DNA from: Thermococcus onnurineus NA1 | GTDB taxonomy: Archaea > Methanobacteriota_B > Thermococci > Thermococcales > Thermococcaceae | Length of the DNA stretch: 64,000 nucleotides | Direction: 5' to 3' | NCBI RefSeq assembly: GCF_000018365.1 | Contig: NC_011529.1 | Span: 682,001-746,000 of the forward strand | Part shown: in pieces, positions 1-64,000 of the stretch | Layout: every line of letters begins with the position of its first letter | Position numbering within the stretch: position 1 is the stretch's first letter | Position numbers and translations under genes: made by a program | The notes under the pieces: generated by a model | Seen by the model: the letters and a program-made list of their open reading frames with translations, nothing else | The model's database searches: none | What the model was told of the DNA's origin: nothing

Positions 1-110
1 GACTGGACAGAGAGGTCTTCAAAGAAGAGCTCGCCGCAGCTATTGAGAAGCTCCTGGATTTAAACACTCAAACTGAAGGAAACGAAACAGTTGAAGGAGG
101 TGGAAGCTGA
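1..110 (+). CDS. C-terminal fragment of a protein cut by the window edge (possibly an HTH regulator)
   Basis: An open frame enters from the left edge in frame 3 and ends at TGA 108-110, giving about 35 residues: a charged helix (LDREVFKEELAAAIEKLL) and a Gly/Ser-rich tail. The fragment is too short to identify. Its stop overlaps the next ATG as TGATG and carries a GGAGGTGG ribosome-binding site for it. This is the same arrangement as at 3711-3725, where the upstream gene is an ArsR-like HTH protein and the downstream gene is a paralogue of the next gene. By that analogy this may be an HTH regulator; that is inference. Confidence 0.6.
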   Translation, partial: LDREVFKEELAAAIEKLLDLNTQTEGNETVEGGGS

Positions 111-334
111 TGGGCCCTTACCTTCCCCAATACTTTTATGCTGAAACTCCTGGCTACGTCGAGTACGTGAACATAGCCCTCTGGCTCGTTCTCTTAGTGG
201 TGGTTCTATTCTCCATGTACTCTCTCCATAAGAACCTCAATGCAGTGCTCAGTGAAATGAAAGGTATAAACACAGTTGCCTCTGAGCTAAGAGAGCAGAC
301 TAATAGTGTTGAAAAGATCTTGGAGGAAGTATGA
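110..334 (+). CDS. Small membrane-anchored coiled-coil protein (74 aa)
   Basis: A short N-terminal segment is followed by one hydrophobic helix (about residues 22-39, NIALWLVLLVVVLFSMYSL) and then a charged heptad-like helix ending in EKILEEV. The start overlaps the upstream stop (TGATG) with GGAGGTGG upstream, so the two genes are translationally coupled. The protein resembles the one at 3723-3920 in length, single membrane helix and tail (both end LEEV after a K/L/E-rich helix), so the pair look like paralogues. A role in membrane-tethered sensing or in partnering the upstream regulator is inference; no family name is recognised. Confidence 0.7.
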   Translation: MGPYLPQYFYAETPGYVEYVNIALWLVLLVVVLFSMYSLHKNLNAVLSEMKGINTVASELREQTNSVEKILEEV

Positions 335-515
335 AAGTAGAGTGTCTTTCTTTAAACTTCCTCACGTCTTCTTTTCCTATTAACCTTCCCGGATGGCCAT
401 CTTAAACACAAATAAACGATGACTAACGTTGTTTAACAATGTCGACCAAAAAATCACAATAACCAGATCAAGGCTGAACAAACTTGAATCTATACAGACG
501 ATTTCATGAAGAAGG

Positions 516-523
516 CTTAAATA
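516..523 (+). promoter_or_regulatory. TATA box for the secreted protein gene at 560
   Basis: CTTAAATA lies about 40 nt before the ATG at 560, with a GAGGTGAT ribosome-binding site at about 547-554. The rest of 335-559 is AT-rich and shows no gene I can support. Confidence 0.5.
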
Positions 524-559
524 TGCCTTTTCACACAGGAATAACCGAGGTGATGTGAC

Positions 560-1744
560 ATGAGGTGGAAAAAAGCAATTGCACTGTTCCTTGGTTTGAT
601 GCTTATAACAACTACCCTATCTTTCGGAAGGGTTTCAGCCGAGGAAACTTCAGTAACAGTCATTCTTGTTAGTGATAACGAGGCCGACTGTGCACTGGCC
701 CAGTACCTAGCAAACGTGACCGGTGCGGTTGTTGTGATGACTACGTGGGGTGTTTACGATCCGAACGTAACTGCTGAGATTATGAGCTACGCTCCGGATG
801 AGGTCATAATAATAGGTGGTCCTGAGGCAGTGGTGGAGGAGTACGTTAATGATCTTCAAGAGCTGGGTATTACGGTGGAGCGCTGGGGTGGTCAAAACAG
901 GTACGAGACAAACCTCATGGTCATGACCCAAGCCCAAATCAAGTTCGGCCTTAAGTTCAAGGATAAGCTCATCATGGTTCCAGGCAACGACACGGCCGGA
1001 ATAAAGGCTGCCCTCAAGATAGCGGTCAGAGAGAGAGCGATGATTGCATTCGTCAATGAAACAACCAATGTGACCAAGCTGATGCTGAAGCTTCAGGTCA
1101 GAACCGGCAACGTGACCATCGTTGGGACTCCCTTTATGAACAGAACTCTGCTCAGGGTAAGGGAGCAGCTCAGAAACCAGTCCAGGGAGTGCAACTGTAC
1201 CAGTGTTCATGTCAACATAACTGCGGAGATAGCTCTCGAAGCGATAAACGCGGGTGAGGAGAGGATCAGCACCGCCAAAGCCCTCCTTGAGAACGCGACC
1301 CTCACTCCAATGCAGGAGAGACTGGTGGAGAGGATGCTGACGCTTGCAGAGAAAGAGCTGTCAGAAGCCAAAGAAGCCTACAGCGAAGGTAAATACGGAA
1401 AGGCCTACGGGATGGCGATAGCGGCGAAGGCCCACGCGGAGTTCGTGATAAGAATAGCCTCCAGCGATTGGAGCATGAGGATGGGGCTCAACCCCATGAT
1501 GAGGGCCAATGTAACACTCCACCGCCTGGAAGCCCAGATAAGAGTCCTAGAAAATGCTGGGATCGATGTCTCGGAATTAAAGAGCCTGGTTGAGCAGCTC
1601 AAGGTCGCCATCCAGAACAACGACGTGGAAATGGTCAACGTCCTCCTCATGAAAATCGAAGAGGCTCTTAGGGAGCTCTTCATGGGTGGCAAGTCCCACT
1701 TAAAGGCCCACGCTATGCCTTTTGCCCGTGGCGGAGCCCCATGA
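560..1744 (+). CDS. Secreted protein with a cell-wall-binding-repeat-2-like domain and a helical C-terminus
   Basis: 394 aa. Residues 1-27 form a Sec signal peptide (MRWKKAIALFLGLMLITTT, then VSAEE). Residues about 30-120 resemble a CWB2 (PF04122-type) unit, with the motifs EVIIIGGPEAV and VERWGGQNRYETN. A second, weaker Rossmann-like part follows (MVPGNDTAGIKAAL, GNVTIVGTPFMN), then an all-helical, charged C-terminal half from about residue 215. Many NxT/NxS sequons fit an extracellular glycoprotein. The start has GAGGTGAT at ideal spacing. The product is probably exported to the S-layer or pseudoperiplasm; its substrate is unknown. Confidence 0.75.
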   Translation: MRWKKAIALFLGLMLITTTLSFGRVSAEETSVTVILVSDNEADCALAQYLANVTGAVVVMTTWGVYDPNVTAEIMSYAPDEVIIIGGPEAVVEEYVNDLQELGITVERWGGQNRYETNLMVMTQAQIKFGLKFKDKLIMVPGNDTAGIKAALKIAVRERAMIAFVNETTNVTKLMLKLQVRTGNVTIVGTPFMNRTLLRVREQLRNQSRECNCTSVHVNITAEIALEAINAGEERISTAKALLENATLTPMQERLVERMLTLAEKELSEAKEAYSEGKYGKAYGMAIAAKAHAEFVIRIASSDWSMRMGLNPMMRANVTLHRLEAQIRVLENAGIDVSELKSLVEQLKVAIQNNDVEMVNVLLMKIEEALRELFMGGKSHLKAHAMPFARGGAP

Positions 1745-1906
1745 TGTTTAATTTTGTTTTTGATCCTTTTTATTTATCTGACTTCTTGTCGCCCTAAATA
1801 TGGAAGTCAGAGACCGAGAGAGAAAACAACCACTCCTCAATTAGTATTCTCTTCAGCTTGAGCCGCATGGTGTATGGGCCTAAGGCTACGTTTTTAACTG
1901 TATCTC

Positions 1907-1958
1907 CACCGAAAACTTTATAAAGTCTCCGACATATGTAATATTAGACTTACACATG
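1907..1958 (+). promoter_or_regulatory. Promoter plus inverted-repeat operator shared with the locus at 53.4 kb
   Basis: CACCGAAAACTTTATAAAG (1907-1925) holds the BRE/TATA. About 25 nt downstream, across the expected start of transcription, lies an inverted repeat: CATATGTAA (1933-1941), N8, TTACACATG (1950-1958). The same 19-mer and the same inverted repeat with the same N8 spacing recur in reverse orientation at 53412-53464. The position over the start site suggests repressor binding (inference). Confidence 0.75.
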
Positions 1959-1973
1959 GAGGAGGTTGAGAAC

Positions 1974-2804
1974 ATGATAAATATGAAGTTGTTTGGAGTT
2001 GGACTCCTCGCCCTGCTGGTTGGAATGACCCTTGGAGCGGTCGCGGCAATGCCGAGCTGGGCTGGTCCAAGGATGCCGGTTCAGGAGACCGCACCCCTCA
2101 TGGACAGCACACTCACCACCTACTACGCTGATCTGAGCCAGGAGGAAATAGATGGCCTGCTCTGGATGAGAGAAGAAGAGAAGCTCGCCAGGGACGTTTA
2201 CCTCACGCTCTACGAGATGTATGGACTGCCAATATTTTACAACATAGCCCAGAGCGAGCAGACGCACACTGACACCGTGCTTGCCCTGATAGAGAAGTAC
2301 AACCTTACCGATCCGGCCACCGACGAGATAGGCGTCTTCACGAACCCGGAGCTTCAGGCCCTCTACGATCAGCTCATCGAGATGGGCAGCCAGAGCCTCG
2401 TCGACGCCCTCAAGGTCGGGGCATTGATAGAGGAGACCGACATAGTGGACCTCGAGGAGAGGATAGCCCAGACCGACAACGCCGACATAATCCAAGTCTA
2501 TGAAAGCCTCAAGGCCGGAAGCGAGAACCACCTCAGAGCATTCACGAGCACCCTCGAGAACTACGGGGTAATCTACGAACCGCAGGTGGTCAGCGAAGAC
2601 TACTACCAAGAGGTCATCAGCTCGGCAAACAGCCACGGCTTCGGCAATCCGATGGGCGACGTTGTCAGGGGCCACGGAATGTGGGGAAGCGCCGCGCAGG
2701 AGCCGGTTCAGGACACCAGCATTATTGCGGGCATCGTAAATGCCTTCAGGCACGCCTGGAGCTGGATGAACGGATTGGTCCAGAGACTCGGCATGCCGAT
2801 TTGA
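1974..2804 (+). CDS. DUF2202 ferritin-like secreted protein
   Basis: 276 aa from the ATG at 1974, chosen because GGAGGT at 1961-1966 sits 8 nt before it; the in-frame ATG at 1956 lies inside the operator. Residues about 4-26 form a signal peptide or anchor. The core carries the DUF2202 hallmarks: WMREEEKLARDVYLTLYEMY, IFYNIAQSEQTHTDTVLALI, and a later ENHLRAFTSTLE helix. The Glu and His residues (EEEK, E-xx-H) are placed as in ferritin-like diiron four-helix bundles. Its role is unknown; oxidative or metal stress is a plausible guess. It is controlled by the inverted-repeat promoter upstream. A T-rich run follows the stop. Confidence 0.8.
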   Translation: MINMKLFGVGLLALLVGMTLGAVAAMPSWAGPRMPVQETAPLMDSTLTTYYADLSQEEIDGLLWMREEEKLARDVYLTLYEMYGLPIFYNIAQSEQTHTDTVLALIEKYNLTDPATDEIGVFTNPELQALYDQLIEMGSQSLVDALKVGALIEETDIVDLEERIAQTDNADIIQVYESLKAGSENHLRAFTSTLENYGVIYEPQVVSEDYYQEVISSANSHGFGNPMGDVVRGHGMWGSAAQEPVQDTSIIAGIVNAFRHAWSWMNGLVQRLGMPI

Positions 2805-2808
2805 AGCC

Positions 2809-2829
2809 TTTCTTTTTTCTTCCCTCTTA
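2809..2829 (+). terminator. T-rich archaeal terminator after the DUF2202 gene
   Basis: An oligo-T/C tract (TTTCTTTTTTCTTCCCTCTT) starts just after the stop codon. Archaeal RNA polymerase terminates at such tracts. Because the next gene starts only 50 nt on with no clear TATA box of its own, readthrough is likely partial. Confidence 0.45.
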
Positions 2830-2857
2830 ATGTGGTGGAAATCGAGGAGGCTTGAGT

Positions 2858-3160
2858 ATGGAGGTCAAAGCCTGGCACTTTGTTGAATTTGGAGAGTTTC
2901 CCGTTGAAGAGATAGACGTTGATGAGGTCAAAGATGACGCCCTTGCCCTGCTGAGGCGTGCCAAAGTTGAGAGGTACGAAACACCACACGGAACTGTGCT
3001 CAAGCTCATGGACAGTTATGGAAACTACATTGGAAAAGTCGTAGGCGGGTGCAGTCTAGATAAGCTCACAATAGGAAGCGCTTACCAGACTCCGTTTGGA
3101 ATCAAAGTAACGCTCGACTGCGGCGAAACAATCGTTGGATGGCTCTATCTGGAGGGATGA
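2858..3160 (+). CDS. Small uncharacterised protein, paralogue of the C-terminal domain of the gene at 52929
   Basis: 100 aa from ATG 2858, preceded by GGAGG at 2845-2850; an in-frame TTG at 2852 is less well spaced. There is no signal peptide, so it is cytosolic. From about residue 17 it aligns by eye with the C-terminal 85 residues of the secreted protein at 52929-53396: both have an ID-x-x-EV start, a Y-[IV]-GKVVG segment, a Y-x-T-x-x-G-[IV]-KV strand and a terminal IVG segment. No family is recognised. It lies downstream of the DUF2202 gene, whose promoter is also duplicated at 53.4 kb. Confidence 0.75.
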   Translation: MEVKAWHFVEFGEFPVEEIDVDEVKDDALALLRRAKVERYETPHGTVLKLMDSYGNYIGKVVGGCSLDKLTIGSAYQTPFGIKVTLDCGETIVGWLYLEG

Positions 3161-3162
3161 AA

Positions 3163-3348
3163 ATGCCGAGGGGATTTGGTGGACCTATCATGAGGGGCCC
3201 AATGTTCGGAAGGCGGAGATGGGGCTTCGGATGGATGTGGTGGGGCTTTGGAATATTTGCAATCTTTTTCATATTTGCGCGCTTGGTATTCCTGCTCCTG
3301 CCCCTCCTCCTGGTAGGGGCGCTGCTTTACGCCCTCCTGAAGCGCTGA
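3163..3348 (+). CDS. Very small Gly/Arg/Trp-rich membrane protein
   Basis: 61 aa. The N-terminus is rich in Gly, Arg, Met and Trp (MPRGFGGPIMRGPMFGRRRW), followed by one long hydrophobic stretch (about residues 30-58) that could make one or two membrane helices. ATG 3163 is chosen because GGAGGGA at 3151-3157 is then about 6 nt away; ATG 3157 overlaps the upstream stop. It is coupled to the gene at 2858. Function unknown. Confidence 0.6.
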   Translation: MPRGFGGPIMRGPMFGRRRWGFGWMWWGFGIFAIFFIFARLVFLLLPLLLVGALLYALLKR

Positions 3349-3417
3349 TTTCGAAAGCTTTTTATTTTTCCCCTTCCAACTTATGCAAGAACCCTGCCCT
3401 ATGGAAGGCCAAGCGTG

Positions 3418-3720
3418 ATGAAGATGGTTGAGAGCATTCAAGAACTGGCAGTGATCGCGGAGGCATTGAGCTCTCCAATCAGAGTTAGGATACTCAAGAT
3501 GCTCTGCGAGAAGGAGTGGTACGTTTACGAGCTCGCAAAGACCTTGGGCATTTCTCGCCAGCTGCTTTATCTCCATCTGAAAAAGCTGGAAAAGGCAAAC
3601 CTCGTCGAAAGCGAGCTTCGCCTCGAGCCAAACGATCCAAGGGCAAAGAAGTATTATCGGGCAAAGCCCTTCAAGCTCGTCATCGATAACGAGATTGTGA
3701 AAAACCTGAAGGAGGTGTGA
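3418..3720 (+). CDS. ArsR-like winged-helix transcription regulator
   Basis: 100 aa. A compact winged helix: ALSSPIRVRILKMLCEKEWYVYELAKTLGISRQLLYLHLKKLEKANLVES covers helices 1 to 3 and the start of the wing, and a basic wing follows (DPRAKKYYRAKPFKL). This is typical of ArsR/HTH_5 repressors that act as dimers. No Cys metal site is visible. A GCTTTTTA TATA-like box lies near 3355-3363. The start could also be GTG 3415 or ATG 3424. The stop overlaps the next gene's start region, so the regulator and the membrane protein are co-expressed. Confidence 0.8.
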   Translation: MKMVESIQELAVIAEALSSPIRVRILKMLCEKEWYVYELAKTLGISRQLLYLHLKKLEKANLVESELRLEPNDPRAKKYYRAKPFKLVIDNEIVKNLKEV

Positions 3721-3722
3721 TG

Positions 3723-3920
3723 ATGCCGTATAACTCAGCCCCGAGCGGGTGGATATCCATAATTCTCGGACTGATCCTGATAGCCATAATGGTCTTCGCC
3801 TTCTACCAAATGAACAAGACGCTGGGTGAGCTGAAACTCGAGCTGTCAAACCTGCGGAACACTCTGGAGGAGACCAAGAGACACACTGAAGACGTCAAAA
3901 AGAAGCTTGAGGAAGTCTGA
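3723..3920 (+). CDS. Small membrane-anchored coiled-coil protein, paralogue of the gene at 110
   Basis: 65 aa: a short N-terminus, one membrane helix (WISIILGLILIAIMVFAFY), then a charged coiled coil ending KKKLEEV. GGAGGTG lies at 3711-3717; ATG 3723 has the better spacing and ATG 3720 overlaps the TGA. It follows an ArsR-like regulator exactly as the gene at 110 follows its upstream gene. A partner or antagonist role for the regulator at the membrane is inference only. Confidence 0.7.
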   Translation: MPYNSAPSGWISIILGLILIAIMVFAFYQMNKTLGELKLELSNLRNTLEETKRHTEDVKKKLEEV

Positions 3921-3921
3921 A

Positions 3922-4914
3922 ATGCTGCCGCCAGGTAAAATTCCCCCAGAAAAACTCAGGGAGATAGTGTTCAACCGCTTAGGGGCACCTGGGGAGAGGG
4001 TAATAGCCAAATCAGACCTAGGTGTAGATGCCACTGCGATTGATTTCGGTTCTTCCGTTTTAGTTGCCTCAACCGACCCTATCACAGGAGCCGAAGAGAA
4101 AATAGGATTTTATGCGGTTCACATCAACGCTAACGACGTTGCCACCTTCGGGGCAAAGCCAAAGTGGTTTCTGGTCTCAATTCTCCTTCCGGAGAACTCA
4201 GATGATGCCCTGCTCGTCAAAATCATGGATGAACTCCACGAGAGCGCCAGTAAACTCGGCGTCGCAATAGTTGGCGGTCATACGGAGGTAACTCCCGGCC
4301 TCGATAGGCCGATAGTCGCAGGCACCATGCTGGGAGAGGTTCCGAAAGAAAAGCTCGTAACCTCGAACGGAGCTAAGCCAGGCGATGCAATAATCCTCAC
4401 TAAGTGGGCCGGTTTGGAGGGAACGGCCATAATAGCAAGCGAGAGGGGTAAGGAGCTCGAAAAAGCTTTCGGAAAGGAGTTCGTGGAGAAAGCACAGTCC
4501 CTCATCGAGATGATAAGTGTCGTGGAAGACGCTTTAACTGCCAACGAGATCGGCGTCAATGCTATGCACGACCCCACTGAAGGCGGTGTGGCGAACGGCC
4601 TCCACGAGATGGCCGACGCTGCCAAACTCGGCTTCCGCGTTTACGCAGAGCGGATTCCGATAAGGAAAGAAACACTGAAAATCTGTGAGTTTTATGACCT
4701 CAATCCGCTCGCCCTCATCAGCTCAGGCGCGCTCATGATAGCCGCCCCCAAAGAAAAGGCAGATAGTATAATCTCCGCCCTCAAGAGGAAGGGCATAAAC
4801 GCCTCGGTAATCGGGGAGTTCCTAGAAGACAAAGAATCGAGAGTAATGGTTGATAACGGAAAGGAAAAGCCTCTGGAGAGGCCAGAGAGCGACGAGCTCT
4901 GGAAGGTCGTTTAG
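3922..4914 (+). CDS. AIR synthase (PurM)/HypE-related protein
   Basis: 330 aa. The N-terminal part has the PurM/SelD/HypE ATP-binding layout (KSDLGVDATAIDFGSSVLVASTDPITGA, then HINANDVATFGAKPKWF). AIVGGHTEVTP and HDPTEGGVANGLHEMA match the glycine-rich and C-terminal PurM motifs. Proteins of this group phosphorylate or dehydrate small substrates; this branch is usually annotated as hydrogenase expression/formation-like, but no hyp genes adjoin it, so the substrate is unknown. ATG 3922 is chosen because GAGGAAG precedes it; an in-frame TTG at 3907 is rejected. It is convergent with, and overlaps by 4 nt, the next gene. Confidence 0.8.
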   Translation: MLPPGKIPPEKLREIVFNRLGAPGERVIAKSDLGVDATAIDFGSSVLVASTDPITGAEEKIGFYAVHINANDVATFGAKPKWFLVSILLPENSDDALLVKIMDELHESASKLGVAIVGGHTEVTPGLDRPIVAGTMLGEVPKEKLVTSNGAKPGDAIILTKWAGLEGTAIIASERGKELEKAFGKEFVEKAQSLIEMISVVEDALTANEIGVNAMHDPTEGGVANGLHEMADAAKLGFRVYAERIPIRKETLKICEFYDLNPLALISSGALMIAAPKEKADSIISALKRKGINASVIGEFLEDKESRVMVDNGKEKPLERPESDELWKVV

Positions 4915-5783
4915 AGCTCCACGGAAATTCTGAGCTTTTCTTCCTCCTCGAGCTTTCTCAGTATCTCTAGAGCAGTTTTTGGGTTCAGGGGCATCGTCCT
5001 GAGGTGCTCGTAGGCCTTCCTTATTTCCTCACGCTGGTAGCCTTGAGCCCTGCGCTCCATGTAGAGAAGAACCGCAAGCAGAACACCTTTGATGCTCTTC
5101 TCCGGCAATGGAAGGAGTTTCCAGCCACTGTCATAGACGTAAGCTGCTTTGGGCGTTTCGTCGCCTGTCAGATCCTCCACAGGAACGGTATTTGATCCCT
5201 CTTTTGAGGTCAGATACTCGATGAGCATCTTCTCAGGGTAGCCTTCTCTTTTCAGCCCTATGAAGCTCAACTCCATCGCCCTGAGAAGAGACGAGAGTCT
5301 CTCGATGTCATCTATGCGGGACTTCGACAGGATAGACAGCTTGAGAACGGCCTTCTCGACGGGTTCCTCCTCAACGTTGACCGTAAGCAGAACCCTGTCC
5401 CTCAGCCTAGAGCCTTCTTCAAATGCCTTGACCGCTATCCACATCGCACCGTTGGTGAGAATGCCGTAGCGAACACCTGAGTTGAAGCAGTAGCGGGCAA
5501 GCTGCCTCAGAGGCTCCTCGCGCTTGAGGATGTTCACACCAAGGTTCTTAGCTTCGACGTAGGCGAAGACCCCCCCGTTCAGAATGAGCGCGTAGTCAGC
5601 CCTCCCATCCTCGGTTCTCTCCTCTGGACGAACCTCCTCAGGGTTGTTCCAGTCCCACCCGAGGGCCTGAAAAATCTCGCCTATTAGGTGCTGCTTCACA
5701 GCCTCCTCGTTCTTCACGTAGAGCTCTCTGTGAGAGCGGATCTTTCTGATAACGTTCAAAACGGCCCTTCTCAGCTCGTCCAT
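4911..5783 (-). CDS. Isolated PD-(D/E)XK nuclease-like protein (type I restriction HsdR N-terminal-like)
   Basis: 290 aa from ATG 5783 (GGTGGGTG upstream). Residues about 10-130 look like the HsdR_N nuclease domain: an early helix, then IGEIFQALGWDWNNPEEVRPE, GRADYALILNGGVFAYVEAKN (the Asp and ExK catalytic signature) and a QLARYCFNSGVRYGILTNG strand. The C-terminal half is helical and unassigned. There is no methylase, specificity or translocase gene nearby, so it is not a full restriction system. It follows the DUF364 gene with one base between stop and start, implying one transcript. Confidence 0.75.
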   Translation of the reverse strand: MDELRRAVLNVIRKIRSHRELYVKNEEAVKQHLIGEIFQALGWDWNNPEEVRPEERTEDGRADYALILNGGVFAYVEAKNLGVNILKREEPLRQLARYCFNSGVRYGILTNGAMWIAVKAFEEGSRLRDRVLLTVNVEEEPVEKAVLKLSILSKSRIDDIERLSSLLRAMELSFIGLKREGYPEKMLIEYLTSKEGSNTVPVEDLTGDETPKAAYVYDSGWKLLPLPEKSIKGVLLAVLLYMERRAQGYQREEIRKAYEHLRTMPLNPKTALEILRKLEEEEKLRISVEL

Positions 5784-5784
5784 A

Positions 5785-6531
5785 TCACCCACCGACCTCG
5801 ATGATGTACTTCCTGCTTCCAGCCTCAAAACCCCTAAATGAGCCAAGCTTGAGCTTGGTGAGGGCCCCATCAACGTCGATTACCTTCATTGCCGCCAGGT
5901 GAGTAACTCTCGTACCCTTCAGGAACTCCGGTAAGAGCTGGGCCGTAGGGCCGGTCAGCACGAAGAGCTCTGCTTTTTTGGCCCTATCAAGCATCATATC
6001 GAGGGTACCGTTTAGAATTGCAGAACCGCTCGCTATTACGGCATCGACTTCTGGCAGAAGCCAGTACTCAAGGGCATCGCTGAAGGTGTTCCTGTCCCAG
6101 AGCTTCGGGTTGCGCTCGAAAACGAGGACATCAAAACCCTTCCCCTGAAGGGCCCTTACCACCGGAGGCATATTGCCGATAACGGCCACCTTCTCAAAAC
6201 TCTCATCCAGGAGTTCAACGACGTCCACGTTCGGAGCTTCAGAGAGATCTAGGTAGTACTGAGAAACCGCGTTTATAGCGGCCAGGGCGAGCGTCCTCTC
6301 GATGATGTTCAGACTGTCGGCTTTTTCGATGAACGCCTCCAGAGAGGGCTCCTCGATTGAAGTCCTGTACCGTCCCACCTCCTCGGGCAGAGTCATGGCG
6401 ACGCCGATGGATTTCCCGCGCTCACCCTCTATCAGAACATAAGTATACGGCAGTGCAAAGGAGAAGTCAATCAGCCTGAAATCTTCCCTGGTTAGGGTAA
6501 GTGCCTTCCGTTTTATCTCCCGTAACAGCAT
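5785..6531 (-). CDS. DUF364 family protein (putative heavy-metal chelation domain)
   Basis: 248 aa. The N-terminal part (about 1-90) resembles the DUF4213 cap and the C-terminal part the DUF364 Rossmann-like domain: EKVAVIGNMPPVV, VLVFERNPKL, AVIASGSAILNGTLDMML, FVLTGPTAQLLPEFL. The family is linked to metal or corrinoid chelation by structure; the substrate here is unknown. No good ribosome-binding site precedes the ATG, and a TATA-like element lies about 25 nt upstream, so the mRNA is probably leaderless. Cotranscribed with the nuclease-like gene at 4911. Confidence 0.8.
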   Translation of the reverse strand: MLLREIKRKALTLTREDFRLIDFSFALPYTYVLIEGERGKSIGVAMTLPEEVGRYRTSIEEPSLEAFIEKADSLNIIERTLALAAINAVSQYYLDLSEAPNVDVVELLDESFEKVAVIGNMPPVVRALQGKGFDVLVFERNPKLWDRNTFSDALEYWLLPEVDAVIASGSAILNGTLDMMLDRAKKAELFVLTGPTAQLLPEFLKGTRVTHLAAMKVIDVDGALTKLKLGSFRGFEAGSRKYIIEVGG

Positions 6532-6553
6532 GAGGACATTTACGCACGAGACC

Positions 6554-6563
6554 TAAAAGCTTT
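6554..6563. promoter_or_regulatory. Palindromic TATA element shared by divergent genes
   Basis: AAAAGCTTTT lies between the DUF364 gene (minus) and the amidotransferase gene (plus). It is correctly spaced, about 25-30 nt, to serve both transcription starts. Confidence 0.45.
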
Positions 6564-6598
6564 TGGGGTTCTTGGGCTAGGCTCCTATGGTGGAAGAT

Positions 6599-7390
6599 AT
6601 GTGCCGGATACTCTTTGCGGCTGGCGATGGAAAGGGAATCATACCTCTAGTCGACGCAATCGTTAAGGCCTCGGAAAACGACCCATATAAGGAGCGCAGG
6701 GGAAAGGGAAGACAGCACAAGGACGGCTGGGGCTACGTCCTGCTGAAAGACGGGAGCGTGAGACACTACAGAAGTATGAAGCCAATATTTGAAGACTTCA
6801 AAGCAGTTGAATCCCTAAAGGCCGGGCTCAAGGGATTCTCCGTGCTGATGATCCACACGAGGGCAGCTAGCCAGGGGATTAAAAATCTCTTCAACGTCCA
6901 GCCCTTTGCCTTCTCGACAAGAAGGGGTTTCAACTTCTGGCTTCTCCACAACGGCGACCTCGACAAGGCGAAGATTATAGAGCTCGCCGAGCTTGATGAG
7001 AAAGACCTGAGAAACGCCTCCGACAGCTACACCTTCGCCACTTACCTCTGCAGAAGGCTTCCAAGTCCGAAGCTCGAGGATCTTCTAATTCACTACAAGA
7101 TAATAGAGGAGACCACCAAGAGCGTTTTTAATACAATGACACTCTTTCAGAGTTCTGAAGGGGACTTCAGTGCCTTCATAACAGCCAAGATGGTCGATGA
7201 ACTGCTTCAGAAACCGGAGCACTATGACTACTCAAAGCTGCTTCTCCTGAGGGAAGAGAACCTCTTTGCGGTCGCTTCTTCCACGGTGGAGCTCTACCAC
7301 AAGGCTCATTATGAAGTTATACCAAACGAGACGGCCCTCTACGTTAAGGTACTCGAAGAGAACGTGGAAGTCGAAACTGTTCACCTGTGA
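6599..7390 (+). CDS. Class II (Ntn) glutamine amidotransferase-like protein
   Basis: 263 aa. The start at ATG 6599 puts Cys at position 2 (MCRILFAAGD), the N-terminal nucleophile of class II amidotransferases, and GGTGG lies 5 nt upstream. Other family signatures are HKDGWGYVLL, VLMIHTRAASQG (Arg binding glutamine), NVQPFAF and LLHNGDLDK (oxyanion Asn-Gly). There is no synthase domain, so it is a stand-alone amidotransferase or hydrolase of the GATase_4/YafJ type. The acceptor is unknown. Confidence 0.85.
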   Translation: MCRILFAAGDGKGIIPLVDAIVKASENDPYKERRGKGRQHKDGWGYVLLKDGSVRHYRSMKPIFEDFKAVESLKAGLKGFSVLMIHTRAASQGIKNLFNVQPFAFSTRRGFNFWLLHNGDLDKAKIIELAELDEKDLRNASDSYTFATYLCRRLPSPKLEDLLIHYKIIEETTKSVFNTMTLFQSSEGDFSAFITAKMVDELLQKPEHYDYSKLLLLREENLFAVASSTVELYHKAHYEVIPNETALYVKVLEENVEVETVHL

Positions 7391-7433
7391 AAGGTTATAT
7401 AGGACGTCTCCCCATTTCCTTTTTGGTGATGGC

Positions 7434-7841
7434 ATGGAAGAGAACGCCCCGATTAAAGTTTATATGACGAGAAAGCTCATAGGCGTTGAACCTGATGATA
7501 CCGTAAAGCGGGCCTGCGAGGTCATGGTCGAGTTCGACATCGGTTCTCTGGTTGTCGTTGATAAAGGGAAAGTGATCGGCTTCTTCACGAAGAGCGACGT
7601 GATAAGGCGCGTTGTAATTCCAGGTTTACCGAACACGACACCCGTCAGGGAGATAATGAGCAGCGAGCTAATAACTGTTAACGCAAACACACCTGTGAGA
7701 GAGGTACTTGACCTGATGGCGAAGAAGGGCGTTAAGCACATGCTCATCGAGGAGAACGGTGAGATAATTGGCATCTTCAGCCTGAGCGACCTCCTTACCG
7801 CCAGCAGAAGAAGGCTTGAAACGGCCATAGCGGCTGAGTGA
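7434..7841 (+). CDS. Paired CBS-domain protein
   Basis: 135 aa with two tandem CBS modules (about 5-60 and 68-130): VYMTRKLIGVEPDDTVKRACEVM then GSLVVVDKGKVIGFFTKSDVIR, and IMSSELITVNANTPVREVLDLM then HMLIEENGEIIGIFSLSDLL. Such pairs bind adenine nucleotides and regulate partner enzymes. A GGTTATATAGG TATA box lies at 7391-7401 and GGTGAT precedes ATG 7434. The stop overlaps the start of the metallophosphoesterase gene (TGATG), suggesting joint function. Confidence 0.9.
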   Translation: MEENAPIKVYMTRKLIGVEPDDTVKRACEVMVEFDIGSLVVVDKGKVIGFFTKSDVIRRVVIPGLPNTTPVREIMSSELITVNANTPVREVLDLMAKKGVKHMLIEENGEIIGIFSLSDLLTASRRRLETAIAAE

Positions 7842-9358
7842 TGCCTATGATCAGGATTGCCCACATAAGTGACACCCACATAACAAGCGAGTCAGCGTAC
7901 AAGGGCTACGCCTATGACCTCATCGTGAACGAGATAAACCGTGGAAACTTCGACTTCGTTATTCACACAGGAGACGTGACCAACCAGGGGCTACGCGAGG
8001 AGTACGAGAGGGCCTCCTACGAGCTGAAGAAGATCCAGAAACCCCTCATTGTTATTCCAGGCAACCACGACGTCAGAAACGTCGGCTACGAGCTCTTCGA
8101 GAAGTTCATCGGGCCCCTAAACGGTGTCTTCGAGTTCAGGGACGGCGTTATAGTCTGGGTGGACTCGACGATCCCGGATCTGAGCGATGGCAGGATAGGC
8201 GGCTACAAGTTCAAGTGGCTCAAAAAAAGACTCGAGGAGTACTCTGACAGGAAGTTCAAAATCGTTGCCTCTCACCACCACATCGTCCCGCTGCCGGACA
8301 CGGGCAGGGAAAGAAACGTGCTCTTCAACGCAGGCGACGTTTTGGACCTGCTCCTGAGACACGGGGTGAACCTTTACACCTGCGGGCATAAACATGTTCC
8401 CAACGTCTATCGCGTGGAGGACATGGTAGTTGCCAACGCGGGCTGTACTTCCTGCAGGAAGACGCGAAAGGGCGATGTTAACAGCTACAACATCATAACC
8501 CTCCACGACGACGGGAGGATAGAGGTAACGATCAGACGCGTTACGGGGGAAGAACTGAAGAAGGAGTACCCACCTGTAAGGCCGAAGATATTCGTTCCCC
8601 GGGGCAAGAGGCTTTTGAGGATAGTCCAGATGAGCGAGAGCAACGTCTCGGACAGGATTTATTTCAGGCGGAAGGTTCTCGAGAACGTCATACGAACGAT
8701 AAACGAGAGGCTGAAGCCGGATATAGTGATCCACTGCGGCGACGTCGTCGATATGGGTATAGAGCGCTATTACGAGAAGGCCTACGAGTTCTATGAGAAG
8801 ATAGGGGCAGAAAAGCTGGTCGTTCCTGGACACAATGACATAACCTATCTCGGCTACGACCTCTTTAAGGAGTACTTTGGCAAGCCGAAAATACTGGAAC
8901 TCGGAAAGTTCACGTTCATCCCTGTGATAAGTGCCCAGTACGAGACGCCAATAGGTGTCGTAGGGAGGATAGGCCAGAAAAAGCTCGCCAGACATCTCGA
9001 GGACTACAGCGAGAGCTTCACCGTTGTAGTAATGCATCACAACATAGTGCCGATTCCAAAGAGCAGGGAAGTAGGCTTCCTGGAGGATGCTGGCGATGTG
9101 CTTAAGGTTCTGACGAGAGAAAAAGCAAATCTCGTTTTGACAGGTCACGGAGGCAACTCCTTCGGTGTGAAAGTGGAGAAAACTCCGTTAGTCAACGCCG
9201 GCTCTGTCAGCTGGGAGCTCCACAGGAACCCCTATGGAAACACATTCAACCTAATCGATGTCTACCGTGACATTGCGGTAGTCTTCGAGGTTCAGGCAAC
9301 CTGGGGCTCGGGGAGGCTACTAGGAATATGGAAAATAAAGGGGCCCTTCAATCTTTGA
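7841..9358 (+). CDS. Tandem metallophosphoesterase (calcineurin-like), second domain degenerate
   Basis: 505 aa made of two calcineurin-like domains. The first (about 1-240) has all metal motifs: DTH (ISDTHI), GDVTNQG, GNHDVR, SHHHIVP and CGHKHVP. The second (about 265-500) keeps the fold and length but has lost several ligands: the first motif reads QMSESN, the GNHD motif reads GHNDIT and the last GHxH reads GHGGNS, while CGDVVD and MHHNIVP remain. The second domain is therefore probably regulatory or substrate-binding. The start is ATG 7841 overlapping the CBS gene stop; ATG 7850 is an alternative. The substrate is unknown. Confidence 0.85.
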
Positions 9359-10238
9359 CCATTTCATCTATTTGTTCCATAAGCCTCTCCATTATATTTT
9401 CCATTATCGCGTTGACGGTGCTCTCGAGCTCAACGTTGTTTATTATCGGTATCCCGTACTCCTTTGCTCTCCCGACTATGAAGTCTTGTATCTCCAGGAT
9501 GGCGTCTATATGCTTAAGGTAGTAGTCAGCCGATCTCTTGCTGTAGCGGGCTCTCTCGTAAAACCTTGCCTCAAAGTCCTTCTTGCCCTTGACGGTTATC
9601 ACGTACATGAAGCTGTTCTCATTGAGCTTGATGTACCCTGGGACTAAATGAATGCCCTCGATTATCGTGTTGAAACCTTCTTTGTAGGCCCTCTCAAGAA
9701 CGGCACTAACACCGACGGAAACATGCTGAACCTGATTCTCAAATCCCCGTATGAGGGGAGAATTATCGCTCTTCCGCGAGCTCACAACCTTCCATGCAAG
9801 AAAAGATGATGTGTGCAAATCAGGGAGAAGTTCCGGTGCTATTATCCTCTTCATAACCTCCCTTATGGTGTCCGTACCTATCACGCTTCGTATTCCAAGA
9901 CGGAAGGCCAATTCGGTCGCTATGGTGGACTTTCCAACGCCCGTTGCTCCACCTAGGAGGATTGTTATTGGGATTTTAAGCTTCCGGAACTGGCGCCAGA
10001 ATAAATAGCGCTTCGCAGCCTCATTAAGCCCGTGGTCGAGGAGCTTCTGATAAGTCAGCTCGCGTATCTCCTCAGTGGTCACTAGTTTGAGTTTCCTCTC
10101 CATCAGTTCCTTCTGAACCTCGGTAGCTATGATATAGGCTATTCCAACGTCAACCCCGGCGAGTGTTATAGAGCGCGTCAGTATGCCCCTCGAAAAGGGG
10201 AGGCGTATCTTCCTCTCGGGATCTGTCACGATTATCAT
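9348..10238 (-). CDS. pgk2: 2-phosphoglycerate kinase
   Basis: 296 aa. An N-terminal ATP-cone-like segment ([20 protein letters not shown]) is followed by a P-loop kinase with Walker [11 protein letters not shown] near residue 97, then DTIREVMKR and SFLAWK, as in archaeal 2-phosphoglycerate kinases. The enzyme makes 2,3-diphosphoglycerate from 2-phosphoglycerate, the first step to the compatible solute cyclic 2,3-diphosphoglycerate. It overlaps the upstream cyclase gene by 4 nt (ATGA), so the two-step pathway is one operon. It is convergent with the metallophosphoesterase gene. Confidence 0.85.
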
Positions 10239-11533
10239 GCTCTCCCCCCCAGCAGGGCGCGGCCGAGCTCAAGAACGGCCTTCCTCAGGTCTTTTCCATC
10301 GATGTTGACGGGCTCGTTGTCGAGGTAAATGACTTCGATTCCCTGCTCCAGTGCCCATCTCGTCACCACATCAACGGCGGCGGCTTTGAGCTCAACTGCG
10401 ACTGCATCTATGCCTCTAAAGCCCTCGAGGTCCCTCCAGAGGAGGGGTCTCTTCGAAAGGTTGTCCGAGGTGTAGGGCACCTCTGCACCGAGCCCTTCGA
10501 GATGTTTCTTCGCCTTTGGCAGGGCCTCACTGGAAGTCATCACCAGGCCGAGCCGTTTGTCTGAAACATTACCGAGTGGCCTCGGGCGGAAGGCAATGAA
10601 GTGCAGGTCAACATCGGGGTTGATCTCCAGTATGGCATCTCTCAGGGCTTTCCACCTCTCTTCGCCCACGGAATCAGCCATCGTAACAACCACTATATCC
10701 GCCAGTGAGACCCTGAAGGTACCGAAGTATCCCCTGACGAAGTCGAGCTTTTGCTTGGCGCCCACCACGACAACGTATCTATCCGCCCTGTAAGGGGGAA
10801 ACGTCGCCCCGCTGCCCTCGAGGATTATTAAATCGTTGGGCAAGTTCTCGGCAAGCTTCACACCCTCATCCACCACGTCGAAGAAAGGAAAGCCGGCCAT
10901 TCCACCACCGCATCTTCTACAGCCAATGGTTGTTACGCGTGAGGTTAACGCATCCTCGAAGTGGTCGGAGGCGGCGTGTTTTCCACTCTCGGCAAACTTG
11001 AGCAAAAACTCGGGAGTTATTTCGAACTTATCGCCCTCTATCAGTTCGGGCTCTTCAGGGCCGCCGCGGCCCATGGTAACTATCACAGGCTTTGCTATCT
11101 CTTTCAGAGTTCTCGCGATGAAGCCACTCACGGCTGTTTTCCCAACCCTCTTGCCCGTACCTATAACGGCCAGGCTCGGCTTTTTGGTTTTTTTGAGCGG
11201 TTTTGGCTTGAAGTGGAAATCCGCTCCCCGGTAGGACACACCATAGAGCATGCACAGTGAAGCAATCCTAAAGCGGTCTTCATAGTTGAGGACGGGCTCA
11301 TCGCTTAAGTCGACAACCTCGTCGACCTTGTTCTCCTCCAGAGCCCTTCTGAGGGCGTCGAGATAGTTGGGTGAGTGATAAACTTTAACCCCAATCTTTC
11401 TCTCAACTTCCCCAATGCTCCCAATCTTCTCACTTCCACCCAGGAAAACGGCACAACAGACGTCACCAAGTTTTTTTATCGCCCATGAGATGACGTCAGG
11501 ATAGTGCTCGCCGTCAATCAAGACCAGCTTCAT
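10235..11533 (-). CDS. cpgS: Cyclic 2,3-diphosphoglycerate synthetase
   Basis: 432 aa. An N-terminal domain ([17 protein letters not shown]) precedes a P-loop domain with [19 protein letters not shown] near residue 130, [12 protein letters not shown], a Cys-containing [11 protein letters not shown] and [13 protein letters not shown], matching the cyclising ligase of the cDPG pathway known from methanogens. It uses ATP to close the diphosphoglycerate ring. GGTGATGGT precedes the ATG and a TTAAAAT TATA element lies near 11565. The product is a thermoprotectant/osmolyte. Confidence 0.85.
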
Positions 11534-11680
11534 ACCATCACCGTACTCAGTTAAACCAAGGGGATTTTAACCTTTGCCAGGGAAGAGTTTCTTGGGAGTT
11601 CCCAGGAAGGATTATAAACCTTCAAAACACCATAGTAATACGACGACCACCTTGGTGGTGTCTATCTGGAGGTGTAAAAA

Positions 11681-11860
11681 ATGGCTGAGATGATAGTTAA
11701 GTCCAAAGTTAAGGAAGCCGTGAAGGCCATAGACCCCGAGATGAGAATTAACCCGGAGTTCTACGAGGCTCTTGAGGCCGAGATTAAGATTCTTATCGAG
11801 AAGGCCGTCAAGAGGGCCAAGGACGAAGGCAAGAAGACCCTCTACCCGAGGCACGTCTGA
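11681..11860 (+). CDS. Histone-fold-like small protein (DUF1931 type)
   Basis: 59 aa. The sequence from MAEMIVKSK through AVKAIDPEMRINPEFYEALE and IKILIEKAVKRAKDEGKKTL to the YPRHV tail has the helix-turn-helix spacing of a half histone fold, as in the DUF1931 family. Such proteins may bind DNA as oligomers. A strong GGAGGTG site and a GATTATAAACC TATA box (about 11608-11618) suggest high expression. The leader holds a small ACCACC/GGTGGT hairpin. It is followed by a T-rich terminator. Confidence 0.8.
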   Translation: MAEMIVKSKVKEAVKAIDPEMRINPEFYEALEAEIKILIEKAVKRAKDEGKKTLYPRHV

Positions 11861-11880
11861 TTTTTCTTTCCCTTCTTTTA
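11861..11880 (+). terminator. T-rich terminator after the histone-fold-like gene
   Basis: A T/C-rich tract (TTTTTCTTTCCCTTCTTTTA) immediately follows the TGA, a typical archaeal intrinsic terminator. Confidence 0.5.
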
Positions 11881-11930
11881 ATGAATCGGTGAGCTTTTAT
11901 TCGTAGGTGCCTAACTTTCCCGGTGGTATC

Positions 11931-12809
11931 ATGGGGCTGAGAAAATTTGGAGATTCAGCTTATCTTTATCCGGGCAGTCCGTCAACCCTCATCAGAATCT
12001 TTGATGGTATGGCGGTTCTTATTGACCCCGGTCACGGGAGCGGAAGGCATAAGGACTTAAAAATAGCGGTAAAAAAGCTCGGGCTGGAGATTAAAGCCCA
12101 ATTAGCCACTCACGGTCATGCCGACCACGTCTCTGTTGCACCAGGGACAGACGCTCCGCTATTCATGCACCGCTTCGAGTTCTCCATAGCCGAGAACCCG
12201 CTCAATAGGGAGCTCTTAACCTTCGGCTCGAAAGCGCCAAAAGGTTTCCTCGTTTTCCAGTTCCCTGAGGAGGTAAAGGTTCACGCAGTCTTCGAATGGG
12301 GAGACGAACTCTTCGGAGTTAAAGCCATAAGGCTAAACGGCCACTCGCCGGGAATGACAGGCTTCCTCGACGAGGAAAACGGCTTGATCTACGCCGGTAA
12401 CGCCTTCTTCGGCGAGAGAGTCATAGAAGCGGTCGGCCTTCCATACCTGGTCGAGCCAGAATTATTTAAAGCCTCAATTATGCAATTACAGAATTATGCA
12501 GAAAAGGGCTATACCCTGATTCCCTCCCATGGAAAGGCCGTTAGTAGTAAAGAGGCGCTTGAAATTCTTGACTTCAACCTCAAAAGAGTTAAGGAAGCCG
12601 AAGAGCTTATCTTAGGGCTCCCCAGAACGTCAAGAAGCCTCGACGAGTTGGCGTTCATGATAATGAGGCACTACGGCATTGAGATTACGCCCCAGAAGCT
12701 CGCCCTTAACCTCGTTCCGCTGAGGGCCTTTGTGGCGAAGCTCTACAATGAGGGTGTAATAGAGGCAACAGTGGATAATGGGCTAAAGTGGAAGGTCAGG
12801 AAAGGGTGA
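11931..12809 (+). CDS. Metallo-beta-lactamase fold hydrolase
   Basis: 292 aa from ATG 11931 (GGTGGTATC upstream; the in-frame GTG at 11907 lacks a site). The zinc motif THGHADHVSV, the later NGHSPGMTGF, YAGNAF and PSHGKAV motifs and a helical C-terminal tail fit the glyoxalase-II-like MBL branch. The substrate is unknown. Convergent with the Cas4-like gene. Confidence 0.85.
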   Translation: MGLRKFGDSAYLYPGSPSTLIRIFDGMAVLIDPGHGSGRHKDLKIAVKKLGLEIKAQLATHGHADHVSVAPGTDAPLFMHRFEFSIAENPLNRELLTFGSKAPKGFLVFQFPEEVKVHAVFEWGDELFGVKAIRLNGHSPGMTGFLDEENGLIYAGNAFFGERVIEAVGLPYLVEPELFKASIMQLQNYAEKGYTLIPSHGKAVSSKEALEILDFNLKRVKEAEELILGLPRTSRSLDELAFMIMRHYGIEITPQKLALNLVPLRAFVAKLYNEGVIEATVDNGLKWKVRKG

Positions 12810-12825
12810 GTTTTGTGGCCCTCAA

Positions 12826-13470
12826 CTACTCTCCACCGTCCGAATAGCAGAGGTAGCGATACGGGCAGAATTTACAGGCGTAGTCATTCCAGCCCTTGGG
12901 GGGCTTTCCTTTTTCGTAATGCCTCTTGACGTTGTAGAAGTGCTTGAGAGTTTCGCGGAACAGCTTGCCGTCGTAGGGCACTTCAAAAGCCCTAAAGTTC
13001 GGCCCCTTGACGATGGGGAAGCGGGAAAAGTCGATTTTGCGGATAATTTTCATAGGCTCCTCGTGGAGCTTAATGTAGTAGAGATAGCCGTACTCGGCTT
13101 CAGCCCAGCGGAGATATATGTTGAGCTGGGCAAGGTGATAGTCGTATGGGACTCTCGGCAGACTCGTCTTGCCTTTGATTTCGATGGGAAAGTCCCTTAT
13201 AGCATCCACCCTTCCGTGTATCTCGAAGCCGAGCCTGGAGGAGCGGAGAATCATGTGCTTCTCAAGCTCGAAGCCGAAGCGGTTCTTTAAAATCTCACCG
13301 AGCACGTTGTGGGTGTTTATCCCCTGGTTCAGTCTCACTCTAACGAACTCTGGCCACTTCTCGGGGTAGCCCTTCAGGCGAAAGTATATCCTTCTCGGGC
13401 AGGTTAGGGCCTCGCTCGCGTAAAACTCCAGGAATCCATCGTTCTCTTGGCGCTGATTAAGACTCGTCAT
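12826..13470 (-). CDS. Cas4/Dna2-like PD-(D/E)XK nuclease with an iron-sulfur Cys set
   Basis: 214 aa. It has the Cas4/RecB-like layout: an N-terminal Cys (SEALTCPRRIYF), a His motif (THNVLGEIL), GRVDAI with PIEIKG (Asp and ExK), AQLNIYL (QxxxY) and a C-terminal Cys cluster YACKFCPYRYLC. Together these give four Cys for a 4Fe-4S cluster. Such enzymes are 5' to 3' ssDNA exonucleases that trim CRISPR prespacers or act in repair. No cas1, cas2 or effector gene is in the window, and the CRISPR array is 33 kb away, so a solitary repair or adaptation role is equally possible. Its leader region contains the box C/D RNA. Confidence 0.75.
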   Translation of the reverse strand: MTSLNQRQENDGFLEFYASEALTCPRRIYFRLKGYPEKWPEFVRVRLNQGINTHNVLGEILKNRFGFELEKHMILRSSRLGFEIHGRVDAIRDFPIEIKGKTSLPRVPYDYHLAQLNIYLRWAEAEYGYLYYIKLHEEPMKIIRKIDFSRFPIVKGPNFRAFEVPYDGKLFRETLKHFYNVKRHYEKGKPPKGWNDYACKFCPYRYLCYSDGGE

Positions 13471-13528
13471 TTATGTCCCTCCAGGAAACAGGGCGGGTCA
13501 TTGGCCCGCGAACCTCGCCGCCCCTGCG

Positions 13529-13577
13529 TCAGCTAATACCGACGTCATCACCCATCAGACTGGGCAAGGGTCGTCAT
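13529..13577 (-). ncRNA. Box C/D guide sRNA
   Basis: Read on the minus strand: box C ATGACGA (13577-13571, one mismatch to RTGATGA), a 12-nt guide, D' box CTGA, a 3-nt spacer, C' box GTGATGA (exact), a second 12-nt guide, and D box CTGA ending at 13529. The two 12-nt guides and the 49-nt length are the classic archaeal dual-guide architecture for 2'-O-methylation with fibrillarin. The guides predict targets containing CTAATACCGACG (D guide) and ACTGGGCAAGGG (D' guide), with methylation of the base paired to the fifth guide nucleotide. A CTTTAAATGG TATA element lies about 25 nt upstream. It may share a transcript with the Cas4-like gene. Confidence 0.82.
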
Positions 13578-13653
13578 CCGCTTGGAGAGTTAAAGCTTAC
13601 CCACCATTTAAAGCTTTGGGGAAGAATTTGGGGAGCGAAGGGGGAGGGGAAAA

Positions 13654-13998
13654 TCAGAAAATAGTCCCCTTCTTCCGCTTGAGCGAGTAGCTTAAGCCGT
13701 AGGCTGGCCAGAGGCTCGGCGGCTGGTTGTAGTGGTGCAGGTTGCGCAGTATCTTCTCCGCGGTCTTCCGGTTCTTTGCCTTAACGCGGAGAACATCACG
13801 CTCAAGCTCGACGGTTCCATTGGATAGTCTGATTGTGAGCTTCGAGCCGTCGACCTCTGGGCGGGCCTTCATCAAAAGCCGCCGGTAATCTTCGTAGGCT
13901 TCTTTGCTTAACTTCTGCTCAAGAAGGGCGGGTTTTTCACGTGGCTTAAACAATCTAGACAGCCAACTATTCGGGGGTTCTTCATCCATAGAGTCCAT
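13654..13998 (-). CDS. Hypothetical basic protein (114 aa)
   Basis: No family is recognised. The N-terminus is polar (DEEPPNSWLSRLFKPREKP), followed by a helix (SKEAYEDYRRLLMKARPEV), two or three beta strands (KLTIRLSNGTVELERDVLRVKAKN), a helix and a basic C-terminus (SLKRKKGTIF). This looks like a small alpha/beta nucleic-acid-binding protein. GGAGG precedes ATG 13998; ATG 13989 is an alternative. It is divergent from the Taw2 gene. Confidence 0.65.
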   Translation of the reverse strand: MDSMDEEPPNSWLSRLFKPREKPALLEQKLSKEAYEDYRRLLMKARPEVDGSKLTIRLSNGTVELERDVLRVKAKNRKTAEKILRNLHHYNQPPSLWPAYGLSYSLKRKKGTIF

Positions 13999-14116
13999 CA
14001 ACCTCCGGAGGACTTCTCACTTTATATTCGCCCTCTATGTTTTTAAGGCTTTCTCATCGCTTTTTGCCGAAATGGCGAGAGGAAGGCTTTTAAGGTTTTC
14101 TTGATGAGTAAGGCCG

Positions 14117-14956
14117 ATGGTGAGGACACAGCTCATAAAACCCCGAATCAGAGAGATTCTCTCACGCGAACTTCCGCCGGAGTTAGTTTCCATGCTCCCA
14201 AAGCACTGGGTTCAGATAGGGGACGTTCTGATTCTGCCGCTTAGGCCAGAACTGGAGCCATACAAACACCGGATAGCTGAGGTTTATGCGGAGGTTCTCG
14301 GCGTTAAAGCCGTCCTCAGAAAGGGCAGAATAGGCGGCGAGTTCCGGGAGACGAACTACGAGCTTCTCTACGGGAGCGACACCGTAACAGTCCACATCGA
14401 GAACGGGATTAGATACAAGCTCGATGTCGCTAAAATCATGTTTTCGCCGGCAAACGTCAAGGAAAGGGTGAGAATGGCGAAGGTTGCCAAGCCGGACGAG
14501 CTGGTTGTCGATATGTTCGCTGGAATCGGTCACCTCAGCCTCCCAATGGCAGTTCACGGAAAAGCTAGAGTGATAGCCATAGAAAAGAGTCCCTACACCT
14601 TCCGCTTTTTAGTTGAGAACATCGAGCTCAACAAAGTACATGACAGGATGACAGCCTACAACATCGACAACCGCGACTTTCCGGGTGAAAACATCGCCGA
14701 CAGAATCCTAATGGGTTATGTAGTGAAAACCCACGAGTTCATTCCCAAGGCCCTGAGCATAGCGAAGGACGAGGCTATAATCCACTACCACAACACCGTT
14801 CCCGAGAGGCTGATGCCGAAGGAACCCTTCGAAACCTTCAAGAAAACGGCCAGGGAATACGGCTATGAGGTCGAGAAGCTCAACGAGCTGATAATCAAGC
14901 GCTACGCTCCGGGCGTGTGGCACGTGGTTCTGGATTTAAAGGTGTTCAAGCGGTAG
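14117..14956 (+). CDS. taw2: tRNA-Phe wyosine aminocarboxypropyltransferase Taw2 (TYW2)
   Basis: 279 aa of the Trm5/TYW2 class I methyltransferase fold. An N-terminal D2-like domain precedes the SAM domain with VVDMFAGIGHLSLPMAVHG, VIAIEKSPYTFRFLVENIELN and YNIDNRDF. At the catalytic NPPY/NLPK position of Trm5 methyltransferases the sequence reads LMGYV; that loss marks the TYW2 branch, which transfers the 3-amino-3-carboxypropyl group of SAM to imG-14 at G37. A CTTTTAAGG TATA element lies about 30 nt before the ATG, so the leader is very short. Confidence 0.8.
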   Translation: MVRTQLIKPRIREILSRELPPELVSMLPKHWVQIGDVLILPLRPELEPYKHRIAEVYAEVLGVKAVLRKGRIGGEFRETNYELLYGSDTVTVHIENGIRYKLDVAKIMFSPANVKERVRMAKVAKPDELVVDMFAGIGHLSLPMAVHGKARVIAIEKSPYTFRFLVENIELNKVHDRMTAYNIDNRDFPGENIADRILMGYVVKTHEFIPKALSIAKDEAIIHYHNTVPERLMPKEPFETFKKTAREYGYEVEKLNELIIKRYAPGVWHVVLDLKVFKR

Positions 14957-14984
14957 TATAACTCCGATTGGTATAACTGCGATT
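14957..14984. repeat. Short tandem direct repeat
   Basis: TATAACTCCGATT (14957-14969) and TATAACTGCGATT (14972-14984) are 13-mers with one mismatch, repeated at a 15-bp period between two convergent genes. Possibly the remains of a duplication or a binding site. Confidence 0.5.
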
Positions 14985-15023
14985 ATAATAATTTCCATCA
15001 TACAAAATCAGCGGTTGTCTTCA

Positions 15024-15248
15024 TCAAGCTTTTTCAAATCCATTCCACAGCGGTTTCCAGTCGTCGCAGATGAAGTTCATATGGACGGTCCTCATGTGCT
15101 TTCTGCATATCCCCTGCATCGGAAAGTATGAGTCGATTGCGCCGAACCAGAGGCAGTTCTTGCAGGCCTTTAACTTATCATCCACAGAGTTCACCAATGA
15201 AAGTTTACGCGCCTCCACATAAACTTTTGGTCGTTCCTGTTCTTTCAA
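15024..15248 (-). CDS. Small four-cysteine protein (putative Zn or Fe-S site)
   Basis: Up to 74 aa. Cys29, Cys32, Cys48 and Cys61 sit in ACKNCLWFG, GICRKHMR and FICDDWKP, a CxxC...C...C-D-W pattern that should bind Zn or an Fe-S cluster. The start is uncertain: TTG 15248 is the first in frame. A TATA-like AGTTTATG upstream of GTG 15194 would allow a leaderless 56-aa form that keeps all four Cys. No function is known; it is divergent from the tungstoenzyme gene for FOR. Confidence 0.65.
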   Translation of the reverse strand: MKEQERPKVYVEARKLSLVNSVDDKLKACKNCLWFGAIDSYFPMQGICRKHMRTVHMNFICDDWKPLWNGFEKA

Positions 15249-15356
15249 GTTCCTGACAGTTAACAGATGGGCTTAACTTAACATGTTCTGTGAAATGCAT
15301 CCTTTTGCGAATACCTTATATCCACCAAACCGAAAATCTTTCGAGGTGATTCTAAC

Positions 15357-17222
15357 ATGGCAATGAAGGGATGGTGGGGAAGGATCCTCAGGGTTGACCT
15401 GACCAACAACAAGGTCTGGGTGCAGGAGTATTCTCCAGAAATTGCCCAGCAGTTCATCGGTGGTAGGGGTCTCGCAATCAAGATCCTATGGGATGAAGTC
15501 AAAGGTGCCGACCCGCTCGGACCGGAAAACAAACTCATCTTCGCTTCTGGACCGTTCAACGGTCTTCCGACTCCAAGCGGCGGTAAGATGGTTGTGGCAG
15601 CGAAAAGCCCGCTCACCGGCGGTTACGGTGATGGTAACCTCGGTACCATGGCGACCGTCCACCTGAGAAAGGCCGGCTACGACGCTATTGTCGTTGAGGG
15701 CAAGGCCAAGAAGCCGGTTTACCTATACATAGAGAATGATAACGTCAGCATACTCAGCGCTGAAGGTCTCTGGGGCCTCGACACCTTCAAGACCGAAGAG
15801 GAACTCAAAAAGATACACGGCAAGAACGTCGGAATCCTCAGCATCGGCCCCGGTGGCGAGAACCTCGTCCGCTACGCCGTTGTCATGTCCCAGGAGGGCA
15901 GGGCCGCTGGAAGGCCCGGTATGGGTGCCGTCATGGGAAGCAAGAAGCTCAAGGCCGTCGTCATAAAGGGAACCAAGGAGATACCCGTCGCGGATAAGGC
16001 AAAACTCAGAGAACTCTCAAAGGAGGCCTATGAGGCCATCCGGAATTCACCGGCCTATCCGTTCTGGCACAGACAGGGAACCATGGCAGCAGTTGAATGG
16101 ACCAACGAGAACTCGGCTCTGCCGACCAGGAACTTCAGCGACGGTTCCTTCGAGTTTGCCCGCTCGATAGACGGATACACCCTCGAGGGCATGAAGGTCA
16201 AGCAACGCGGATGTCCCTACTGTAATATGCCCTGTGGAAACGTTGTCCTCGACGCCGAGGCCCAAGAGAGCGAGCTTGACTACGAGAATGTTGCCCTACT
16301 CGGCTCAAACCTTGGCCTTGGCAAGCTCAACGAGGTTTCCGTTCTCAACAGGCTCGCCGACATGTACGGTCTCGACACGATCTCCCTCGGAGTCTCGATA
16401 TCCTTCGTTATGGAAGCCGTCGAAAGGGGACTCCTTGAGGAGGGTCCGACCTTCGGTGACTTCAAGGGCGCTAAGCAGCTCATTGAGGACATAGCATTCA
16501 GACGTGGTGAACTCGGCAACTTCGCCGCCGAGGGTGTCATGAGGATGAGCCAGAAGCTCGGCGATGACAGCTTTGCCATGCACGTCAAGGGCCTTGAGAC
16601 GAGCGGTTACAACTGCTTCATCTACCCGGCCATGGCGCTTGCCTTCGGTACCAGTTCAATCGGTGCACACCACAAGGAGGCATGGGTCATCGCCTGGGAG
16701 ATCGGTACCGCACCGATTGAAGGCGAGCAGGCTAAGAGGGTCGAGTACAAGATCACCTACGAACCGGAGAAGGCCGCCAAGGTCATCGAGCTCCAGCGCC
16801 TCAGGGGCGGTCTCTTCGAGATGCTTACCGCCTGTAGGCTCCCGTGGGTCGAGGTCGGCCTGAGCCTCGACTACTATCCGAAGCTCCTCGAGGCCATCAC
16901 CGGCGTCAAGTACACCTGGGACGACCTCTACAGGGCAGCTGACAGGGTCTACGCCCTCATTAGGGCCTACTGGGTTAGGGAGTTCAACGGAAACTGGGAC
17001 AGGAAGAAGGACTATCCGCCGAAGAGGTGGTTCATCGAGGGCCTCAAGAGCGGCCCGTACAAGGGCATGCATCTCGAGGAGGACAAGTATGACAAGCTTC
17101 TCAGCGAGTACTACAGGCTCAGGGGATGGGACGAGCGCGGAATCCCGAAGAAGGAAACCCTCAAGGAGCTCGGCCTCGACTTCGTCATCCCGGAGCTCGA
17201 GAAGGTTACCAAGCTCGAGTGA
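15357..17222 (+). CDS. for: Formaldehyde:ferredoxin oxidoreductase (tungsten enzyme)
   Basis: 621 aa of the aldehyde:ferredoxin oxidoreductase family. The N-terminus [15 protein letters not shown] and the segment [19 protein letters not shown] match the FOR branch rather than AOR (from memory of P. furiosus FOR, about 619 aa). The Cys ligands of the 4Fe-4S cluster are in [12 protein letters not shown] (near 286, 289, 293) and TACRLPW (near 492). The enzyme oxidises short aldehydes with a tungsten bispterin, reducing ferredoxin in the cytoplasm. The start has GAGGTGAT at good spacing and a TTATAT element about 40 nt upstream. The MoaD-like gene follows. Confidence 0.9.
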
Positions 17223-17286
17223 TTTCCTCTTTTTCTTCTCCAGCAAATTTTTACCCTTCGGAGTCCAAGTTGGCGCGGTGGTGAAA

Positions 17287-17517
17287 ATGATCAGGATCAG
17301 ACTAATGGGAGTTTTCGCTTATCTAGCAAAGGCGAGGGAGCTCAACGTGAGGATAGAGGACAAGAAAACTGTGGACGAGATTCTGAGAGAGGTAATTCCA
17401 AGGTACGACGAGTTCAAGGAGAAGATCATCTTCATCAACGGGCAACCTGCAAGAGGCGACGCCGAGGTTACCGACGGCGATGAGATCAAGGTGATGCCGG
17501 TTTTGAGCGGGGGCTGA
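17287..17517 (+). CDS. MoaD/ThiS ubiquitin-like sulfur carrier
   Basis: 76 aa, beta-grasp fold: IRIRLMGVFAYLAKARELNV, FINGQPARGDAEVTDGDEIKVMPVLSGG. The terminal Gly-Gly is the site adenylated and thiocarboxylated in pterin-dithiolene synthesis. Its place 64 nt after the FOR gene suggests it supplies sulfur for tungstopterin. GGTGGTGAAA precedes ATG 17287. Confidence 0.85.
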   Translation: MIRIRLMGVFAYLAKARELNVRIEDKKTVDEILREVIPRYDEFKEKIIFINGQPARGDAEVTDGDEIKVMPVLSGG

Positions 17518-17690
17518 GATTTCTTGCTTCTTTGACAATGCCCTTTCATTGAGTTCAAACTTTCTGTGATAATGAAACTCTGCAAGACCGCCTAATTGAA
17601 CGACAAAACCTCTTCGAAAATCTTGCAAGTATAGAAGGACATGCTAGCCGTGATCAAACTTCGCGCAAGCAAAATTTGTTAGAAGGGTTT

Positions 17691-17777
17691 TGGCGCCGGG
17701 GCAGGGATTTGAACCCTGGCGGGCTGACGCCCACGGACTCTCCAGGCCCGCGCCTTCCCAGGCTAGGCTACCCCGGC
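17691..17777 (-). tRNA. tRNA-Ser (anticodon GGA)
   Basis: The minus strand folds as a class II tRNA of 87 nt with encoded CCA. The acceptor is GCCGGGG/CCCCGGC, the D stem GCC/GGC, the anticodon stem CGGGC/GTCCG with loop CTGGAGA (anticodon GGA), followed by a long variable arm (TGGGCGTCAGCCCGC), the T stem CAGGG/CCCTG with TTCAAAT, discriminator G and CCA. The long variable arm fits serine. It lies directly downstream of rpsJ, so it may be cotranscribed with the EF-1alpha operon. Confidence 0.95.
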
Positions 17778-17795
17778 GCGTAAAAAGGGGGAGAA

Positions 17796-18104
17796 TCACG
17801 AGATGAGCTCGATCTCGATGGTGACGTCCTCAGGGACGCGAATCCTCATGATCTGGCGCATGGCCCTTTCGTCGGCCTCAATGTCGACAAGCCTCTTGTG
17901 AACGCGGAGCTCGAACCTGTCGAAGGTGGCGGTGCCCTCTCCGTCCGGGCTCTTCCTGGTGGTGATCCTGATCCTCTTGGTCGGGAGCGGGATCGGACCG
18001 CTCATCCTAACGCCGGTCCTCTCGGCTATCTGTTTTATCTGGTCGGTGACCTCGTTGAGGGCCTTAATGTTAGTGCTTGCGAGCTTAATCCTTGCCTTCT
18101 GCAT
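17796..18104 (-). CDS. rpsJ: 30S ribosomal protein S10
   Basis: 102 aa, full length for archaeal S10: [53 protein letters not shown]. It binds the head of the small subunit. It is cotranscribed with EF-1alpha upstream (46-nt gap, GGAGGGA site), the usual archaeal arrangement. Confidence 0.97.
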
Positions 18105-18150
18105 TTCCGTCCCTCCTAAGAGCTAAGGAAGTAAAGGAAGGAGAAGGCCT

Positions 18151-19437
18151 TCACTCGGCCTTCTGGATGGAGATAACCATACCGGCAGCGACGGTCTGGC
18201 CCATGTCACGGATGGCGAACCTGCCCATCTGCGGGATCTCCTTGACCGGCTCGATGACCATCGGCTTGGTCGGCCTGAGGACGACGATGGCAGAGTCACC
18301 GGTCTTGATGAACTGCGGGTTCTCCTCGACGACGTTACCGGTCCTCGGGTCGAGCTTGGCAAGGAGCTGCTCGAACCTGACGGCGACCTGGAGGGTGTGG
18401 GCGTGGAGGACCGGGGTGTAACCGATGGTGATAGCGGTCGGGTGGTTGAGGACGATGATCTGGGCCTTGAAGGTGTCCTTCGGCCTGACAACGGTCGGCG
18501 GGTTGTTGGTGTGACCAGCAACGTCACCGCGCTTTATGTCGTTCTTACCGACACCCCTGACGTTGAATCCGATGTTGTCACCCGGAAGGGCCTCCTGCAT
18601 TGGCTCGTGGTGCATCTCGATGCTCTTAACCTCACCCTGGATCGGCTTGTGGAAGATGGTGCTGGCCGGCTCGAAGATGACGACGTCACCGACGCGGAGG
18701 ACACCGGTCTCGACACGGCCGACCGGAACGGTACCGACACCCTTAATGGAGTAGACGTCCTGGATCGGGATGCGGAGCGGCTTGTCGGTCGGCTTCGGCG
18801 GCTCTGGGATCTGGTCGAGGGCCTCGATGAGGGTCGGGCCATTGTACCAGGGCATCTTGTCGCTCTTCTTAACGACGTTGTCGCCCTCCCAAGCGCTGAT
18901 CGGGATGATCGGGAAGTCCTTGTAACCGAGCATCATGAGGAGCTTCTTAACCTGCTCGGAGACCTGCTTGAACTTCTTCTCGTCGTAGTCAACCATGTCC
19001 ATCTTGTTGATAGCGACGATGATGTGGCCGATACCAAGGGTCCTGGCAAGGAAGGCGTGCTCCTTGGTCTGCGGCATGACACCGTCGGTGGCAGCAACCA
19101 CGAGAACGGCAGCGTCGGCCTGGCTGGCACCGGTGATCATGTTCTTAACGAAGTCCCTGTGGCCCGGAGCGTCGATGATGGTGATGTACCTGTGCGGGGT
19201 CTCGAACTTGGTGTGGGCGACGTCGATGGTGATACCTCTCTCCCTCTCCTCCTTGAGCCTGTCCATGACCCAAGCGAACTTGAAGGACTTACCCTTCTCA
19301 CCCATCTCCTCGAACTTCTTGATGATGTTCTCCGGTATGTTGGCGGTGTCGAAGAGCAGCCTTCCGATGGTGGTGCTCTTTCCGTGGTCGACGTGGCCGA
19401 TAAAGACTATGTTAACGTGTGGCTTCTCCTTTGCCAT
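18151..19437 (-). CDS. tuf: Translation elongation factor EF-1 alpha
   Basis: 428 aa from ATG 19437 (GGAGGTG at good distance; the in-frame ATG 19443 lies too close). GTPase motifs: [41 protein letters not shown] and [11 protein letters not shown], followed by the two beta-barrel domains. It delivers aminoacyl-tRNA to the ribosome. A GATTTAAAAAG promoter lies near 19480-19492. Confidence 0.98.
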
Positions 19438-19506
19438 TTCCAAACACCTCCAAATTTTGGTCTAGTCTCGTTTGACTAGGATGGCTTTTTAAATCTTTCG
19501 AACTTC

Positions 19507-19548
19507 GGCTCCCTCGGGCGGGAAACCCGCCTTTTTCTCGGGGGAGCC
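19507..19548. other. GC-rich two-part stem-loop upstream of the EF-1alpha gene
   Basis: A 7-bp outer stem (GGCTCCC 19507-19513 with GGGAGCC 19542-19548) encloses an internal loop and a 6-bp inner stem (GGCGGG/CCCGCC) closed by AAA. On the minus strand it begins about 25-30 nt after a TTTTTAAAC TATA-like element (19577-19588), so it could be a short structured RNA. No known RNA family is recognised. Confidence 0.45.
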
Positions 19549-19687
19549 TCATGAGTTCGGAGTGAACTTGAGGAATGAGTTTAAAAACTTAACTAATCGC
19601 CGTTGGGCAGGGATTTGTCAATTTTCAGGGCAGGCTTTCAAAATCCTTCAAATCCCATACGAGCCACCTTCAGCCCTTGGCTCAGCC

Positions 19688-20925
19688 TTACCCCCAACCC
19701 TCTTCGCTATGATTCCATAGTTCTTCTCCCAATTGTGCAAGCCAATAAGTTCTGCCTTCCGCCCCAAATCCTTCAAGATTCCCCCTCGCTTCCCTCTCGT
19801 TCAACTCTTCCCACTTGACTTCTATGAAGAGCGCTTTTTTCTCCTGCTCGTTCAGAGCAACCAAGTCAATTTCCTCGTTCTTGTGCCACCACCTTCCGAT
19901 TTTCGTGAACTTAAACGGAAGCTCCCCCCGCCTGTTAAGCCCTACCAGAAACTGTCTTGCCACCTTTTCAAACACCCAGCCAAGATAGTGAGGATAGTCT
20001 TCCTTAATCTTCGAAACCTCAAAGGTCCCTTCCTCGATTCTCGACAGGTTCGGGTGAACAAAGTGGAACCAGAAGGCCAAGAAGTTGTCCGCAACGTAGT
20101 AGCGTCCCTTTTGGATGAGGGCTTTTCTGTAACTGGAACTTCCCTCACGACCAATCCCGTTTCAATAAGGTTGCGCAGGTAAGGGGTTATGTCAGAGTGT
20201 TTCATTCCAGTGAAGTCCTTTATCTTCTTTGGAGTTGTTTTGCCCAGTGCAATAGCTTCAAGTATGCGCTTGTATGTTCTGATCTCAGTGAACTCATACC
20301 TGAGGAGGAAATCAACCTCTTCCCTAAAAAAGCTCACCGGATTGAGTAGTTCCTTTTCAAGCCACTCCCAAAAGGGAAGCTCAAAATCTCAACGAGCTCT
20401 TCCAAGCTCGCCCTGGGAAAGAACTCCCTCAAGGTAAAAAAACTTCATCGGTTTTAACTTCATGGAGCCCGTTCTCCTACCGTAGAGTGGGCTTTTGTAA
20501 CTCAACACCTTCTCAGTCATCATACTCACTGAAGAACCAAGGAGTATCAGTTTAGTCTTTGACCCCGAGAGATCAAGGCCAACCGCCCTCTGAAACAGGG
20601 AGAGTACTTCAGGATCTTCTTGGATCAGGTTAGGAAACTCGTCGATTATTATTTTCCCCTTCAACGCGTGCAGAAGTCCTTCCCAGTCCTCGCGGGCGTA
20701 CCTTACCTTGAGAAACACCCTTTCAGCAGTCCCTCGAAAGTGCCTGAGGTTGTCGCCTTCAACCGCCAAGTAATACACGTGAGGAAAGTCTTTAACGGCC
20801 TCAAGTACGAGACGGGTCTTTCCAACACGCCTCCTTCCGTATATTACGATGAGTTTAAACTTCCCACTCATTAACTTCTCCTTTATGGCTCTCAGCTCGA
20901 CCTCCCTGTTCACGAAGCGGTTCAT
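19688..20925 (-). pseudogene. Broken archaeal AAA ATPase with DUF234-type C-terminal nuclease-like domain
   Basis: The gene starts well (ATG 20925 with GGTGATT): MNRFVNREVELRAIKEKL, Walker A VIYGRRRVGKTRLVLEA, Walker B KIIIDEFPNL, LILLGSSVSMM. The frame then stops at 20389. Coding sense resumes in other frames (LREFFPRASLEELVEI; then PFWEWLEKELLNP, SFFREEVDFLLRYEF and a winged helix to about 20110; then KGRYYVADNFLAFWFHFV and the DUF234-like end FIEVKWEELNEREA). At least three frameshifts, and an apparent loss of some 14 residues after LEELVEI, show decay. Intact members are common in Thermococcales. Confidence 0.85.
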
Positions 20926-21074
20926 TATGATAATCACCATATAATGCACGTTATCATCTTCAAGAATTTCGGTGGATTGAGAACCACGATCCGAACTCTA
21001 AACCACTTTTGGAAACTCAGAAAATGACACAACGAAGAAACGAAGGAGAGAAAAGTTCAGAGGGCAGAAAGCCC

Positions 21075-23273
21075 TCACTGCTGCGGGCAGACGTCCTGCT
21101 CCTTCGGCGGGTTCGGGTCGAGGCCCTTCCTCTGCCTGATCTGCCTGATAATGTTGACTGCCAGCTCGTTCGGGACACGCTTGAAGCCTGCATGTTCGGT
21201 GCTCCAGAGGGCCTTTCCGCTGGTGGCACCCCTGAGCGCTCCGGCGAATCCGAACATCTCTGCAACCGGAGCCTCTGAGATAATGATCATAACCTCTCCT
21301 TCCTGCCTCATGTCAATGAGCTGGCCGCGCCTCTGGTTGATCTCCCTGCTGACGGAACCCATGTACTCATAGGGTATGTTGATGATGACCTTCTGATAGG
21401 GCTCGTAGAGCACCGGACCTGCCTTCATCATGGCACAGTGGATGGCAGTCCTGATGGCCGGGTAGATCTGGGCCGGACCGCGGTGGACGTTGTCCTCGTG
21501 GATCTTAGCGTCGTGGAGCCTGACCATAACCTTCATGACCGGCTCCTTGGCGAGCGGGCCCTCGTCCATTGCCTGGTGGAATCCGTCAACAAGAAGATCC
21601 ATAACCTCATTGAGGTACTGGATACCCTTGGTGTTGTCGAGGAATATGTTGCCGTTGTAGACGTCAACGATACCCTTGGCAATCTCGTAGTCAAGGCCGA
21701 GCTCGGCTAGCTTCTTGGCGACGGCCTTCGGGTCCTTCGGCCTGCCCTCTGGTATCTCGCCCTCGCGTATGGCCTCGTATATAGCGTCTGGGAGCGGCTC
21801 GACGGTGATGTAGAACCTGTTGTGCTTGTTCGGGGACTTTCCTTCGACTATCGGACTCTGCTTGGTGACGCTCTCACGGTAGACGACGATCGGAGGTGAG
21901 ACATCAACATCGAGCTTCCACTCGGTCTTGAGCCTGTAGAGCTTGACTTCCAGGTGGAGCTCACCCATACCGCTGAGGAGGTGCTGGCCGGTCTCCTCGT
22001 CGATCTTGACGTGGAGGGTCGGGTCCTCCTTGGCGAGCTGCCTGAGAGCCTCGATGAGCTTCGGAAGGTCCTTGACGTTCTTGGCCTCGATGGCAACGGT
22101 AACGACCGGCTCGCTGGTGTAGTGGAGGGCCTCAAACGGCTCAATCTGCTCAACTGAGACAGTCTCACCGGCCATGGCGTCGCGCAGTCCTGTGACGGCG
22201 ACGATGTTACCGGCCTGAACGGCCTCCATGTTAACCCTCTCGGGACCCATGTAGATACCGACCTGCTGGATTCTAGCTTTTCTCTTGCTGTTGATGAGGT
22301 AAACCTCCTGGCCAGTTTTGACGGTACCGCTCCAGACACGGCCGGTCGCGACCTCACCCGCGTGCTTGTCGAGGATGATCTTGGTGACGACCATGACCAT
22401 CTTGCCCTTCGGGTCGCAGTTTATCATAGCCTGGCCGACGTCGCTGTTAATGTCGCCTCTCCAGAGGTGCGGGATCCTGTACTTCTGGGCCTCGAGCGGG
22501 TTCGGGAGGTGGCGGACGACCATATCAAGAACCACGACGTGGAGCGGGGCCTTCTGCCTGAGAGTCTTAAGGTCGCCGGCGTTGGTGAGCTCAACAATGT
22601 CCTTGAAGGTGACACCAGTTCTCTTCATGTAGGGAACACTGAGGGCCCAGTTGTAGTAAGCTGAACCGAAGGCGACGCTTCCATCCTCGACCTTGACGAG
22701 CCACTGGTTCTTGAACTCCTCTGGAGCATAGCGCTTGATGAGCCTGTTGACGTCAGTAATGATCTTGGCAAACCTGTTGAGGATCTCGTTCGGACCGAGC
22801 TTGAGCTCCTTGATGAGCCTATCGACCTTGTTGATGAAGAGGACCGGCTTAACGTACTCCCTGAGGGCCTGCCTGAGAACGGTCTCGGTCTGGGGCATGA
22901 CACCCTCGACGGCGTCGACGACTATGATCGCACCGTCGATGGCACGCATGGCCCTGGTAACGTCACCACCGAAGTCAACGTGACCGGGGGTATCGATGAG
23001 GTTGATGAGGTACTCCTTGCCCTCATAGGTGTGGACCATTGAGACGTTTGCAGCGTTGATGGTGATTCCCCTCGCCTGCTCCTGCTCGTCGAAGTCAAGG
23101 ACGAGCTGCTTTCCAGCGAGCTCCTCGCTAATCATGCCTGCACCAGCGAGCAGGTTGTCGCTCAGTGTAGTTTTACCGTGGTCAATGTGAGCAGCAATAC
23201 CCATGTTCCTAATCCTCTCGGGCTGGGTCATGAGCTCCTTAATCTTTGCAATCATCTCTTCCCTTCTTCCCAT
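21075..23273 (-). CDS. fusA: Translation elongation factor EF-2
   Basis: 732 aa. GTPase motifs: [42 protein letters not shown] and [11 protein letters not shown]. Near the C-terminus [10 protein letters not shown] carries the His that is modified to diphthamide in archaea. It catalyses ribosomal translocation. An AGGTGG site precedes the ATG and a GATTTATAACC promoter lies near 23330. Confidence 0.98.
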
Positions 23274-23417
23274 TTACACCACCTTCTAACCTGATGAGCT
23301 TGTTCACCACTCACTTAAAAGGTGCGGTTATAAATCTTTCCCAGCGCAAAATCGAGGTCAGGCGAAAACGTTTAAACTACTTAAGGTTTTTGGAAGCAAA
23401 AAGAAAATCCAACCACT

Positions 23418-24482
23418 TCAGCCAAGGAAGTCCATCACGAATTGCCTGACCTCCTCCCTGACGTCCTCCCTTGCGTAAACCCCCCAGCGCCAGTGCGTGT
23501 CCTTGAGCTCCACCAGACTCCTGACGAGAGGGGAGACATTGCTTAACCTCTGGCCTCCCTCAACGAATGCATTCTTCTCCTCGAACTTCGGCTTCGGTGG
23601 GTAGTCGAGGATAGCCAAGTGGTTGAACTCATCTTCAAGAGCCTTTTTAAGCTCCTCGACATTCTTGAACTCTTCATTAGTATAAACTATGCGTTTATAG
23701 AGCCTCCTGTCATCGATGGCCTTCACCAGCTCCCTGACCTCATCGCGCTCGCTTCCCCTAAGGCGAGCGATTAAATCAACCTCGTCCATGGTGGCGACCT
23801 CTTTCTCACGTATTCTCTCAAGCTCGACTGCCTTGATGAGCATCGCCGACGCTATCCTGGAAACATGGTGCTGGTAGACGGTTGGATACATCATGCTCCT
23901 CGCGAGGAGCAGCGACTGAGCGGCCATTATCCCCTTCTGCCCGATGATGAGCTTTTCGCCGTCGTAGCGGAGGTTTCTTATAAGCCTGTCGAGGTCGACG
24001 AGTCCGTATGCAACGCCGGTGTAGTAGGCATCCCTCACGAGGTAGTCCATCCTGTCGGCGTCTATGTCCCCGCTCACTATCGGGTGCTTGAGAAGGCTGA
24101 GGAACTCTTTGAGAGAGTAGCGCTCCCCTATGACATCTCGGATTTCGCCCTCTTTCAGAGCCCGCCTCGTGTTCTCCTCATGGCTCCCGTAGAGTGCCTC
24201 AAGGGTGTGGGAGAATGGATAGTGCCCGAGATCATGGAGCAGTGCGGCGTACGCCACTGCCCCTTCAACTGTATCCCTGTTGTTCTCCGCTATCTTCTTC
24301 GCGAGCCAGAACGTTCCCAGGGAGTGCTCAAAGCGCGTGTGCCTCGCCGATGGATATGCAAGGTACGCCAGCCCAAGCTGGGTTATCCTCCTCAGCCTCT
24401 GGAACTCGGGCGTGTCAACAATCCTCAGCGCAAACTCGTCCAGGACTATGTCTCCGTGAATGGCGTCGCGGATGACTTTCAC
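23418..24482 (-). CDS. HD-domain phosphohydrolase (SAMHD1-like family)
   Basis: 354 aa from GTG 24482 (GGGGTG 6 nt upstream); an ATG-type start at 24518 would overlap the previous gene. Signatures: VIRDAIHGDIVLDEFALRIVDT, TRFEHSLGTFWLA (H), LLHDLGHYPFSHTLE (HD), SGDIDADRMDYLVRDAYYTG (D). These are the residues of the metal site in the dGTPase/SAMHD1 superfamily. The nucleotide or phosphoester substrate is not evident. It sits 26 nt after mptA in the same direction. Confidence 0.85.
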   Translation of the reverse strand: MKVIRDAIHGDIVLDEFALRIVDTPEFQRLRRITQLGLAYLAYPSARHTRFEHSLGTFWLAKKIAENNRDTVEGAVAYAALLHDLGHYPFSHTLEALYGSHEENTRRALKEGEIRDVIGERYSLKEFLSLLKHPIVSGDIDADRMDYLVRDAYYTGVAYGLVDLDRLIRNLRYDGEKLIIGQKGIMAAQSLLLARSMMYPTVYQHHVSRIASAMLIKAVELERIREKEVATMDEVDLIARLRGSERDEVRELVKAIDDRRLYKRIVYTNEEFKNVEELKKALEDEFNHLAILDYPPKPKFEEKNAFVEGGQRLSNVSPLVRSLVELKDTHWRWGVYAREDVREEVRQFVMDFLG

Positions 24483-24508
24483 AAGGAACACCCCGAAAAT
24501 TGAGAAAG

Positions 24509-25315
24509 TCAGCTCCACGTCTCCGCTATGACGTCGTGCTTATGGATGCTCTCGTTGCTGATGACCCTCACGTGAATCCTGCCCTTAAAGCGCTTCTTCG
24601 CCTTGGCGAATATCTCGCGCGCAACGTCCTCGACAAACTTCGGGTTCCTGTACATGCCCTGAACGACGGCGTTCTCATCTACCGTCTTGAGTAGCGTGTA
24701 GGTTGGGTGGCTGAAGGAGCTCTCAACGACGTCTATCATATCCTCAAGTGCTATCTCCTCGTCAAAGGCCGTTCTTACCTCAAGCTCGCCTATCGCCCTC
24801 TGTATGTGCGTCTTGCCGTTGTTGTTCGCCATAGCGTGCGGACAGGCGGTGTTTCCGATAACCTTAACCCTCAGAATCTTCTCAAAGCTTCCGTCCTCGT
24901 TCTTGATGACACCGACTTCAACGTCATAGGGCTCGTAGGTGGTCTTTTTGCTCGCCGGAGTCTCGCGAGGGATTATGAGGTGAGTCCTTATCCAGACCTC
25001 AGCCCTCTTGTGTGGGTGCTTGCCTTCGAGCCTATAAATGACTGCCTTCCCAAGCTCTTCGAGCGAGCTGTGAGCTTCCATCACCTCTTCCTCAACGGCC
25101 TCGCTCATCGCCTCTGTTATGCTCTCCACGAGCCTGCTCATGTGTATGCCCTTCTTCTCCTCCGGAACGTCGATAGTTATCTCAAAGAGCGGGAGGAAAG
25201 TGTACACCCTTCCTTTCCAGTTTATCTTTGCCACCGTTCGGAGATTTGTTATTCCGACACGGTGAAGGCGCTCTCTAATCTCGGGAATCTCTTCCTGGGT
25301 CTCGAATATCGGCAT
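24509..25315 (-). CDS. mptA: GTP cyclohydrolase MptA (FolE2-type, type IB)
   Basis: 268 aa from ATG 25315 (GGGTGATACTC). Signatures include [62 protein letters not shown] (metal-binding Cys and His) and [14 protein letters not shown]. The archaeal enzyme is Fe(II)-dependent and opens GTP to dihydroneopterin cyclic phosphate for modified folate or pterin synthesis. The HD hydrolase gene follows and could act in the same path (inference). Confidence 0.9.
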
Positions 25316-25366
25316 GAGTATCACCCTGAACTTTTTAGGGTTATCTAATCGGGGCCCCTTTTAAAC

Positions 25367-26133
25367 CTACCTCAGCAGGCTCATCAGCCTCTCGTAGCTT
25401 TTCCTCGCGAGCTTTACATCCGTTCAGCCTTCCAGCGTATTTAGTCTTTTCAAAAATCCGTATGAGGACATCGAGGTCCTCCAGATCCGGGAAAATCTCC
25501 CTCAACATTTTCTAATGCTCCCTATGAGTCCAGCTCTTCCTGTAGGGGTAGCCCTTCATGATGAGACCGGCAACGACGTTTTTGTACATCTTTATGACCC
25601 TTTTGGCGGTGGTTCCCTCAAGGGCTTCGTAGCGCATTTCGGAAGTTAAACTTCATCTCGAACGCAACTTGCTTCTTTTCCGCCGTTTCACTGTGATAAC
25701 CAGAATCAGAAAGACGATGAATGGAAGGAAGTTAAAAAACCGCCGGAAGCTCCTTCAGGACGACCAGAAAATCGCCGGATGTGACGTAGTACCAGACGCC
25801 CTCAATGCTTTTAACCGCACCGCCGCCCTCGAAGAGCTTTTCCGGTTTCTTCTCGAAGAACAGTTTGAGGACAACGAAGATGGCGAGGAGTGTTATAGCC
25901 CCGGTCAAGACGTTGCCTCTCTTGGTCTCCGTGCCGCCCCTTTCAAGGCTTTCCTCAAGCACGAGCCTGATGACGTAGCCGGCCATCCCCAGGAGGATAA
26001 GGTTCACAAAGAAAAAGAGCCATTCGATGTTGAACACCGTGACGCCACCGTAAACGGCCGTGCTTCCGAGAAGGGCTAAGGTGATAAGGAGAGTGGAGAA
26101 AAGGACCCCGTAGAGGGCCTTCATTCTTTCCAT
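25367..26133 (-). pseudogene. Frameshifted membrane protein with a DUF4129-like C-terminus
   Basis: The first frame (26133-25732) encodes a protein with three membrane helices and stops at LKELPAVF, at a run of six T. Past the run another frame continues as a fourth helix (FFNFLPFIVFLILVITV). A third piece starts near ATG 25638 (RYEALEGTTAKRVIKMYKNV, MKGYPYRKSWTHREH). A fourth, MLREIFPDLEDLDVLIRIFEK, runs to about 25410 and then shifts to LARKSYERLMSLLR and a stop at 25367. The cytoplasmic part resembles DUF4129 tails found beside transglutaminase-like proteins. Several indels and an internal stop make it a pseudogene. Confidence 0.75.
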
Positions 26134-26531
26134 TGCCGAGCACCTATCTGCTCGATCATGTAGTAAACCGTCCTTAGCGGAATTCCCATGCGGGAGCTTA
26201 TCTCCTTGGGGGTTATACCCTTCCGTATAAGGTTGTAAACCTCGCGGATAGTCCGCTCATCGTACTTCCGCGGCCTTCCACGGGGATAGCCCTCGGGAAC
26301 GAGCTCTATGCCCATCTGCGCAAGGGCGTTTATCGCTTTTTTCGAGACCTTGGGATAGAGACTCGGCGGACAGGAGATTTTCCTAACGTTCGGCGCACGC
26401 TCAAGTATCCTCACGAGTATCTCCTTTGTCGGGCGGAGGTTGATGTAGACCTCGGTAACCTCGTCGTTTAAGACTTCATTGAGTTTCCTTATGAGCTCGG
26501 CGTTGTTTCTGGCCTTTATCTCCACCCTCAT
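26121..26531 (-). CDS. DUF1699-like protein with C-terminal helix-turn-helix
   Basis: 136 aa. The N-terminal alpha/beta part (VEIKARNNAELIRKLNEVL, EVYINLRPTKEILVRILER, KISCPPSLYPKVSKKAINAL) is followed by RGRPRKYDERTIREVYNLI and KGITPKEISSRMGIPLRTVY, a resolvase-like HTH. It is probably a DNA-binding regulator. Its 3' end overlaps the start of the decayed membrane gene by 13 nt, and it follows the DUF530 gene by 4 nt. Confidence 0.65.
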   Translation of the reverse strand: MRVEIKARNNAELIRKLNEVLNDEVTEVYINLRPTKEILVRILERAPNVRKISCPPSLYPKVSKKAINALAQMGIELVPEGYPRGRPRKYDERTIREVYNLIRKGITPKEISSRMGIPLRTVYYMIEQIGARQWKE

Positions 26532-26535
26532 GTCC

Positions 26536-27783
26536 TCACCCCTGGAGGAGCGCTAGGAACTGCTTCGCCCTGTCGCTCTTGGGCATGAACTTCTCGAACT
26601 TCTTGGTGTCGGCGAAGAGCGTCTTGTGGAGGCCTGAAATCACGAACTTCTTTATGGCCTCGACAAGTTCGTCCTCGGGAATACCGAGGAGCTGGGCCAC
26701 CTTCTCCTCGCTGTAGTCGCTCATGCCGTAGAGCAGAACTCCGCCGAGTAAATAGTTGGGGATGTTGGTTATGTCTCTCCTCCTGCCAACGAGGGCCTTC
26801 TCCATCTCACACTTCCGTATGAGCATCATGCTTCCATGGCCTGTCTTGAAGCCGGGCTCGTTCCTGAAGGGAAGATCGAAGATCGAGTAGTGGCAGTCGA
26901 TGCAGAGCTTTATATCCGGGTAGAGGCCCAGGCCTTCCCTATCGTTCTCGGAGGTGAGGAAGTAGTAGCGGAAGAGGTCGAGGCCCAGAAGCTCTGCTCC
27001 TTTTTCGGGGTCGAGGACGGAATACGCTAAGGCAAGGTTGTCAACAGTGTAGTGGTTGTTTATGAGAACGCCCTTCGTCTTGACGAAGCTGAGAACTCTC
27101 CAGCGGAACCTTCTTCCGTAGCGCTGCCTCAGCTCAGCCTCTATGTCAGCATCAGTGGGCAAATCGATGCGCGCCTTCTTGAGTCTGTTGTTCTCCCAGT
27201 ACTCGACCTCGATGCGAAGTCCCCTCGTTCTCACTGTCCCCTTCTCACGGAGCTTGCCCTTTATGAACTTGAAAGCCTCCCTGACCTCGATGCTCTCCCT
27301 TGCCAGAAGGCGAAGTACGTCACCGGAATACGCCAAATAAGGAAGCACCTCAACGCGTCCGAGCTGAACAGGCTTTTGGATGGCCTTAACCTTTGGAATA
27401 TCCTCCCTCTTGAGCTCCCTGATTGAGAGCTCCCTCTTTCCAAGGGTGAAAGTATAGTTGGCCGCTATCAAAGCGAGGGCCATCTTGTGGGCGGTAATGG
27501 CCGAGCGAAGCCTTTCAAGGGCCAAAACACGGTTGCGCTTCTTCTTGTATATCCATTGGATGTGAGGATCCTTGTTCCTCTTGTCGAAGCCTCCCACCGA
27601 GGGAGTAGCCTCACCGACGCGCCTTGATAAATCCTCCTCAAGCTCTTGGAGGAGAGACAGGTTCTCCTTCAAACGGTAAGAAATGGACGGGACGTCGAAA
27701 GTCTCGAATAACCCGTCCATGTCTATTCCGATGTCGTCAAGTATCTTGTTCACCTGCGCGACGAGCTCTTCCGTCGTCGTCAT
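26536..27783 (-). CDS. DUF530 family protein
   Basis: 415 aa. A helical N-terminus is followed by a mixed region and a putative metal-binding stretch [15 protein letters not shown] near residue 295, with [11 protein letters not shown] after it. The C-terminus has an HTH-like [21 protein letters not shown]. It is a Thermococcales/methanogen family of unknown function. It starts within the 3' end of the topoisomerase VI A gene (4-nt overlap), so it is cotranscribed with it, which hints at a DNA-related role (inference). Confidence 0.65.
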
Positions 27784-28940
27784 GGCAGGAGCTCACCGTT
27801 GTTTATCTTTTCAGGCAAGTACTTCTTCGCCACGAACTCAAGGCTCTTGTTGGCCAGAGCCTGCTGCTCAATCCTGACGCCCATCTTGAGGGCCAGCTGG
27901 AGCTGCCTCTGCCACTCCTTGTTCTGGAACCATGGGTAGTTCATCTCCTCGATGATCCTCTTGTAGTCGCCCGTTGGACCGCCCTTCTTGTTTGGTGGTA
28001 TGCCCTTGAGCTTTTCGGTAACGTTCTTGAGGCCATAGCGCTCTATATCGTCCATGGTCATGCCCACGAACTTGGCCTCAGGGGTTGCCAGCTTCTCGCT
28101 GAGGTATGCGAGGTTAATGGAGCCCTGCTTTATAGTGGAGTAGATGTACCAACCGTAGGGGTCTCCATCGGTGAAGACTATGATGGGCAGTCCTTCCTCG
28201 TAGTGGAGCCTGTGGATGAGCCTCCTGACTCCACGAGAGGCCTGTCCCTGCGTTGCTATGATTAGGGCGTTCTCCTTCTTCGGGAACTTTTCCTCGATGA
28301 GACGGTCGGCCATAGCTGCCGTCTCGACGACCAAAGCGTAATCTACGTTGACCTCGACGAACTGGAGGTGCTCAACCGTTCCTGGGACTGCCCAGCCACC
28401 CATACCGAGCTTGCTGGTGTTGAACTCGTCCTCGCCGTCGCGTATGACGATGTCGCCGTATATGTAGCCGCGCCTGTCGGCTGTGAGATGCATCTCCTCA
28501 CGAAGAACGCCGAGCATTCTCTCAAGATCCTCGATAATCGGGTCACTCTCGCGCTGGTCCTCGAAGGTGTTCTCCTTCGTTCCCGGAATGGTGTGCTTGT
28601 TGGCGTAGTAGGCTTCACGGAGGCTCGCGTGCTTCCCTTCGCTGACGAGCCTTTTGACGTAGGCCATTATGAGCAGCGTCTGCATGAACTTTCTCGCGTG
28701 GGCGACGTTGAGGAAGTACCTTCTGGAGAGCTTGTCGCCCATCTTGATGACTCTTCTCTTCTCATCGAAGTAGACGTTGCTCAGCCCGCGCATGGGTATG
28801 TCGAAGTAGGGATTCTTACCGCTCTTTATGTCCTCCAGCACACGCCTTCCGTACTCCTCCAGCTTGTTGAGCACCTTAGTGGGGTCATAGGAGAAGCGCT
28901 CCCTTGGCTGGCTCCTCTTGACGGCCTTGGATTTAGGCAT
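27780..28940 (-). CDS. top6A: DNA topoisomerase VI subunit A
   Basis: 386 aa from ATG 28940 (GAGGTGGCTGAGA upstream; it overlaps the subunit B stop by 8 nt). It has the Spo11/Top6A winged helix with the catalytic Tyr in [11 protein letters not shown] and a Toprim domain ([29 protein letters not shown]). With subunit B it forms the type IIB enzyme that relaxes supercoils by passing one duplex through a double-strand break. Confidence 0.95.
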
Positions 28941-30624
28941 TCTCAGCCACCTCCTCTGCCTCAACCTCGCTCTGGGCGAACCTTTCCTCGATGAACCTCA
29001 GGAAGTAGTTCTTAACCTCCTCCTCGGGCTCGCCCGTTAATATACTCAGGGCCTTAGCTATCTCGGGCACGTACTTCTCGAAGGTCTTCTTCCTCTTCAC
29101 CTGGTAGAGCCTTCTGTGCTTGCCACTCAGGTATGTCTGGAGCCTCCTCGCGGCGTCCATTATCGCCAGCCTGATCTCGTTGTGTATCTCATCAACGTTG
29201 GCTATGCTCTGCTTTCCGGTTCCGGTATAGGGAACGTGGACGCTGATGACGTTTATCATGAGCACTACCGGGGCACGCTCGAGGTCGTCAACCTTGTAGC
29301 GCTTCCAGTCGATGGAACGAGCCGCCAAAGTGGTCACACACGAGCCCGCATCGAAGAGGAGCGGGACGCGGTTGGCATAGCGGAGAAGATCAAAGCCGCT
29401 GCTTATCTCCCCGCCGTAGGCCAGGCCGACCTCAACCTGGAAAGGAATTCCACCGCTGTAGACCTTCGGAGGCCTCGTGACCGCCGTGACGAACTCAGGT
29501 TTGAGGATTCCCTTGAGACCCTTCTCGATGTTCTCCTCGCCTATCGGTCTGAGGCCGTGGGTTGGTGGAGCGAGGAACTTCATATACTTGAATGCCTCGA
29601 CTATCTCCTCAGCCTCGTGCCAGCTGAGCTTCTCTGGCGGCTTCTCCATGAGCTTTGCCACCTGCTTGACGACCTTGGTGTAGCCCTTGAAGGAACGCAG
29701 AACCTTATCGACCTCACCATTCATCAGCCTTTCGTAGAGCTGATCCTGAACCGCTTTGTCCTTCTCCGTCTTAATGAGCCTGAGGGCGGCGATGTACTTT
29801 ATCAACTCATCGACCTTCTTGTCACTTATCCTCGAGAACTCGCCTATTAGGAAGCGCCTGACGGTGTTTCTCCTCGTCTTCTTGGCCATTCTGTAAACGT
29901 CATCCGTGAGAACTCCCTTCGGGTGGGGCTTCATCTCGACGGGCGGCTTTGGAACTTCCTCACTCGAACGCGGGAAGACTATGAGCTTCCCGTCCGGCTC
30001 GATAAGCTCTATGTGGGCGTGCGGATTGGCTATGGCCGTGAGCTTGAGGTACCAGTAGACACCCTGCTTGGAACGGACGTAGCGGACGTTTTTAACCTCA
30101 AGCTCTATCCTAGTGCCCCGCCAGCCCTTTGGATTCGGGTGCCTTTCCTTCTTGACTATCTTACCTTCGTTCTTGTCGACGTCGATCTTGACCCAGGCCT
30201 CGATTATGTCGCCTCCGGTTGAGGTGATTACGCGCGTGGCCTTTCCGCTCGTTATCTGGGCGAACATTACCGCACCGGATATACCTATACCCTGCTGACC
30301 GCGGCTCTGTATGTTCCTGTGAGCCTTGGTTCCAGCGAGCATCTTTCCAAAGACGTGGGTTATGAACTTCTCAGGGATTCCGGGACCGTTGTCCTCGACT
30401 ATAACCTTGTAGTGCTCCCTCCCTAGCTCTTCAATCTCAACGCGGACGTACGGCAGAATACCGGCCTCCTCACAGGCGTCGAGGGAATTGGTGACTGCCT
30501 CGTGGACGACGGTCGTGAGGGAGCGTATCTTGCCCGTGTAACCGAGCATTGCAGCGTTTCTTCTGAAGAACTCGCTGACGCTCTGAATCTTGAACTCCTT
30601 AAACAGCTGACTTGCCTCGGCCAT
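28933..30624 (-). CDS. top6B: DNA topoisomerase VI subunit B
   Basis: 563 aa from ATG 30624 (GGAGGAGTGAAA). GHKL ATPase motifs: [27 protein letters not shown] and [13 protein letters not shown]; then the H2TH and transducer domains (LPKSA-type region near [20 protein letters not shown]). It binds ATP and clamps DNA for subunit A. The genes are close-packed with the KH protein upstream (2-nt gap). Confidence 0.95.
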
Positions 30625-30626
30625 TT

Positions 30627-31331
30627 TCACTCCTCCTCAAAGCCTTCAAAGTTTTCAGAGCCGCCAAGGGCCTCGTAGTAGGTGACGCTTTCAAGTTCCA
30701 AATCTTTCTTGCGCCTCTCAAGATACTTGTAAACCACCCCGTGGGGCGAACCCTTGGCGAGCTTTTCTATGGCTGTTTTGGCAACCTCAACCTGAATCGG
30801 GTTGCCGATTATAGCTACCGTCTTTCCGTAAACGCTAACGTCGGCACCGCTCATTTCCTCTATTATCTCCCTTGTTCTGCCCTTCCGACCGATTATCCTT
30901 CCCCTAACGCGCGGAAGAGCGTTCTTGTCGTTGCCTATGATGATGTCGGTGAGGTTGATTACCTCAAGAACCTCACCCTCGTTGAAGAGCCTGAAGGCCC
31001 TCTCTGGCGAGAAGCCCCTACCGATGGCGGTAACAACATCGCGGGCCTTCCAGACTGCTAAGGGATCGTCTGTATCCTTCGTGGCGGTGATGAAAACCTC
31101 CCCAGTCTCACTGTCTACCTCGATTCTCGTCTTCGTGCGTCTCTCTATCTCTTTCTTAGTCCGCCCTTTCTTTCCTATCAGAACCGCCACCCTGTCCTTC
31201 GGAATCCTAACGAACTCCTCCTGCTCGCCCAGGGCGGCATAGGTTATCTCCTCTTCCTCATTGTTCTTGAGGGGTCTTCCGTCCTTATCAACGCGCTCGT
31301 ACTTCTTGAGCAGTCTCTCAAACTCGTCCAT
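30627..31331 (-). CDS. Archaeal Dim2/Pno1-type KH-domain RNA-processing protein
   Basis: 234 aa from ATG 31331. It has two KH domains: EEFVRIPKDRVAVLIGKKGRT and RVRGRIIGRKGRTREIIEEM, the latter with the GxxG loop. Homologues (Dim2p/Pno1) bind the 3' end of small-subunit rRNA during ribosome maturation and have been linked to aIF2 alpha. The neighbours RIO1 and aIF1A act on the same subunit, so the operon is a small-subunit biogenesis/initiation cluster. Confidence 0.88.
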   Translation of the reverse strand: MDEFERLLKKYERVDKDGRPLKNNEEEEITYAALGEQEEFVRIPKDRVAVLIGKKGRTKKEIERRTKTRIEVDSETGEVFITATKDTDDPLAVWKARDVVTAIGRGFSPERAFRLFNEGEVLEVINLTDIIIGNDKNALPRVRGRIIGRKGRTREIIEEMSGADVSVYGKTVAIIGNPIQVEVAKTAIEKLAKGSPHGVVYKYLERRKKDLELESVTYYEALGGSENFEGFEEE

Positions 31332-31336
31332 ACCTC

Positions 31337-32116
31337 TCACCCGCTCTCAACGAGTTCCTTAAACTTCTCGTGGAAATCATCAACATCAACGCCCTTTTTA
31401 CCAAAGTAATTGATGATGTTCCTCAAGTCTCTCTTCAGGAGCTCAACGCTCATCCTATTCCTCTTCACGGTCGCCTGGGACCAGTCTATAACCACAGGGC
31501 CATCATGGAGCAGGATATTGTACTCGCTCAGGTCCCCATGCACCATGTCTCCCCTCTTCCAGAGGCGCTCGATTACACCCATCGTAAAGTCGTAGAGCTC
31601 CTCGAAGTCCTCTTTAGCCAGCTCCCTTTCGACGTCCTTCAAGCGGGGAGCAGGAAGCTCCTCGCCTATGAACTCCATGACGAGGACGTTGTTGCGGAAG
31701 ATTATCGGCTCGGGAACGCGGACCGCGTATTTAATCGCCCTCCGGAGGTTTTTATATTCCCTCCTCGTCCAGACAAAGACGAGCTTTCTCATATCCTTGG
31801 GCAAGTAGCCAACTCTCGGGTCGGCAGCTAGGTACTCCCATATTCTGCGGAACTCGGTGGTGTAGGTCCGGTATATCTTCACCGCCACCCTGTTGCCCTC
31901 GCTGTCTATTCCAGCGAAGACGTTAGCCTCCTTGCCAGTGCTTATCACACCGTAGAGGCTCTCTATCTTACCTCTGCGGTGGAGATAGGCGAGGGTTTCC
32001 TTGGTCGTCCTGTCGAAGACCTCGTTGGCTATCTTGTAGAGCTCGCTGTCCTTTTCGCGTCTCTCCGTGAGACCGAGCATCTCCTCGACTTCCCGCTCGA
32101 TGAACTCCTCGCGCAT
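31337..32116 (-). CDS. rio1: RIO1-type serine/threonine kinase
   Basis: 259 aa from ATG 32116 (GAGTGAT upstream). Kinase motifs: VISTGKEANVFAG (nucleotide loop), VAVKIYRTYTTEFR (the Lys and the RIO1-type flexible loop), MVHGDLSEYNIL (catalytic loop) and PVVIDWSQATV (metal loop). RIO1 acts in late 40S/30S maturation. It is cotranscribed with the KH protein (5-nt gap). Confidence 0.92.
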   Translation of the reverse strand: MREEFIEREVEEMLGLTERREKDSELYKIANEVFDRTTKETLAYLHRRGKIESLYGVISTGKEANVFAGIDSEGNRVAVKIYRTYTTEFRRIWEYLAADPRVGYLPKDMRKLVFVWTRREYKNLRRAIKYAVRVPEPIIFRNNVLVMEFIGEELPAPRLKDVERELAKEDFEELYDFTMGVIERLWKRGDMVHGDLSEYNILLHDGPVVIDWSQATVKRNRMSVELLKRDLRNIINYFGKKGVDVDDFHEKFKELVESG

Positions 32117-32143
32117 CGCTATCACTCAAAGGGTTTTGAGAGC

Positions 32144-32500
32144 TCAGAAGAGCAGCTCGCCGCCCGTGAGGAAATCCTGGCTTATCTTGCCCTTCCTCAG
32201 GAGCCAGTCAACCTGTGTCTTAGTGTAGCGGTAGACTATGTCCCCTCTCTCGTCCGTCTGAACCGGCCAGGGCTGGACTATGACGACGTCGCCGACGCGC
32301 ATCCACATCCTCCTCTTGAGCTTGCCGGGTATCCTGCATCTCCTGACCTTTCCGTCGGAGCAGCGAACGTCCATCCATCCGGCTCCGAGAGCCTGCTCGA
32401 TAACTCCGAACAGCTGTCCCTCTTTTGGAAGGGGAACACGAATGACCTCATCCCCCTGAACCTGCCTGTTCTTCTTTTTACCACCCTTATGGTAGGCCAT
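32144..32500 (-). CDS. eif1A: Translation initiation factor aIF1A
   Basis: 118 aa from ATG 32500 (GGAGGTGATGCTC). The N-terminus is basic ([20 protein letters not shown]), followed by the S1/OB fold ([40 protein letters not shown]). It binds the A site of the small subunit during initiation and leads the RIO1-KH-Top6 operon. Confidence 0.95.
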
Positions 32501-32680
32501 GAGCATCACCTCCTCCCCCTAGGCTTGAGCCCTTATAAGCTTAAGCCTTGCAAAAATTTTCCAATGACCCTTAGGCGACAGACTTTTAAAATTTTTGCAC
32601 GAAGATTACCCAGAACTGCCCACTGATGACACATTAAAGTTTAAAAGCGCACCCCGCTAATGTACACTTTGGAGATAACC

Positions 32681-33475
32681 ATGAGGGCAGTAAAAGCAGA
32701 AAATCTAACAATACTCTACGAGGAACAGCGGGCAGTGGAAGACGTGACCTTCGAGCTGGATGAAGGAGAGACAATGCTTCTACTCGGCCCCAACGGGGCA
32801 GGAAAGACCACACTTCTGAGAACCATAGCGGCGTTCCACAGGGAGTACACGGGAAAGCTTGAAGTATTCGGCAGAAAACCTGAAGAAGCCAGGGATCTTA
32901 TCTCCTATGTACCACAGAGCCACGTCCTCAACGAGCGGGTCCCGCTTACTGCCATTGAGGTAGTTGCAATGGGCGGCATCTATAGGAAAGGTTTCGTCCA
33001 TTTCAAGATCCCAAAGGAAATTCTCCAGAAAGCCGAGGAAGCTCTCGGTTTCGTTGGACTGGCTCACATTAAAGACAGGCTCTTTAGAGAGCTGAGCGGC
33101 GGCCAGAAGCAGAGGGTTCTTCTCGCGAGAGCACTCATAAGCGATCCAGGGCTTCTTCTTCTCGATGAACCACTCTCAGCCCTCGATCCGAGCGCAAGGG
33201 TCGAGGTGGCAAACGTTCTGGACAAGATAAAGCACGAAAGCGGAATAACGATGATAATCACCACTCATGATGTCAATCCGCTGATAGACATTGGAGATAA
33301 AGTTCTCCTTCTCAACAGGCGCCTCATAGCCTTTGGAACGCCCAGCAAAGTTCTCCGCGACGAAATAATCAAGACTGTTTATGGCCCGCTGGCTAGAGTG
33401 ATCCCCATTGAAGGTAAACTCTTCTGCATCACGGGCGACACCCACCTCCACAGACATGGGGGTGGCGGTATATGA
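32681..33475 (+). CDS. Metal ABC transporter ATP-binding protein (zinc/manganese type)
   Basis: 264 aa from ATG 32681 (GGAGATAACC); an upstream in-frame ATG at 32660 would lie too close to the GTTTAAAAG TATA box (32639-32647). Walker A LLGPNGAGKTTLLR, Q-loop SYVPQSH, signature RELSGGQKQRVLLARAL, Walker B LLLLDEPLSALD, H-loop TTHDVN. The tail DTHLHRHGGGGI is His-rich, which fits a metal importer. It overlaps the permease gene by 4 nt; no solute-binding protein gene lies next to it. Confidence 0.88.
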   Translation: MRAVKAENLTILYEEQRAVEDVTFELDEGETMLLLGPNGAGKTTLLRTIAAFHREYTGKLEVFGRKPEEARDLISYVPQSHVLNERVPLTAIEVVAMGGIYRKGFVHFKIPKEILQKAEEALGFVGLAHIKDRLFRELSGGQKQRVLLARALISDPGLLLLDEPLSALDPSARVEVANVLDKIKHESGITMIITTHDVNPLIDIGDKVLLLNRRLIAFGTPSKVLRDEIIKTVYGPLARVIPIEGKLFCITGDTHLHRHGGGGI

Positions 33476-34293
33476 TCCCCGAGTACCTCATCAGGGCTAT
33501 CCTAGCGAGCGTAATGGTGAGCGTCCTCCTCGGAATGCTCAGCCCGCTCATCAACACAAAGGGGCTTGCCTTTCTCACTCACGCCATATTCCACGCGCTC
33601 CTCTTTGGAGCGGTTCTCGGCATGATTCTCGGCCTGTTTTTCGAGAACCTGGAACTCATTATGCTCGTTGCGCTTATTGTTACCGTTGCAATCGTCATCA
33701 TAATCGCCCAGCTCGAAAAGCTTGGTTTTTCCCCCGATTCTGCTGTTGGTATAGTGGCCAGCTTCGTGGCTGGTCTGACGGTTCTCGGCTTTGGTGTACT
33801 CTACAAGGTGATGGCGACGAGGCCCTACTTCCCTCTCAGCGAGAGTATCGTTTCCTACCTTACCGGCGAGATTTTCCTCATAACCCTAAATGACCTCACC
33901 ATCCTCGTCCTCGGTGGGACAGTTCTCTTCTTCGTTATGCTCTCTCTCTACCGCGACTTCCTCTATCTAAGTTTCGACCCCGAGGGGCTGGAGAGCTACG
34001 GCGGCAAAGCTAGGGCTTATCTCATGATTCTATACGTCCTCGTCGGGGCCATTGGAGCGCTCATCGTCCAGACGGTGGGCCTGATAACCCTCCAGGTGGT
34101 CGCGGTCTTGCCCGGAGCAATAGCCCTGATGGTGAGCGACAACATCAGGAAGATACTCGCGGTTAGCCTGTTCCTTACCCTCGGAATACAGCTGTCCTCA
34201 GTCATCCTAGCTTACTTCACGGACATACCGCCGAGCGGAATAGCAACGATAATGCTGGGAGTAATATACGGCTCCCTTCTCTTCAGGAGGTGA
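33472..34293 (+). CDS. Metal ABC transporter permease (ABC-3 family)
   Basis: 273 aa with about eight membrane helices; the ABC-3 motif region VQTVGLITLQVVAVLPGAIA carries the conserved loop that docks on the ATPase. It probably imports Zn, Mn or Fe together with the preceding ATPase; the substrate cannot be set from sequence. It overlaps the ATPase by ATGA. Confidence 0.85.
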   Translation: MIPEYLIRAILASVMVSVLLGMLSPLINTKGLAFLTHAIFHALLFGAVLGMILGLFFENLELIMLVALIVTVAIVIIIAQLEKLGFSPDSAVGIVASFVAGLTVLGFGVLYKVMATRPYFPLSESIVSYLTGEIFLITLNDLTILVLGGTVLFFVMLSLYRDFLYLSFDPEGLESYGGKARAYLMILYVLVGAIGALIVQTVGLITLQVVAVLPGAIALMVSDNIRKILAVSLFLTLGIQLSSVILAYFTDIPPSGIATIMLGVIYGSLLFRR

Positions 34294-34297
34294 AAGC

Positions 34298-34981
34298 TTG
34301 AAGCTCGCTGGAATAGATGAGGCTGGCAGGGGGCCCGTTCTCGGCCCGATGGTCATCGCAGCGGTTGTAGTGGATGAAGGGAACGTCCCTAAACTCGAGG
34401 AACTCGGTGTTAAGGACTCAAAGAAGCTCACCCCAAAGAGGAGAGAAAGACTGTTCGATGAGATAGTGCAGCTTTTAGATGATTATGTAATTTTGGAATT
34501 ATGGCCTGAGGAGATTGACTCCCGTGAGGGCACGCTCAACGAGTTCGAAGTCGAGAACTTTGTTAAAGCGCTCAACTCCCTCAAGGTCAAGCCTGACGTC
34601 GTTTACATAGATGCCGCCGACGTTAAGGAAGCCCGTTTCGGCGAGGAGATAAAGGCAAAGCTGGACTTCGAAGCAGATATAATAGCCGAGCACAAGGCCG
34701 ACGACAAGTTCGTACCGGTTTCTGCGGCCTCAATCCTCGCCAAAGTTGCCCGCGACAGGGCGATTGAAAAGCTGAAAGATCAGTACGGCGAGATAGGCTC
34801 CGGCTATCCAAGCGACCCGAGGACGAGGACTTTTCTGGAGGAATACTACCGCAAGCACGGCGAGTTTCCGCCAATAGTAAGACGCACCTGGAAGACGCTG
34901 AAGAAGATAGAGGAAAAGCTTGCAAAGGAGATGAAGAAGAGAAGGGGACAGACGAGCCTGGAGGAGTTTTTCGGCAAGTAA
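34298..34981 (+). CDS. rnhB: Ribonuclease HII with a PCNA-binding tail
   Basis: 227 aa from TTG 34298, chosen for the strong AGGAGGTGAAAGC before it and because the family begins KLAGIDEAGRGPVLGP. Catalytic acids: GIDEAG, YIDAAD and the later DIIAEHKADDKF. The C-terminus GQTSLEEFFGK is a PIP box (QxxLxxFF) for PCNA. It removes ribonucleotides and primers from DNA. From memory it corresponds to TK0805 of T. kodakarensis. Confidence 0.95.
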   Translation: MKLAGIDEAGRGPVLGPMVIAAVVVDEGNVPKLEELGVKDSKKLTPKRRERLFDEIVQLLDDYVILELWPEEIDSREGTLNEFEVENFVKALNSLKVKPDVVYIDAADVKEARFGEEIKAKLDFEADIIAEHKADDKFVPVSAASILAKVARDRAIEKLKDQYGEIGSGYPSDPRTRTFLEEYYRKHGEFPPIVRRTWKTLKKIEEKLAKEMKKRRGQTSLEEFFGK

Positions 34982-35009
34982 TGTACTCTTTTCGCTTTTT
35001 AGTCTTTCT
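34982..35009. terminator. T-rich tract between convergent genes
   Basis: The 28 nt between the RNase HII stop and the PMT gene end are T-rich on the plus strand (CTTTTCGCTTTTTAGTCTTT) and probably terminate the rnhB transcript. Confidence 0.45.
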
Positions 35010-36395
35010 TCACCTTCCCAGCCTCGACCTTACTCTGTCCTTCACATCCAGCAACCACTCCAGATATATCCACAGCGACTCCCTGAAGGCTTCCCACTTG
35101 AGGAGCTCGTTCAGTGCCACGCCCATGACCACGGCCGCGGGCGGAACGAGAACGGTTGCGTAGAAGCTGAACTGCGTCGTCCCCCCAAGGAGGTACTGAA
35201 GGGCAAAAAGGCCTACCGTGCTCCAGAAGACGCCAAAGGGGGCAAGGATTCCGGGCTTCCTCTTGTACAACCACGGCATGGAGAATATGAAGAGCACCAT
35301 TCCAAGGAGAAGGAAGGGATCCGTCTGGGCAAAGATATTGGGGTCATAGTGGAGTGCAAAGGCCTTCTTGTTTATGAACCACTGCCAGAACGGGGAAGCC
35401 GCAGGGTGGCCGCCCTTGGAACTGAGGTGCCAGCGGAAGCTACCGAGGAACTCCCCGAACCACTTCTGGGGTCCAACAGCCACCATAGCAGGAACGTTTG
35501 GCAGAATGAAGCCGATGGCCGGGAAGACCGCTATCGTGAGGAGAAATCCCGGGAGACTGTTTTCCCGTTTGAATGCCCTTACCAAAAGCACCGGCCAGCC
35601 AAAGGCACCGCTGAGTTTTGCGGCCGCGGCTAAACCAATGGCAAAACCCGAGGCACGTCTCCTCTCAAAGACGAGCAGGGCCATGAAGAGCGCCACAAAG
35701 AGGGCAACGTGGATGTCGAGCATCGCAGCCACTGCAGTCGCCTGAAGCGTCGGGTCTGCAGCGGAAAAGAGAAGCGCTATGAGCGAAGCGAGATAGCTCC
35801 TGCTTATCCTGTAGGTGGTGAGCACGATGAGAATCTGGATAATGGCAAAGGCGATAAGGCCCGGGAGGCGCCAGTTGATGGGTTTGTCCTCAAGAATCAT
35901 GCCGAGCATTATGAGGTCCTTCCCAAGGAACGGGTGCTCCAGGTTGAGATAGTTCTGGATGTTATTCTTGTCCGGATACCAGTAGCCTGGGACGACGTAA
36001 TACGCGTCCGAAGGAATCTCGCTCGAGAGTTCATCGAGGAACGGCTCAAGGTTCTCAACCGGAATCTCGAAGTAAACGGCCGGGAACTTGAGATACTCCT
36101 TTTCATAGGTTGCGTTGTAGCGGAGGGCAATTTTCTCAACGGGATACTGGTACTTTATCCGCATGCTTGTGTTGATGAATATTATGTTAACCCCTGCAGA
36201 ATTAGTTGTCTCGTTGATGTAGTGCAGCTCCACGCCGAGCCTGTGGAGGACGTTCCTAGAGGCCGGGACGTACCATACCTCGTCGCCTATGTAATCCCTC
36301 AGCTTCGGCTGAGAGGCGAAGTCGTACAGGTACCAGAAGGAGCCGATGATTAGGAGGCCAGAGATGAGAATGAACGCTGTTCTCTTCCAGTCCAT
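35010..36395 (-). CDS. PMT-like membrane mannosyl/glycosyltransferase
   Basis: 461 aa. An N-terminal helix is followed by YIGDEVWYVPASRNVL, where the acidic DE after the first membrane helix is the catalytic signature of PMT/GT-C enzymes. A long extracellular loop follows (about 50-165, with NxT sequons), then about nine membrane helices and a basic cytosolic tail (DVKDRVRSRLGR). It probably uses a dolichol-phosphate sugar. It lies close to GlmS and AglB, so protein or lipid glycosylation is the likely setting. Confidence 0.8.
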   Translation of the reverse strand: MDWKRTAFILISGLLIIGSFWYLYDFASQPKLRDYIGDEVWYVPASRNVLHRLGVELHYINETTNSAGVNIIFINTSMRIKYQYPVEKIALRYNATYEKEYLKFPAVYFEIPVENLEPFLDELSSEIPSDAYYVVPGYWYPDKNNIQNYLNLEHPFLGKDLIMLGMILEDKPINWRLPGLIAFAIIQILIVLTTYRISRSYLASLIALLFSAADPTLQATAVAAMLDIHVALFVALFMALLVFERRRASGFAIGLAAAAKLSGAFGWPVLLVRAFKRENSLPGFLLTIAVFPAIGFILPNVPAMVAVGPQKWFGEFLGSFRWHLSSKGGHPAASPFWQWFINKKAFALHYDPNIFAQTDPFLLLGMVLFIFSMPWLYKRKPGILAPFGVFWSTVGLFALQYLLGGTTQFSFYATVLVPPAAVVMGVALNELLKWEAFRESLWIYLEWLLDVKDRVRSRLGR

Positions 36396-36454
36396 TATAT
36401 CACCGAGAAGATTAGCGCGGCAACGTTTTTAAGCCTCTCCCCGAGGTTAGAAAC

Positions 36455-37603
36455 ATGAGCGAGATAACCGAGGAACAGATAGGCCTCGCCGTCGAGATGA
36501 TCAGGAAGGGCCTGGACGAGAGAAAGATTCGCGCCAAGCTTGGCGAGAACTGGGAGGAAATAGTCGAGATAGCCCGCGCGAGGATAAGGGCCAAAGACAA
36601 GTTCTCGCGTGACGACCTCTGGATGGATCTGGAAGGCCTCCGCTACGCCACCCATGAAGTTGTTGCAAAATACCGCGCCGAGAGGCTGGCAGAGTTTGGA
36701 GTTAAAAGCATAGCCGACGTTTCGTGCGGAATAGGCATACAGCTCATCTTCTACGCGATGAAGGTAGAGAAGGCCTACGGAGTTGATATAGACCCCAAGA
36801 AGATAGAGTTCGCGAGGAAAAACGCCGAGAAGTACGGCGTTAGAAACATCGAGTTCATAAACGCCGATTCCCTCGCACCCGAAACGATAGAACGCATCGA
36901 TGCCGAGGTGATCTTCTCTGACCCAGCCCGTCCTCCGGAGATGCCGGAGAGAAGGCTCGAGGATTTACTTCCAAGTCCCCTGGCGATTTATGAATCATAC
37001 AAGCACAAAACCGATTCCTTCATCTTCGACCTTCCGCCGCAGATAAGGCGCGAAAAGGTTCCCTGGAAGGGCGAGTTCGAGTACATCGACCTGTTCGGCC
37101 ACCTGAACAGGCTGACCTTCTACACGGAGCCCCTGGCAAAGGCAGAGCGGAGCGCGGTGGTTCTGCCAAAAGGGGTTCGCCTTGAGAGCAATCCCAATCT
37201 CGAGGACATCGTAACCTGGACTGAGGAGCCTAAGCAGTACCTCTATGAGATTCCGCAGGCGGTAGACTACGCCGATTTGCTGAACGAACTATTTCATAGC
37301 GTCAATGGCGAGCTGAAGATGCTCCTCCGCGAGAAGAGGCGCGTTCTGGCGACGAGCGACGAGAGAGTTGAGAGCGACTACTTCAAGCGCTCCTACACCG
37401 TCGTTGGAGTCACAAAATTCCACCCGCTCAGAATCAACGATTTCCTCAGGAGAGCAGGCTTTGGAAGGGCCACGCTGAGGATAAGCATCCCTGAGAACGA
37501 GTACTGGCGGTTCAGGAAGCGCATCGAGGCAAACCTGAAGGGTGACAGAAGGGCCTTTATCTTCCAGTTCAAGGACAGGGCGATAATAGCCGAGGCCCTA
37601 TAA
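36455..37603 (+). CDS. Class I SAM methyltransferase with THUMP-like C-terminal domain
   Basis: 382 aa. A helical N-terminus is followed by the SAM fold: [44 protein letters not shown] and [16 protein letters not shown] (a DPxRP motif similar to that of RNA methyltransferases). The C-terminus ([21 protein letters not shown]) is like the THUMP-like domain of this family. The RNA target is unknown. GAGGTTAG precedes the ATG. Its last codons overlap the convergent TIP-like gene by 6 nt. Confidence 0.85.
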
Positions 37604-37792
37604 CTCCTCTATCTTTGCGTTCCTTATCTTCTTCGAACCTATCCGGAGCTTTTTGAAGTAAACCACATGTTCTTCAGGCAGAAAAGATTCCAGGCTTGTG
37701 GATTTTAGGCGCTTTTTCTTTTTGCGGGGGGTATCGCTTCCGGAAACCTTCGGCGCGGCGTTGGCTATGAACTCGTCAAGCTTCCTGTCCAT
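37598..37792 (-). CDS. TIP-like small protein (Thermococcales inhibitor of PCNA)
   Basis: 64 aa from ATG 37792 (GGGTGGGCCA upstream). Very basic and polar: [18 protein letters not shown], then [35 protein letters not shown]. It lacks a full PIP box. Its length, and its position between a SAM methyltransferase gene and glmS, match the T. kodakarensis protein TK0808 described as an inhibitor of PCNA (from memory). It would keep PCNA from trimerising or loading. Larger open frames covering the same region merely extend it into antisense glmS sequence. Confidence 0.7.
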
Positions 37793-37960
37793 TGGCCCAC
37801 CCAAATGGGATAGACCGCTGGGTATAAAGGCTTTTCCTCCCATCGACAGTTGCACCAAAGGATATATCAACGGTCGCCCGGGATTAATGTGGCCGTTGAG
37901 AAACGCTTTTAACTTCCGGGATTTATTTAGGGAAAGAGTAACAGAGGCGGGTGGAAAGTA

Positions 37961-39769
37961 ATGTGCGGCATAATCGGATACATAGGCGAAAGATCTGCCT
38001 GTCAGGTTATTGTTAAGGGGCTCAAACGCCTCGAATACAGAGGTTACGATTCTGTTGGGATAGTCACCGAGGAAAACGGTAAGCTTCACATTAAGAAAGG
38101 TGCCGGGAGGATAGACGAGCTCGCTGAAAAGCTCGGCCTTCTTGAGATGCCCGGAAAAAGGGGCATAGGCCACACCCGCTGGGCGACTCATGGTGTTCCG
38201 AACGACGTTAACGCTCATCCACAGACCGACTGCTCGGGCAAAATCGCCCTCGTCCACAACGGCATAATCGAGAACTACGGCGAGATAAAAGAGGAGCTCT
38301 TGGCAAAGGGGCACCGCTTTGAGAGCGACACCGACACCGAGGTCATCGCTCACCTCATCGAAGAGGAGCTTAAGTCGAGCGAGAGCTTTGAAGAAGCCAT
38401 GAGAAAAGCCCTGCTCAAGCTCAAGGGCTCTTTCGCTCTGGGGATAATCTACACGGAAGAGCCGGACAGGCTCTACTTCGTGAGGAACGAGAGCCCGCTC
38501 GTTTTGGGCATAGGTGAGGGAGAGAACTTCGCAGCAAGCGACGTGCCTGCGTTTTTGGAGTACACCAACAGGGCCGTTTTCCTTGACGATGGGGAATACG
38601 CAGTGATAACGAAGGACTCCCACGTCGTTAAAAAGCTCTCGACCGGTGAAGTCATTGACAAGCCAGTCTACGAGGTAGAGTGGACGCTCGAGATGGCCGA
38701 GAAGGCCGGTTATCCACACTTCATGCTCAAGGAGATATACGAACAGCCGAGGGCGATAAGGGATGCAATCCACGGCAACGCTGGAGTTATAGAGGATGTC
38801 GCCAAGGAGATAGCGAAGTACGATAAAATCTTCTTCGTTGCAATGGGAACCTCTTACCATGCCGCTCTGGTCGGGAAATACCTCCTCCAGCGCCTGGCGA
38901 AGAAGGTTCCAATCGTTGAAGAGGCCAGCGAATTCCGCTATGAAATGGAAGACCTGATAGACGAGAACACCCTGGTCATAGCCATCACCCAGAGCGGCGA
39001 GACTGCAGACACTTTAGCGGCAATGAAGCTGGCAAAAGCTAGGGGCGCAAAAGTCCTTGCCATAGTCAACGTTGTCGGCAGCATGGCAACCAGAATAGCG
39101 GATTTAACCCTCTACACCCACGCGGGGCCGGAGATAGGCGTAGCCGCGACGAAAACCTACACCACCCAGCTTACCGTTCTTACCATGCTCGCCACAGCCC
39201 TCGCAAGGGTTCTTGGAACCGCCAGCGAGGAATACCTGAACGAGCTTGAGAGCAAGCTGAAAGAAGTTCCAGAACTGGTTGAGAAAGTTCTCAAGCACGA
39301 CGGCGCACTCAGGGAGCTCGCCGAAGAACTTAAGGAAAAGAGGGACTTCTTCTACATCGGAAGGAGCATAGGCGTCCCCACCGCCCTGGAAGGAGCTCTC
39401 AAGCTCAAGGAGATAAGCTACATCCATGCCGAGGGACTGAGCGCGGGTGAGCTGAAGCACGGCCCGCTGGCACTGCTTGAGAACGGGGTCCCAGTGGTTG
39501 CAATCGCCCCCAGTGGAAAGACCTTTGACAAGATGGTGTCAAACATAGAGGAATCGAAGGCGAGGGGCGCATACATAATAGCCCTAGGCGATAATGAGAG
39601 TCTTAAGAGAGTCTCGGACGTTCTCATAGAGATGCCTCCAATGGACGAGCTGCTTACCCCCATAGTTTACGTCGTCCCGCTCCAGATCCTTGCATATCAT
39701 CTCGCCGTCCTCAGGGGCAACGACCCCGACAAGCCGAGGAATTTGGCCAAGTCAGTTACCGTTGAATGA
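37961..39769 (+). CDS. glmS: Glucosamine--fructose-6-phosphate aminotransferase (isomerising)
   Basis: 602 aa. Met is followed by the nucleophile Cys ([16 protein letters not shown]). The glutaminase domain ([30 protein letters not shown]) is followed by two SIS sugar-isomerase domains ([52 protein letters not shown]). It ends [12 protein letters not shown] as usual. It makes glucosamine-6-phosphate for UDP-GlcNAc and N-glycans. GGGTGGAAAG precedes the ATG. AglB follows after 10 nt. Confidence 0.97.
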
Positions 39770-39779
39770 GGTGGTTTGA

Positions 39780-42644
39780 ATGGTGAAAACCGACGTTAAG
39801 GAAAAACGAAAGAAAAAGGAGGAGAAATCCTCCCTTCCCGAGTACTATCAGAAGTTCAAGGCCTACGGGCTTCCGCTGATAGTCCTCCTACTGGCGTACA
39901 TCGGTTTCAAGATAAGGGCCGTTACGTCCAACTACAAGACCTTCCTCGATCCGGACACCTTCTACCACTACGAGCTCTACAAGCTGGCCATCCAGGAGTG
40001 GCTCCCCAAGTACTTCCCACTGGCCAATCCTCCCACTGGGCTCAAGATAAGCGAATCTCTCGGCCTCTACGCGGTGCAGGCCTTCTTCTACAAGCTGGTT
40101 AGTCCGCTCGGCTACGACGTCATGGATGCCTTCAAGCTCTGGCCACCGTTCGTTGGAGCAATGACCATCATAGCGGTCTATCTCCTCGGAAGAAAGCTCC
40201 ACTCCAACTGGGCGGGCGTCTGGGCGGCGGCGTTCATGATGTTCTCCTACGCCAACTTCAGCAAGACCTACTCGGGCAACAACCGTGGTGAAGGTCCGTT
40301 CATGATGTTCTTCCTCTACGCCGTGCTGCTGCTCATAATGTACCTCGACGAAAAAGAGTGGAACTGGAAGAAAATCCTCTCAGGGGTGCTCTTCCTGATA
40401 ACCAGCGTCCTCTACATGGGCGTCTGGCTCGGAAGCCAGTTCGGTGTCGGAATACTCCTCCTCTTCGCGGCAGCGCACACGATAATCCTCTTCGTATTCG
40501 GAAAGATTGAAGAGCTCAAGCGCTTTGTTAAAGAATTTTACCCGATCTACGCGCTGTCACTACTCATCGGAATAGCACTGTACCCGACGGGCTTCGTCAG
40601 AATAAGGGGCTTCCTCATATTCTCCCTTCAGGCATTCATCGGGCTTTCCGTGCTCGTTGCAATAATGCTGTATGGTGAGCGGGTCGGGCTTAGCTACTCC
40701 GACAGAAAGCACCGCTTTGGAACCGTTCTCGCGATCGGCCTGGTTGGCTTTCTCGGCGCCTACCTCTACCTCGGTCCTGACCTGTTGAAGTACATGGGCG
40801 CCGCGTACCAGTCCAACCCGCTCTACCAGACTGTTGCTGAACTTGCAAAGACTAACTGGAAGACAATAGCCGGCTACTACAGTGTCAAGACCAAAGACGG
40901 AATTATCTTCCTGCTCTCACTTGCTGGTTTCATCATAGTGCTTGTCAGGTTCATCAGAAAGCTCCTCAAAAGCGACCTCACCGGTTATAAGGAAGTCTTC
41001 CTCGTGACCTACTACATTGGCTCGGTTTACCTGCTCCTCATGGCGGTTAGATTCGTGTTCCAGGCCTCGGGCGCTATACTCCTCTTGGCTGGCGTTGCAA
41101 TTGGAGAGGTGTTCCTGTTTGTTGAAAACATGAAAGATAGCATCAGCACTAAGGCCCTCTACGCGATGCTCCTCATTCTCCTGTTCCTGCCGCTCCCAAT
41201 CATAGGTGCCCAGTATATGAACAACGTGGCCATCAACACATCAAAGGCCCAGGGCTCAGTCCCGGCCGACTGGGTGAACACACTCACCTGGCTCAGGGAG
41301 AACAGCCACCCGCTTGACAGTGCCACCAGCTGGTGGGACTACGGCTACTGGATCGAGTCAAGCCTCCTCAGCAACAGGCGCTCCGCCACCGACGGTGGTC
41401 ACGCCTACGACAGGCGCTACATAGTTGCGGACTTCTTCGCCCACTACGGCAACGAGAGCGAGCAGGACTTCGAGGCCTGGGAGCTCAACTACATGATAGT
41501 CTGGCAGCAGGACATCTACAAGTTCAACGCCATAAGCTACCTTGGTGGAGCAATAACCTATGGCGAGTACAAGAACAACCCGATGTTCCAGCTGATATAC
41601 CCGCAGTACATTCAGTACGTCAACGAGAGCGGCAAAACCGTCGTCTATATCAACACAGGCCAGTACGCCTATCAGCCGGTGATGACCATTGACCTCACCA
41701 AGGGACAGGTCATACAGGGCAGGGGAGACATACCCTACGTTCTCTACGTCTTCCAGGGCTACGGCCTGCTCGCGTACCAGAGCATAGCCTTCAGCAACTT
41801 CGTGCGCTTGGCGTTCCACATACCCTACTCATTCGAGCCGTGGGATGCCCAGATGCTCTTCGCCAACTTCAAGCCGGTATACACCAACGGCGGAGTTTCG
41901 ACCTACGAGTTCAGGCCCTTCGCAGTTTACAGGATTGACAAGTACGAGAACGGCACATGGAAGGCATTCTACAGCACGACCGCCGGCGGTAAGCTTCCAC
42001 TCGGCGAGCAGAAGCTCAGACTCTGGATTTCAGCATTCGGCAGGGACGTTAAGGACGCGACCCTCGTCTTCGAGGCCTACAACGGAACCGAGCTCATCAA
42101 GAGGGAGGTTCTGGCAGAGAACCTCAACATCAACCACCTCAACGAGACCCCCGTTGAGGTCAGCCTGATGATACCGAACGCGACCAAGTACCGCTTCGTC
42201 CTCATCCAGGACGGCCCGGTGGGAGTGCTCAACGGCGAGCCGAAGGTCGATGGAAAGATCGTTAACCCAAGCTACATCCTTGATGAGGGCCAGAGCGGCC
42301 AGCTTGAGCTCATAGCAGCATTCAGGCAGGAATACACCGTTGACCTCTACCTCAGGGCGAGCATAGTCTACTACATAGCCCCCAACGGCAAGGACATAAA
42401 CAAGCCGAACTTCCGTCTAGAGCCACACATGGACATCATAACCTACGTCCCCGTCAAGGAGGGTATAAGTGTCAAGGAGGGTAACAACACGATAGTTGCC
42501 CAGGCCAGTATGCCCGAAAACGTCTTCGAGAGCTACATCCAGGAGCTCTACAAGAAGTACGGCGAGGACAAGGTTGTCATCGTCAAGAAGAGGATAGAGC
42601 CAGTGTTCATTACAAAGAAGGAGTACGTGATTTGGGAGGGTTAA
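39780..42644 (+). CDS. aglB: Archaeal oligosaccharyltransferase AglB (STT3)
   Basis: 954 aa. The basic cytosolic N-terminus is followed by about 13 membrane helices to near residue 490 and a large extracellular domain. The first acidic motif is in FLDPDTFYHYE (near residue 58) and the hallmark WWDYGYW lies at about residue 518. The C-terminal domain has many Asn-X-Ser/Thr sequons. It transfers the dolichol-linked glycan to Asn of exported proteins. It is cotranscribed with glmS. Confidence 0.95.
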   Translation: MVKTDVKEKRKKKEEKSSLPEYYQKFKAYGLPLIVLLLAYIGFKIRAVTSNYKTFLDPDTFYHYELYKLAIQEWLPKYFPLANPPTGLKISESLGLYAVQAFFYKLVSPLGYDVMDAFKLWPPFVGAMTIIAVYLLGRKLHSNWAGVWAAAFMMFSYANFSKTYSGNNRGEGPFMMFFLYAVLLLIMYLDEKEWNWKKILSGVLFLITSVLYMGVWLGSQFGVGILLLFAAAHTIILFVFGKIEELKRFVKEFYPIYALSLLIGIALYPTGFVRIRGFLIFSLQAFIGLSVLVAIMLYGERVGLSYSDRKHRFGTVLAIGLVGFLGAYLYLGPDLLKYMGAAYQSNPLYQTVAELAKTNWKTIAGYYSVKTKDGIIFLLSLAGFIIVLVRFIRKLLKSDLTGYKEVFLVTYYIGSVYLLLMAVRFVFQASGAILLLAGVAIGEVFLFVENMKDSISTKALYAMLLILLFLPLPIIGAQYMNNVAINTSKAQGSVPADWVNTLTWLRENSHPLDSATSWWDYGYWIESSLLSNRRSATDGGHAYDRRYIVADFFAHYGNESEQDFEAWELNYMIVWQQDIYKFNAISYLGGAITYGEYKNNPMFQLIYPQYIQYVNESGKTVVYINTGQYAYQPVMTIDLTKGQVIQGRGDIPYVLYVFQGYGLLAYQSIAFSNFVRLAFHIPYSFEPWDAQMLFANFKPVYTNGGVSTYEFRPFAVYRIDKYENGTWKAFYSTTAGGKLPLGEQKLRLWISAFGRDVKDATLVFEAYNGTELIKREVLAENLNINHLNETPVEVSLMIPNATKYRFVLIQDGPVGVLNGEPKVDGKIVNPSYILDEGQSGQLELIAAFRQEYTVDLYLRASIVYYIAPNGKDINKPNFRLEPHMDIITYVPVKEGISVKEGNNTIVAQASMPENVFESYIQELYKKYGEDKVVIVKKRIEPVFITKKEYVIWEG

Positions 42645-43048
42645 TCCCTCACTATTTTTACATCCTCCAGCTTTTTCAGCCCTCCTTTTTCCACCGTTCT
42701 TACAACGCCAGGAACAAAGCCGTTTTTTGGTCTCAGAAGAATGGCCTCGACCTCGGTAAAGCCGAGCTTCTTAAGGGCAAACGCCCTGTGGTGGCCATCG
42801 AGCACGTAGTATTTCCCGCCGTATGGTATGACCACTATAGGCGCGTCGTAGCCGTGCTTTATCTCCTGAAGGACGACCAGCAGCTTGGCCTCGCTGAGCT
42901 CCCTCTGGGTGGGAACAACCTGCTCCAGCGGAATAAAGGCCCTTTCAAGCTCAAACTCGATGCCGTAGATGGCTTTGTACTCGTCCTTTATGCGCTCGGC
43001 GCGCCTGAAGGCCTCCTCCCTCGTTATGAGCTTTGCCCTCTCAAGACT
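42641..43048 (-). CDS. ParB/Srx-like nuclease-domain protein with no canonical start codon
   Basis: The frame ends at 42641 and stays open to a TAA at 43049-43051. The readable product is about 135 aa: ERAKLITREEAFRRAERI, YGIEFELERAFIPLEQVVPT, then the ParB/sulfiredoxin core GYDAPIVVIPYGGKYYVLDG and HHRAFALKKLGF. The first GTG (42835) would leave only the last 64 aa, and no ATG, GTG or TTG lies upstream in frame. A TTG at 43042-43044, one base out of frame and behind AGGGGAG, suggests a single-base deletion, a sequencing error or a rare start. It follows the methyltransferase gene. Confidence 0.7.
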   Translation of the reverse strand, partial: SLERAKLITREEAFRRAERIKDEYKAIYGIEFELERAFIPLEQVVPTQRELSEAKLLVVLQEIKHGYDAPIVVIPYGGKYYVLDGHHRAFALKKLGFTEVEAILLRPKNGFVPGVVRTVEKGGLKKLEDVKIVRD

Positions 43049-43712
43049 TTACTCCCCTGACGGCTATGAAGGCGGCGAGGTTTCTGCACTTCCTGTGGCA
43101 TTTTTTGTCAATCCTTTCGGCCACGTCTAAGAAGGGCCAGAAGGAGGGAAAAAAGATAACCCCCGCACTCTCGACCTCAGTAAAGCCTCCGTTCTTCAGG
43201 AGAAGTTCAAGCTCCCTGGGGGTGTAGAACCTGGCATAGCGGTAGGCCGTCTCGACGAAGAGGCTCTTTAGGCGCTTGAAGAAGAACCACGGGCTCCTCC
43301 CGTTCATAGTGCCGATGAGAACTTCACCGCCGGGCTTGAGGACGCGGTGGATCTCGGCGATTACCTTTTCCGGCTCGTGGATAAACTCAAACATGGTCAC
43401 GCTCAGCACGAGGTCAAAGCTCTCGTCCGGAAAGGGCAGACTATAGGCGTCGCCTTTGATGCAGTTGAGGCCCTTCGCCATGGCTATCTCAAGCATCCCC
43501 TCGCTCGCGTCGAGGCCGATAACATCGAAGCCGCGCCTTTTGAGCTCGAGAGTGTAGTTTCCGGTGCCGCAGCCTAAATCGAGGGCCTTGCCCGATTTCG
43601 TTTGGAGCATGGAGAAGACTAACCACTTCTCGGTTCTGTCTACGTACTGACCGGTTTTCGTCCGGTACCAGTCGTCGTAGCGCCCGGCAATTCTGTTGAA
43701 GTACTCGGCCAT
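43041..43712 (-). CDS. Class I SAM-dependent methyltransferase (Methyltransf_11 type)
   Basis: 223 aa. AEYFNRIAGRYDDWYRTKTGQ, motif I LDLGCGTGNYTLELKRRG, VIGLDASEGMLEIA, FPDESFDLVLSVTMFEFI, LKPGGEVLIGTMN. The C-terminus carries RIDKKCHRKCRNLA, an extra pair of Cys. This is a small-molecule or quinone/lipid-type methyltransferase; the substrate is unknown. Its ATG follows the thiamine-binding gene directly. Confidence 0.85.
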   Translation of the reverse strand: MAEYFNRIAGRYDDWYRTKTGQYVDRTEKWLVFSMLQTKSGKALDLGCGTGNYTLELKRRGFDVIGLDASEGMLEIAMAKGLNCIKGDAYSLPFPDESFDLVLSVTMFEFIHEPEKVIAEIHRVLKPGGEVLIGTMNGRSPWFFFKRLKSLFVETAYRYARFYTPRELELLLKNGGFTEVESAGVIFFPSFWPFLDVAERIDKKCHRKCRNLAAFIAVRGVKS

Positions 43713-43994
43713 TCAGACACCCATCTTGCTCTCTATGGTGAGAGGTTTATCAACGCGGTCGTCTATCTTGAGGCTTATGACGATGCGCTTTGCCCCCGCT
43801 TTTAGGATAGCATCATGGCAGGCCTTGACAAGCTCGAGGATTTCCTCTACGGAACCTTCAACCACAGTTCCCATCGGGCAGACCTGGTACTTTAGGCCAC
43901 TCGCCTTTATGACTTCGATAACGGGTTCGAGGTACTTGCCCACACTCGGGCTTTCTGTTCCAAGGGGAAAAAGACAAAGCTCCGCTACTGCCAT
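43713..43994 (-). CDS. MTH1187-type thiamine-binding protein
   Basis: 93 aa: AVAELCLFPLGTESPSVGKY, QVCPMGTVVEGSVEEILELV, KRIVISLKIDDRVDKPLTIE. It matches the MTH1187/YkoF-like ferredoxin-fold family that binds thiamine or hydroxymethylpyrimidine. Its start overlaps the stop of the MoaD-like gene (TGATG). Confidence 0.85.
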   Translation of the reverse strand: MAVAELCLFPLGTESPSVGKYLEPVIEVIKASGLKYQVCPMGTVVEGSVEEILELVKACHDAILKAGAKRIVISLKIDDRVDKPLTIESKMGV

Positions 43995-44278
43995 CAGCCG
44001 CCCCCCGCGGGCGGGAAGATGTGCACCTCGTCATCGTCCTTCAGCTCGGTGTCGAGGCCTTTAAGGTGCAGGACGTTGTGGCCGTTCACGAGGATCATTC
44101 CGTCTATGGCCTTTCCTGCCTCCTTGACGCGGGGGCTTTCGAGGAGCTCCCTCTTTATTTCTGGACTATAGTGTTTGGCTAGATAATCAATAAGCTCCCC
44201 AACAGTCTTTATGTCGTGAACCTCTATCTCCTTCCTTCCGATGAGTTCACGAAATGTCGCATAGAACTTGACCTTCAT
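43994..44278 (-). CDS. MoaD/ThiS ubiquitin-like sulfur carrier (second copy)
   Basis: 94 aa: VKFYATFRELIGRKEIEVHD, ILVNGHNVLHLKGLDTELKD, DDEVHIFPPAGGG. It is a beta-grasp fold with Gly-Gly at the end, ready for thiocarboxylation or protein conjugation (SAMP-like use in archaea). It is distinct from the copy beside FOR at 17287. Translationally coupled to the thiamine-binding gene. Confidence 0.87.
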   Translation of the reverse strand: MKVKFYATFRELIGRKEIEVHDIKTVGELIDYLAKHYSPEIKRELLESPRVKEAGKAIDGMILVNGHNVLHLKGLDTELKDDDEVHIFPPAGGG

Positions 44279-44319
44279 AAGACCACCTAAAAAAGTTTGG
44301 AAGAAGAGGACTAAAAACT

Positions 44320-44994
44320 TTACTCGTTTTCTTTCCGTTTCTTTTCGCGGTTGTGTATGTAGTCGAGGAGTGGTCTTATCCTTTCCCAGACTTCGTTTAT
44401 ACTGCCGTGACCATCAACCCTAACGTAGATGCCCTGCTTCTTGTAGAACTTGATTATCGGCTCCATGTTCTTGACGTAGAGGTCATAGCGCTTCGCCACT
44501 ATTTCTGACCTGTCGTCCTCTCTCTGGATGAGCTGGGAGCCACATAGGTCACATTTACCGGGAACCTTTGGGGGTCTGTACCGAAGATGGTAAACGGCAC
44601 CGCACTTGGGACATATCCTTCTCCCAGAGATGCGCTCAACACTTTCCTCCTTAGAGATGAAAATCTCCATCGCCACGTCTATCCTTATGCCGTGGTCGTA
44701 TAGGTAGTTCTCAAGCGCGAGAACCTGCTCTGCCGTTCTGGGGTAGCCATCGATGATGAAGTTGTTCCTGTCGCGCCTTAAGCGAGAAATCACAAGGGTA
44801 TTGACGACGATGTCCGGAATGAGCTCCCCTTTTGCGAGATATTTCTTCAGCTCCTTCCCGAGCTCGCTTCCCTTTTCAATCTCCGCCCGTATCATGTCCC
44901 CTGAGGAGATATACGTCAGCCCATAGCGCTCCGTTATCGTCCTCGAGTGGGTTGATTTGCCGCTCCCAGGTGGTCCGAAGATCAGGATGTTCAT
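44320..44994 (-). CDS. adk: Adenylate kinase with zinc lid
   Basis: 224 aa: P-loop FGPPGSGKSTHSRTI, SSGDMIRAEI, FIIDGYPRTAEQ and a LID domain with CPKCGAVYH and CDLCGSQL, four Cys for structural zinc. It interconverts AMP, ADP and ATP. The C-terminus is very basic (HNREKKRKENE). Confidence 0.93.
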   Translation of the reverse strand: MNILIFGPPGSGKSTHSRTITERYGLTYISSGDMIRAEIEKGSELGKELKKYLAKGELIPDIVVNTLVISRLRRDRNNFIIDGYPRTAEQVLALENYLYDHGIRIDVAMEIFISKEESVERISGRRICPKCGAVYHLRYRPPKVPGKCDLCGSQLIQREDDRSEIVAKRYDLYVKNMEPIIKFYKKQGIYVRVDGHGSINEVWERIRPLLDYIHNREKKRKENE

Positions 44995-45049
44995 TTTCTC
45001 ACCGCTAGTTATTTATCTCCTGAGTGATAAAACAATTACGGTGGTGGCC

Positions 45050-45496
45050 ATGAAACTGAGCACAGGCTTTGTTCGGGCATCCGGCTACGCATACAAGGTA
45101 AGGCGCGTGCTATTTGCAATAACACGCGGGAGGGTGGAGCCAGAAGAAGTCGTTAGGGCCGCAGCGGAGCTCAACCAGTACGTCTTTGAAAAGCTCCAGG
45201 AGATGGGGGTGAACAAGGGAGACGTCGTGAGGATAAGCGTCCCATTCAGCATTGAGGGTGGAAAGATAAAGTGGCACTATGGGGGACTCAAAATAGAGGT
45301 CTACAAGAGGGAAGACGAAGCAAAGCTGGCCGAAGCTATGGAGGAAATCGAGGAGCGCGAGAGAGCCCTCGAAGAGCAGATAAAGGAGCTCGAGGAGCTC
45401 ACCCTTCAGCTCAGAGAGATGAGCGAGAAAATACTGGAGAAGCTGGAGGAGCTCAAGCAGGAGCACACATCTCTCAGGCTCAAGGCGGAGGAGTGA
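45050..45496 (+). CDS. DUF2258-like archaeal protein with C-terminal coiled coil
   Basis: 148 aa from ATG 45050 (GGTGGTGGCC). The N-terminal domain ([40 protein letters not shown]) is followed from about residue 85 by a long Glu/Leu/Lys-rich coiled coil. The family assignment is from memory of archaeal DUF2258 proteins. It probably oligomerises; its role is unknown. It is convergent with trmY and overlaps it by 17 nt. Confidence 0.7.
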
Positions 45497-46091
45497 TGGA
45501 ATCTAGAAAGATGTTGACGTAGGCCACGACATGGGAGGCAAGGTAGCTTTTCCTCCCGATGCTCACTTTTTCGGCTATCCCACTAAGGAAGGCCTCATCC
45601 TCCGGAGTTAATCCTTCATGGTCGCCGAGGACGAAGGCGACGTTCTGGGAGAAGTTCACCCTCTCGATGGGCCTGCCCTCCTCATGGAGGTAGTAGAGGG
45701 TCGCACCTTTCAGGGTTCTCCTTATGATGTCTTCAAAGGTTAGATTGCTCACATAAATCCCAGGGAGAACCTGGATCTCTTTGCTCGGCTCGCGGAGATT
45801 TTCCCCGACCTTCAGAGCTTTGATTATCAGCTTCGCCGTACTCAGCTCGTCTGGATTGAGTGTTTTAGGCTTCATCCCCTGCCCCTCAAACCTTATCGCC
45901 TTCGGCGGGTTCGGCGGGCCGTAGAGGCTCAGCCACACGCGGACGTTCTTTCTGAAGCCATGCGAGAGGAGAAAGGCAGAGTTAAGCACGCGGCAAAGGA
46001 GGTCTATCCTGCCGCTTGTCCCGGGAAGATCCTTGAGCTTGAAATCCGCTTTTGTATGTGCCTTGTTCGCCTTGATGATGAAGGTTCTCAT
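45480..46091 (-). CDS. trmY: tRNA pseudouridine-54 N1-methyltransferase TrmY
   Basis: 203 aa SPOUT methyltransferase: [73 protein letters not shown] (the knot region binding SAM). It makes m1-pseudouridine at position 54 of archaeal tRNA. Confidence 0.93.
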
Positions 46092-46174
46092 GGTTGAGGA
46101 TTTGGACGGGAGCTTATAATCGTTGCCCGAAGGGTTTTCGGAGCAGATTCATACTGCGGCATCTTTGGCCCTCT

Positions 46175-46217
46175 CACTTCAACGTCCAGAGCTTTGGGAA
46201 AGCGGGACGGTGAAGTG
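46175..46217. other. Strong 43-nt stem-loop before the CRISPR leader
   Basis: CACTTCA pairs with TGAAGTG, then after an A/G mismatch CGTCC pairs with GGACG, then after a small internal loop (AGA/G) GCTTT pairs with AAAGC around a GGG loop: 17 bp in three helices. It lies between trmY and the CRISPR leader, outside any gene. No RNA family is recognised. Confidence 0.5.
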
Positions 46218-46439
46218 TTTGGAAGTCTTTAGTAACGCCTGGTAATTATCGGACTTTTTGTTACGATTTTCATCTTGGAATGTAACGAAATTTTTTCAGA
46301 GTGTTGAGAAGAGCATGATGCGACGGTCTCCAGCCTATTTTCTAAGGGAAACTGCTCTTTTTGACTGTTGCATGGTTTTGAAGCCTGGAAATTAATTTTT
46401 CTCTTTTCTTTGGGCTTTGGAAGTCTCGTAAACATTCTT

Positions 46440-46607
46440 GTTCACAGGATTTTTTAAGCTGTGCAGGCCTGAAATTCTTAGAGGAGGTTCTTGAAAGATC
46501 TCAATGAAAGAATCCCCATAGCGCTGAAACTACCCCTCCGCAGAAAAACTTATAAGATTTAAGGCATTTTATACCCCTATAAGACGAAATAAGGAAAAAA
46601 CTGCCCT
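46440..46607 (+). promoter_or_regulatory. CRISPR leader
   Basis: This is the AT-rich stretch immediately before the first repeat, with TATA-like AACTTATAAGATTTA (about 46548-46562) and CATTTTATACCCC, then a purine-rich run to the first repeat. The side is fixed by the degenerate repeat at the other end of the array. The whole 46092-46607 interval has no gene I can support; besides the hairpin at 46175 it is T-rich and probably untranslated. Confidence 0.75.
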
Positions 46608-48246
46608 GTTTCAATAAGACTCTAAGAGAATTGAAAGGCCTTGGCGTGCTCGCCGCTCTGGGCTTCGTCGTTTTGTTTCAATAAGACTCTAAGAGAATTG
46701 AAAGGCCGGATTGAGAACTCCCCTCCCGGGTGGCTAATGGGGTTTCAATAAGACTCTAAGAGAATTGAAAGGAGGCCTAAAATATCAGCTCATAGACCCG
46801 GAGAACCTCGTTTCAATAAGACTCTAAGAGAATTGAAAGCTATTTTTACCTGCATCGGCTTCATTCCTGCCGGTAAGTTTCAATAAGACTCTAAGAGAAT
46901 TGAAAGTTCGTCGAGAAGGGCCTCGAGCTTTCGCTTCATTTCAGTTTCAATAAGACTCTAAGAGAATTGAAAGTTATGAACGCTGCACCCAGGCCAGCCA
47001 GGAAATCAAGTTTCAATAAGACTCTAAGAGAATTGAAAGGCGTTTTTCATAGCACTATCACCGACTATTTATTGAGTTTCAATAAGACTCTAAGAGAATT
47101 GAAAGTCTTGGCAATGACTACTACGCTGGCCGCTCTGCGAGCGTTTCAATAAGACTCTAAGAGAATTGAAAGATAGAAAACTTAGGGTTATCGGGTATGT
47201 GAGGGTTTCGTTTCAATAAGACTCTAAGAGAATTGAAAGTACCGCGGCCGAGGCCTTCGACGCGGCCCTCGCTAACGTTTCAATAAGACTCTAAGAGAAT
47301 TGAAAGACTACAAGTTCTACATCGCGCCGAACCCTGGATACTTTGTTTCAATAAGACTCTAAGAGAATTGAAAGACGAGCTGAACGTCCAGGTTCTCCAG
47401 GGCGACGCAGGTTTCAATAAGACTCTAAGAGAATTGAAAGAGTTGATGAACATCTTTGCTACATCATATTCGTTGAAGTTTCAATAAGACTCTAAGAGAA
47501 TTGAAAGCCGTGCGTGGTGGACACGATTTCAGAGCTCCTCAACGAGTTTCAATAAGACTCTAAGAGAATTGAAAGAAGGCCCACCCAAGGACCCCAGCCC
47601 CGACCAGGAACGAGTTTCAATAAGACTCTAAGAGAATTGAAAGAACATAGCCAAACGTCCTTCCTCATCAACGACAGGAGTTTCAATAAGACTCTAAGAG
47701 AATTGAAAGATGACTTCGCGGACATCAAGCTCAAAGAGCTTCATGGGTTTCAATAAGACTCTAAGAGAATTGAAAGTTCTACGAAGTCAATGTTCAGCTT
47801 CTTGTTCCTTGTCGGTTTCAATAAGACTCTAAGAGAATTGAAAGTCGGAGAAGAGCACGGTCAGCTTGGCGTAGAGGTAGGTTTCAATAAGACTCTAAGA
47901 GAATTGAAAGTCCACTCATCCGGCCACAGGCGCTCATTCTCTTTAATGTTTCAATAAGACTCTAAGAGAATTGAAAGGTAATCAAGGCCCTTCCTGACCC
48001 ATTCCTCCACTTCCTGTTTCAATAAGACTCTAAGAGAATTGAAAGATCCTATCCGAGTTCGAGCCACTCAGATAAGTGCGGTGTTTCAATAAGACTCTAA
48101 GAGAATTGAAAGGAGTGTCTGCCGCTTCAAGCAACACATCATACCTGCGTTTCAATAAGACTCTAAGAGAATTGAAATAACGATGAAGGCGGACTGCTCG
48201 GGGTTTTCGCGAGGTAGTTTCAACAAGAAATAAGAAACCAAAAAGC
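46608..48246 (+). CRISPR. CRISPR array: 24 repeats plus one degenerate terminal repeat
   Basis: A 30-nt repeat begins GTTTCAATAAGACTC and ends TAAGAGAATTGAAAG. Copies start at 46608, 46675, 46742, 46810, 46877, 46944, 47010, 47076, 47143, 47210, 47277, 47345, 47411, 47478, 47546, 47614, 47680, 47747, 47815, 47881, 47948, 48016, 48083 and 48149. Spacers are 36-38 nt and all differ. The 24th copy ends in T instead of G. After one more 38-nt spacer, a decayed copy (GTTTCAACAAGAAATAAGAA, from 48217) closes the array. Transcription is plus-strand from the left leader. No cas genes lie within the window except the distant Cas4-like gene at 12826. Confidence 0.98.
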
Positions 48247-48257
48247 GAAAAGTGCTT

Positions 48258-50516
48258 TTACTCCATCCTCCTCCCGAGCAAGCGGTTTATTCTCGCCTTT
48301 ATGCCTCTGTTGCCCTTCACAAGCATAACCGTCTTCGGGCATTTGCTCGCTACCCTTTCAGGTACTTCCCCAAAGAGTAGCCTCTTGAAGAGGCCCTCCC
48401 TCGTTGCCCCCATGACCACGAGGTCGTGCTTCCTGCACTCATCAAGTATCGCATTTACCGCGTCGCTTTTGTTCACTATCTTCAGCTCCGCGTTTTCGAT
48501 CCTCTCCATTACCGGCTTCAACTGTGCCCTTACCTTCTCTTCCAGCTTGCCGGTGGTGTTGACGCTGAGCACAGTAACTCTTGCACCGTACGCATCGGCG
48601 AGGATCGAGACGAGCTCCGCACTGATGGCGCTATGCTTTCCTCCCCTCGTCGGAAAGAGAATGCTCTTAATTTCTCCGCGTTCCTCGGTGTCGCCCGGCT
48701 TGATGACCAACACGTTACACGGAGCGTTCTCAACTATCTTGTCGAGGTTGCTTCCCATGACGTACTTACTCCACCTCGAGCGCCCTTCCCAGCCGAGGAT
48801 GAGAAGGTCAGCCTTCTTGTCCCTCACTGCACTCATTATCCCTCTGTAAACGCTGTGAGCGTAGTATATCAGGCCCTCTACCTTCACTCTCCCATTAGTG
48901 TAAGACTTTGCCTTCCTCACGACTGCTATAGCCTCGTCCGCGAACTGTCTTGCCTCCTCGAGCGGTGTCTGCTCCGGAACCGTCACGACGCTGACAATGA
49001 GCAGCTCCCCGTTGACTTCTTCCGCTATTCTCTCGGCGTATTTGATCAGAACCTTTGCGTTCTTCGGATTCGACACAGCCACCATTATCCTGTACCTTCC
49101 TTCCTCACCAGCTTCCTCAAAGACTGTCTCCCTCTCGAACTTAGTTGGCTCAACTTTGGCGCCCTTATAGGTGACGTAAACGACGAGCCCTATACCCACC
49201 CATGTCAGCGTTATGGCCCAGGCGGTGGGACTGACATTAAAGACCCACACTGAGAGTATAGCCTGGAAGAATATCGCCAACAGCGGGATGTAGGGGAAAT
49301 AAGGCATTAGAAAGCCGTAGTCTAGCTCATCTCCACGTTCGTTTCTAATCTTTATTACTGCGGCGTTGACTAGGAGGAAAATTAGGAGAAAGACTATGTC
49401 AGCACTCGCTGCTACATCTTCAATCGGGAAGATGAGGGCAACGGTCAGGACTATGAGTGAGGATGCAAAGAGCGCGTAGTGCGGCACCCTTCTAACCCGG
49501 TGGATTCTGGAGAATATTGGGGGCAGTCTGCCATCCCTGCTGATGGCAAAGAGAACCCTTGTGGAGGAGTATATAGTAGCGTTGAGGGCAGAAGTTGAGG
49601 AGAATATAGCAGCGAGCGTGATGAGAAGGCCGCCATAGGGCATGAGGTCCTTTATTGCCTCGCCCATTCCCACAGGTCCGAGTTCAGCGAACCACTGGCT
49701 CAATGGCATGTTCCCGGGCTCGGCGCCGACTATCGCAGCGAAGGCAAATAGGAGGTACGTTGCGGTAACGGCGGCAACAGAATAGAGTATAGCCTTTGGA
49801 ACGGTCTCCTTAGGATTGACTGCCTCTTCACCGGCGTGGGCTATTACTTCATAGCCCTCAAAGCCCACGTAAGTAAACCCCATCGCCATAAGAATTTTAT
49901 CCCATCCGTTGGGGACGAAGTCGTTGAAGTGGGCAAGCTTTTCTGGATGCACTATTATGTAATAAATTGAGAACAGACCGATGAAAGCCAGCGTTCCCAT
50001 TTGACCAAGAGTAATGAGGTTCTCGATGCTTCCAGTCTCGGAGACGCCGAGGTAGTTGATGATTATAAAAACGATGGCTATCCCAAGGGCAAGGAGCTTA
50101 ATTATCAGCTCGTGCTCCAAGCCTAGACTGATGAACCAGTCAGTTCCCTCGAGGAGAAAAACCGTGTATGTCGCGAAGGTTATGGCGTAGAGGCTGCCCG
50201 CAACTGTCAGAGCGAACCAGTTTATCCAGCCCGAAATAAAGCCGACCAAGCCCTTGAAAGCCTCGTCTATATAAGTGTAAGCACCACCCGCCGTTGGCAG
50301 TGCTGAGGCGAGTTCTGCGAAAGACATGGCGGAAAAGAAAGCGATGAGACCGTTGAGAGCAAAGGCAATGAGTATGCCGCCGGGACCGGCGAAACCGATG
50401 GCGATACCGGTGGCAACAAAAACACCGGCACCGATCATCATTCCCATTCCCATCATCATGAGGTGCATCAGTGACAGACCGCGGGATAGTTCTATTCTCT
50501 CTCCATCATGTTCCAT
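48258..50516 (-). CDS. APC-superfamily permease fused to two universal stress protein domains
   Basis: 752 aa from ATG 50516 (GGAGGAG then 7 nt; ATG 50522 is too close). Residues about 10-470 form 12 membrane helices with the APC motif MMIGAGVFVATGIAIGFAGP. They are followed by two cytosolic UspA domains: YRIMVAVSNPKNAKVLIKYA with LLILGWEGRSRWSKYVMGSN (ATP-type loop GxxGxxxxxxxGS), and IKSILFPTRGGKHSAISAEL with LVVMGATREGLFKRLLFGEV. It is an amino-acid or cation transporter probably gated by nucleotides. The small membrane gene upstream overlaps its start region. Confidence 0.88.
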   Translation of the reverse strand: MEHDGERIELSRGLSLMHLMMMGMGMMIGAGVFVATGIAIGFAGPGGILIAFALNGLIAFFSAMSFAELASALPTAGGAYTYIDEAFKGLVGFISGWINWFALTVAGSLYAITFATYTVFLLEGTDWFISLGLEHELIIKLLALGIAIVFIIINYLGVSETGSIENLITLGQMGTLAFIGLFSIYYIIVHPEKLAHFNDFVPNGWDKILMAMGFTYVGFEGYEVIAHAGEEAVNPKETVPKAILYSVAAVTATYLLFAFAAIVGAEPGNMPLSQWFAELGPVGMGEAIKDLMPYGGLLITLAAIFSSTSALNATIYSSTRVLFAISRDGRLPPIFSRIHRVRRVPHYALFASSLIVLTVALIFPIEDVAASADIVFLLIFLLVNAAVIKIRNERGDELDYGFLMPYFPYIPLLAIFFQAILSVWVFNVSPTAWAITLTWVGIGLVVYVTYKGAKVEPTKFERETVFEEAGEEGRYRIMVAVSNPKNAKVLIKYAERIAEEVNGELLIVSVVTVPEQTPLEEARQFADEAIAVVRKAKSYTNGRVKVEGLIYYAHSVYRGIMSAVRDKKADLLILGWEGRSRWSKYVMGSNLDKIVENAPCNVLVIKPGDTEERGEIKSILFPTRGGKHSAISAELVSILADAYGARVTVLSVNTTGKLEEKVRAQLKPVMERIENAELKIVNKSDAVNAILDECRKHDLVVMGATREGLFKRLLFGEVPERVASKCPKTVMLVKGNRGIKARINRLLGRRME

Positions 50517-50518
50517 AC

Positions 50519-50713
50519 TCATCTCCTCCTATGCCTTGTAACCCTTTGAACCTCGAGAACGTGACCAATCTTTTTCTTGGCATACCTGCGTTTTTTCTCA
50601 ATTCTCTGGCGTTTCATCTCGGAGATTGTTGAATTTGATTTCATGAGAAGAGCCAGCATAGCTCCGTAAGAGCCGAAAATGAGAGTTATTCCAATTATCT
50701 GATCGAGATCCAT
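50519..50713 (-). CDS. Small membrane protein upstream of the permease
   Basis: 64 aa from ATG 50713 (GGGGTGGAATC). One membrane helix (IIGITLIFGSYGAMLALLM) is followed by a strongly basic tail (MKRQRIEKKRRYAKKK, RVTRHRRR). It ends 2 nt before the permease start, so the two are coupled. It could be an accessory subunit of the transporter (inference). Confidence 0.65.
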   Translation of the reverse strand: MDLDQIIGITLIFGSYGAMLALLMKSNSTISEMKRQRIEKKRRYAKKKIGHVLEVQRVTRHRRR

Positions 50714-50787
50714 AGATTCCACCCCTGTGCGAATGTAGTGTTAACCGCAGGAGTCTTTTAAAATATGTCGATGGGAAGAAAAAGGTC

Positions 50788-52209
50788 TCAAACGGTAAAT
50801 ATCCGTATCGTGTTTGTCCCCACAGTTTTGCCTATCGGCGTTCCCTTCGTCAGCAGAACCGTGTCGTTTTCGTTCACTAGGCCCAGACCTTTGATAAGAC
50901 CCAGTATCTCGCGCTCGCTGGTCTCCTCGACGAGGAATGGATAGACTCCGTATGAGAACATGAGGCTATTGGCAACCTTCTCGTCAGTGGCGAAAGCTAA
51001 AATCCACTGCTTCGGCTTGAAACGGGATATTAAGCGGGCGGTTTCACCAGTTCTTGTGGGGGTTAGGATGTATTTGATGTCTATCGAGTTGAGGGCCTCT
51101 ATGATGCTCCTCGTTATGGTGTCCTTTATCGTCCCTTTCTTTGGCATCTGGCCCTTCCATTCCACAACGCGCGCTGACCAGAGGGAATCGCGGTAGGCTT
51201 CGGTGGTTTTTGCTATCTTGGCCATCATCCTCACCGTATCGATGGGATACCTGCCCACAGCAGTCTCCTCCGAGAGCATAACTGCGTCCGTTCCATCGAG
51301 AATGGCGTTGGCTACGTCTGTAACCTCTGCCCGTGTGGGGAGCTTCTCTTGGGTCATCGACTCAAGCATTTGGGTGGCGGTTATTGCAGGCTTGCCCGCC
51401 ATGTTGGCCTTTTTTATGAGCTTTTTCTGAAGCACCGGAAGCTTCTCAATTGGCATTTCTACTCCCAAATCGCCCCTAGCTATCATTATCCCATCGGCAG
51501 CGCTCAATATTTGGTCAAAGTTCTTCACCGCATCGGGCCTCTCGATCTTAGCAATTATAAACATCTTTCCGTTCCTTTCCTCTACGAAGCGCCTAACCTT
51601 GAGGACGTCGTAGGCCGAGCCAACAAAACTTATACCGACTGCATCGATACCGTGCTCAATGGCAAACCCAAGGAACTTCAGATCCCTCTCCGTCACGGCA
51701 TCTATTGCTATCCTTGCGTTCGGGACGTTTATACCCTTGTGTGAGAAGAGTGTGCCCCCAACAAGGACTTTACAGACCACGTCAGTATCGCGGACCTCCT
51801 CGACACGAAGTGCTATGAAGCCGTCGCTGAGATAGATGACATCCCCCTTGGATACCATTCTAGGAAAGTCCTTGAACTGCACAGGTATCTCTGCCTCATT
51901 GCCCACAACGTCACGGGTGGTAAGGGTTATCGTTTGCCAGCGCCTCAGCGTCACGGAATCATTTTGAATCTCACCAACTCGTATTTTCACTCCAGGAAGA
52001 TCTCCGAGGATAGCAACGGGTCTGTTAAGCCTCTCTGAGACTTCTCTTATCAGCTCAACCGTCTTGGCGTGCTGCTCGGAGTCTCCATGAGCAAAGTTTA
52101 TGCGCGCAACGCTCATTCCTGCTTTTATCATAGCCTTGAGGGTTTTCCTATTGAGCGACGCCGGTCCGACGGTTGCTATAATCTTCGTCTTGTGTGGTGG
52201 CAGCTTCAT
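50788..52209 (-). CDS. pyk: Pyruvate kinase
   Basis: 473 aa from ATG 52209 (AGGTGAACGAC). Motifs: TKIIATVGPASLN, SVARINFAHGD, FIIAKIERPDAVKNFDQIL (catalytic Lys), GIMIARGDLGVEMP, ITATQMLESM and DAVMLSEETAVGRYP. It makes ATP and pyruvate from phosphoenolpyruvate at the end of glycolysis. Confidence 0.96.
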   Translation of the reverse strand: MKLPPHKTKIIATVGPASLNRKTLKAMIKAGMSVARINFAHGDSEQHAKTVELIREVSERLNRPVAILGDLPGVKIRVGEIQNDSVTLRRWQTITLTTRDVVGNEAEIPVQFKDFPRMVSKGDVIYLSDGFIALRVEEVRDTDVVCKVLVGGTLFSHKGINVPNARIAIDAVTERDLKFLGFAIEHGIDAVGISFVGSAYDVLKVRRFVEERNGKMFIIAKIERPDAVKNFDQILSAADGIMIARGDLGVEMPIEKLPVLQKKLIKKANMAGKPAITATQMLESMTQEKLPTRAEVTDVANAILDGTDAVMLSEETAVGRYPIDTVRMMAKIAKTTEAYRDSLWSARVVEWKGQMPKKGTIKDTITRSIIEALNSIDIKYILTPTRTGETARLISRFKPKQWILAFATDEKVANSLMFSYGVYPFLVEETSEREILGLIKGLGLVNENDTVLLTKGTPIGKTVGTNTIRIFTV

Positions 52210-52274
52210 GTCGTTCACCTAAGGGGGAACTTTAACTTAACCTTAAATAATCTTATCCCACGAAACATTAATAA

Positions 52275-52290
52275 ATTAGGAGAACCTAAT
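52275..52290 (+). promoter_or_regulatory. Inverted repeat at the peroxiredoxin promoter
   Basis: ATTAGG-AGAA-CCTAAT is a perfect 6-bp inverted repeat with a 4-nt centre. It lies 16 nt before the ATG and about 30 nt after a CTTAAATAA TATA-like element (about 52241), where a repressor would block transcription start. Confidence 0.45.
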
Positions 52291-52305
52291 TATCTCGGTG
52301 ATTGC

Positions 52306-52767
52306 ATGAGCCCCCTTGAAGTTAGGGTTTTTAGCGAAGATGGAAAAGAAGTCCAGCTCAAGGACATCGTTCTCGGAAGGTGGACGGTTCTTTACGTCTA
52401 TCCCAAAGACAACACCCCTGGATGCACCACTGAGGCAAAAGAGTTTACAGAAATCCTTCCCGAGTTCGAGAAGCTTGGCTTCCAAGTGATTGGGGTAAGC
52501 AAGGATTCAGTTAACTCTCATCGGAAGTTCAAAGAGAAGCATGGATTAAAGATAAAGCTCCTGAGCGATCCCAGCGCCGAGCTTATCAAAGCTCTAGGCG
52601 CATGGGGTAAGAAAAAACGCTACGGTAAAGAGTACGAGGGTGTCATAAGAAGCACCTTCATTCTAGATCCTCAAGGGGAGATAGTCTGGAAGAAAATTAA
52701 TGTTAGAGCAAAGGGACACGCAGCAAAAGTCTTAGAAGAAGCAAAGAAACTCGTGAAAGAAAGCTGA
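52306..52767 (+). CDS. Peroxiredoxin of the Bcp/PrxQ type
   Basis: 153 aa from ATG 52306 (GGTGATTGC). The active-site motif KDNTPGCTTEAKEF carries the peroxidatic Cys with Pro and Thr. The resolving Cys five residues on, common in many Bcp proteins, is replaced (E-A-K), so it is probably a 1-Cys type. Later VIGVSKDSVNSHRKFKEKH, LLSDPSAELIKALGAW and GVIRSTFILDPQGEI are typical. It reduces peroxides in the cytoplasm. Confidence 0.9.
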   Translation: MSPLEVRVFSEDGKEVQLKDIVLGRWTVLYVYPKDNTPGCTTEAKEFTEILPEFEKLGFQVIGVSKDSVNSHRKFKEKHGLKIKLLSDPSAELIKALGAWGKKKRYGKEYEGVIRSTFILDPQGEIVWKKINVRAKGHAAKVLEEAKKLVKES

Positions 52768-52774
52768 GGCTATT

Positions 52775-52885
52775 TTATTCGTCCTTTTCTTTTCCTAGCA
52801 CTATCTCGGGCTGTGGCGAGGGTTCTCCTCTCTTCCCCGGCTCGAACCTCGAAAGAAAACGATCAATAATCCCAACGATTCTCAC
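52775..52885 (-). CDS. Possible 36-aa peptide
   Basis: GTG 52885 is preceded by GAGGTGAGAAC at ideal spacing, and a TTTTTTAAGC element lies just upstream. The peptide is MRIVGIIDRFLSRFEPGKRG followed by EPSPQPEIVLGKEKDE: an amphipathic start and a charged tail. It ends just after the peroxiredoxin gene on the opposite strand and starts after the secreted protein gene at 52929 in the same direction. Coding is suggested only by the ribosome-binding site. Confidence 0.4.
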   Translation of the reverse strand: MRIVGIIDRFLSRFEPGKRGEPSPQPEIVLGKEKDE

Positions 52886-52928
52886 GTTCTCACCTCTCAA
52901 AGCTTAAAAAATGAAGGGGTAAGGATGC

Positions 52929-53396
52929 TCACTTCATGAGCACAAAGCCGACTATGTTGCCCTCATAGGCGAGGAAGACCTTAACGCCATTGAGGGTCTC
53001 ATAGGCGGCGTAAACGTCCAGCTCGCTGAGGTCGTAGTCACCAACGACCTTGCCAACATAGTCGCCGTCGTAGACGAGCTTCTGGACGGTTACTCCGCGC
53101 GGGTTAGTGAACTCCTCAACTGAGACCTGGCCCAGATAGTCCTGGACTTCGGCAGGGTCGATGCTGACCTCGGTCAGATTCGTGGACTTAACTCCAAGCC
53201 CCATGTAGGGAACACCCCCACCAGCAGCCATCATGCCACCATTTGCGTGGCCACAGCCCTTGGCATAGGCCATAGGAGTGGTGCCCCTCTCAACTTCTGG
53301 GTTTGGTCCTGGCACACCCTGGTAGGCAGCTACCGCTCCAAACACCAGGCCGAAGAGACCCAACACCATCAAACCAATTCCCAACCACTTCTTCAT
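52929..53396 (-). CDS. Secreted protein with the same C-terminal domain as the gene at 2858
   Basis: 155 aa. Signal peptide/anchor at residues 1-24 (KKWLGIGLMVLGLFGLVFGA), a Gly/Met/His-containing linker (YAKGCGHANGGMMAAGGG) that could bind metal, then from about residue 70 a domain homologous to the cytosolic 2858 protein: VSIDPAEVQDYLGQ, DGDYVGKVVGDYDL, AYETLNGVKVFL, GNIVGFVLMK. GGTGATATGAC precedes the ATG. Its promoter and operator are near-identical to those of the DUF2202 gene at 1974, so both loci probably belong to one regulon. Confidence 0.75.
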   Translation of the reverse strand: MKKWLGIGLMVLGLFGLVFGAVAAYQGVPGPNPEVERGTTPMAYAKGCGHANGGMMAAGGGVPYMGLGVKSTNLTEVSIDPAEVQDYLGQVSVEEFTNPRGVTVQKLVYDGDYVGKVVGDYDLSELDVYAAYETLNGVKVFLAYEGNIVGFVLMK

Positions 53397-53411
53397 GTCA
53401 TATCACCTCTC

Positions 53412-53464
53412 CATGTGTAATTTCAATATTACATATGTTGGATTTCTTTATAAAGTTTTCGGTG
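53412..53464 (-). promoter_or_regulatory. Promoter plus inverted-repeat operator (second copy)
   Basis: Reading the minus strand, CACCGAAAACTTTATAAAG (53464-53446) is followed by the inverted repeat CATATGTAA (53437-53429), N8, TTACACATG (53420-53412). The 19-mer and the half-sites equal those at 1907-1958; the TATA-to-operator distance differs by one base. Confidence 0.75.
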
Positions 53465-53505
53465 TCGAAAAGCTATAAAACCTCAAACCGTAGAGGACTG
53501 ATGCC

Positions 53506-53706
53506 ATGAGGAGGGAGTTAATAACCGCAATCCCCCCAGACGAAATAGAGATTATCCTGAGAAAATCTGGGGCAAAGATTGAGCTGACCATTTCAGAGGC
53601 AGAACCATTCCACGGCATGCCGAGGTACAGAGTGCTTCTGGAAGGGGCAGACGAAGAGATAGAGAAGTTCATGGATGTCCTCAGACTGGCAAGAGCTGGC
53701 GGTTAG
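53506..53706 (+). CDS. Hypothetical small alpha/beta protein (66 aa)
   Basis: MRRELITAIPPDEIEIILRK, then KIELTISEAEPFHGMPRYRV, LLEGADEEIEKFMDVLRLAR: two or three strands and two helices. No family is recognised. A GCTATAAAAC TATA box at 53472-53481 gives a short leader. It is divergent from the operator-controlled secreted gene, and its 3' end overlaps the radical SAM gene by 4 nt. Confidence 0.65.
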   Translation: MRRELITAIPPDEIEIILRKSGAKIELTISEAEPFHGMPRYRVLLEGADEEIEKFMDVLRLARAGG

Positions 53707-54755
53707 CCCACCAGTGCGTTCTTGAACCCAAATTCTCTCACGAGCCGTGCGGCTTCAATCATCTCCTCATCCTTGAGGGTTCTGCTTATCTCTGGATTTT
53801 TCCCTGCTTCGTATTCTGGCCTGTACTGAAACATCACGTTTATTCTAACATCTTTTCCGATGTTCTCAGCTATCCACTTTAATATCTGCCTCGTGCAGCA
53901 GTCAAGGTGGCCAGGAATAACTAGATGTCGTATCAGGAACTCGGCTTTGTAATGCCTTTTAGCGAGGAGGAAGTTTCTGGTGATAACCTCCCAATACCGA
54001 GGAACCTTTGAGTACTTCAGGGCACATTCGTCGTTTCCCCACTTGAAGTCGGCGAGGTAAACATCGACAACCCCATCGAGAAGTTTCATTGCCTCTTCGC
54101 TCATGTACATGTTAGAGTTCCAGACTACTGGAATCGGGACTTTGACGTGCCTGAGGGTCTTGATGATGAAGGGAAGGTTTGGAGTAGGCTCGCCGCCGAC
54201 GAAGTTCACGTTCTTTGCTCCCTGTGCGAAGGCCACGGTTATCTTTTCCGCCATCTCATTTGGTGGATATTCAACTCCGGCCCGAAACTGACTGATGTCC
54301 CAGTTCTGGCAGAAGACGCACCGGAAGTTGCAGCCGCTGAAGAAGACCGTGTAAGAAGGAATCAGCTCCGGCTCCTCGCCGTAGTGGAGGAACTCGCTTG
54401 CAACGAGGCTCTCCTTCACCCTGCAGTAGCCGATTTCCCTTTTTCTGTTCGCTCGGCACTTGAACTCGCAGAGCTCGCAGCTCTCGAGGATCTTATCAGC
54501 TATAACCGCTTTGAGGTCGAGGAGACTCTTCTCTGGGCTTTCGCTGAGGTCGTTCTCCTTCAATCTGTCCATAGCCTCTTCGTGAATCTCCCAAAGCTCC
54601 TCCAATGGCGCATCTTCGTCAAACTTTACTCCAACCCGTTTTGATAGAAAGAAGTTCGGCACTTCATCTCCCCTAAGAACTGCGAAGTAGTGGGGCATTG
54701 CCTTTATGGCCCCTTCAATTTCCCTAATCTCTATCCTCCTGAACCACATCACCAT
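53703..54755 (-). CDS. Radical SAM protein (pyruvate formate-lyase-activase-like)
   Basis: 350 aa. The N-terminal extension contains CELCEFKCRANRKREIGYC, a four-Cys set for a second cluster or zinc. The radical SAM motif is FFSGCNFRCVFCQNWDIS (CxxxCxxC), with NFVGGEPTPNLPFI as the GGE motif. The type fits the PflA-related archaeal proteins of unknown substrate. A GTTTTAACTATG element about 25 nt before ATG 54755 suggests a leaderless mRNA. Confidence 0.85.
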   Translation of the reverse strand: MVMWFRRIEIREIEGAIKAMPHYFAVLRGDEVPNFFLSKRVGVKFDEDAPLEELWEIHEEAMDRLKENDLSESPEKSLLDLKAVIADKILESCELCEFKCRANRKREIGYCRVKESLVASEFLHYGEEPELIPSYTVFFSGCNFRCVFCQNWDISQFRAGVEYPPNEMAEKITVAFAQGAKNVNFVGGEPTPNLPFIIKTLRHVKVPIPVVWNSNMYMSEEAMKLLDGVVDVYLADFKWGNDECALKYSKVPRYWEVITRNFLLAKRHYKAEFLIRHLVIPGHLDCCTRQILKWIAENIGKDVRINVMFQYRPEYEAGKNPEISRTLKDEEMIEAARLVREFGFKNALVG

Positions 54756-54794
54756 CTAATAGGTTCTCATAGTTAAAACACTTGTCGATTACCT

Positions 54795-55433
54795 TTACAA
54801 GGCGGCCCTCAGCTTGAGGAGGCACTCGTCGCAGTAGCCTGGAATCCGGCCGTCCCAGTCCTCTATGTTGGTGGGGGGATGCATGACACACTGGTTGTTG
54901 CAGTGCTCAAGGCCGAAGCTGTGCCCAACCTCGTGGAGGATACCCTTGAGGAGCCTGCTTTTGAACGTCTCAAGCTTCCTCCTGCGCTCATGGGGAGAAT
55001 CATCGGGGGTTATAGGAACCTCGAAGGGCTTCATCGACAGTATCATAATCCTAAGGCCGGTGATGACCTCGTGAATGCCCAGAAACTTCTCGTAGAAGTC
55101 AAAGTAAGGATTCCTAGAAACGAGCGGAAAGGTGGTGAGGGCGAATATCTTGTTCATTTTGATGTCCTCTTTCTCGTTGATTTCCTGGAGCAGTCTGGAG
55201 TAGAGAACCTCAACGAGGGCCTCAAGCGGATAGACCCTTATCCTGCCCTCCGGTGTGTTGAGGTTTATCAGGTAACCCGGCTCCAGCTCAAGTTTTCCTA
55301 TGTAGAGGAACCTCACGGGAATCTCATTCTGGTGGAAGAAGCGGTTTGCATCGTCGAAAACGTTGAATAGAACGTCGGTTATTATTTCTTTGTCCACGAA
55401 GTTCCCGACGTAGGTGAAAGCTATAAACTCCAT
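54795..55433 (-). CDS. amzA: Archaemetzincin metalloprotease
   Basis: 212 aa from ATG 55433 (GGTGAAATC). The zinc site HEVGHSFGLEHCNNQCVMHP has the HExxHxxGxxHC consensus with the family's Met/Cys turn, and YCDECLLKL gives the further CxxC that binds a second zinc. Its natural substrate is unknown. Confidence 0.92.
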   Translation of the reverse strand: MEFIAFTYVGNFVDKEIITDVLFNVFDDANRFFHQNEIPVRFLYIGKLELEPGYLINLNTPEGRIRVYPLEALVEVLYSRLLQEINEKEDIKMNKIFALTTFPLVSRNPYFDFYEKFLGIHEVITGLRIMILSMKPFEVPITPDDSPHERRRKLETFKSRLLKGILHEVGHSFGLEHCNNQCVMHPPTNIEDWDGRIPGYCDECLLKLRAAL

Positions 55434-55524
55434 GATTTCACCACAAATGAGAGACCGTTTCAAACTTATTAAATTTTAGGTGATTGAACCACAAACGTTT
55501 TTAACCGCCTTTCTGATGGCTTTT

Positions 55525-55583
55525 CGGGCGATGGCGTCCGCCCGGGCTTCGAGCCGAACCGCCCGTTTTGGGCTGATGACGCC
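55525..55583 (+). promoter_or_regulatory. Fluoride riboswitch (crcB motif)
   Basis: The sequence carries the consensus GGGCGATGG...CGCCC...GAACCGCCC...GGGCTGATGACGCC. P1 is CGGGCG 55525-55530 with CGCCCG 55539-55544. P3 is GCCC 55561-55564 with GGGC 55570-55573. The pseudoknot is GGCGTC 55533-55538 with GACGCC 55578-55583, as in the fluoride aptamer. An extra GGCT-TCG-AGCC hairpin (55545-55555) is inserted between P1 and the AAC linker. A GTTTTTAACC TATA element at about 55497-55506 precedes it by the right distance. The genuine fluoride channel gene crcB lies 2.3 kb downstream in the same direction, which supports the call. Confidence 0.88.
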
Positions 55584-55611
55584 TGTTCTCTGCCAGATAT
55601 AGCAGGAGGCG
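55580..55611 (+). promoter_or_regulatory. Anti-ribosome-binding-site hairpin (riboswitch expression platform)
   Basis: CGCCT (55580-55584), the 3' strand of the aptamer pseudoknot, can instead pair with AGGCG (55607-55611), with an inner stem CTGC (55590-55593)/GCAG (55602-55605). This hairpin would hide the GGAGG site at 55605-55609 before ATG 55617. Fluoride-bound pseudoknot and hairpin exclude each other, predicting translation only with fluoride. The pairing is seen in the sequence; the switching is inference. Confidence 0.6.
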
Positions 55612-55616
55612 GTAGA

Positions 55617-56474
55617 ATGGGCTCGAAGCTGAGTGAGATTGGCAGGTTTATTAACGCTGATGCGCTCATCAGCTACGTTGAGGAGAGGCGCCACGAGGAC
55701 GGCGGCTACTGCTTCGTGAGCGTTTTGGACGAGACCAACATTAACGACACGTACTACGCGGTAAAGATTTACAACCTGCTCGGGCTCGAAATTCCCGAGA
55801 GGGAGAAGACCGTGGAGTTCCTTTACACTTCCGCCCAGATGCAGACCGCGGTGGTGGCCGTTGCAATGGCCATCGAGGCACTGTCATTACTGGGGGCGAG
55901 AGATCTGGCAAGGGAAAAGCTGGACCTGCTCTTCTCCAAATACAACCCGCTAGAAGGGAAGTTCGCCGTTGGCCTCGGCGGAAGTGAGGAGTTCGGAACG
56001 GCTACTCCCCTGGAGGCAACCTACTGGGCCACGAGGGCGCTGGCGGCCGTGGGTTACCGTATGGACGGCGAGACCAGGGAAAGGATACGCAAGTTTGTGA
56101 TGGGGTTCCGCAAGGGAGACGGCTTCGGGGTGAAGGGGGCCACCACGACCATGACCTACCAGGCCCTCTTCACCCTCAAGGGCCTTGGCTATGCCGTCCC
56201 AGACACCACCCACTTCTACAGATGCGAGGTCTACGGCGGCTTTACCGAGGTGCCCTACTCGCTGCCCCCCTATCTAGAACCGACGTTCTATGCCATAAGA
56301 GGTCTCAGTCTGCTCGGCAAGAGGGCGCGCTACATAAGAGACCACATCAGGTTCATCAGAGCACTGCAGAACCCCAACGGAGGCTTCAGGCGCTCGCTGG
56401 AGATGGGCATATCGAACTTCCAGAACACGTACAGAGCCGTGAAAGCCCTCGACGAACTCCTGAAGTGGTACTGA
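55617..56474 (+). CDS. Prenyltransferase/terpenoid-cyclase-repeat protein, first gene behind the fluoride riboswitch
   Basis: 285 aa of alpha/alpha-toroid repeats like those of prenyltransferase beta subunits and squalene cyclases: RFINADALISYVEERRHEDG, LDETNINDTYYAVKIYNLLG, TATPLEATYWATRALAAVGY, FVMGFRKGDGFGVKGATTTM, FIRALQNPNGGFRRSLEMG. The Gly-Gly-aromatic and NDTYYAV repeat turns are kept. The DxDD cyclase motif is absent and a clear Asp-x-Cys-His zinc set is not seen, so enzymatic activity is uncertain. GGAGG precedes the ATG. It overlaps the next gene as TGATG. Confidence 0.8.
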   Translation: MGSKLSEIGRFINADALISYVEERRHEDGGYCFVSVLDETNINDTYYAVKIYNLLGLEIPEREKTVEFLYTSAQMQTAVVAVAMAIEALSLLGARDLAREKLDLLFSKYNPLEGKFAVGLGGSEEFGTATPLEATYWATRALAAVGYRMDGETRERIRKFVMGFRKGDGFGVKGATTTMTYQALFTLKGLGYAVPDTTHFYRCEVYGGFTEVPYSLPPYLEPTFYAIRGLSLLGKRARYIRDHIRFIRALQNPNGGFRRSLEMGISNFQNTYRAVKALDELLKWY

Positions 56475-57166
56475 TGGATATCGTGGGGATATATCTCAGG
56501 GAGGCTATGAAGGAGGGCTGCCCAGTCTGCAGGATACTCGGGGAGTACGAGGAGTCTGAAATCAATACAATCCTCTACGAGCACGTGAACGACCCCACTG
56601 TTAGGGTTAAGTTCAAGGAGAGCCTTGGTCTCTGCACCTACCACGCCTGGAAAACCCTCAAAACGGCCTACTCGAACCCACTGCTTGGCCCGCTGGGAGT
56701 GGCAATAATCTACGAGCACATGCTTTCAACTTATATCAAAATCCTCGAAAGCTGGGAGAAAGTCAAGGAAGGCGAGTGCTTCCTGTGCCTTCTCGTGGAA
56801 GAAAAGGAAAAGGACACGGTGGAGGCTATCACGGAGAAGATTGAGGAGCTCCTTCCCGTTTATGAGTCATCGGAGGCAATCCTCTGCAAAAGGCACCACG
56901 AGATGATAGACTCAATCCTCAGGAAGAAAAATCCCCAGAGCGCGGAGAGGCTCAGAAAAGTCCAGCTGGAGAAGCTGAAGAAGCTCAGGGAAAGGATGAA
57001 CTCTTTCATAAACAAGTTCGACTATAAGGCACTCGAAAGGCCCACAAGAGAAGAGGTTTCATCCCTCCCAATGACTATAGAGGCACTTAAAGGGCTCGAA
57101 AACGGAGCTACCCTAAGGAAGAAGGAACGAAAAAAGCGGACAAGGGGAGTTTTGCTATGGAGATAG
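56474..57166 (+). CDS. DUF6062-like four-motif Cys/His protein in the fluoride-riboswitch operon
   Basis: 230 aa. Two similar halves each give a CxxC and a Cys-x-x-His pair: GCPVCRILGEYE with LCTYHAW, and ECFLCLLVEE with LCKRHHE. They probably bind two Zn ions or Fe-S clusters. The C-terminus is basic (LRKKERKKRTRG). The pattern fits the DUF6062 family (assignment from memory). It is translationally coupled to the genes before and after it. Confidence 0.7.
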   Translation: MDIVGIYLREAMKEGCPVCRILGEYEESEINTILYEHVNDPTVRVKFKESLGLCTYHAWKTLKTAYSNPLLGPLGVAIIYEHMLSTYIKILESWEKVKEGECFLCLLVEEKEKDTVEAITEKIEELLPVYESSEAILCKRHHEMIDSILRKKNPQSAERLRKVQLEKLKKLRERMNSFINKFDYKALERPTREEVSSLPMTIEALKGLENGATLRKKERKKRTRGVLLWR

Positions 57167-57456
57167 AAGTAAGCCCCGAGGAGCTGGCTGAGATACGGAA
57201 GAACCAACGAGAGATAGAGAGACGCTTCAGAGACCTAGAAGGGCTTGAGAGAACCCTAAAAGCCCTCAAGTTGCGGTTCCTCTTGGAGCAGAGGGCCAGG
57301 CTGGAGAAGAGGCTCAGCGAGATGAGGCAGAACTATCGCGAGATGCTCGAGTTCGAAGATAAGGCAAAGAGGGATAAGGAGTTTTTGATGGCATTTAGGA
57401 AGGAACTCAGCGATGAGAACAAAAACCTTAGAAAGGAGCTAGGGGAAGAGAGATGA
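57157..57456 (+). CDS. Coiled-coil protein in the fluoride-riboswitch operon
   Basis: 99 aa, almost wholly charged helix (ELAEIRKNQREIERRFRDLE, FLLEQRARLEKRLSEMRQNY, KELSDENKNLRKELGEE). It overlaps the previous gene by 10 nt and the next by 4 nt. No family is recognised; probably a structural or oligomerising partner of its neighbours. Confidence 0.7.
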   Translation: MEIEVSPEELAEIRKNQREIERRFRDLEGLERTLKALKLRFLLEQRARLEKRLSEMRQNYREMLEFEDKAKRDKEFLMAFRKELSDENKNLRKELGEER

Positions 57457-57878
57457 AAATAACCGTTAAGCCGCGGAGGGGCTGGCGGAGGGTTACCTTC
57501 AGGGTTCCAGATGAGACCCTCGAAAGGATAGAGGAACTGTGCGAGCGTTACGGCTTCAGGTTGGATGAGGCTCTGAGGATAATACTCCTCCATGACTACG
57601 TGGATGATGGAGTCGATGTCGACGAGAAAGCCTTTGAAAAGCTAGAGAAGGGGATAGATGCTCTTGAAAAGGAGCTGTATAAGCTTGAAGGGAAGTGGTC
57701 GTCCCTGAAGTTCCGCTCCTATTATATAGCACTCGACAACCAGAACCTCGGAATCCAGCTCTCCGGAATGATGGCGGAGAACAAGAGACTGAGAAAGGTA
57801 CTCGGGAAGGAGGAGAGAGACTTCTCGGAAGTTAAGGAGCTGATTCACTACTACATGGCCTTCGGGGACAAGGATTAA
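57453..57878 (+). CDS. Ribbon-helix-helix-like protein with coiled-coil tail
   Basis: 141 aa. The N-terminus WRRVTFRVPDETLERIEELC and RYGFRLDEALRIILLHDYV looks like a ribbon-helix-helix DNA-binding unit (strand, helix, helix), followed by a coiled coil to the end. It could be a regulator of the cluster (inference). It overlaps the preceding gene by ATGA. Confidence 0.65.
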   Translation: MKITVKPRRGWRRVTFRVPDETLERIEELCERYGFRLDEALRIILLHDYVDDGVDVDEKAFEKLEKGIDALEKELYKLEGKWSSLKFRSYYIALDNQNLGIQLSGMMAENKRLRKVLGKEERDFSEVKELIHYYMAFGDKD

Positions 57879-57911
57879 AAGAGACCCTACACATGGTTCG
57901 GCGGTGATGGA

Positions 57912-58668
<757 letters not shown>

Positions 58669-58786
58669 CGCACACCTATGTGCTTTCCCCATCCATACAG
58701 TGATATCCGTTAACTTAATAAGGAGAAAATGTTACAATAATTATAAAAATAATAGACACTATGTTCCTGTAGATGGGGGCCCAGGC

Positions 58787-59296
58787 ATGTTCACACTCGA
58801 ATTTGAGGTCCCAATGGAGCGCTTTAATCAAGTTATGGATACGATAACATGGAGCGAGATGTCCCTAGAGTGGGTCTATTATAATGAAACAAGGGGAAGT
58901 GCAGTCTTCAGGCTCTCTGTTCCTGATGATTGTCTGGAGAAGTACCTTCTTCAACTCGCGGTGGCCGCTGGGCAAATAGAAGTAACCGTCGTTGAAAAGA
59001 GGAAGACAAAAACTTACATCCACGAGGCTTTTCTAATCAGCGTAGATATGCCTTCCGGTAGCTATCCAGTTTCTGTGCTCTTTAAATACCGGGATAACAA
59101 GTTCTATCCCACAGACATAACAATAGCGGTGCTCCCTAATTCACCACCAGACCTCTTGAAGGCCGTCCTGAACTTGACTATCGGCAGGGTTCAGATATCC
59201 ACCGCCAGACTGGTTAAGCGTGTCGTAGAGGATAACGCCGTGGTGATACATCTGAAAACTCAGACAAGTGAGGGAACCATCCAAGATGCCCCATAA
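58787..59296 (+). CDS. Hypothetical protein (169 aa)
   Basis: From ATG 58787, about 45 nt after an AATTATAAAAAT TATA box. Mainly alternating strands and helices (MFTLEFEVPMERFNQVMDTI, SAVFRLSVPDDCLEKYLLQL, KTYIHEAFLISVDMPSGSYP). No signal peptide and no recognised family. It stands alone between crcB/DUF190 and coaBC. Confidence 0.6.
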   Translation: MFTLEFEVPMERFNQVMDTITWSEMSLEWVYYNETRGSAVFRLSVPDDCLEKYLLQLAVAAGQIEVTVVEKRKTKTYIHEAFLISVDMPSGSYPVSVLFKYRDNKFYPTDITIAVLPNSPPDLLKAVLNLTIGRVQISTARLVKRVVEDNAVVIHLKTQTSEGTIQDAP

Positions 59297-59379
59297 CCGT
59301 AAGTTAAGCCCCAGGAAAGACGCGGGATTCTGCGGTAATATTTTAATTAAACTTTCAAATTGATTCTGGAGGTGTTTCC

Positions 59380-60594
59380 ATGCTACACCACGTTAAGTTA
59401 ATTTACGCAACCAAAAGTAGGAAGCTCGTTGGTAAAAAGATCGTTTTGGCAATTCCGGGCAGTATAGCCGCCGTCGAGTGCGTCAAGCTCGCGAGGGAGC
59501 TGATAAGACATGGAGCTGAGGTTCACGCGGTCATGAGCGAGAGCGCCACGAAGATAGTCCACCCCTACGCCATGGAGTTCGCCACGGGGAACCCGGTTGT
59601 TACGGAAATCACAGGCTTCATCGAACACGTTGAGCTGGCAGGAGACCACGAGAACAAGGCAGACCTGGTTTTAGTCTGTCCAGCGACGGCAAACACCATA
59701 TCGAAGATAGCCTGTGGCATAGATGATACACCGGTTACGACGGTCGTAACGACTGCCTTTGCCCACACGCCGATAATGATAGCACCCGCCATGCACTCCA
59801 CGATGTACGAGCACCCGATAGTCGCTGAAAACATAGAAAAGCTCAAGAGACTTGGAATAGAGTTCATCGGCCCGCGCTTCGAGGAGGGCAAGGCGAAAGT
59901 GGCAACGACGGAGGAAATAGTATACCGCGTCATCAAGAAACTCCACCAGAAAGATCTGAAAGGAAAGCGCGTTCTGGTAACTGCAGGGGCAACGAGGGAG
60001 TACATAGACCCGATACGCTACATAACCAACGCGAGCTCCGGAAAAATGGGTGTGGCAATGGCCGAAGAGGCAGACTTCAGAGGCGCGGAGGTTACGCTGA
60101 TAAGAACCAAAGGCAGTGTTCCAAGTTTCGTCGAGAACCAGATCGAAGTCGAGACCGTCGAGGAGATGCTCCAGGCGATAGAAAATGAGCTGAAGAGCAA
60201 GAAGTACGACATTGTTGTTCTGACCGCGGCTGTAAGCGACTTTAGGGTTAAGAACAGGGCTGGCGTCAAAATAAAGAGTGGCAAAGAGCTCGTTCTGGAG
60301 CTTGAGCCGACGCCTAAGATAATCGACCGCGTTAAGGAGCTTCAGCCGGATGTTTTCCTCGTGGGCTTCAAGGCAGAGACTGGTCTGGGTGAGGAAGAGT
60401 TGATAAGTGCGGCCAGAAAGCAGATGGAGAGGGCAAAGAGCGACCTCGTTGTTGCCAACACCCTCCAGGCCTTCAGCAGCGAAGAGAACGAGGTGCTTCT
60501 CGTAACAAAAGAAGATGTCAAAAGGTTGCCAAGGATGGGCAAGCGCGAGCTGGCGGAGAGGCTCTGGGACGAGATCCTTCAGAGGATTCTTTAA
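59380..60594 (+). CDS. coaBC: Bifunctional phosphopantothenoylcysteine decarboxylase/phosphopantothenate--cysteine ligase
   Basis: 404 aa. The N-terminal flavoprotein CoaC domain (KIVLAIPGSIAAVECVKLAR, IEHVELAGDHENKADLVLV, PATANTISKIACGIDD, IAPAMHSTMYEHP) precedes the CoaB ligase domain (KRVLVTAGATREYIDPIRYI, TNASSGKMGVAMAEEA, VVLTAAVSDFRVK, KLEPTPKI-type region). It performs two steps of CoA synthesis. GGAGGTGTTTCC gives a firm start. Confidence 0.95.
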   Translation: MLHHVKLIYATKSRKLVGKKIVLAIPGSIAAVECVKLARELIRHGAEVHAVMSESATKIVHPYAMEFATGNPVVTEITGFIEHVELAGDHENKADLVLVCPATANTISKIACGIDDTPVTTVVTTAFAHTPIMIAPAMHSTMYEHPIVAENIEKLKRLGIEFIGPRFEEGKAKVATTEEIVYRVIKKLHQKDLKGKRVLVTAGATREYIDPIRYITNASSGKMGVAMAEEADFRGAEVTLIRTKGSVPSFVENQIEVETVEEMLQAIENELKSKKYDIVVLTAAVSDFRVKNRAGVKIKSGKELVLELEPTPKIIDRVKELQPDVFLVGFKAETGLGEEELISAARKQMERAKSDLVVANTLQAFSSEENEVLLVTKEDVKRLPRMGKRELAERLWDEILQRIL

Positions 60595-60655
60595 ACATCG
60601 CAAACCTTTTTAACATCTTCCTCAAATTTTTCTTAGAACGACCTGGGTGATATAA

Positions 60656-61468
60656 ACGGTTAGTCTTGATAAATCACTGCCATACATTGGGATAACGCCA
60701 TTCCAGATCACAGCGGCAGCGGTCACCTTAGTGGTCGGCTACATCGTGACCAAGATCCTAGTGGGACTCTTCAAGAACAGCCTCAGAAAAACCAAGCTCC
60801 CGCTGCTCGTTGTTGAGTTTCTGGCGAGGTTTTTCAGCGCCATTCTGTATGTTTCAGTAATTCTCGTAGCCGTGGGAGTTCTGGGGGTGTCTATCGGACC
60901 GGTTATCCTCGGTCTCTCGGCGGTGATAGGCCTGATTCTGGGCTTTGGCTTACAGGATACGCTGATGAATCTTGCAGCCGGCCTCTGGATTGCGGCCCTC
61001 GGACCGATAGACATCGGCGAGGTCGTGAGCATATCGGGCCAGACCGGAAAGGTTAACAGCATAGGACTTATGGCCACTGAGCTACTGACCCCAGACAACA
61101 CCATAATAATGATCCCAAACAGGCTCGTTTGGGGAGCCATAATAATCAACCACACCCGTATGCCCACGAGAAGGGTCGGAATTGATATCGGTGTCGCCTA
61201 TGGAACCAACCTTGATAGGGCTATACAGCTCGCAATGGAGCTCATGAAGAGTCATCCCAAGGTTCTCAATGAGCCAGAGCCAAGCGTCGTCATAACTGCT
61301 CTGGCAGATTCATCCATAAACCTACAGCTCAGGGCCTGGACCAAGACCGAGGACTACTGGGAAGTGAAGGGAGACTTGACCAGGGGCATCTATGAACTCT
61401 ACACCAAAGAGGGCATCGAAATACCGTTTCCGCAAGTGGATGTCCATATCCGGGAGATGTCAGGATAA
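60656..61468 (+). CDS. MscS-type mechanosensitive channel with unclear start codon
   Basis: The frame is open from the TAA at 60653-60655. Coding sense (SLDKSLPYIGITPFQITAAA, then VTLVVGYIVTKILVG) precedes the first GTG (60731), which would cut the first membrane helix. No ATG, GTG or TTG occurs in frame upstream, although GGTGATAT at about 60646-60653 looks like a ribosome-binding site. The rest is typical: three membrane helices, the pore helix GLILGFGLQDTLMNLAAGLW, and the beta domain PIDIGEVVSISGQTGKVNSI and NNTI-type loop. It vents solutes under osmotic downshock. Confidence 0.8.
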   Translation, partial: TVSLDKSLPYIGITPFQITAAAVTLVVGYIVTKILVGLFKNSLRKTKLPLLVVEFLARFFSAILYVSVILVAVGVLGVSIGPVILGLSAVIGLILGFGLQDTLMNLAAGLWIAALGPIDIGEVVSISGQTGKVNSIGLMATELLTPDNTIIMIPNRLVWGAIIINHTRMPTRRVGIDIGVAYGTNLDRAIQLAMELMKSHPKVLNEPEPSVVITALADSSINLQLRAWTKTEDYWEVKGDLTRGIYELYTKEGIEIPFPQVDVHIREMSG

Positions 61469-61554
61469 AGGCTTTTGTTTTTCCCACTAAAGAAATTTTT
61501 GAACTTTACCGTCTGGTTTCAATATTGCAAAGTTTTGTTACAGAGTGAGCCAAA

Positions 61555-62277
61555 ATGGTGGTTGAAGGAATAACCGGCCTGGAAGGAACGGGCAAAACTG
61601 CCCTTACCGCGAATATAGGGGCATGCCTGGCTATGCAGGGGATCAGGACTCTTCTTGTTGATGCGGATCTGTATTTTCCCAACCTAGGTTTTCATCTTGG
61701 GATAAACCCAAAGTACACAGTACATTCCTACCTCAAGGATCACGAGATGGAGATAAAGTGGCTGATATTCCCCCACAGACACATCAAAAACCTCTACCTC
61801 ATGCCAGGCGATCCGAATGAGGAAATACACCGCAGGCTTTCGTTCGAAGCACTTACTGGCTTGGTTGAGTACGTTAAAGAGTACTACGGTGTAGTTTTGA
61901 TCGACTTTCCATCGGGTCTGCCGATAGCCGCCCGGCCCTTAATTAGCGGGCTGGATTACCAGATACTCGTAATAGACCCCAGTACCGTTCCTCTCAGAAA
62001 TCTCCAGGACTGGGTGGGGTCGATAGTGGGAAAGTTCCTCCACTTGGGGCATCCAAACCTTTGGGTCGTGCTTAACAAACCACTCATTCCGAAGAAGGCC
62101 CTCCTCTCCCTCGAGAGGTTTATAGCTAATGAGCTTGAAGTGCCTCTGCTGGGAACAATACCCTATGATCCATTCATACTGGAAAGCACTTACGCTGGCA
62201 CTCCTGTATGTGAGTGGGGCGATGATCTTGGAGTGATAACAGAGATAGCTTACACAATTGAAGAACTTTTCGTTTAA
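61555..62277 (+). CDS. MinD/ParA-like P-loop ATPase
   Basis: 240 aa. The Walker A segment GITGLEGTGKTALTANIGAC lacks the usual first Lys of the MinD signature (KGGxGKT becomes LEGTGKT). TLLVDADLYFPNLGFHLGI is the switch I/A' region, VVLIDFPSGLP is Walker B, and WVVLNKPLIPKKALL and PLLGTIPYDPFILES are typical MinD ends. No amphipathic membrane tail is evident. Its cargo is unknown; it stands between mscS and the racemase. Confidence 0.8.
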   Translation: MVVEGITGLEGTGKTALTANIGACLAMQGIRTLLVDADLYFPNLGFHLGINPKYTVHSYLKDHEMEIKWLIFPHRHIKNLYLMPGDPNEEIHRRLSFEALTGLVEYVKEYYGVVLIDFPSGLPIAARPLISGLDYQILVIDPSTVPLRNLQDWVGSIVGKFLHLGHPNLWVVLNKPLIPKKALLSLERFIANELEVPLLGTIPYDPFILESTYAGTPVCEWGDDLGVITEIAYTIEELFV

Positions 62278-62329
62278 TGCCCCGAAACCCTCATAAAGTT
62301 TGTTTTCCTCCCAGTTCTTGGTGATTCTG

Positions 62330-63010
62330 ATGAAAAGGATAGGCATAATCGGCGGAATGACCCCAGAATCAACCTGCTACTACTACCGCAGATACATCGA
62401 GATAAGTCGCGAGAAGTTTGGGAAGCACTTCTATCCAGAACTCATAATCTACTCCATAAACTTCAAGGAGTTCTTCGAGAACCCCGAAGGCTGGGAGGGG
62501 AGGAAGAAGATCCTAATCAACGCTGCCAAGGCCCTCAAGAGGGCAGGAGCAGAAATAATAGCGATGTCCGCAAACACTCCTCACAAAGTCTTCCCCGATG
62601 TTCAGAAAGAAGTAAACGTTCCGATGGTGAGCATAATAGAGGCAGTTGCTGAAGAAATCAAGAGGAGAGGGATAAAGCGCGTTCTCCTCCTCGGAACTAA
62701 AACAACCATGAGCTCCGATTTCTACGTCAACGCGCTCCGCGAGGAGGGCTTTGAAGTCGTGGTTCCAAGCGAGGAGGAGCAGGAGAGGCTCAACTCGATA
62801 ATTTTCAACGAGCTGGCCTTCGAAAACTTCAGAAACAAGGCCTGGATAGTCGAACTAATCGAGAGGTATGCGAGGAAAGAGAAAGTCAAAGGAGTAATCC
62901 TTGGCTGCACGGAGCTTCCCCTGGCCATAAAGGCTGGAGACGTTAGCATTGAGGTCTTCGATACGGCGGAAATCCACATGAGGAAGCTCATAGAGCTGGC
63001 GAGCGAGTGA
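62330..63010 (+). CDS. Aspartate/glutamate racemase family protein with one catalytic Cys
   Basis: 226 aa from ATG 62330 (GGTGATTCTG). RIGIIGGMTPESTCYYYRRY, IIAMSANTPHKVFPDV, VLLLGTKTTMSSDFYVNAL, VILGCTELPLAI. The second catalytic Cys (LGCTE) is present, but the first (usually CNT) is Ala in SANTPH. One-Cys members of this family can act as racemases of other amino acids or as hydrolases, so the substrate is open. Confidence 0.85.
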   Translation: MKRIGIIGGMTPESTCYYYRRYIEISREKFGKHFYPELIIYSINFKEFFENPEGWEGRKKILINAAKALKRAGAEIIAMSANTPHKVFPDVQKEVNVPMVSIIEAVAEEIKRRGIKRVLLLGTKTTMSSDFYVNALREEGFEVVVPSEEEQERLNSIIFNELAFENFRNKAWIVELIERYARKEKVKGVILGCTELPLAIKAGDVSIEVFDTAEIHMRKLIELASE

Positions 63011-63051
63011 TTTTTATACCCTTTTCTTTCCCCTTCGTTGGGTGAAAAGAT

Positions 63052-63345
63052 ATGGAGATTCGCGAGTTCCAGGAAATGATAAGGGAGATTTACTTTCATA
63101 AGGACTCAAAACGCGGCATAGACAAGACCTTCCTTTGGTTTGTGGAAGAGATTGGGGAGTTAGCGGAGGCGATACGGAAGAATGACATGGAGGCGATGGA
63201 GGAGGAGTTCGCTGACGTTCTAGCGTGGCTCTCAAGTTTAGCAAACCTCGTTGGCGTTGATTTGGAGGAAGCGGCAAAGAAGAAATACCCGGGCGTCTGC
63301 CCCTACTGCGGAAAGAACCCGTGTGAATGCGAAGAGAAGTTTTAG
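63052..63345 (+). CDS. MazG-like nucleotide pyrophosphohydrolase with Cys-rich tail
   Basis: 97 aa. FLWFVEEIGELAEAI and EEEFADVLAWLSSLAN give the EExxE and ExxD Mg sites of the all-alpha MazG fold. The extra tail VCPYCGKNPCECEEKF has four Cys (CxxC and CxC) for a probable zinc site. It would hydrolyse non-canonical NTPs. A TTTTTATACC TATA box lies 35 nt upstream, with GGGTGAAAAG before the ATG. Confidence 0.88.
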   Translation: MEIREFQEMIREIYFHKDSKRGIDKTFLWFVEEIGELAEAIRKNDMEAMEEEFADVLAWLSSLANLVGVDLEEAAKKKYPGVCPYCGKNPCECEEKF

Positions 63346-64000
63346 AGATTTCTCATCTTTTTAGTGAATGCCAGAGAACTCAACCCCAAAAAGAACACCG
63401 ATGCGAGGACTATCCCACGCATTATGCCCACATAATCAAAGAGCCACCCAAGGACAGCGTTGAGGGCCCCATTAGTGGTAGCCGCTATGAGGGAGTAAAG
63501 GGAACCAACAGTGGCCCTTTTCTCATCGGGGATCGCCTTCTGAAACCTTCCCTGCCACTCCTTGAAAGCCTGGGCGAATATAAACGTTTCAAGAACCAGC
63601 GTGATGAGCCCGAACCAGCCGCTCAGTCCCGCGAGAAGTGAGAGGAACGGAAGAAGAATCCCCGCATAGAGGTAAAGCCTCTCCCTCACTTTATCCCCTA
63701 CGTCAATGTACCATGAAATGCTGTTGATGGTCATGTGAAGTGCCACAACACCCGAAACAGCGAGAACGGACGCGAGGAATCCATAGAAGTAGAGCTGCAT
63801 GAAAGCCGTGAAGAGGGTCACGGGAAGGCCAATGATGTTTGCATAGATGAAAAGCCAGAGAACTTCGCGGGAGTTCCAGACGAACCTGATGCTCTCAAGA
63901 AGGTGGTGACCGTATGGAAGCCCGCTTCTCACGGTGTCCTTTGGAATCGTGACGAGTATTAAGAGCGAAGTCAGAACGAAGGGAAGGCTCAGGATTATTG
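63342..64000 (-). CDS. MFS-type transporter, N-terminal part outside the window
   Basis: About 219 residues of the C-terminal half are visible; the frame is still open at the window edge (IILSLPFVLTSLLILVTIPK upstream of the first in-window start at 63932). About six membrane helices with a cytosolic loop (KDTVRSGLPYGHHLLESIRF) in the middle region and GSLYSLIAATTNGALNAVLG near the end fit a major facilitator. The substrate is unknown. It overlaps the convergent mazG stop by 4 nt. Confidence 0.8.
   Translation of the reverse strand, partial: IILSLPFVLTSLLILVTIPKDTVRSGLPYGHHLLESIRFVWNSREVLWLFIYANIIGLPVTLFTAFMQLYFYGFLASVLAVSGVVALHMTINSISWYIDVGDKVRERLYLYAGILLPFLSLLAGLSGWFGLITLVLETFIFAQAFKEWQGRFQKAIPDEKRATVGSLYSLIAATTNGALNAVLGWLFDYVGIMRGIVLASVFFLGLSSLAFTKKMRNL

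Follow-up and report, generated by a model that had tools for sequence, protein, structure and literature searches.

Thermococcus onnurineus NA1 carries a fluoride riboswitch upstream of a gene for a prenyltransferase-like protein, and the locus raises the question of how the aptamer governs expression of the gene behind it. An earlier note on this DNA placed the switch in a hairpin of 32 bases (CGCCTGTTCTCTGCCAGATATAGCAGGAGGCG), in which CGCCT pairs with AGGCG of the ribosome-binding site (RBS) around an inner stem CTGC/GCAG. The 64,000-nucleotide stretch analysed here is referred to as the window, and all coordinates are counted from its first letter (Table 1).

The riboswitch, its neighbours and its sites in the family

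The window contains a genuine fluoride riboswitch: the Rfam covariance model RF01734 was covered whole (1–64), and its score exceeded the gathering score of 34. P1, P3 and the pseudoknot between the loop and the 3' strand are all present. The aptamer ends 24 bases before the start codon of the 285-aa gene, which is the head of a tightly spaced same-strand run reaching crcB. CrcB is a fluoride exporter. The second gene of the run encodes a DUF6062 protein (56474–57166), and two small genes (57157–57456 and 57453–57878) precede crcB. Elsewhere in the window, a CRISPR array with 24 matches to the repeat family RF01319 (46608–48178) and an SscA RNA (RF00063, 19461–19559, minus strand, 85.1 bits) were found.

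Table 1. Coordinates of the leader elements and associated genes in the window.
Feature	Positions	Strand	Basis
Fluoride riboswitch aptamer, RF01734	55518–55592	+	cmscan, 50.7 bits
P1 hairpin, loop with pseudoknot strand GGCGT (55533–55537)	55526–55543	+	Rfam alignment, coordinates
Inserted hairpin GGCT-TCG-AGCC; 55546–55555 is the 5' strand of long-range helix H1	55545–55555	+	Insertion in Rfam alignment
ACCGCC, P3 5' side and lead-in; possible partner of GGCGGT (helix H2)	55558–55563	+	H2 pairing across sites
P3 hairpin GCCC...GGGC	55561–55573	+	Rfam alignment
3' pseudoknot strand ACGCC, overlapping CGCCT	55579–55583	+	440 of 440 pseudoknot cells paired, 88 sites
Hairpin CGCCT/AGGCG with inner CTGC/GCAG	55580–55611	+	Outer stem 85 of 88 sites, inner stem 1 of 88
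Ribosome-binding site GGAGGCGGT; GGCGGT (55608–55613) is the 3' strand of H2	55605–55613	+	GGAGGCGGTAGA in 58 of 88 sites
Regulated gene, 285 aa, prenyltransferase alpha-alpha toroid domain	55617–56474	+	PF00432, 50.7 bits
Codons 2–5, GGCTCGAAGC, 3' strand of H1	55620–55629	+	GGC 75 of 75, TCG 75 of 75, AAG 69 and GAG 6 of 75
crcB, fluoride exporter, fifth gene of the run	57912–58283	+	PF02537 and TIGR00494, above cut-off

Matches to RF01734 were found in 88 of the 94 genomes of the family (Thermococcus/Pyrococcus). With 102 further places retrieved, 103 sites including the window were parsed, the gene that follows being of the 285-aa type in 88 (type 1) and coding for a NuoH-like hydrogenase membrane subunit in the other 15 (type 2). 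The pseudoknot is paired in all type-1 sites, its last pair varying between T-A, T-G and C-G. A crcB-like gene was present in the fetched downstream stretch of 66 type-1 sites. One clade (L106, L109, L111, L114, L116, and L118–L120) has no crcB-like gene within 3.5 kb after the riboswitch, so that its target there appears to be the prenyltransferase-like gene.

Pairing of the ribosome-binding site and the first codons

The complementarity described in the earlier note is real: CGCCT (55580–55584) can pair with AGGCG (55607–55611), and since the former overlaps the 3' pseudoknot strand, masking of the RBS and a closed aptamer exclude each other, as the note had stated. The outer stem is fully paired in nearly all type-1 sites (85/88). 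The inner stem, CTGC (55590–55593) with GCAG (55602–55605), exists in the window and in no other type-1 site. Across the 88 sites, CGCC is invariant, changes fall almost only on the RBS side, and no two-sided change was found; covariation is missing because the 5' strand never varies. The conservation of this stem says little about pairing, since CGCC is fixed by the pseudoknot and AGG by the Shine-Dalgarno function. The commonest RBS form of the genome is GGAGGTG (145 places before ATG; 18 in the backward-read control), and GGAGGCG occurs at 26 places before ATG (control 16). CGCCT could also pair with GGAGGTG, one G.U included.

The constrained partner of the start region, judged by sequence conservation, lies outside this hairpin, in the pairing of the insert with codons 2–5. 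The hairpin GGCT-TCG-AGCC, which had been noted as unusual for the compact aptamer, indeed falls in an 11-base insertion relative to the Rfam consensus; among archaea it is not unusual, as members from methanogens, Thermoplasmata and Altiarchaeales also carry a hairpin there (read by eye). Within it, GCTTCGAGCC matches the reverse complement of GGCTCGAAGC at every base. Of 63,880 window positions, 2 begin a perfect 10-base inverted repeat with roughly this spacing. This helix, H1, forms all 10 pairs in 75 of the 88 type-1 sites; the variants among these (A to G or C to T in the insert, AAG to GAG in the codons) keep G.U pairs.

The conservation extends to the choice of codon. The 75 insert-bearing sites use GGC and TCG without exception at codons 2 and 3, and AAG or, six times, GAG at codon 4, against gene-wide use for the same residues of 38% (GGC), 18% (TCG) and 63% (AAG). 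The codon entropy of codons 2–4 is zero, the lowest of 161 conserved-residue columns (next 0.19, median 1.47). Conservation of nucleotides 4–13 is 0.992, compared with 0.957 for the best 10-nt stretch beyond nucleotide 14 and a median of 0.745 over all stretches. Codons were changed in 7 of the 13 type-1 sites without a canonical insert and in none of the 75 with one (Fisher p 2.7e-7, a value that ignores the kinship of the sites). On a protein tree of 87 of the 88 type-1 rows, built without the residues of codons 2–5 and without the truncated L054 (103 aa), the insert state required nine changes and the codon state five, and every codon change fell within an insert loss. The independent-pairs test on the tree, with too few pairs, was not significant (two to three same, none opposite, p 0.25–0.5). 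No two-sided insert/codon changes were detected among type-1 sites, and the sequence case for H1 in type 1 is carried by conservation, not covariation.

The codons are kept despite an altered insert in the other 6 of the 13 sites: in L108 and L112 a different hairpin takes its place, and in L057, L095, L099 and L113 the insert is imperfect. In addition, L133 (genome G012) has lost most of the aptamer, retaining a stretch resembling the 3' pseudoknot strand (GATGGCGCCTATTCTAC) together with the RBS and codons 2–5 of the prenyltransferase-like gene. Codon retention in L108, L112 and L133 may reflect recent losses. The adjacent helix H2 (ACCGCC/GGCGGT), parsed in 86 of the 88 type-1 sites, is fully paired in 67 of them, and L080 shows a two-sided change (ACTGCC/GGCAGT).

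A reading without any RNA switch would have codons 2–4 frozen for the protein N-terminus or for a DNA-binding regulator recognizing GGCT-N3-AGCC half-sites, the insert being a second operator. The insert and the codon stretch are each near-palindromic (GGCT-N3-AGC), and the six sites that retain the codons without a matching insert agree with such a reading. Nevertheless, synonymous positions are frozen while a change from K to E is tolerated, the insert changes GCTTCGGGCC and GCTTCGAGTC destroy a half-site yet keep the RNA pairs, and the TCG spacer does not vary, as an RNA helix would require. The type-2 sites described below, moreover, have the same geometry in unrelated sequence. We give this reading a slim chance.

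Folding energies were modelled for the window. At 85 °C, where the values are extrapolated nearest-neighbour energies calculated without ligand, pseudoknot or ribosome, the aptamer helices alone reached −0.6 kcal/mol and −0.0 kcal/mol with the CGCCT/AGGCG hairpin, so that the hairpin adds nothing in the model. The combination of H1 and H2 reached −7.6 kcal/mol, and that of H1, P3 and the CGCCT/AGGCG hairpin −7.5 kcal/mol. Mean pair probabilities at 85 °C were 0.89 for H1, 0.72 for H2 and 0.14 for the hairpin, and H1 is predicted to dominate at this temperature. At 37 °C the corresponding values were 0.71, 0.43 and 0.29; the minimum free energy structure is a different fold, with which H1 competes, and H1 with the hairpin (its inner stem included) scored −46.3 kcal/mol and H1 with H2 −40.0 kcal/mol. 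Since H1 combined with the hairpin scores like H1 with H2, CGCCT/AGGCG may act together with H1. Codons 2–5 paired with the 5' part of the aptamer at a probability of at least 0.5 in 76 of the 88 type-1 sites, and in 2 of 88 after synonymous shuffling.

These data bear on the hairpin as the whole switch, according to which CGCCT, freed when fluoride is missing, pairs with AGGCG and hides the Shine-Dalgarno sequence, the insert and the codons playing no part. The widely paired outer stem, its use of the pseudoknot strand, which excludes the bound aptamer, and the minority status of GGAGGCG in the genome (26 against 145 places) speak for this reading. Against it stand the invariant 5' strand with no two-sided change, the inner stem confined to one site, the energies at 85 °C and the codon conservation, which it leaves unexplained. 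The hairpin is thus present but uninformative and weak; we rejected it as the entire switch and regard the model in which it acts alone as unlikely.

Proposed mechanism and a second type of site

The riboswitch probably acts on translation initiation, with strands of its own aptamer clamping the start codon when fluoride is missing. In this state the inserted hairpin, which lies between P1 and P3, would open and form H1 with codons 2–5. Neighbouring pairs would mask the RBS, and these could be either H2, at the expense of the 5' strand of P3, or CGCCT/AGGCG, at the expense of the pseudoknot strand. With helices on either side, the start codon would lie in a loop, out of reach of the ribosome. 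Fluoride would stabilize P1, P3 and the pseudoknot, the insert would refold on itself, and the start region would be freed. H1 is expected to form in cells as the OFF state and to be opened by fluoride; the direction of the switch, OFF without fluoride, follows from the exporter role of CrcB.

H1 and the aptamer have no strands in common, whereas H2 and the type-2 helices do share aptamer strands. H1 would nevertheless be incompatible with a tight aptamer, because it crosses the pseudoknot (55533–55537 with 55579–55583) and would pull the ends of the insert apart. The exclusion would be strict if H2 forms, since the 5' strand of P3 is then taken. In a locked-aptamer model with P1, the insert hairpin and P3 forced and the pseudoknot occupied, mean codon pairing fell from 0.92 to 0.29 (74 insert-bearing type-1 sites).

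The type-2 sites (L031, L033, L050, L083, L107, L117, L121–L127, L129, and L130) represent a second fluoride riboswitch in 15 genomes of the family. The genes following the L031 site resemble hydrogenase membrane subunits (by eye). These 15 include most of the genomes whose type-1 insert has degenerated. Type-2 leaders are without the insert, and the stretch from the RBS to the start reads GACGCC-NNTGAA-CCCGGAA. Its first six bases can pair with GGCGTC of the pseudoknot loop in all 15 sites, and CCCGGAA is fully paired with TTCCGGG on the 5' side of P1 in 14; L129 pairs ACTCGGG with CCCGGGT, two pairs being changed two-sidedly and a third to G.U. The type-2 codon table comprised 14 of the 15 sites, L125 being left out. 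Codons 2–5 paired with the 5' part of the aptamer at a probability of at least 0.5 in 13 of 15 sites, compared with 0 of 15 after synonymous shuffling. The locked aptamer lowered the mean from 0.57 to 0.31 (15 sites), and only 3 of 15 fell by more than 0.3. On this pattern of complementarity, type 2 seems to be a second, separate clamp design, acting on another start codon through other aptamer strands. Clamp and sensor would be mutually exclusive here because the aptamer strands are shared outright. On balance, we favour the view that the expression platform of Thermococcaceae is split between the aptamer insert and the first codons, that the same two-helix start-codon geometry arose once more, from other aptamer strands and ahead of a hydrogenase operon, and that almost the entire family keeps the synonymous sites of these codons fixed.

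The earlier note's prediction of translational control, not termination, was supported: aptamer strands can base-pair with the start region, and between the pseudoknot and the start codon none of the 103 leaders has five consecutive T. Transcriptional control, in which the riboswitch would steer leader termination or processing and the long-range pairing would be secondary, could account for the 86-nt crcB RNA detected upstream of TK0513 (crcB being TK0514) in growing cells only, which might be a shortened product (PMC4247193, in the part of the paper available). Besides the missing T-run, the placement of the complement exactly around the start codon in both site types speaks against such control, and the T. 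kodakarensis riboswitch is termed presumably translational in the available part of PMC8241225; its chance is small. The same separate 86-nt RNA (PMC4247193, available part) could point to a real pairing with another role, in mRNA stability or through a leader fragment in trans. The pairing is, against this, local and constant in position, and ATG-N-GGCTCGAAGC has only two other places in the genome, neither directly preceded by ATG; trans action on other genes was rejected on this count, and another role as a whole is highly improbable.

The start-codon clamp is a concrete and cheaply testable mechanism for an archaeal fluoride riboswitch, and it accounts for the frozen synonymous sites in the regulated gene. 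If it is true, the coding sequence of that gene is itself part of the switch, and reporter fusions dropping codons 2–5 would remove part of it. The clamp further points to a way for a switch to operate near 85 °C, with one helix of 10–11 bp replacing a short anti-Shine-Dalgarno hairpin.

Other archaea and known systems

Beyond the family, 67 loci (L263–L329) from methanogen classes and a few other archaea were tested; 27 were unscored, the aptamer being unparsed or a start with a Shine-Dalgarno-like stretch missing. The 40 parsed sites showed no excess of clamp pairing (1 of 40 at p ≤ 0.05), and a general archaeal rule of start-codon clamping was rejected as unsupported. Many of these 40 sites nevertheless have a hairpin at the position of the insert. 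L139 and L141, from two genomes of another family of the class, match RF01734 with 37 and 28.5 bits, the second being under the cut-off, and the L139 riboswitch precedes a gene reading like crcB. With their different inserts, GGCATATGCC and GGCACGTGCC, both can form a helix of 10 bases, G.U included, with GCATGTGCTG at the start; by partner swapping this sequence pairing is suggestive only (p 0.054 and 0.036). A wide pattern scan (at least 120 stretches) returned many false sites, including several actinobacterial matches that read like coding sequence, and a 56-site test drawn from it (5 at p ≤ 0.05 against 2.8 expected) was set aside because of them; of its sites only L139 and L141, as matches to RF01734, are considered here. 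The insert thus occurs widely among archaea; employing it to clamp the start codon seems to be particular to this group.

In the add adenine riboswitch, the ligand opens a fold that hides the Shine-Dalgarno sequence and the start codon, and the masking strand adjoins the aptamer. In the leader described here, by contrast, the proposed masking strand is part of the aptamer itself and is directed against coding sequence.

The riboswitch class is known; the expression platform is apparently undescribed within the searchable literature. A search of open-access literature, whose reach did not include Speed 2018, returned no title or abstract start on a fluoride aptamer pairing with codons. The T. 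kodakarensis fluoride riboswitch is described in the accessible part of PMC8241225 as the sole natural riboswitch of archaea to have been established experimentally. It belongs to the same leader family and is presumably translational as well (Speed 2018, via excerpts of citing papers); the parts of the literature consulted, with Speed 2018 outside them, did not describe how it works. In Pseudomonas syringae and Burkholderia pseudomallei, translational fluoride riboswitches likewise act without intrinsic termination, and their description in the available portion of PMC13273304 mentions no insert-codon pairing. As in the crcB motif (RF01734; Weinberg 2010, PMC2864571, available part), which was already listed with formate hydrogenlyase genes, a complete aptamer, including P1, P3 and the pseudoknot, precedes crcB-linked and formate-hydrogenlyase-type genes. 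In the expression platform, in place of a terminator that overlaps the aptamer, strands internal to the aptamer here would pair with the RBS and the first codons.
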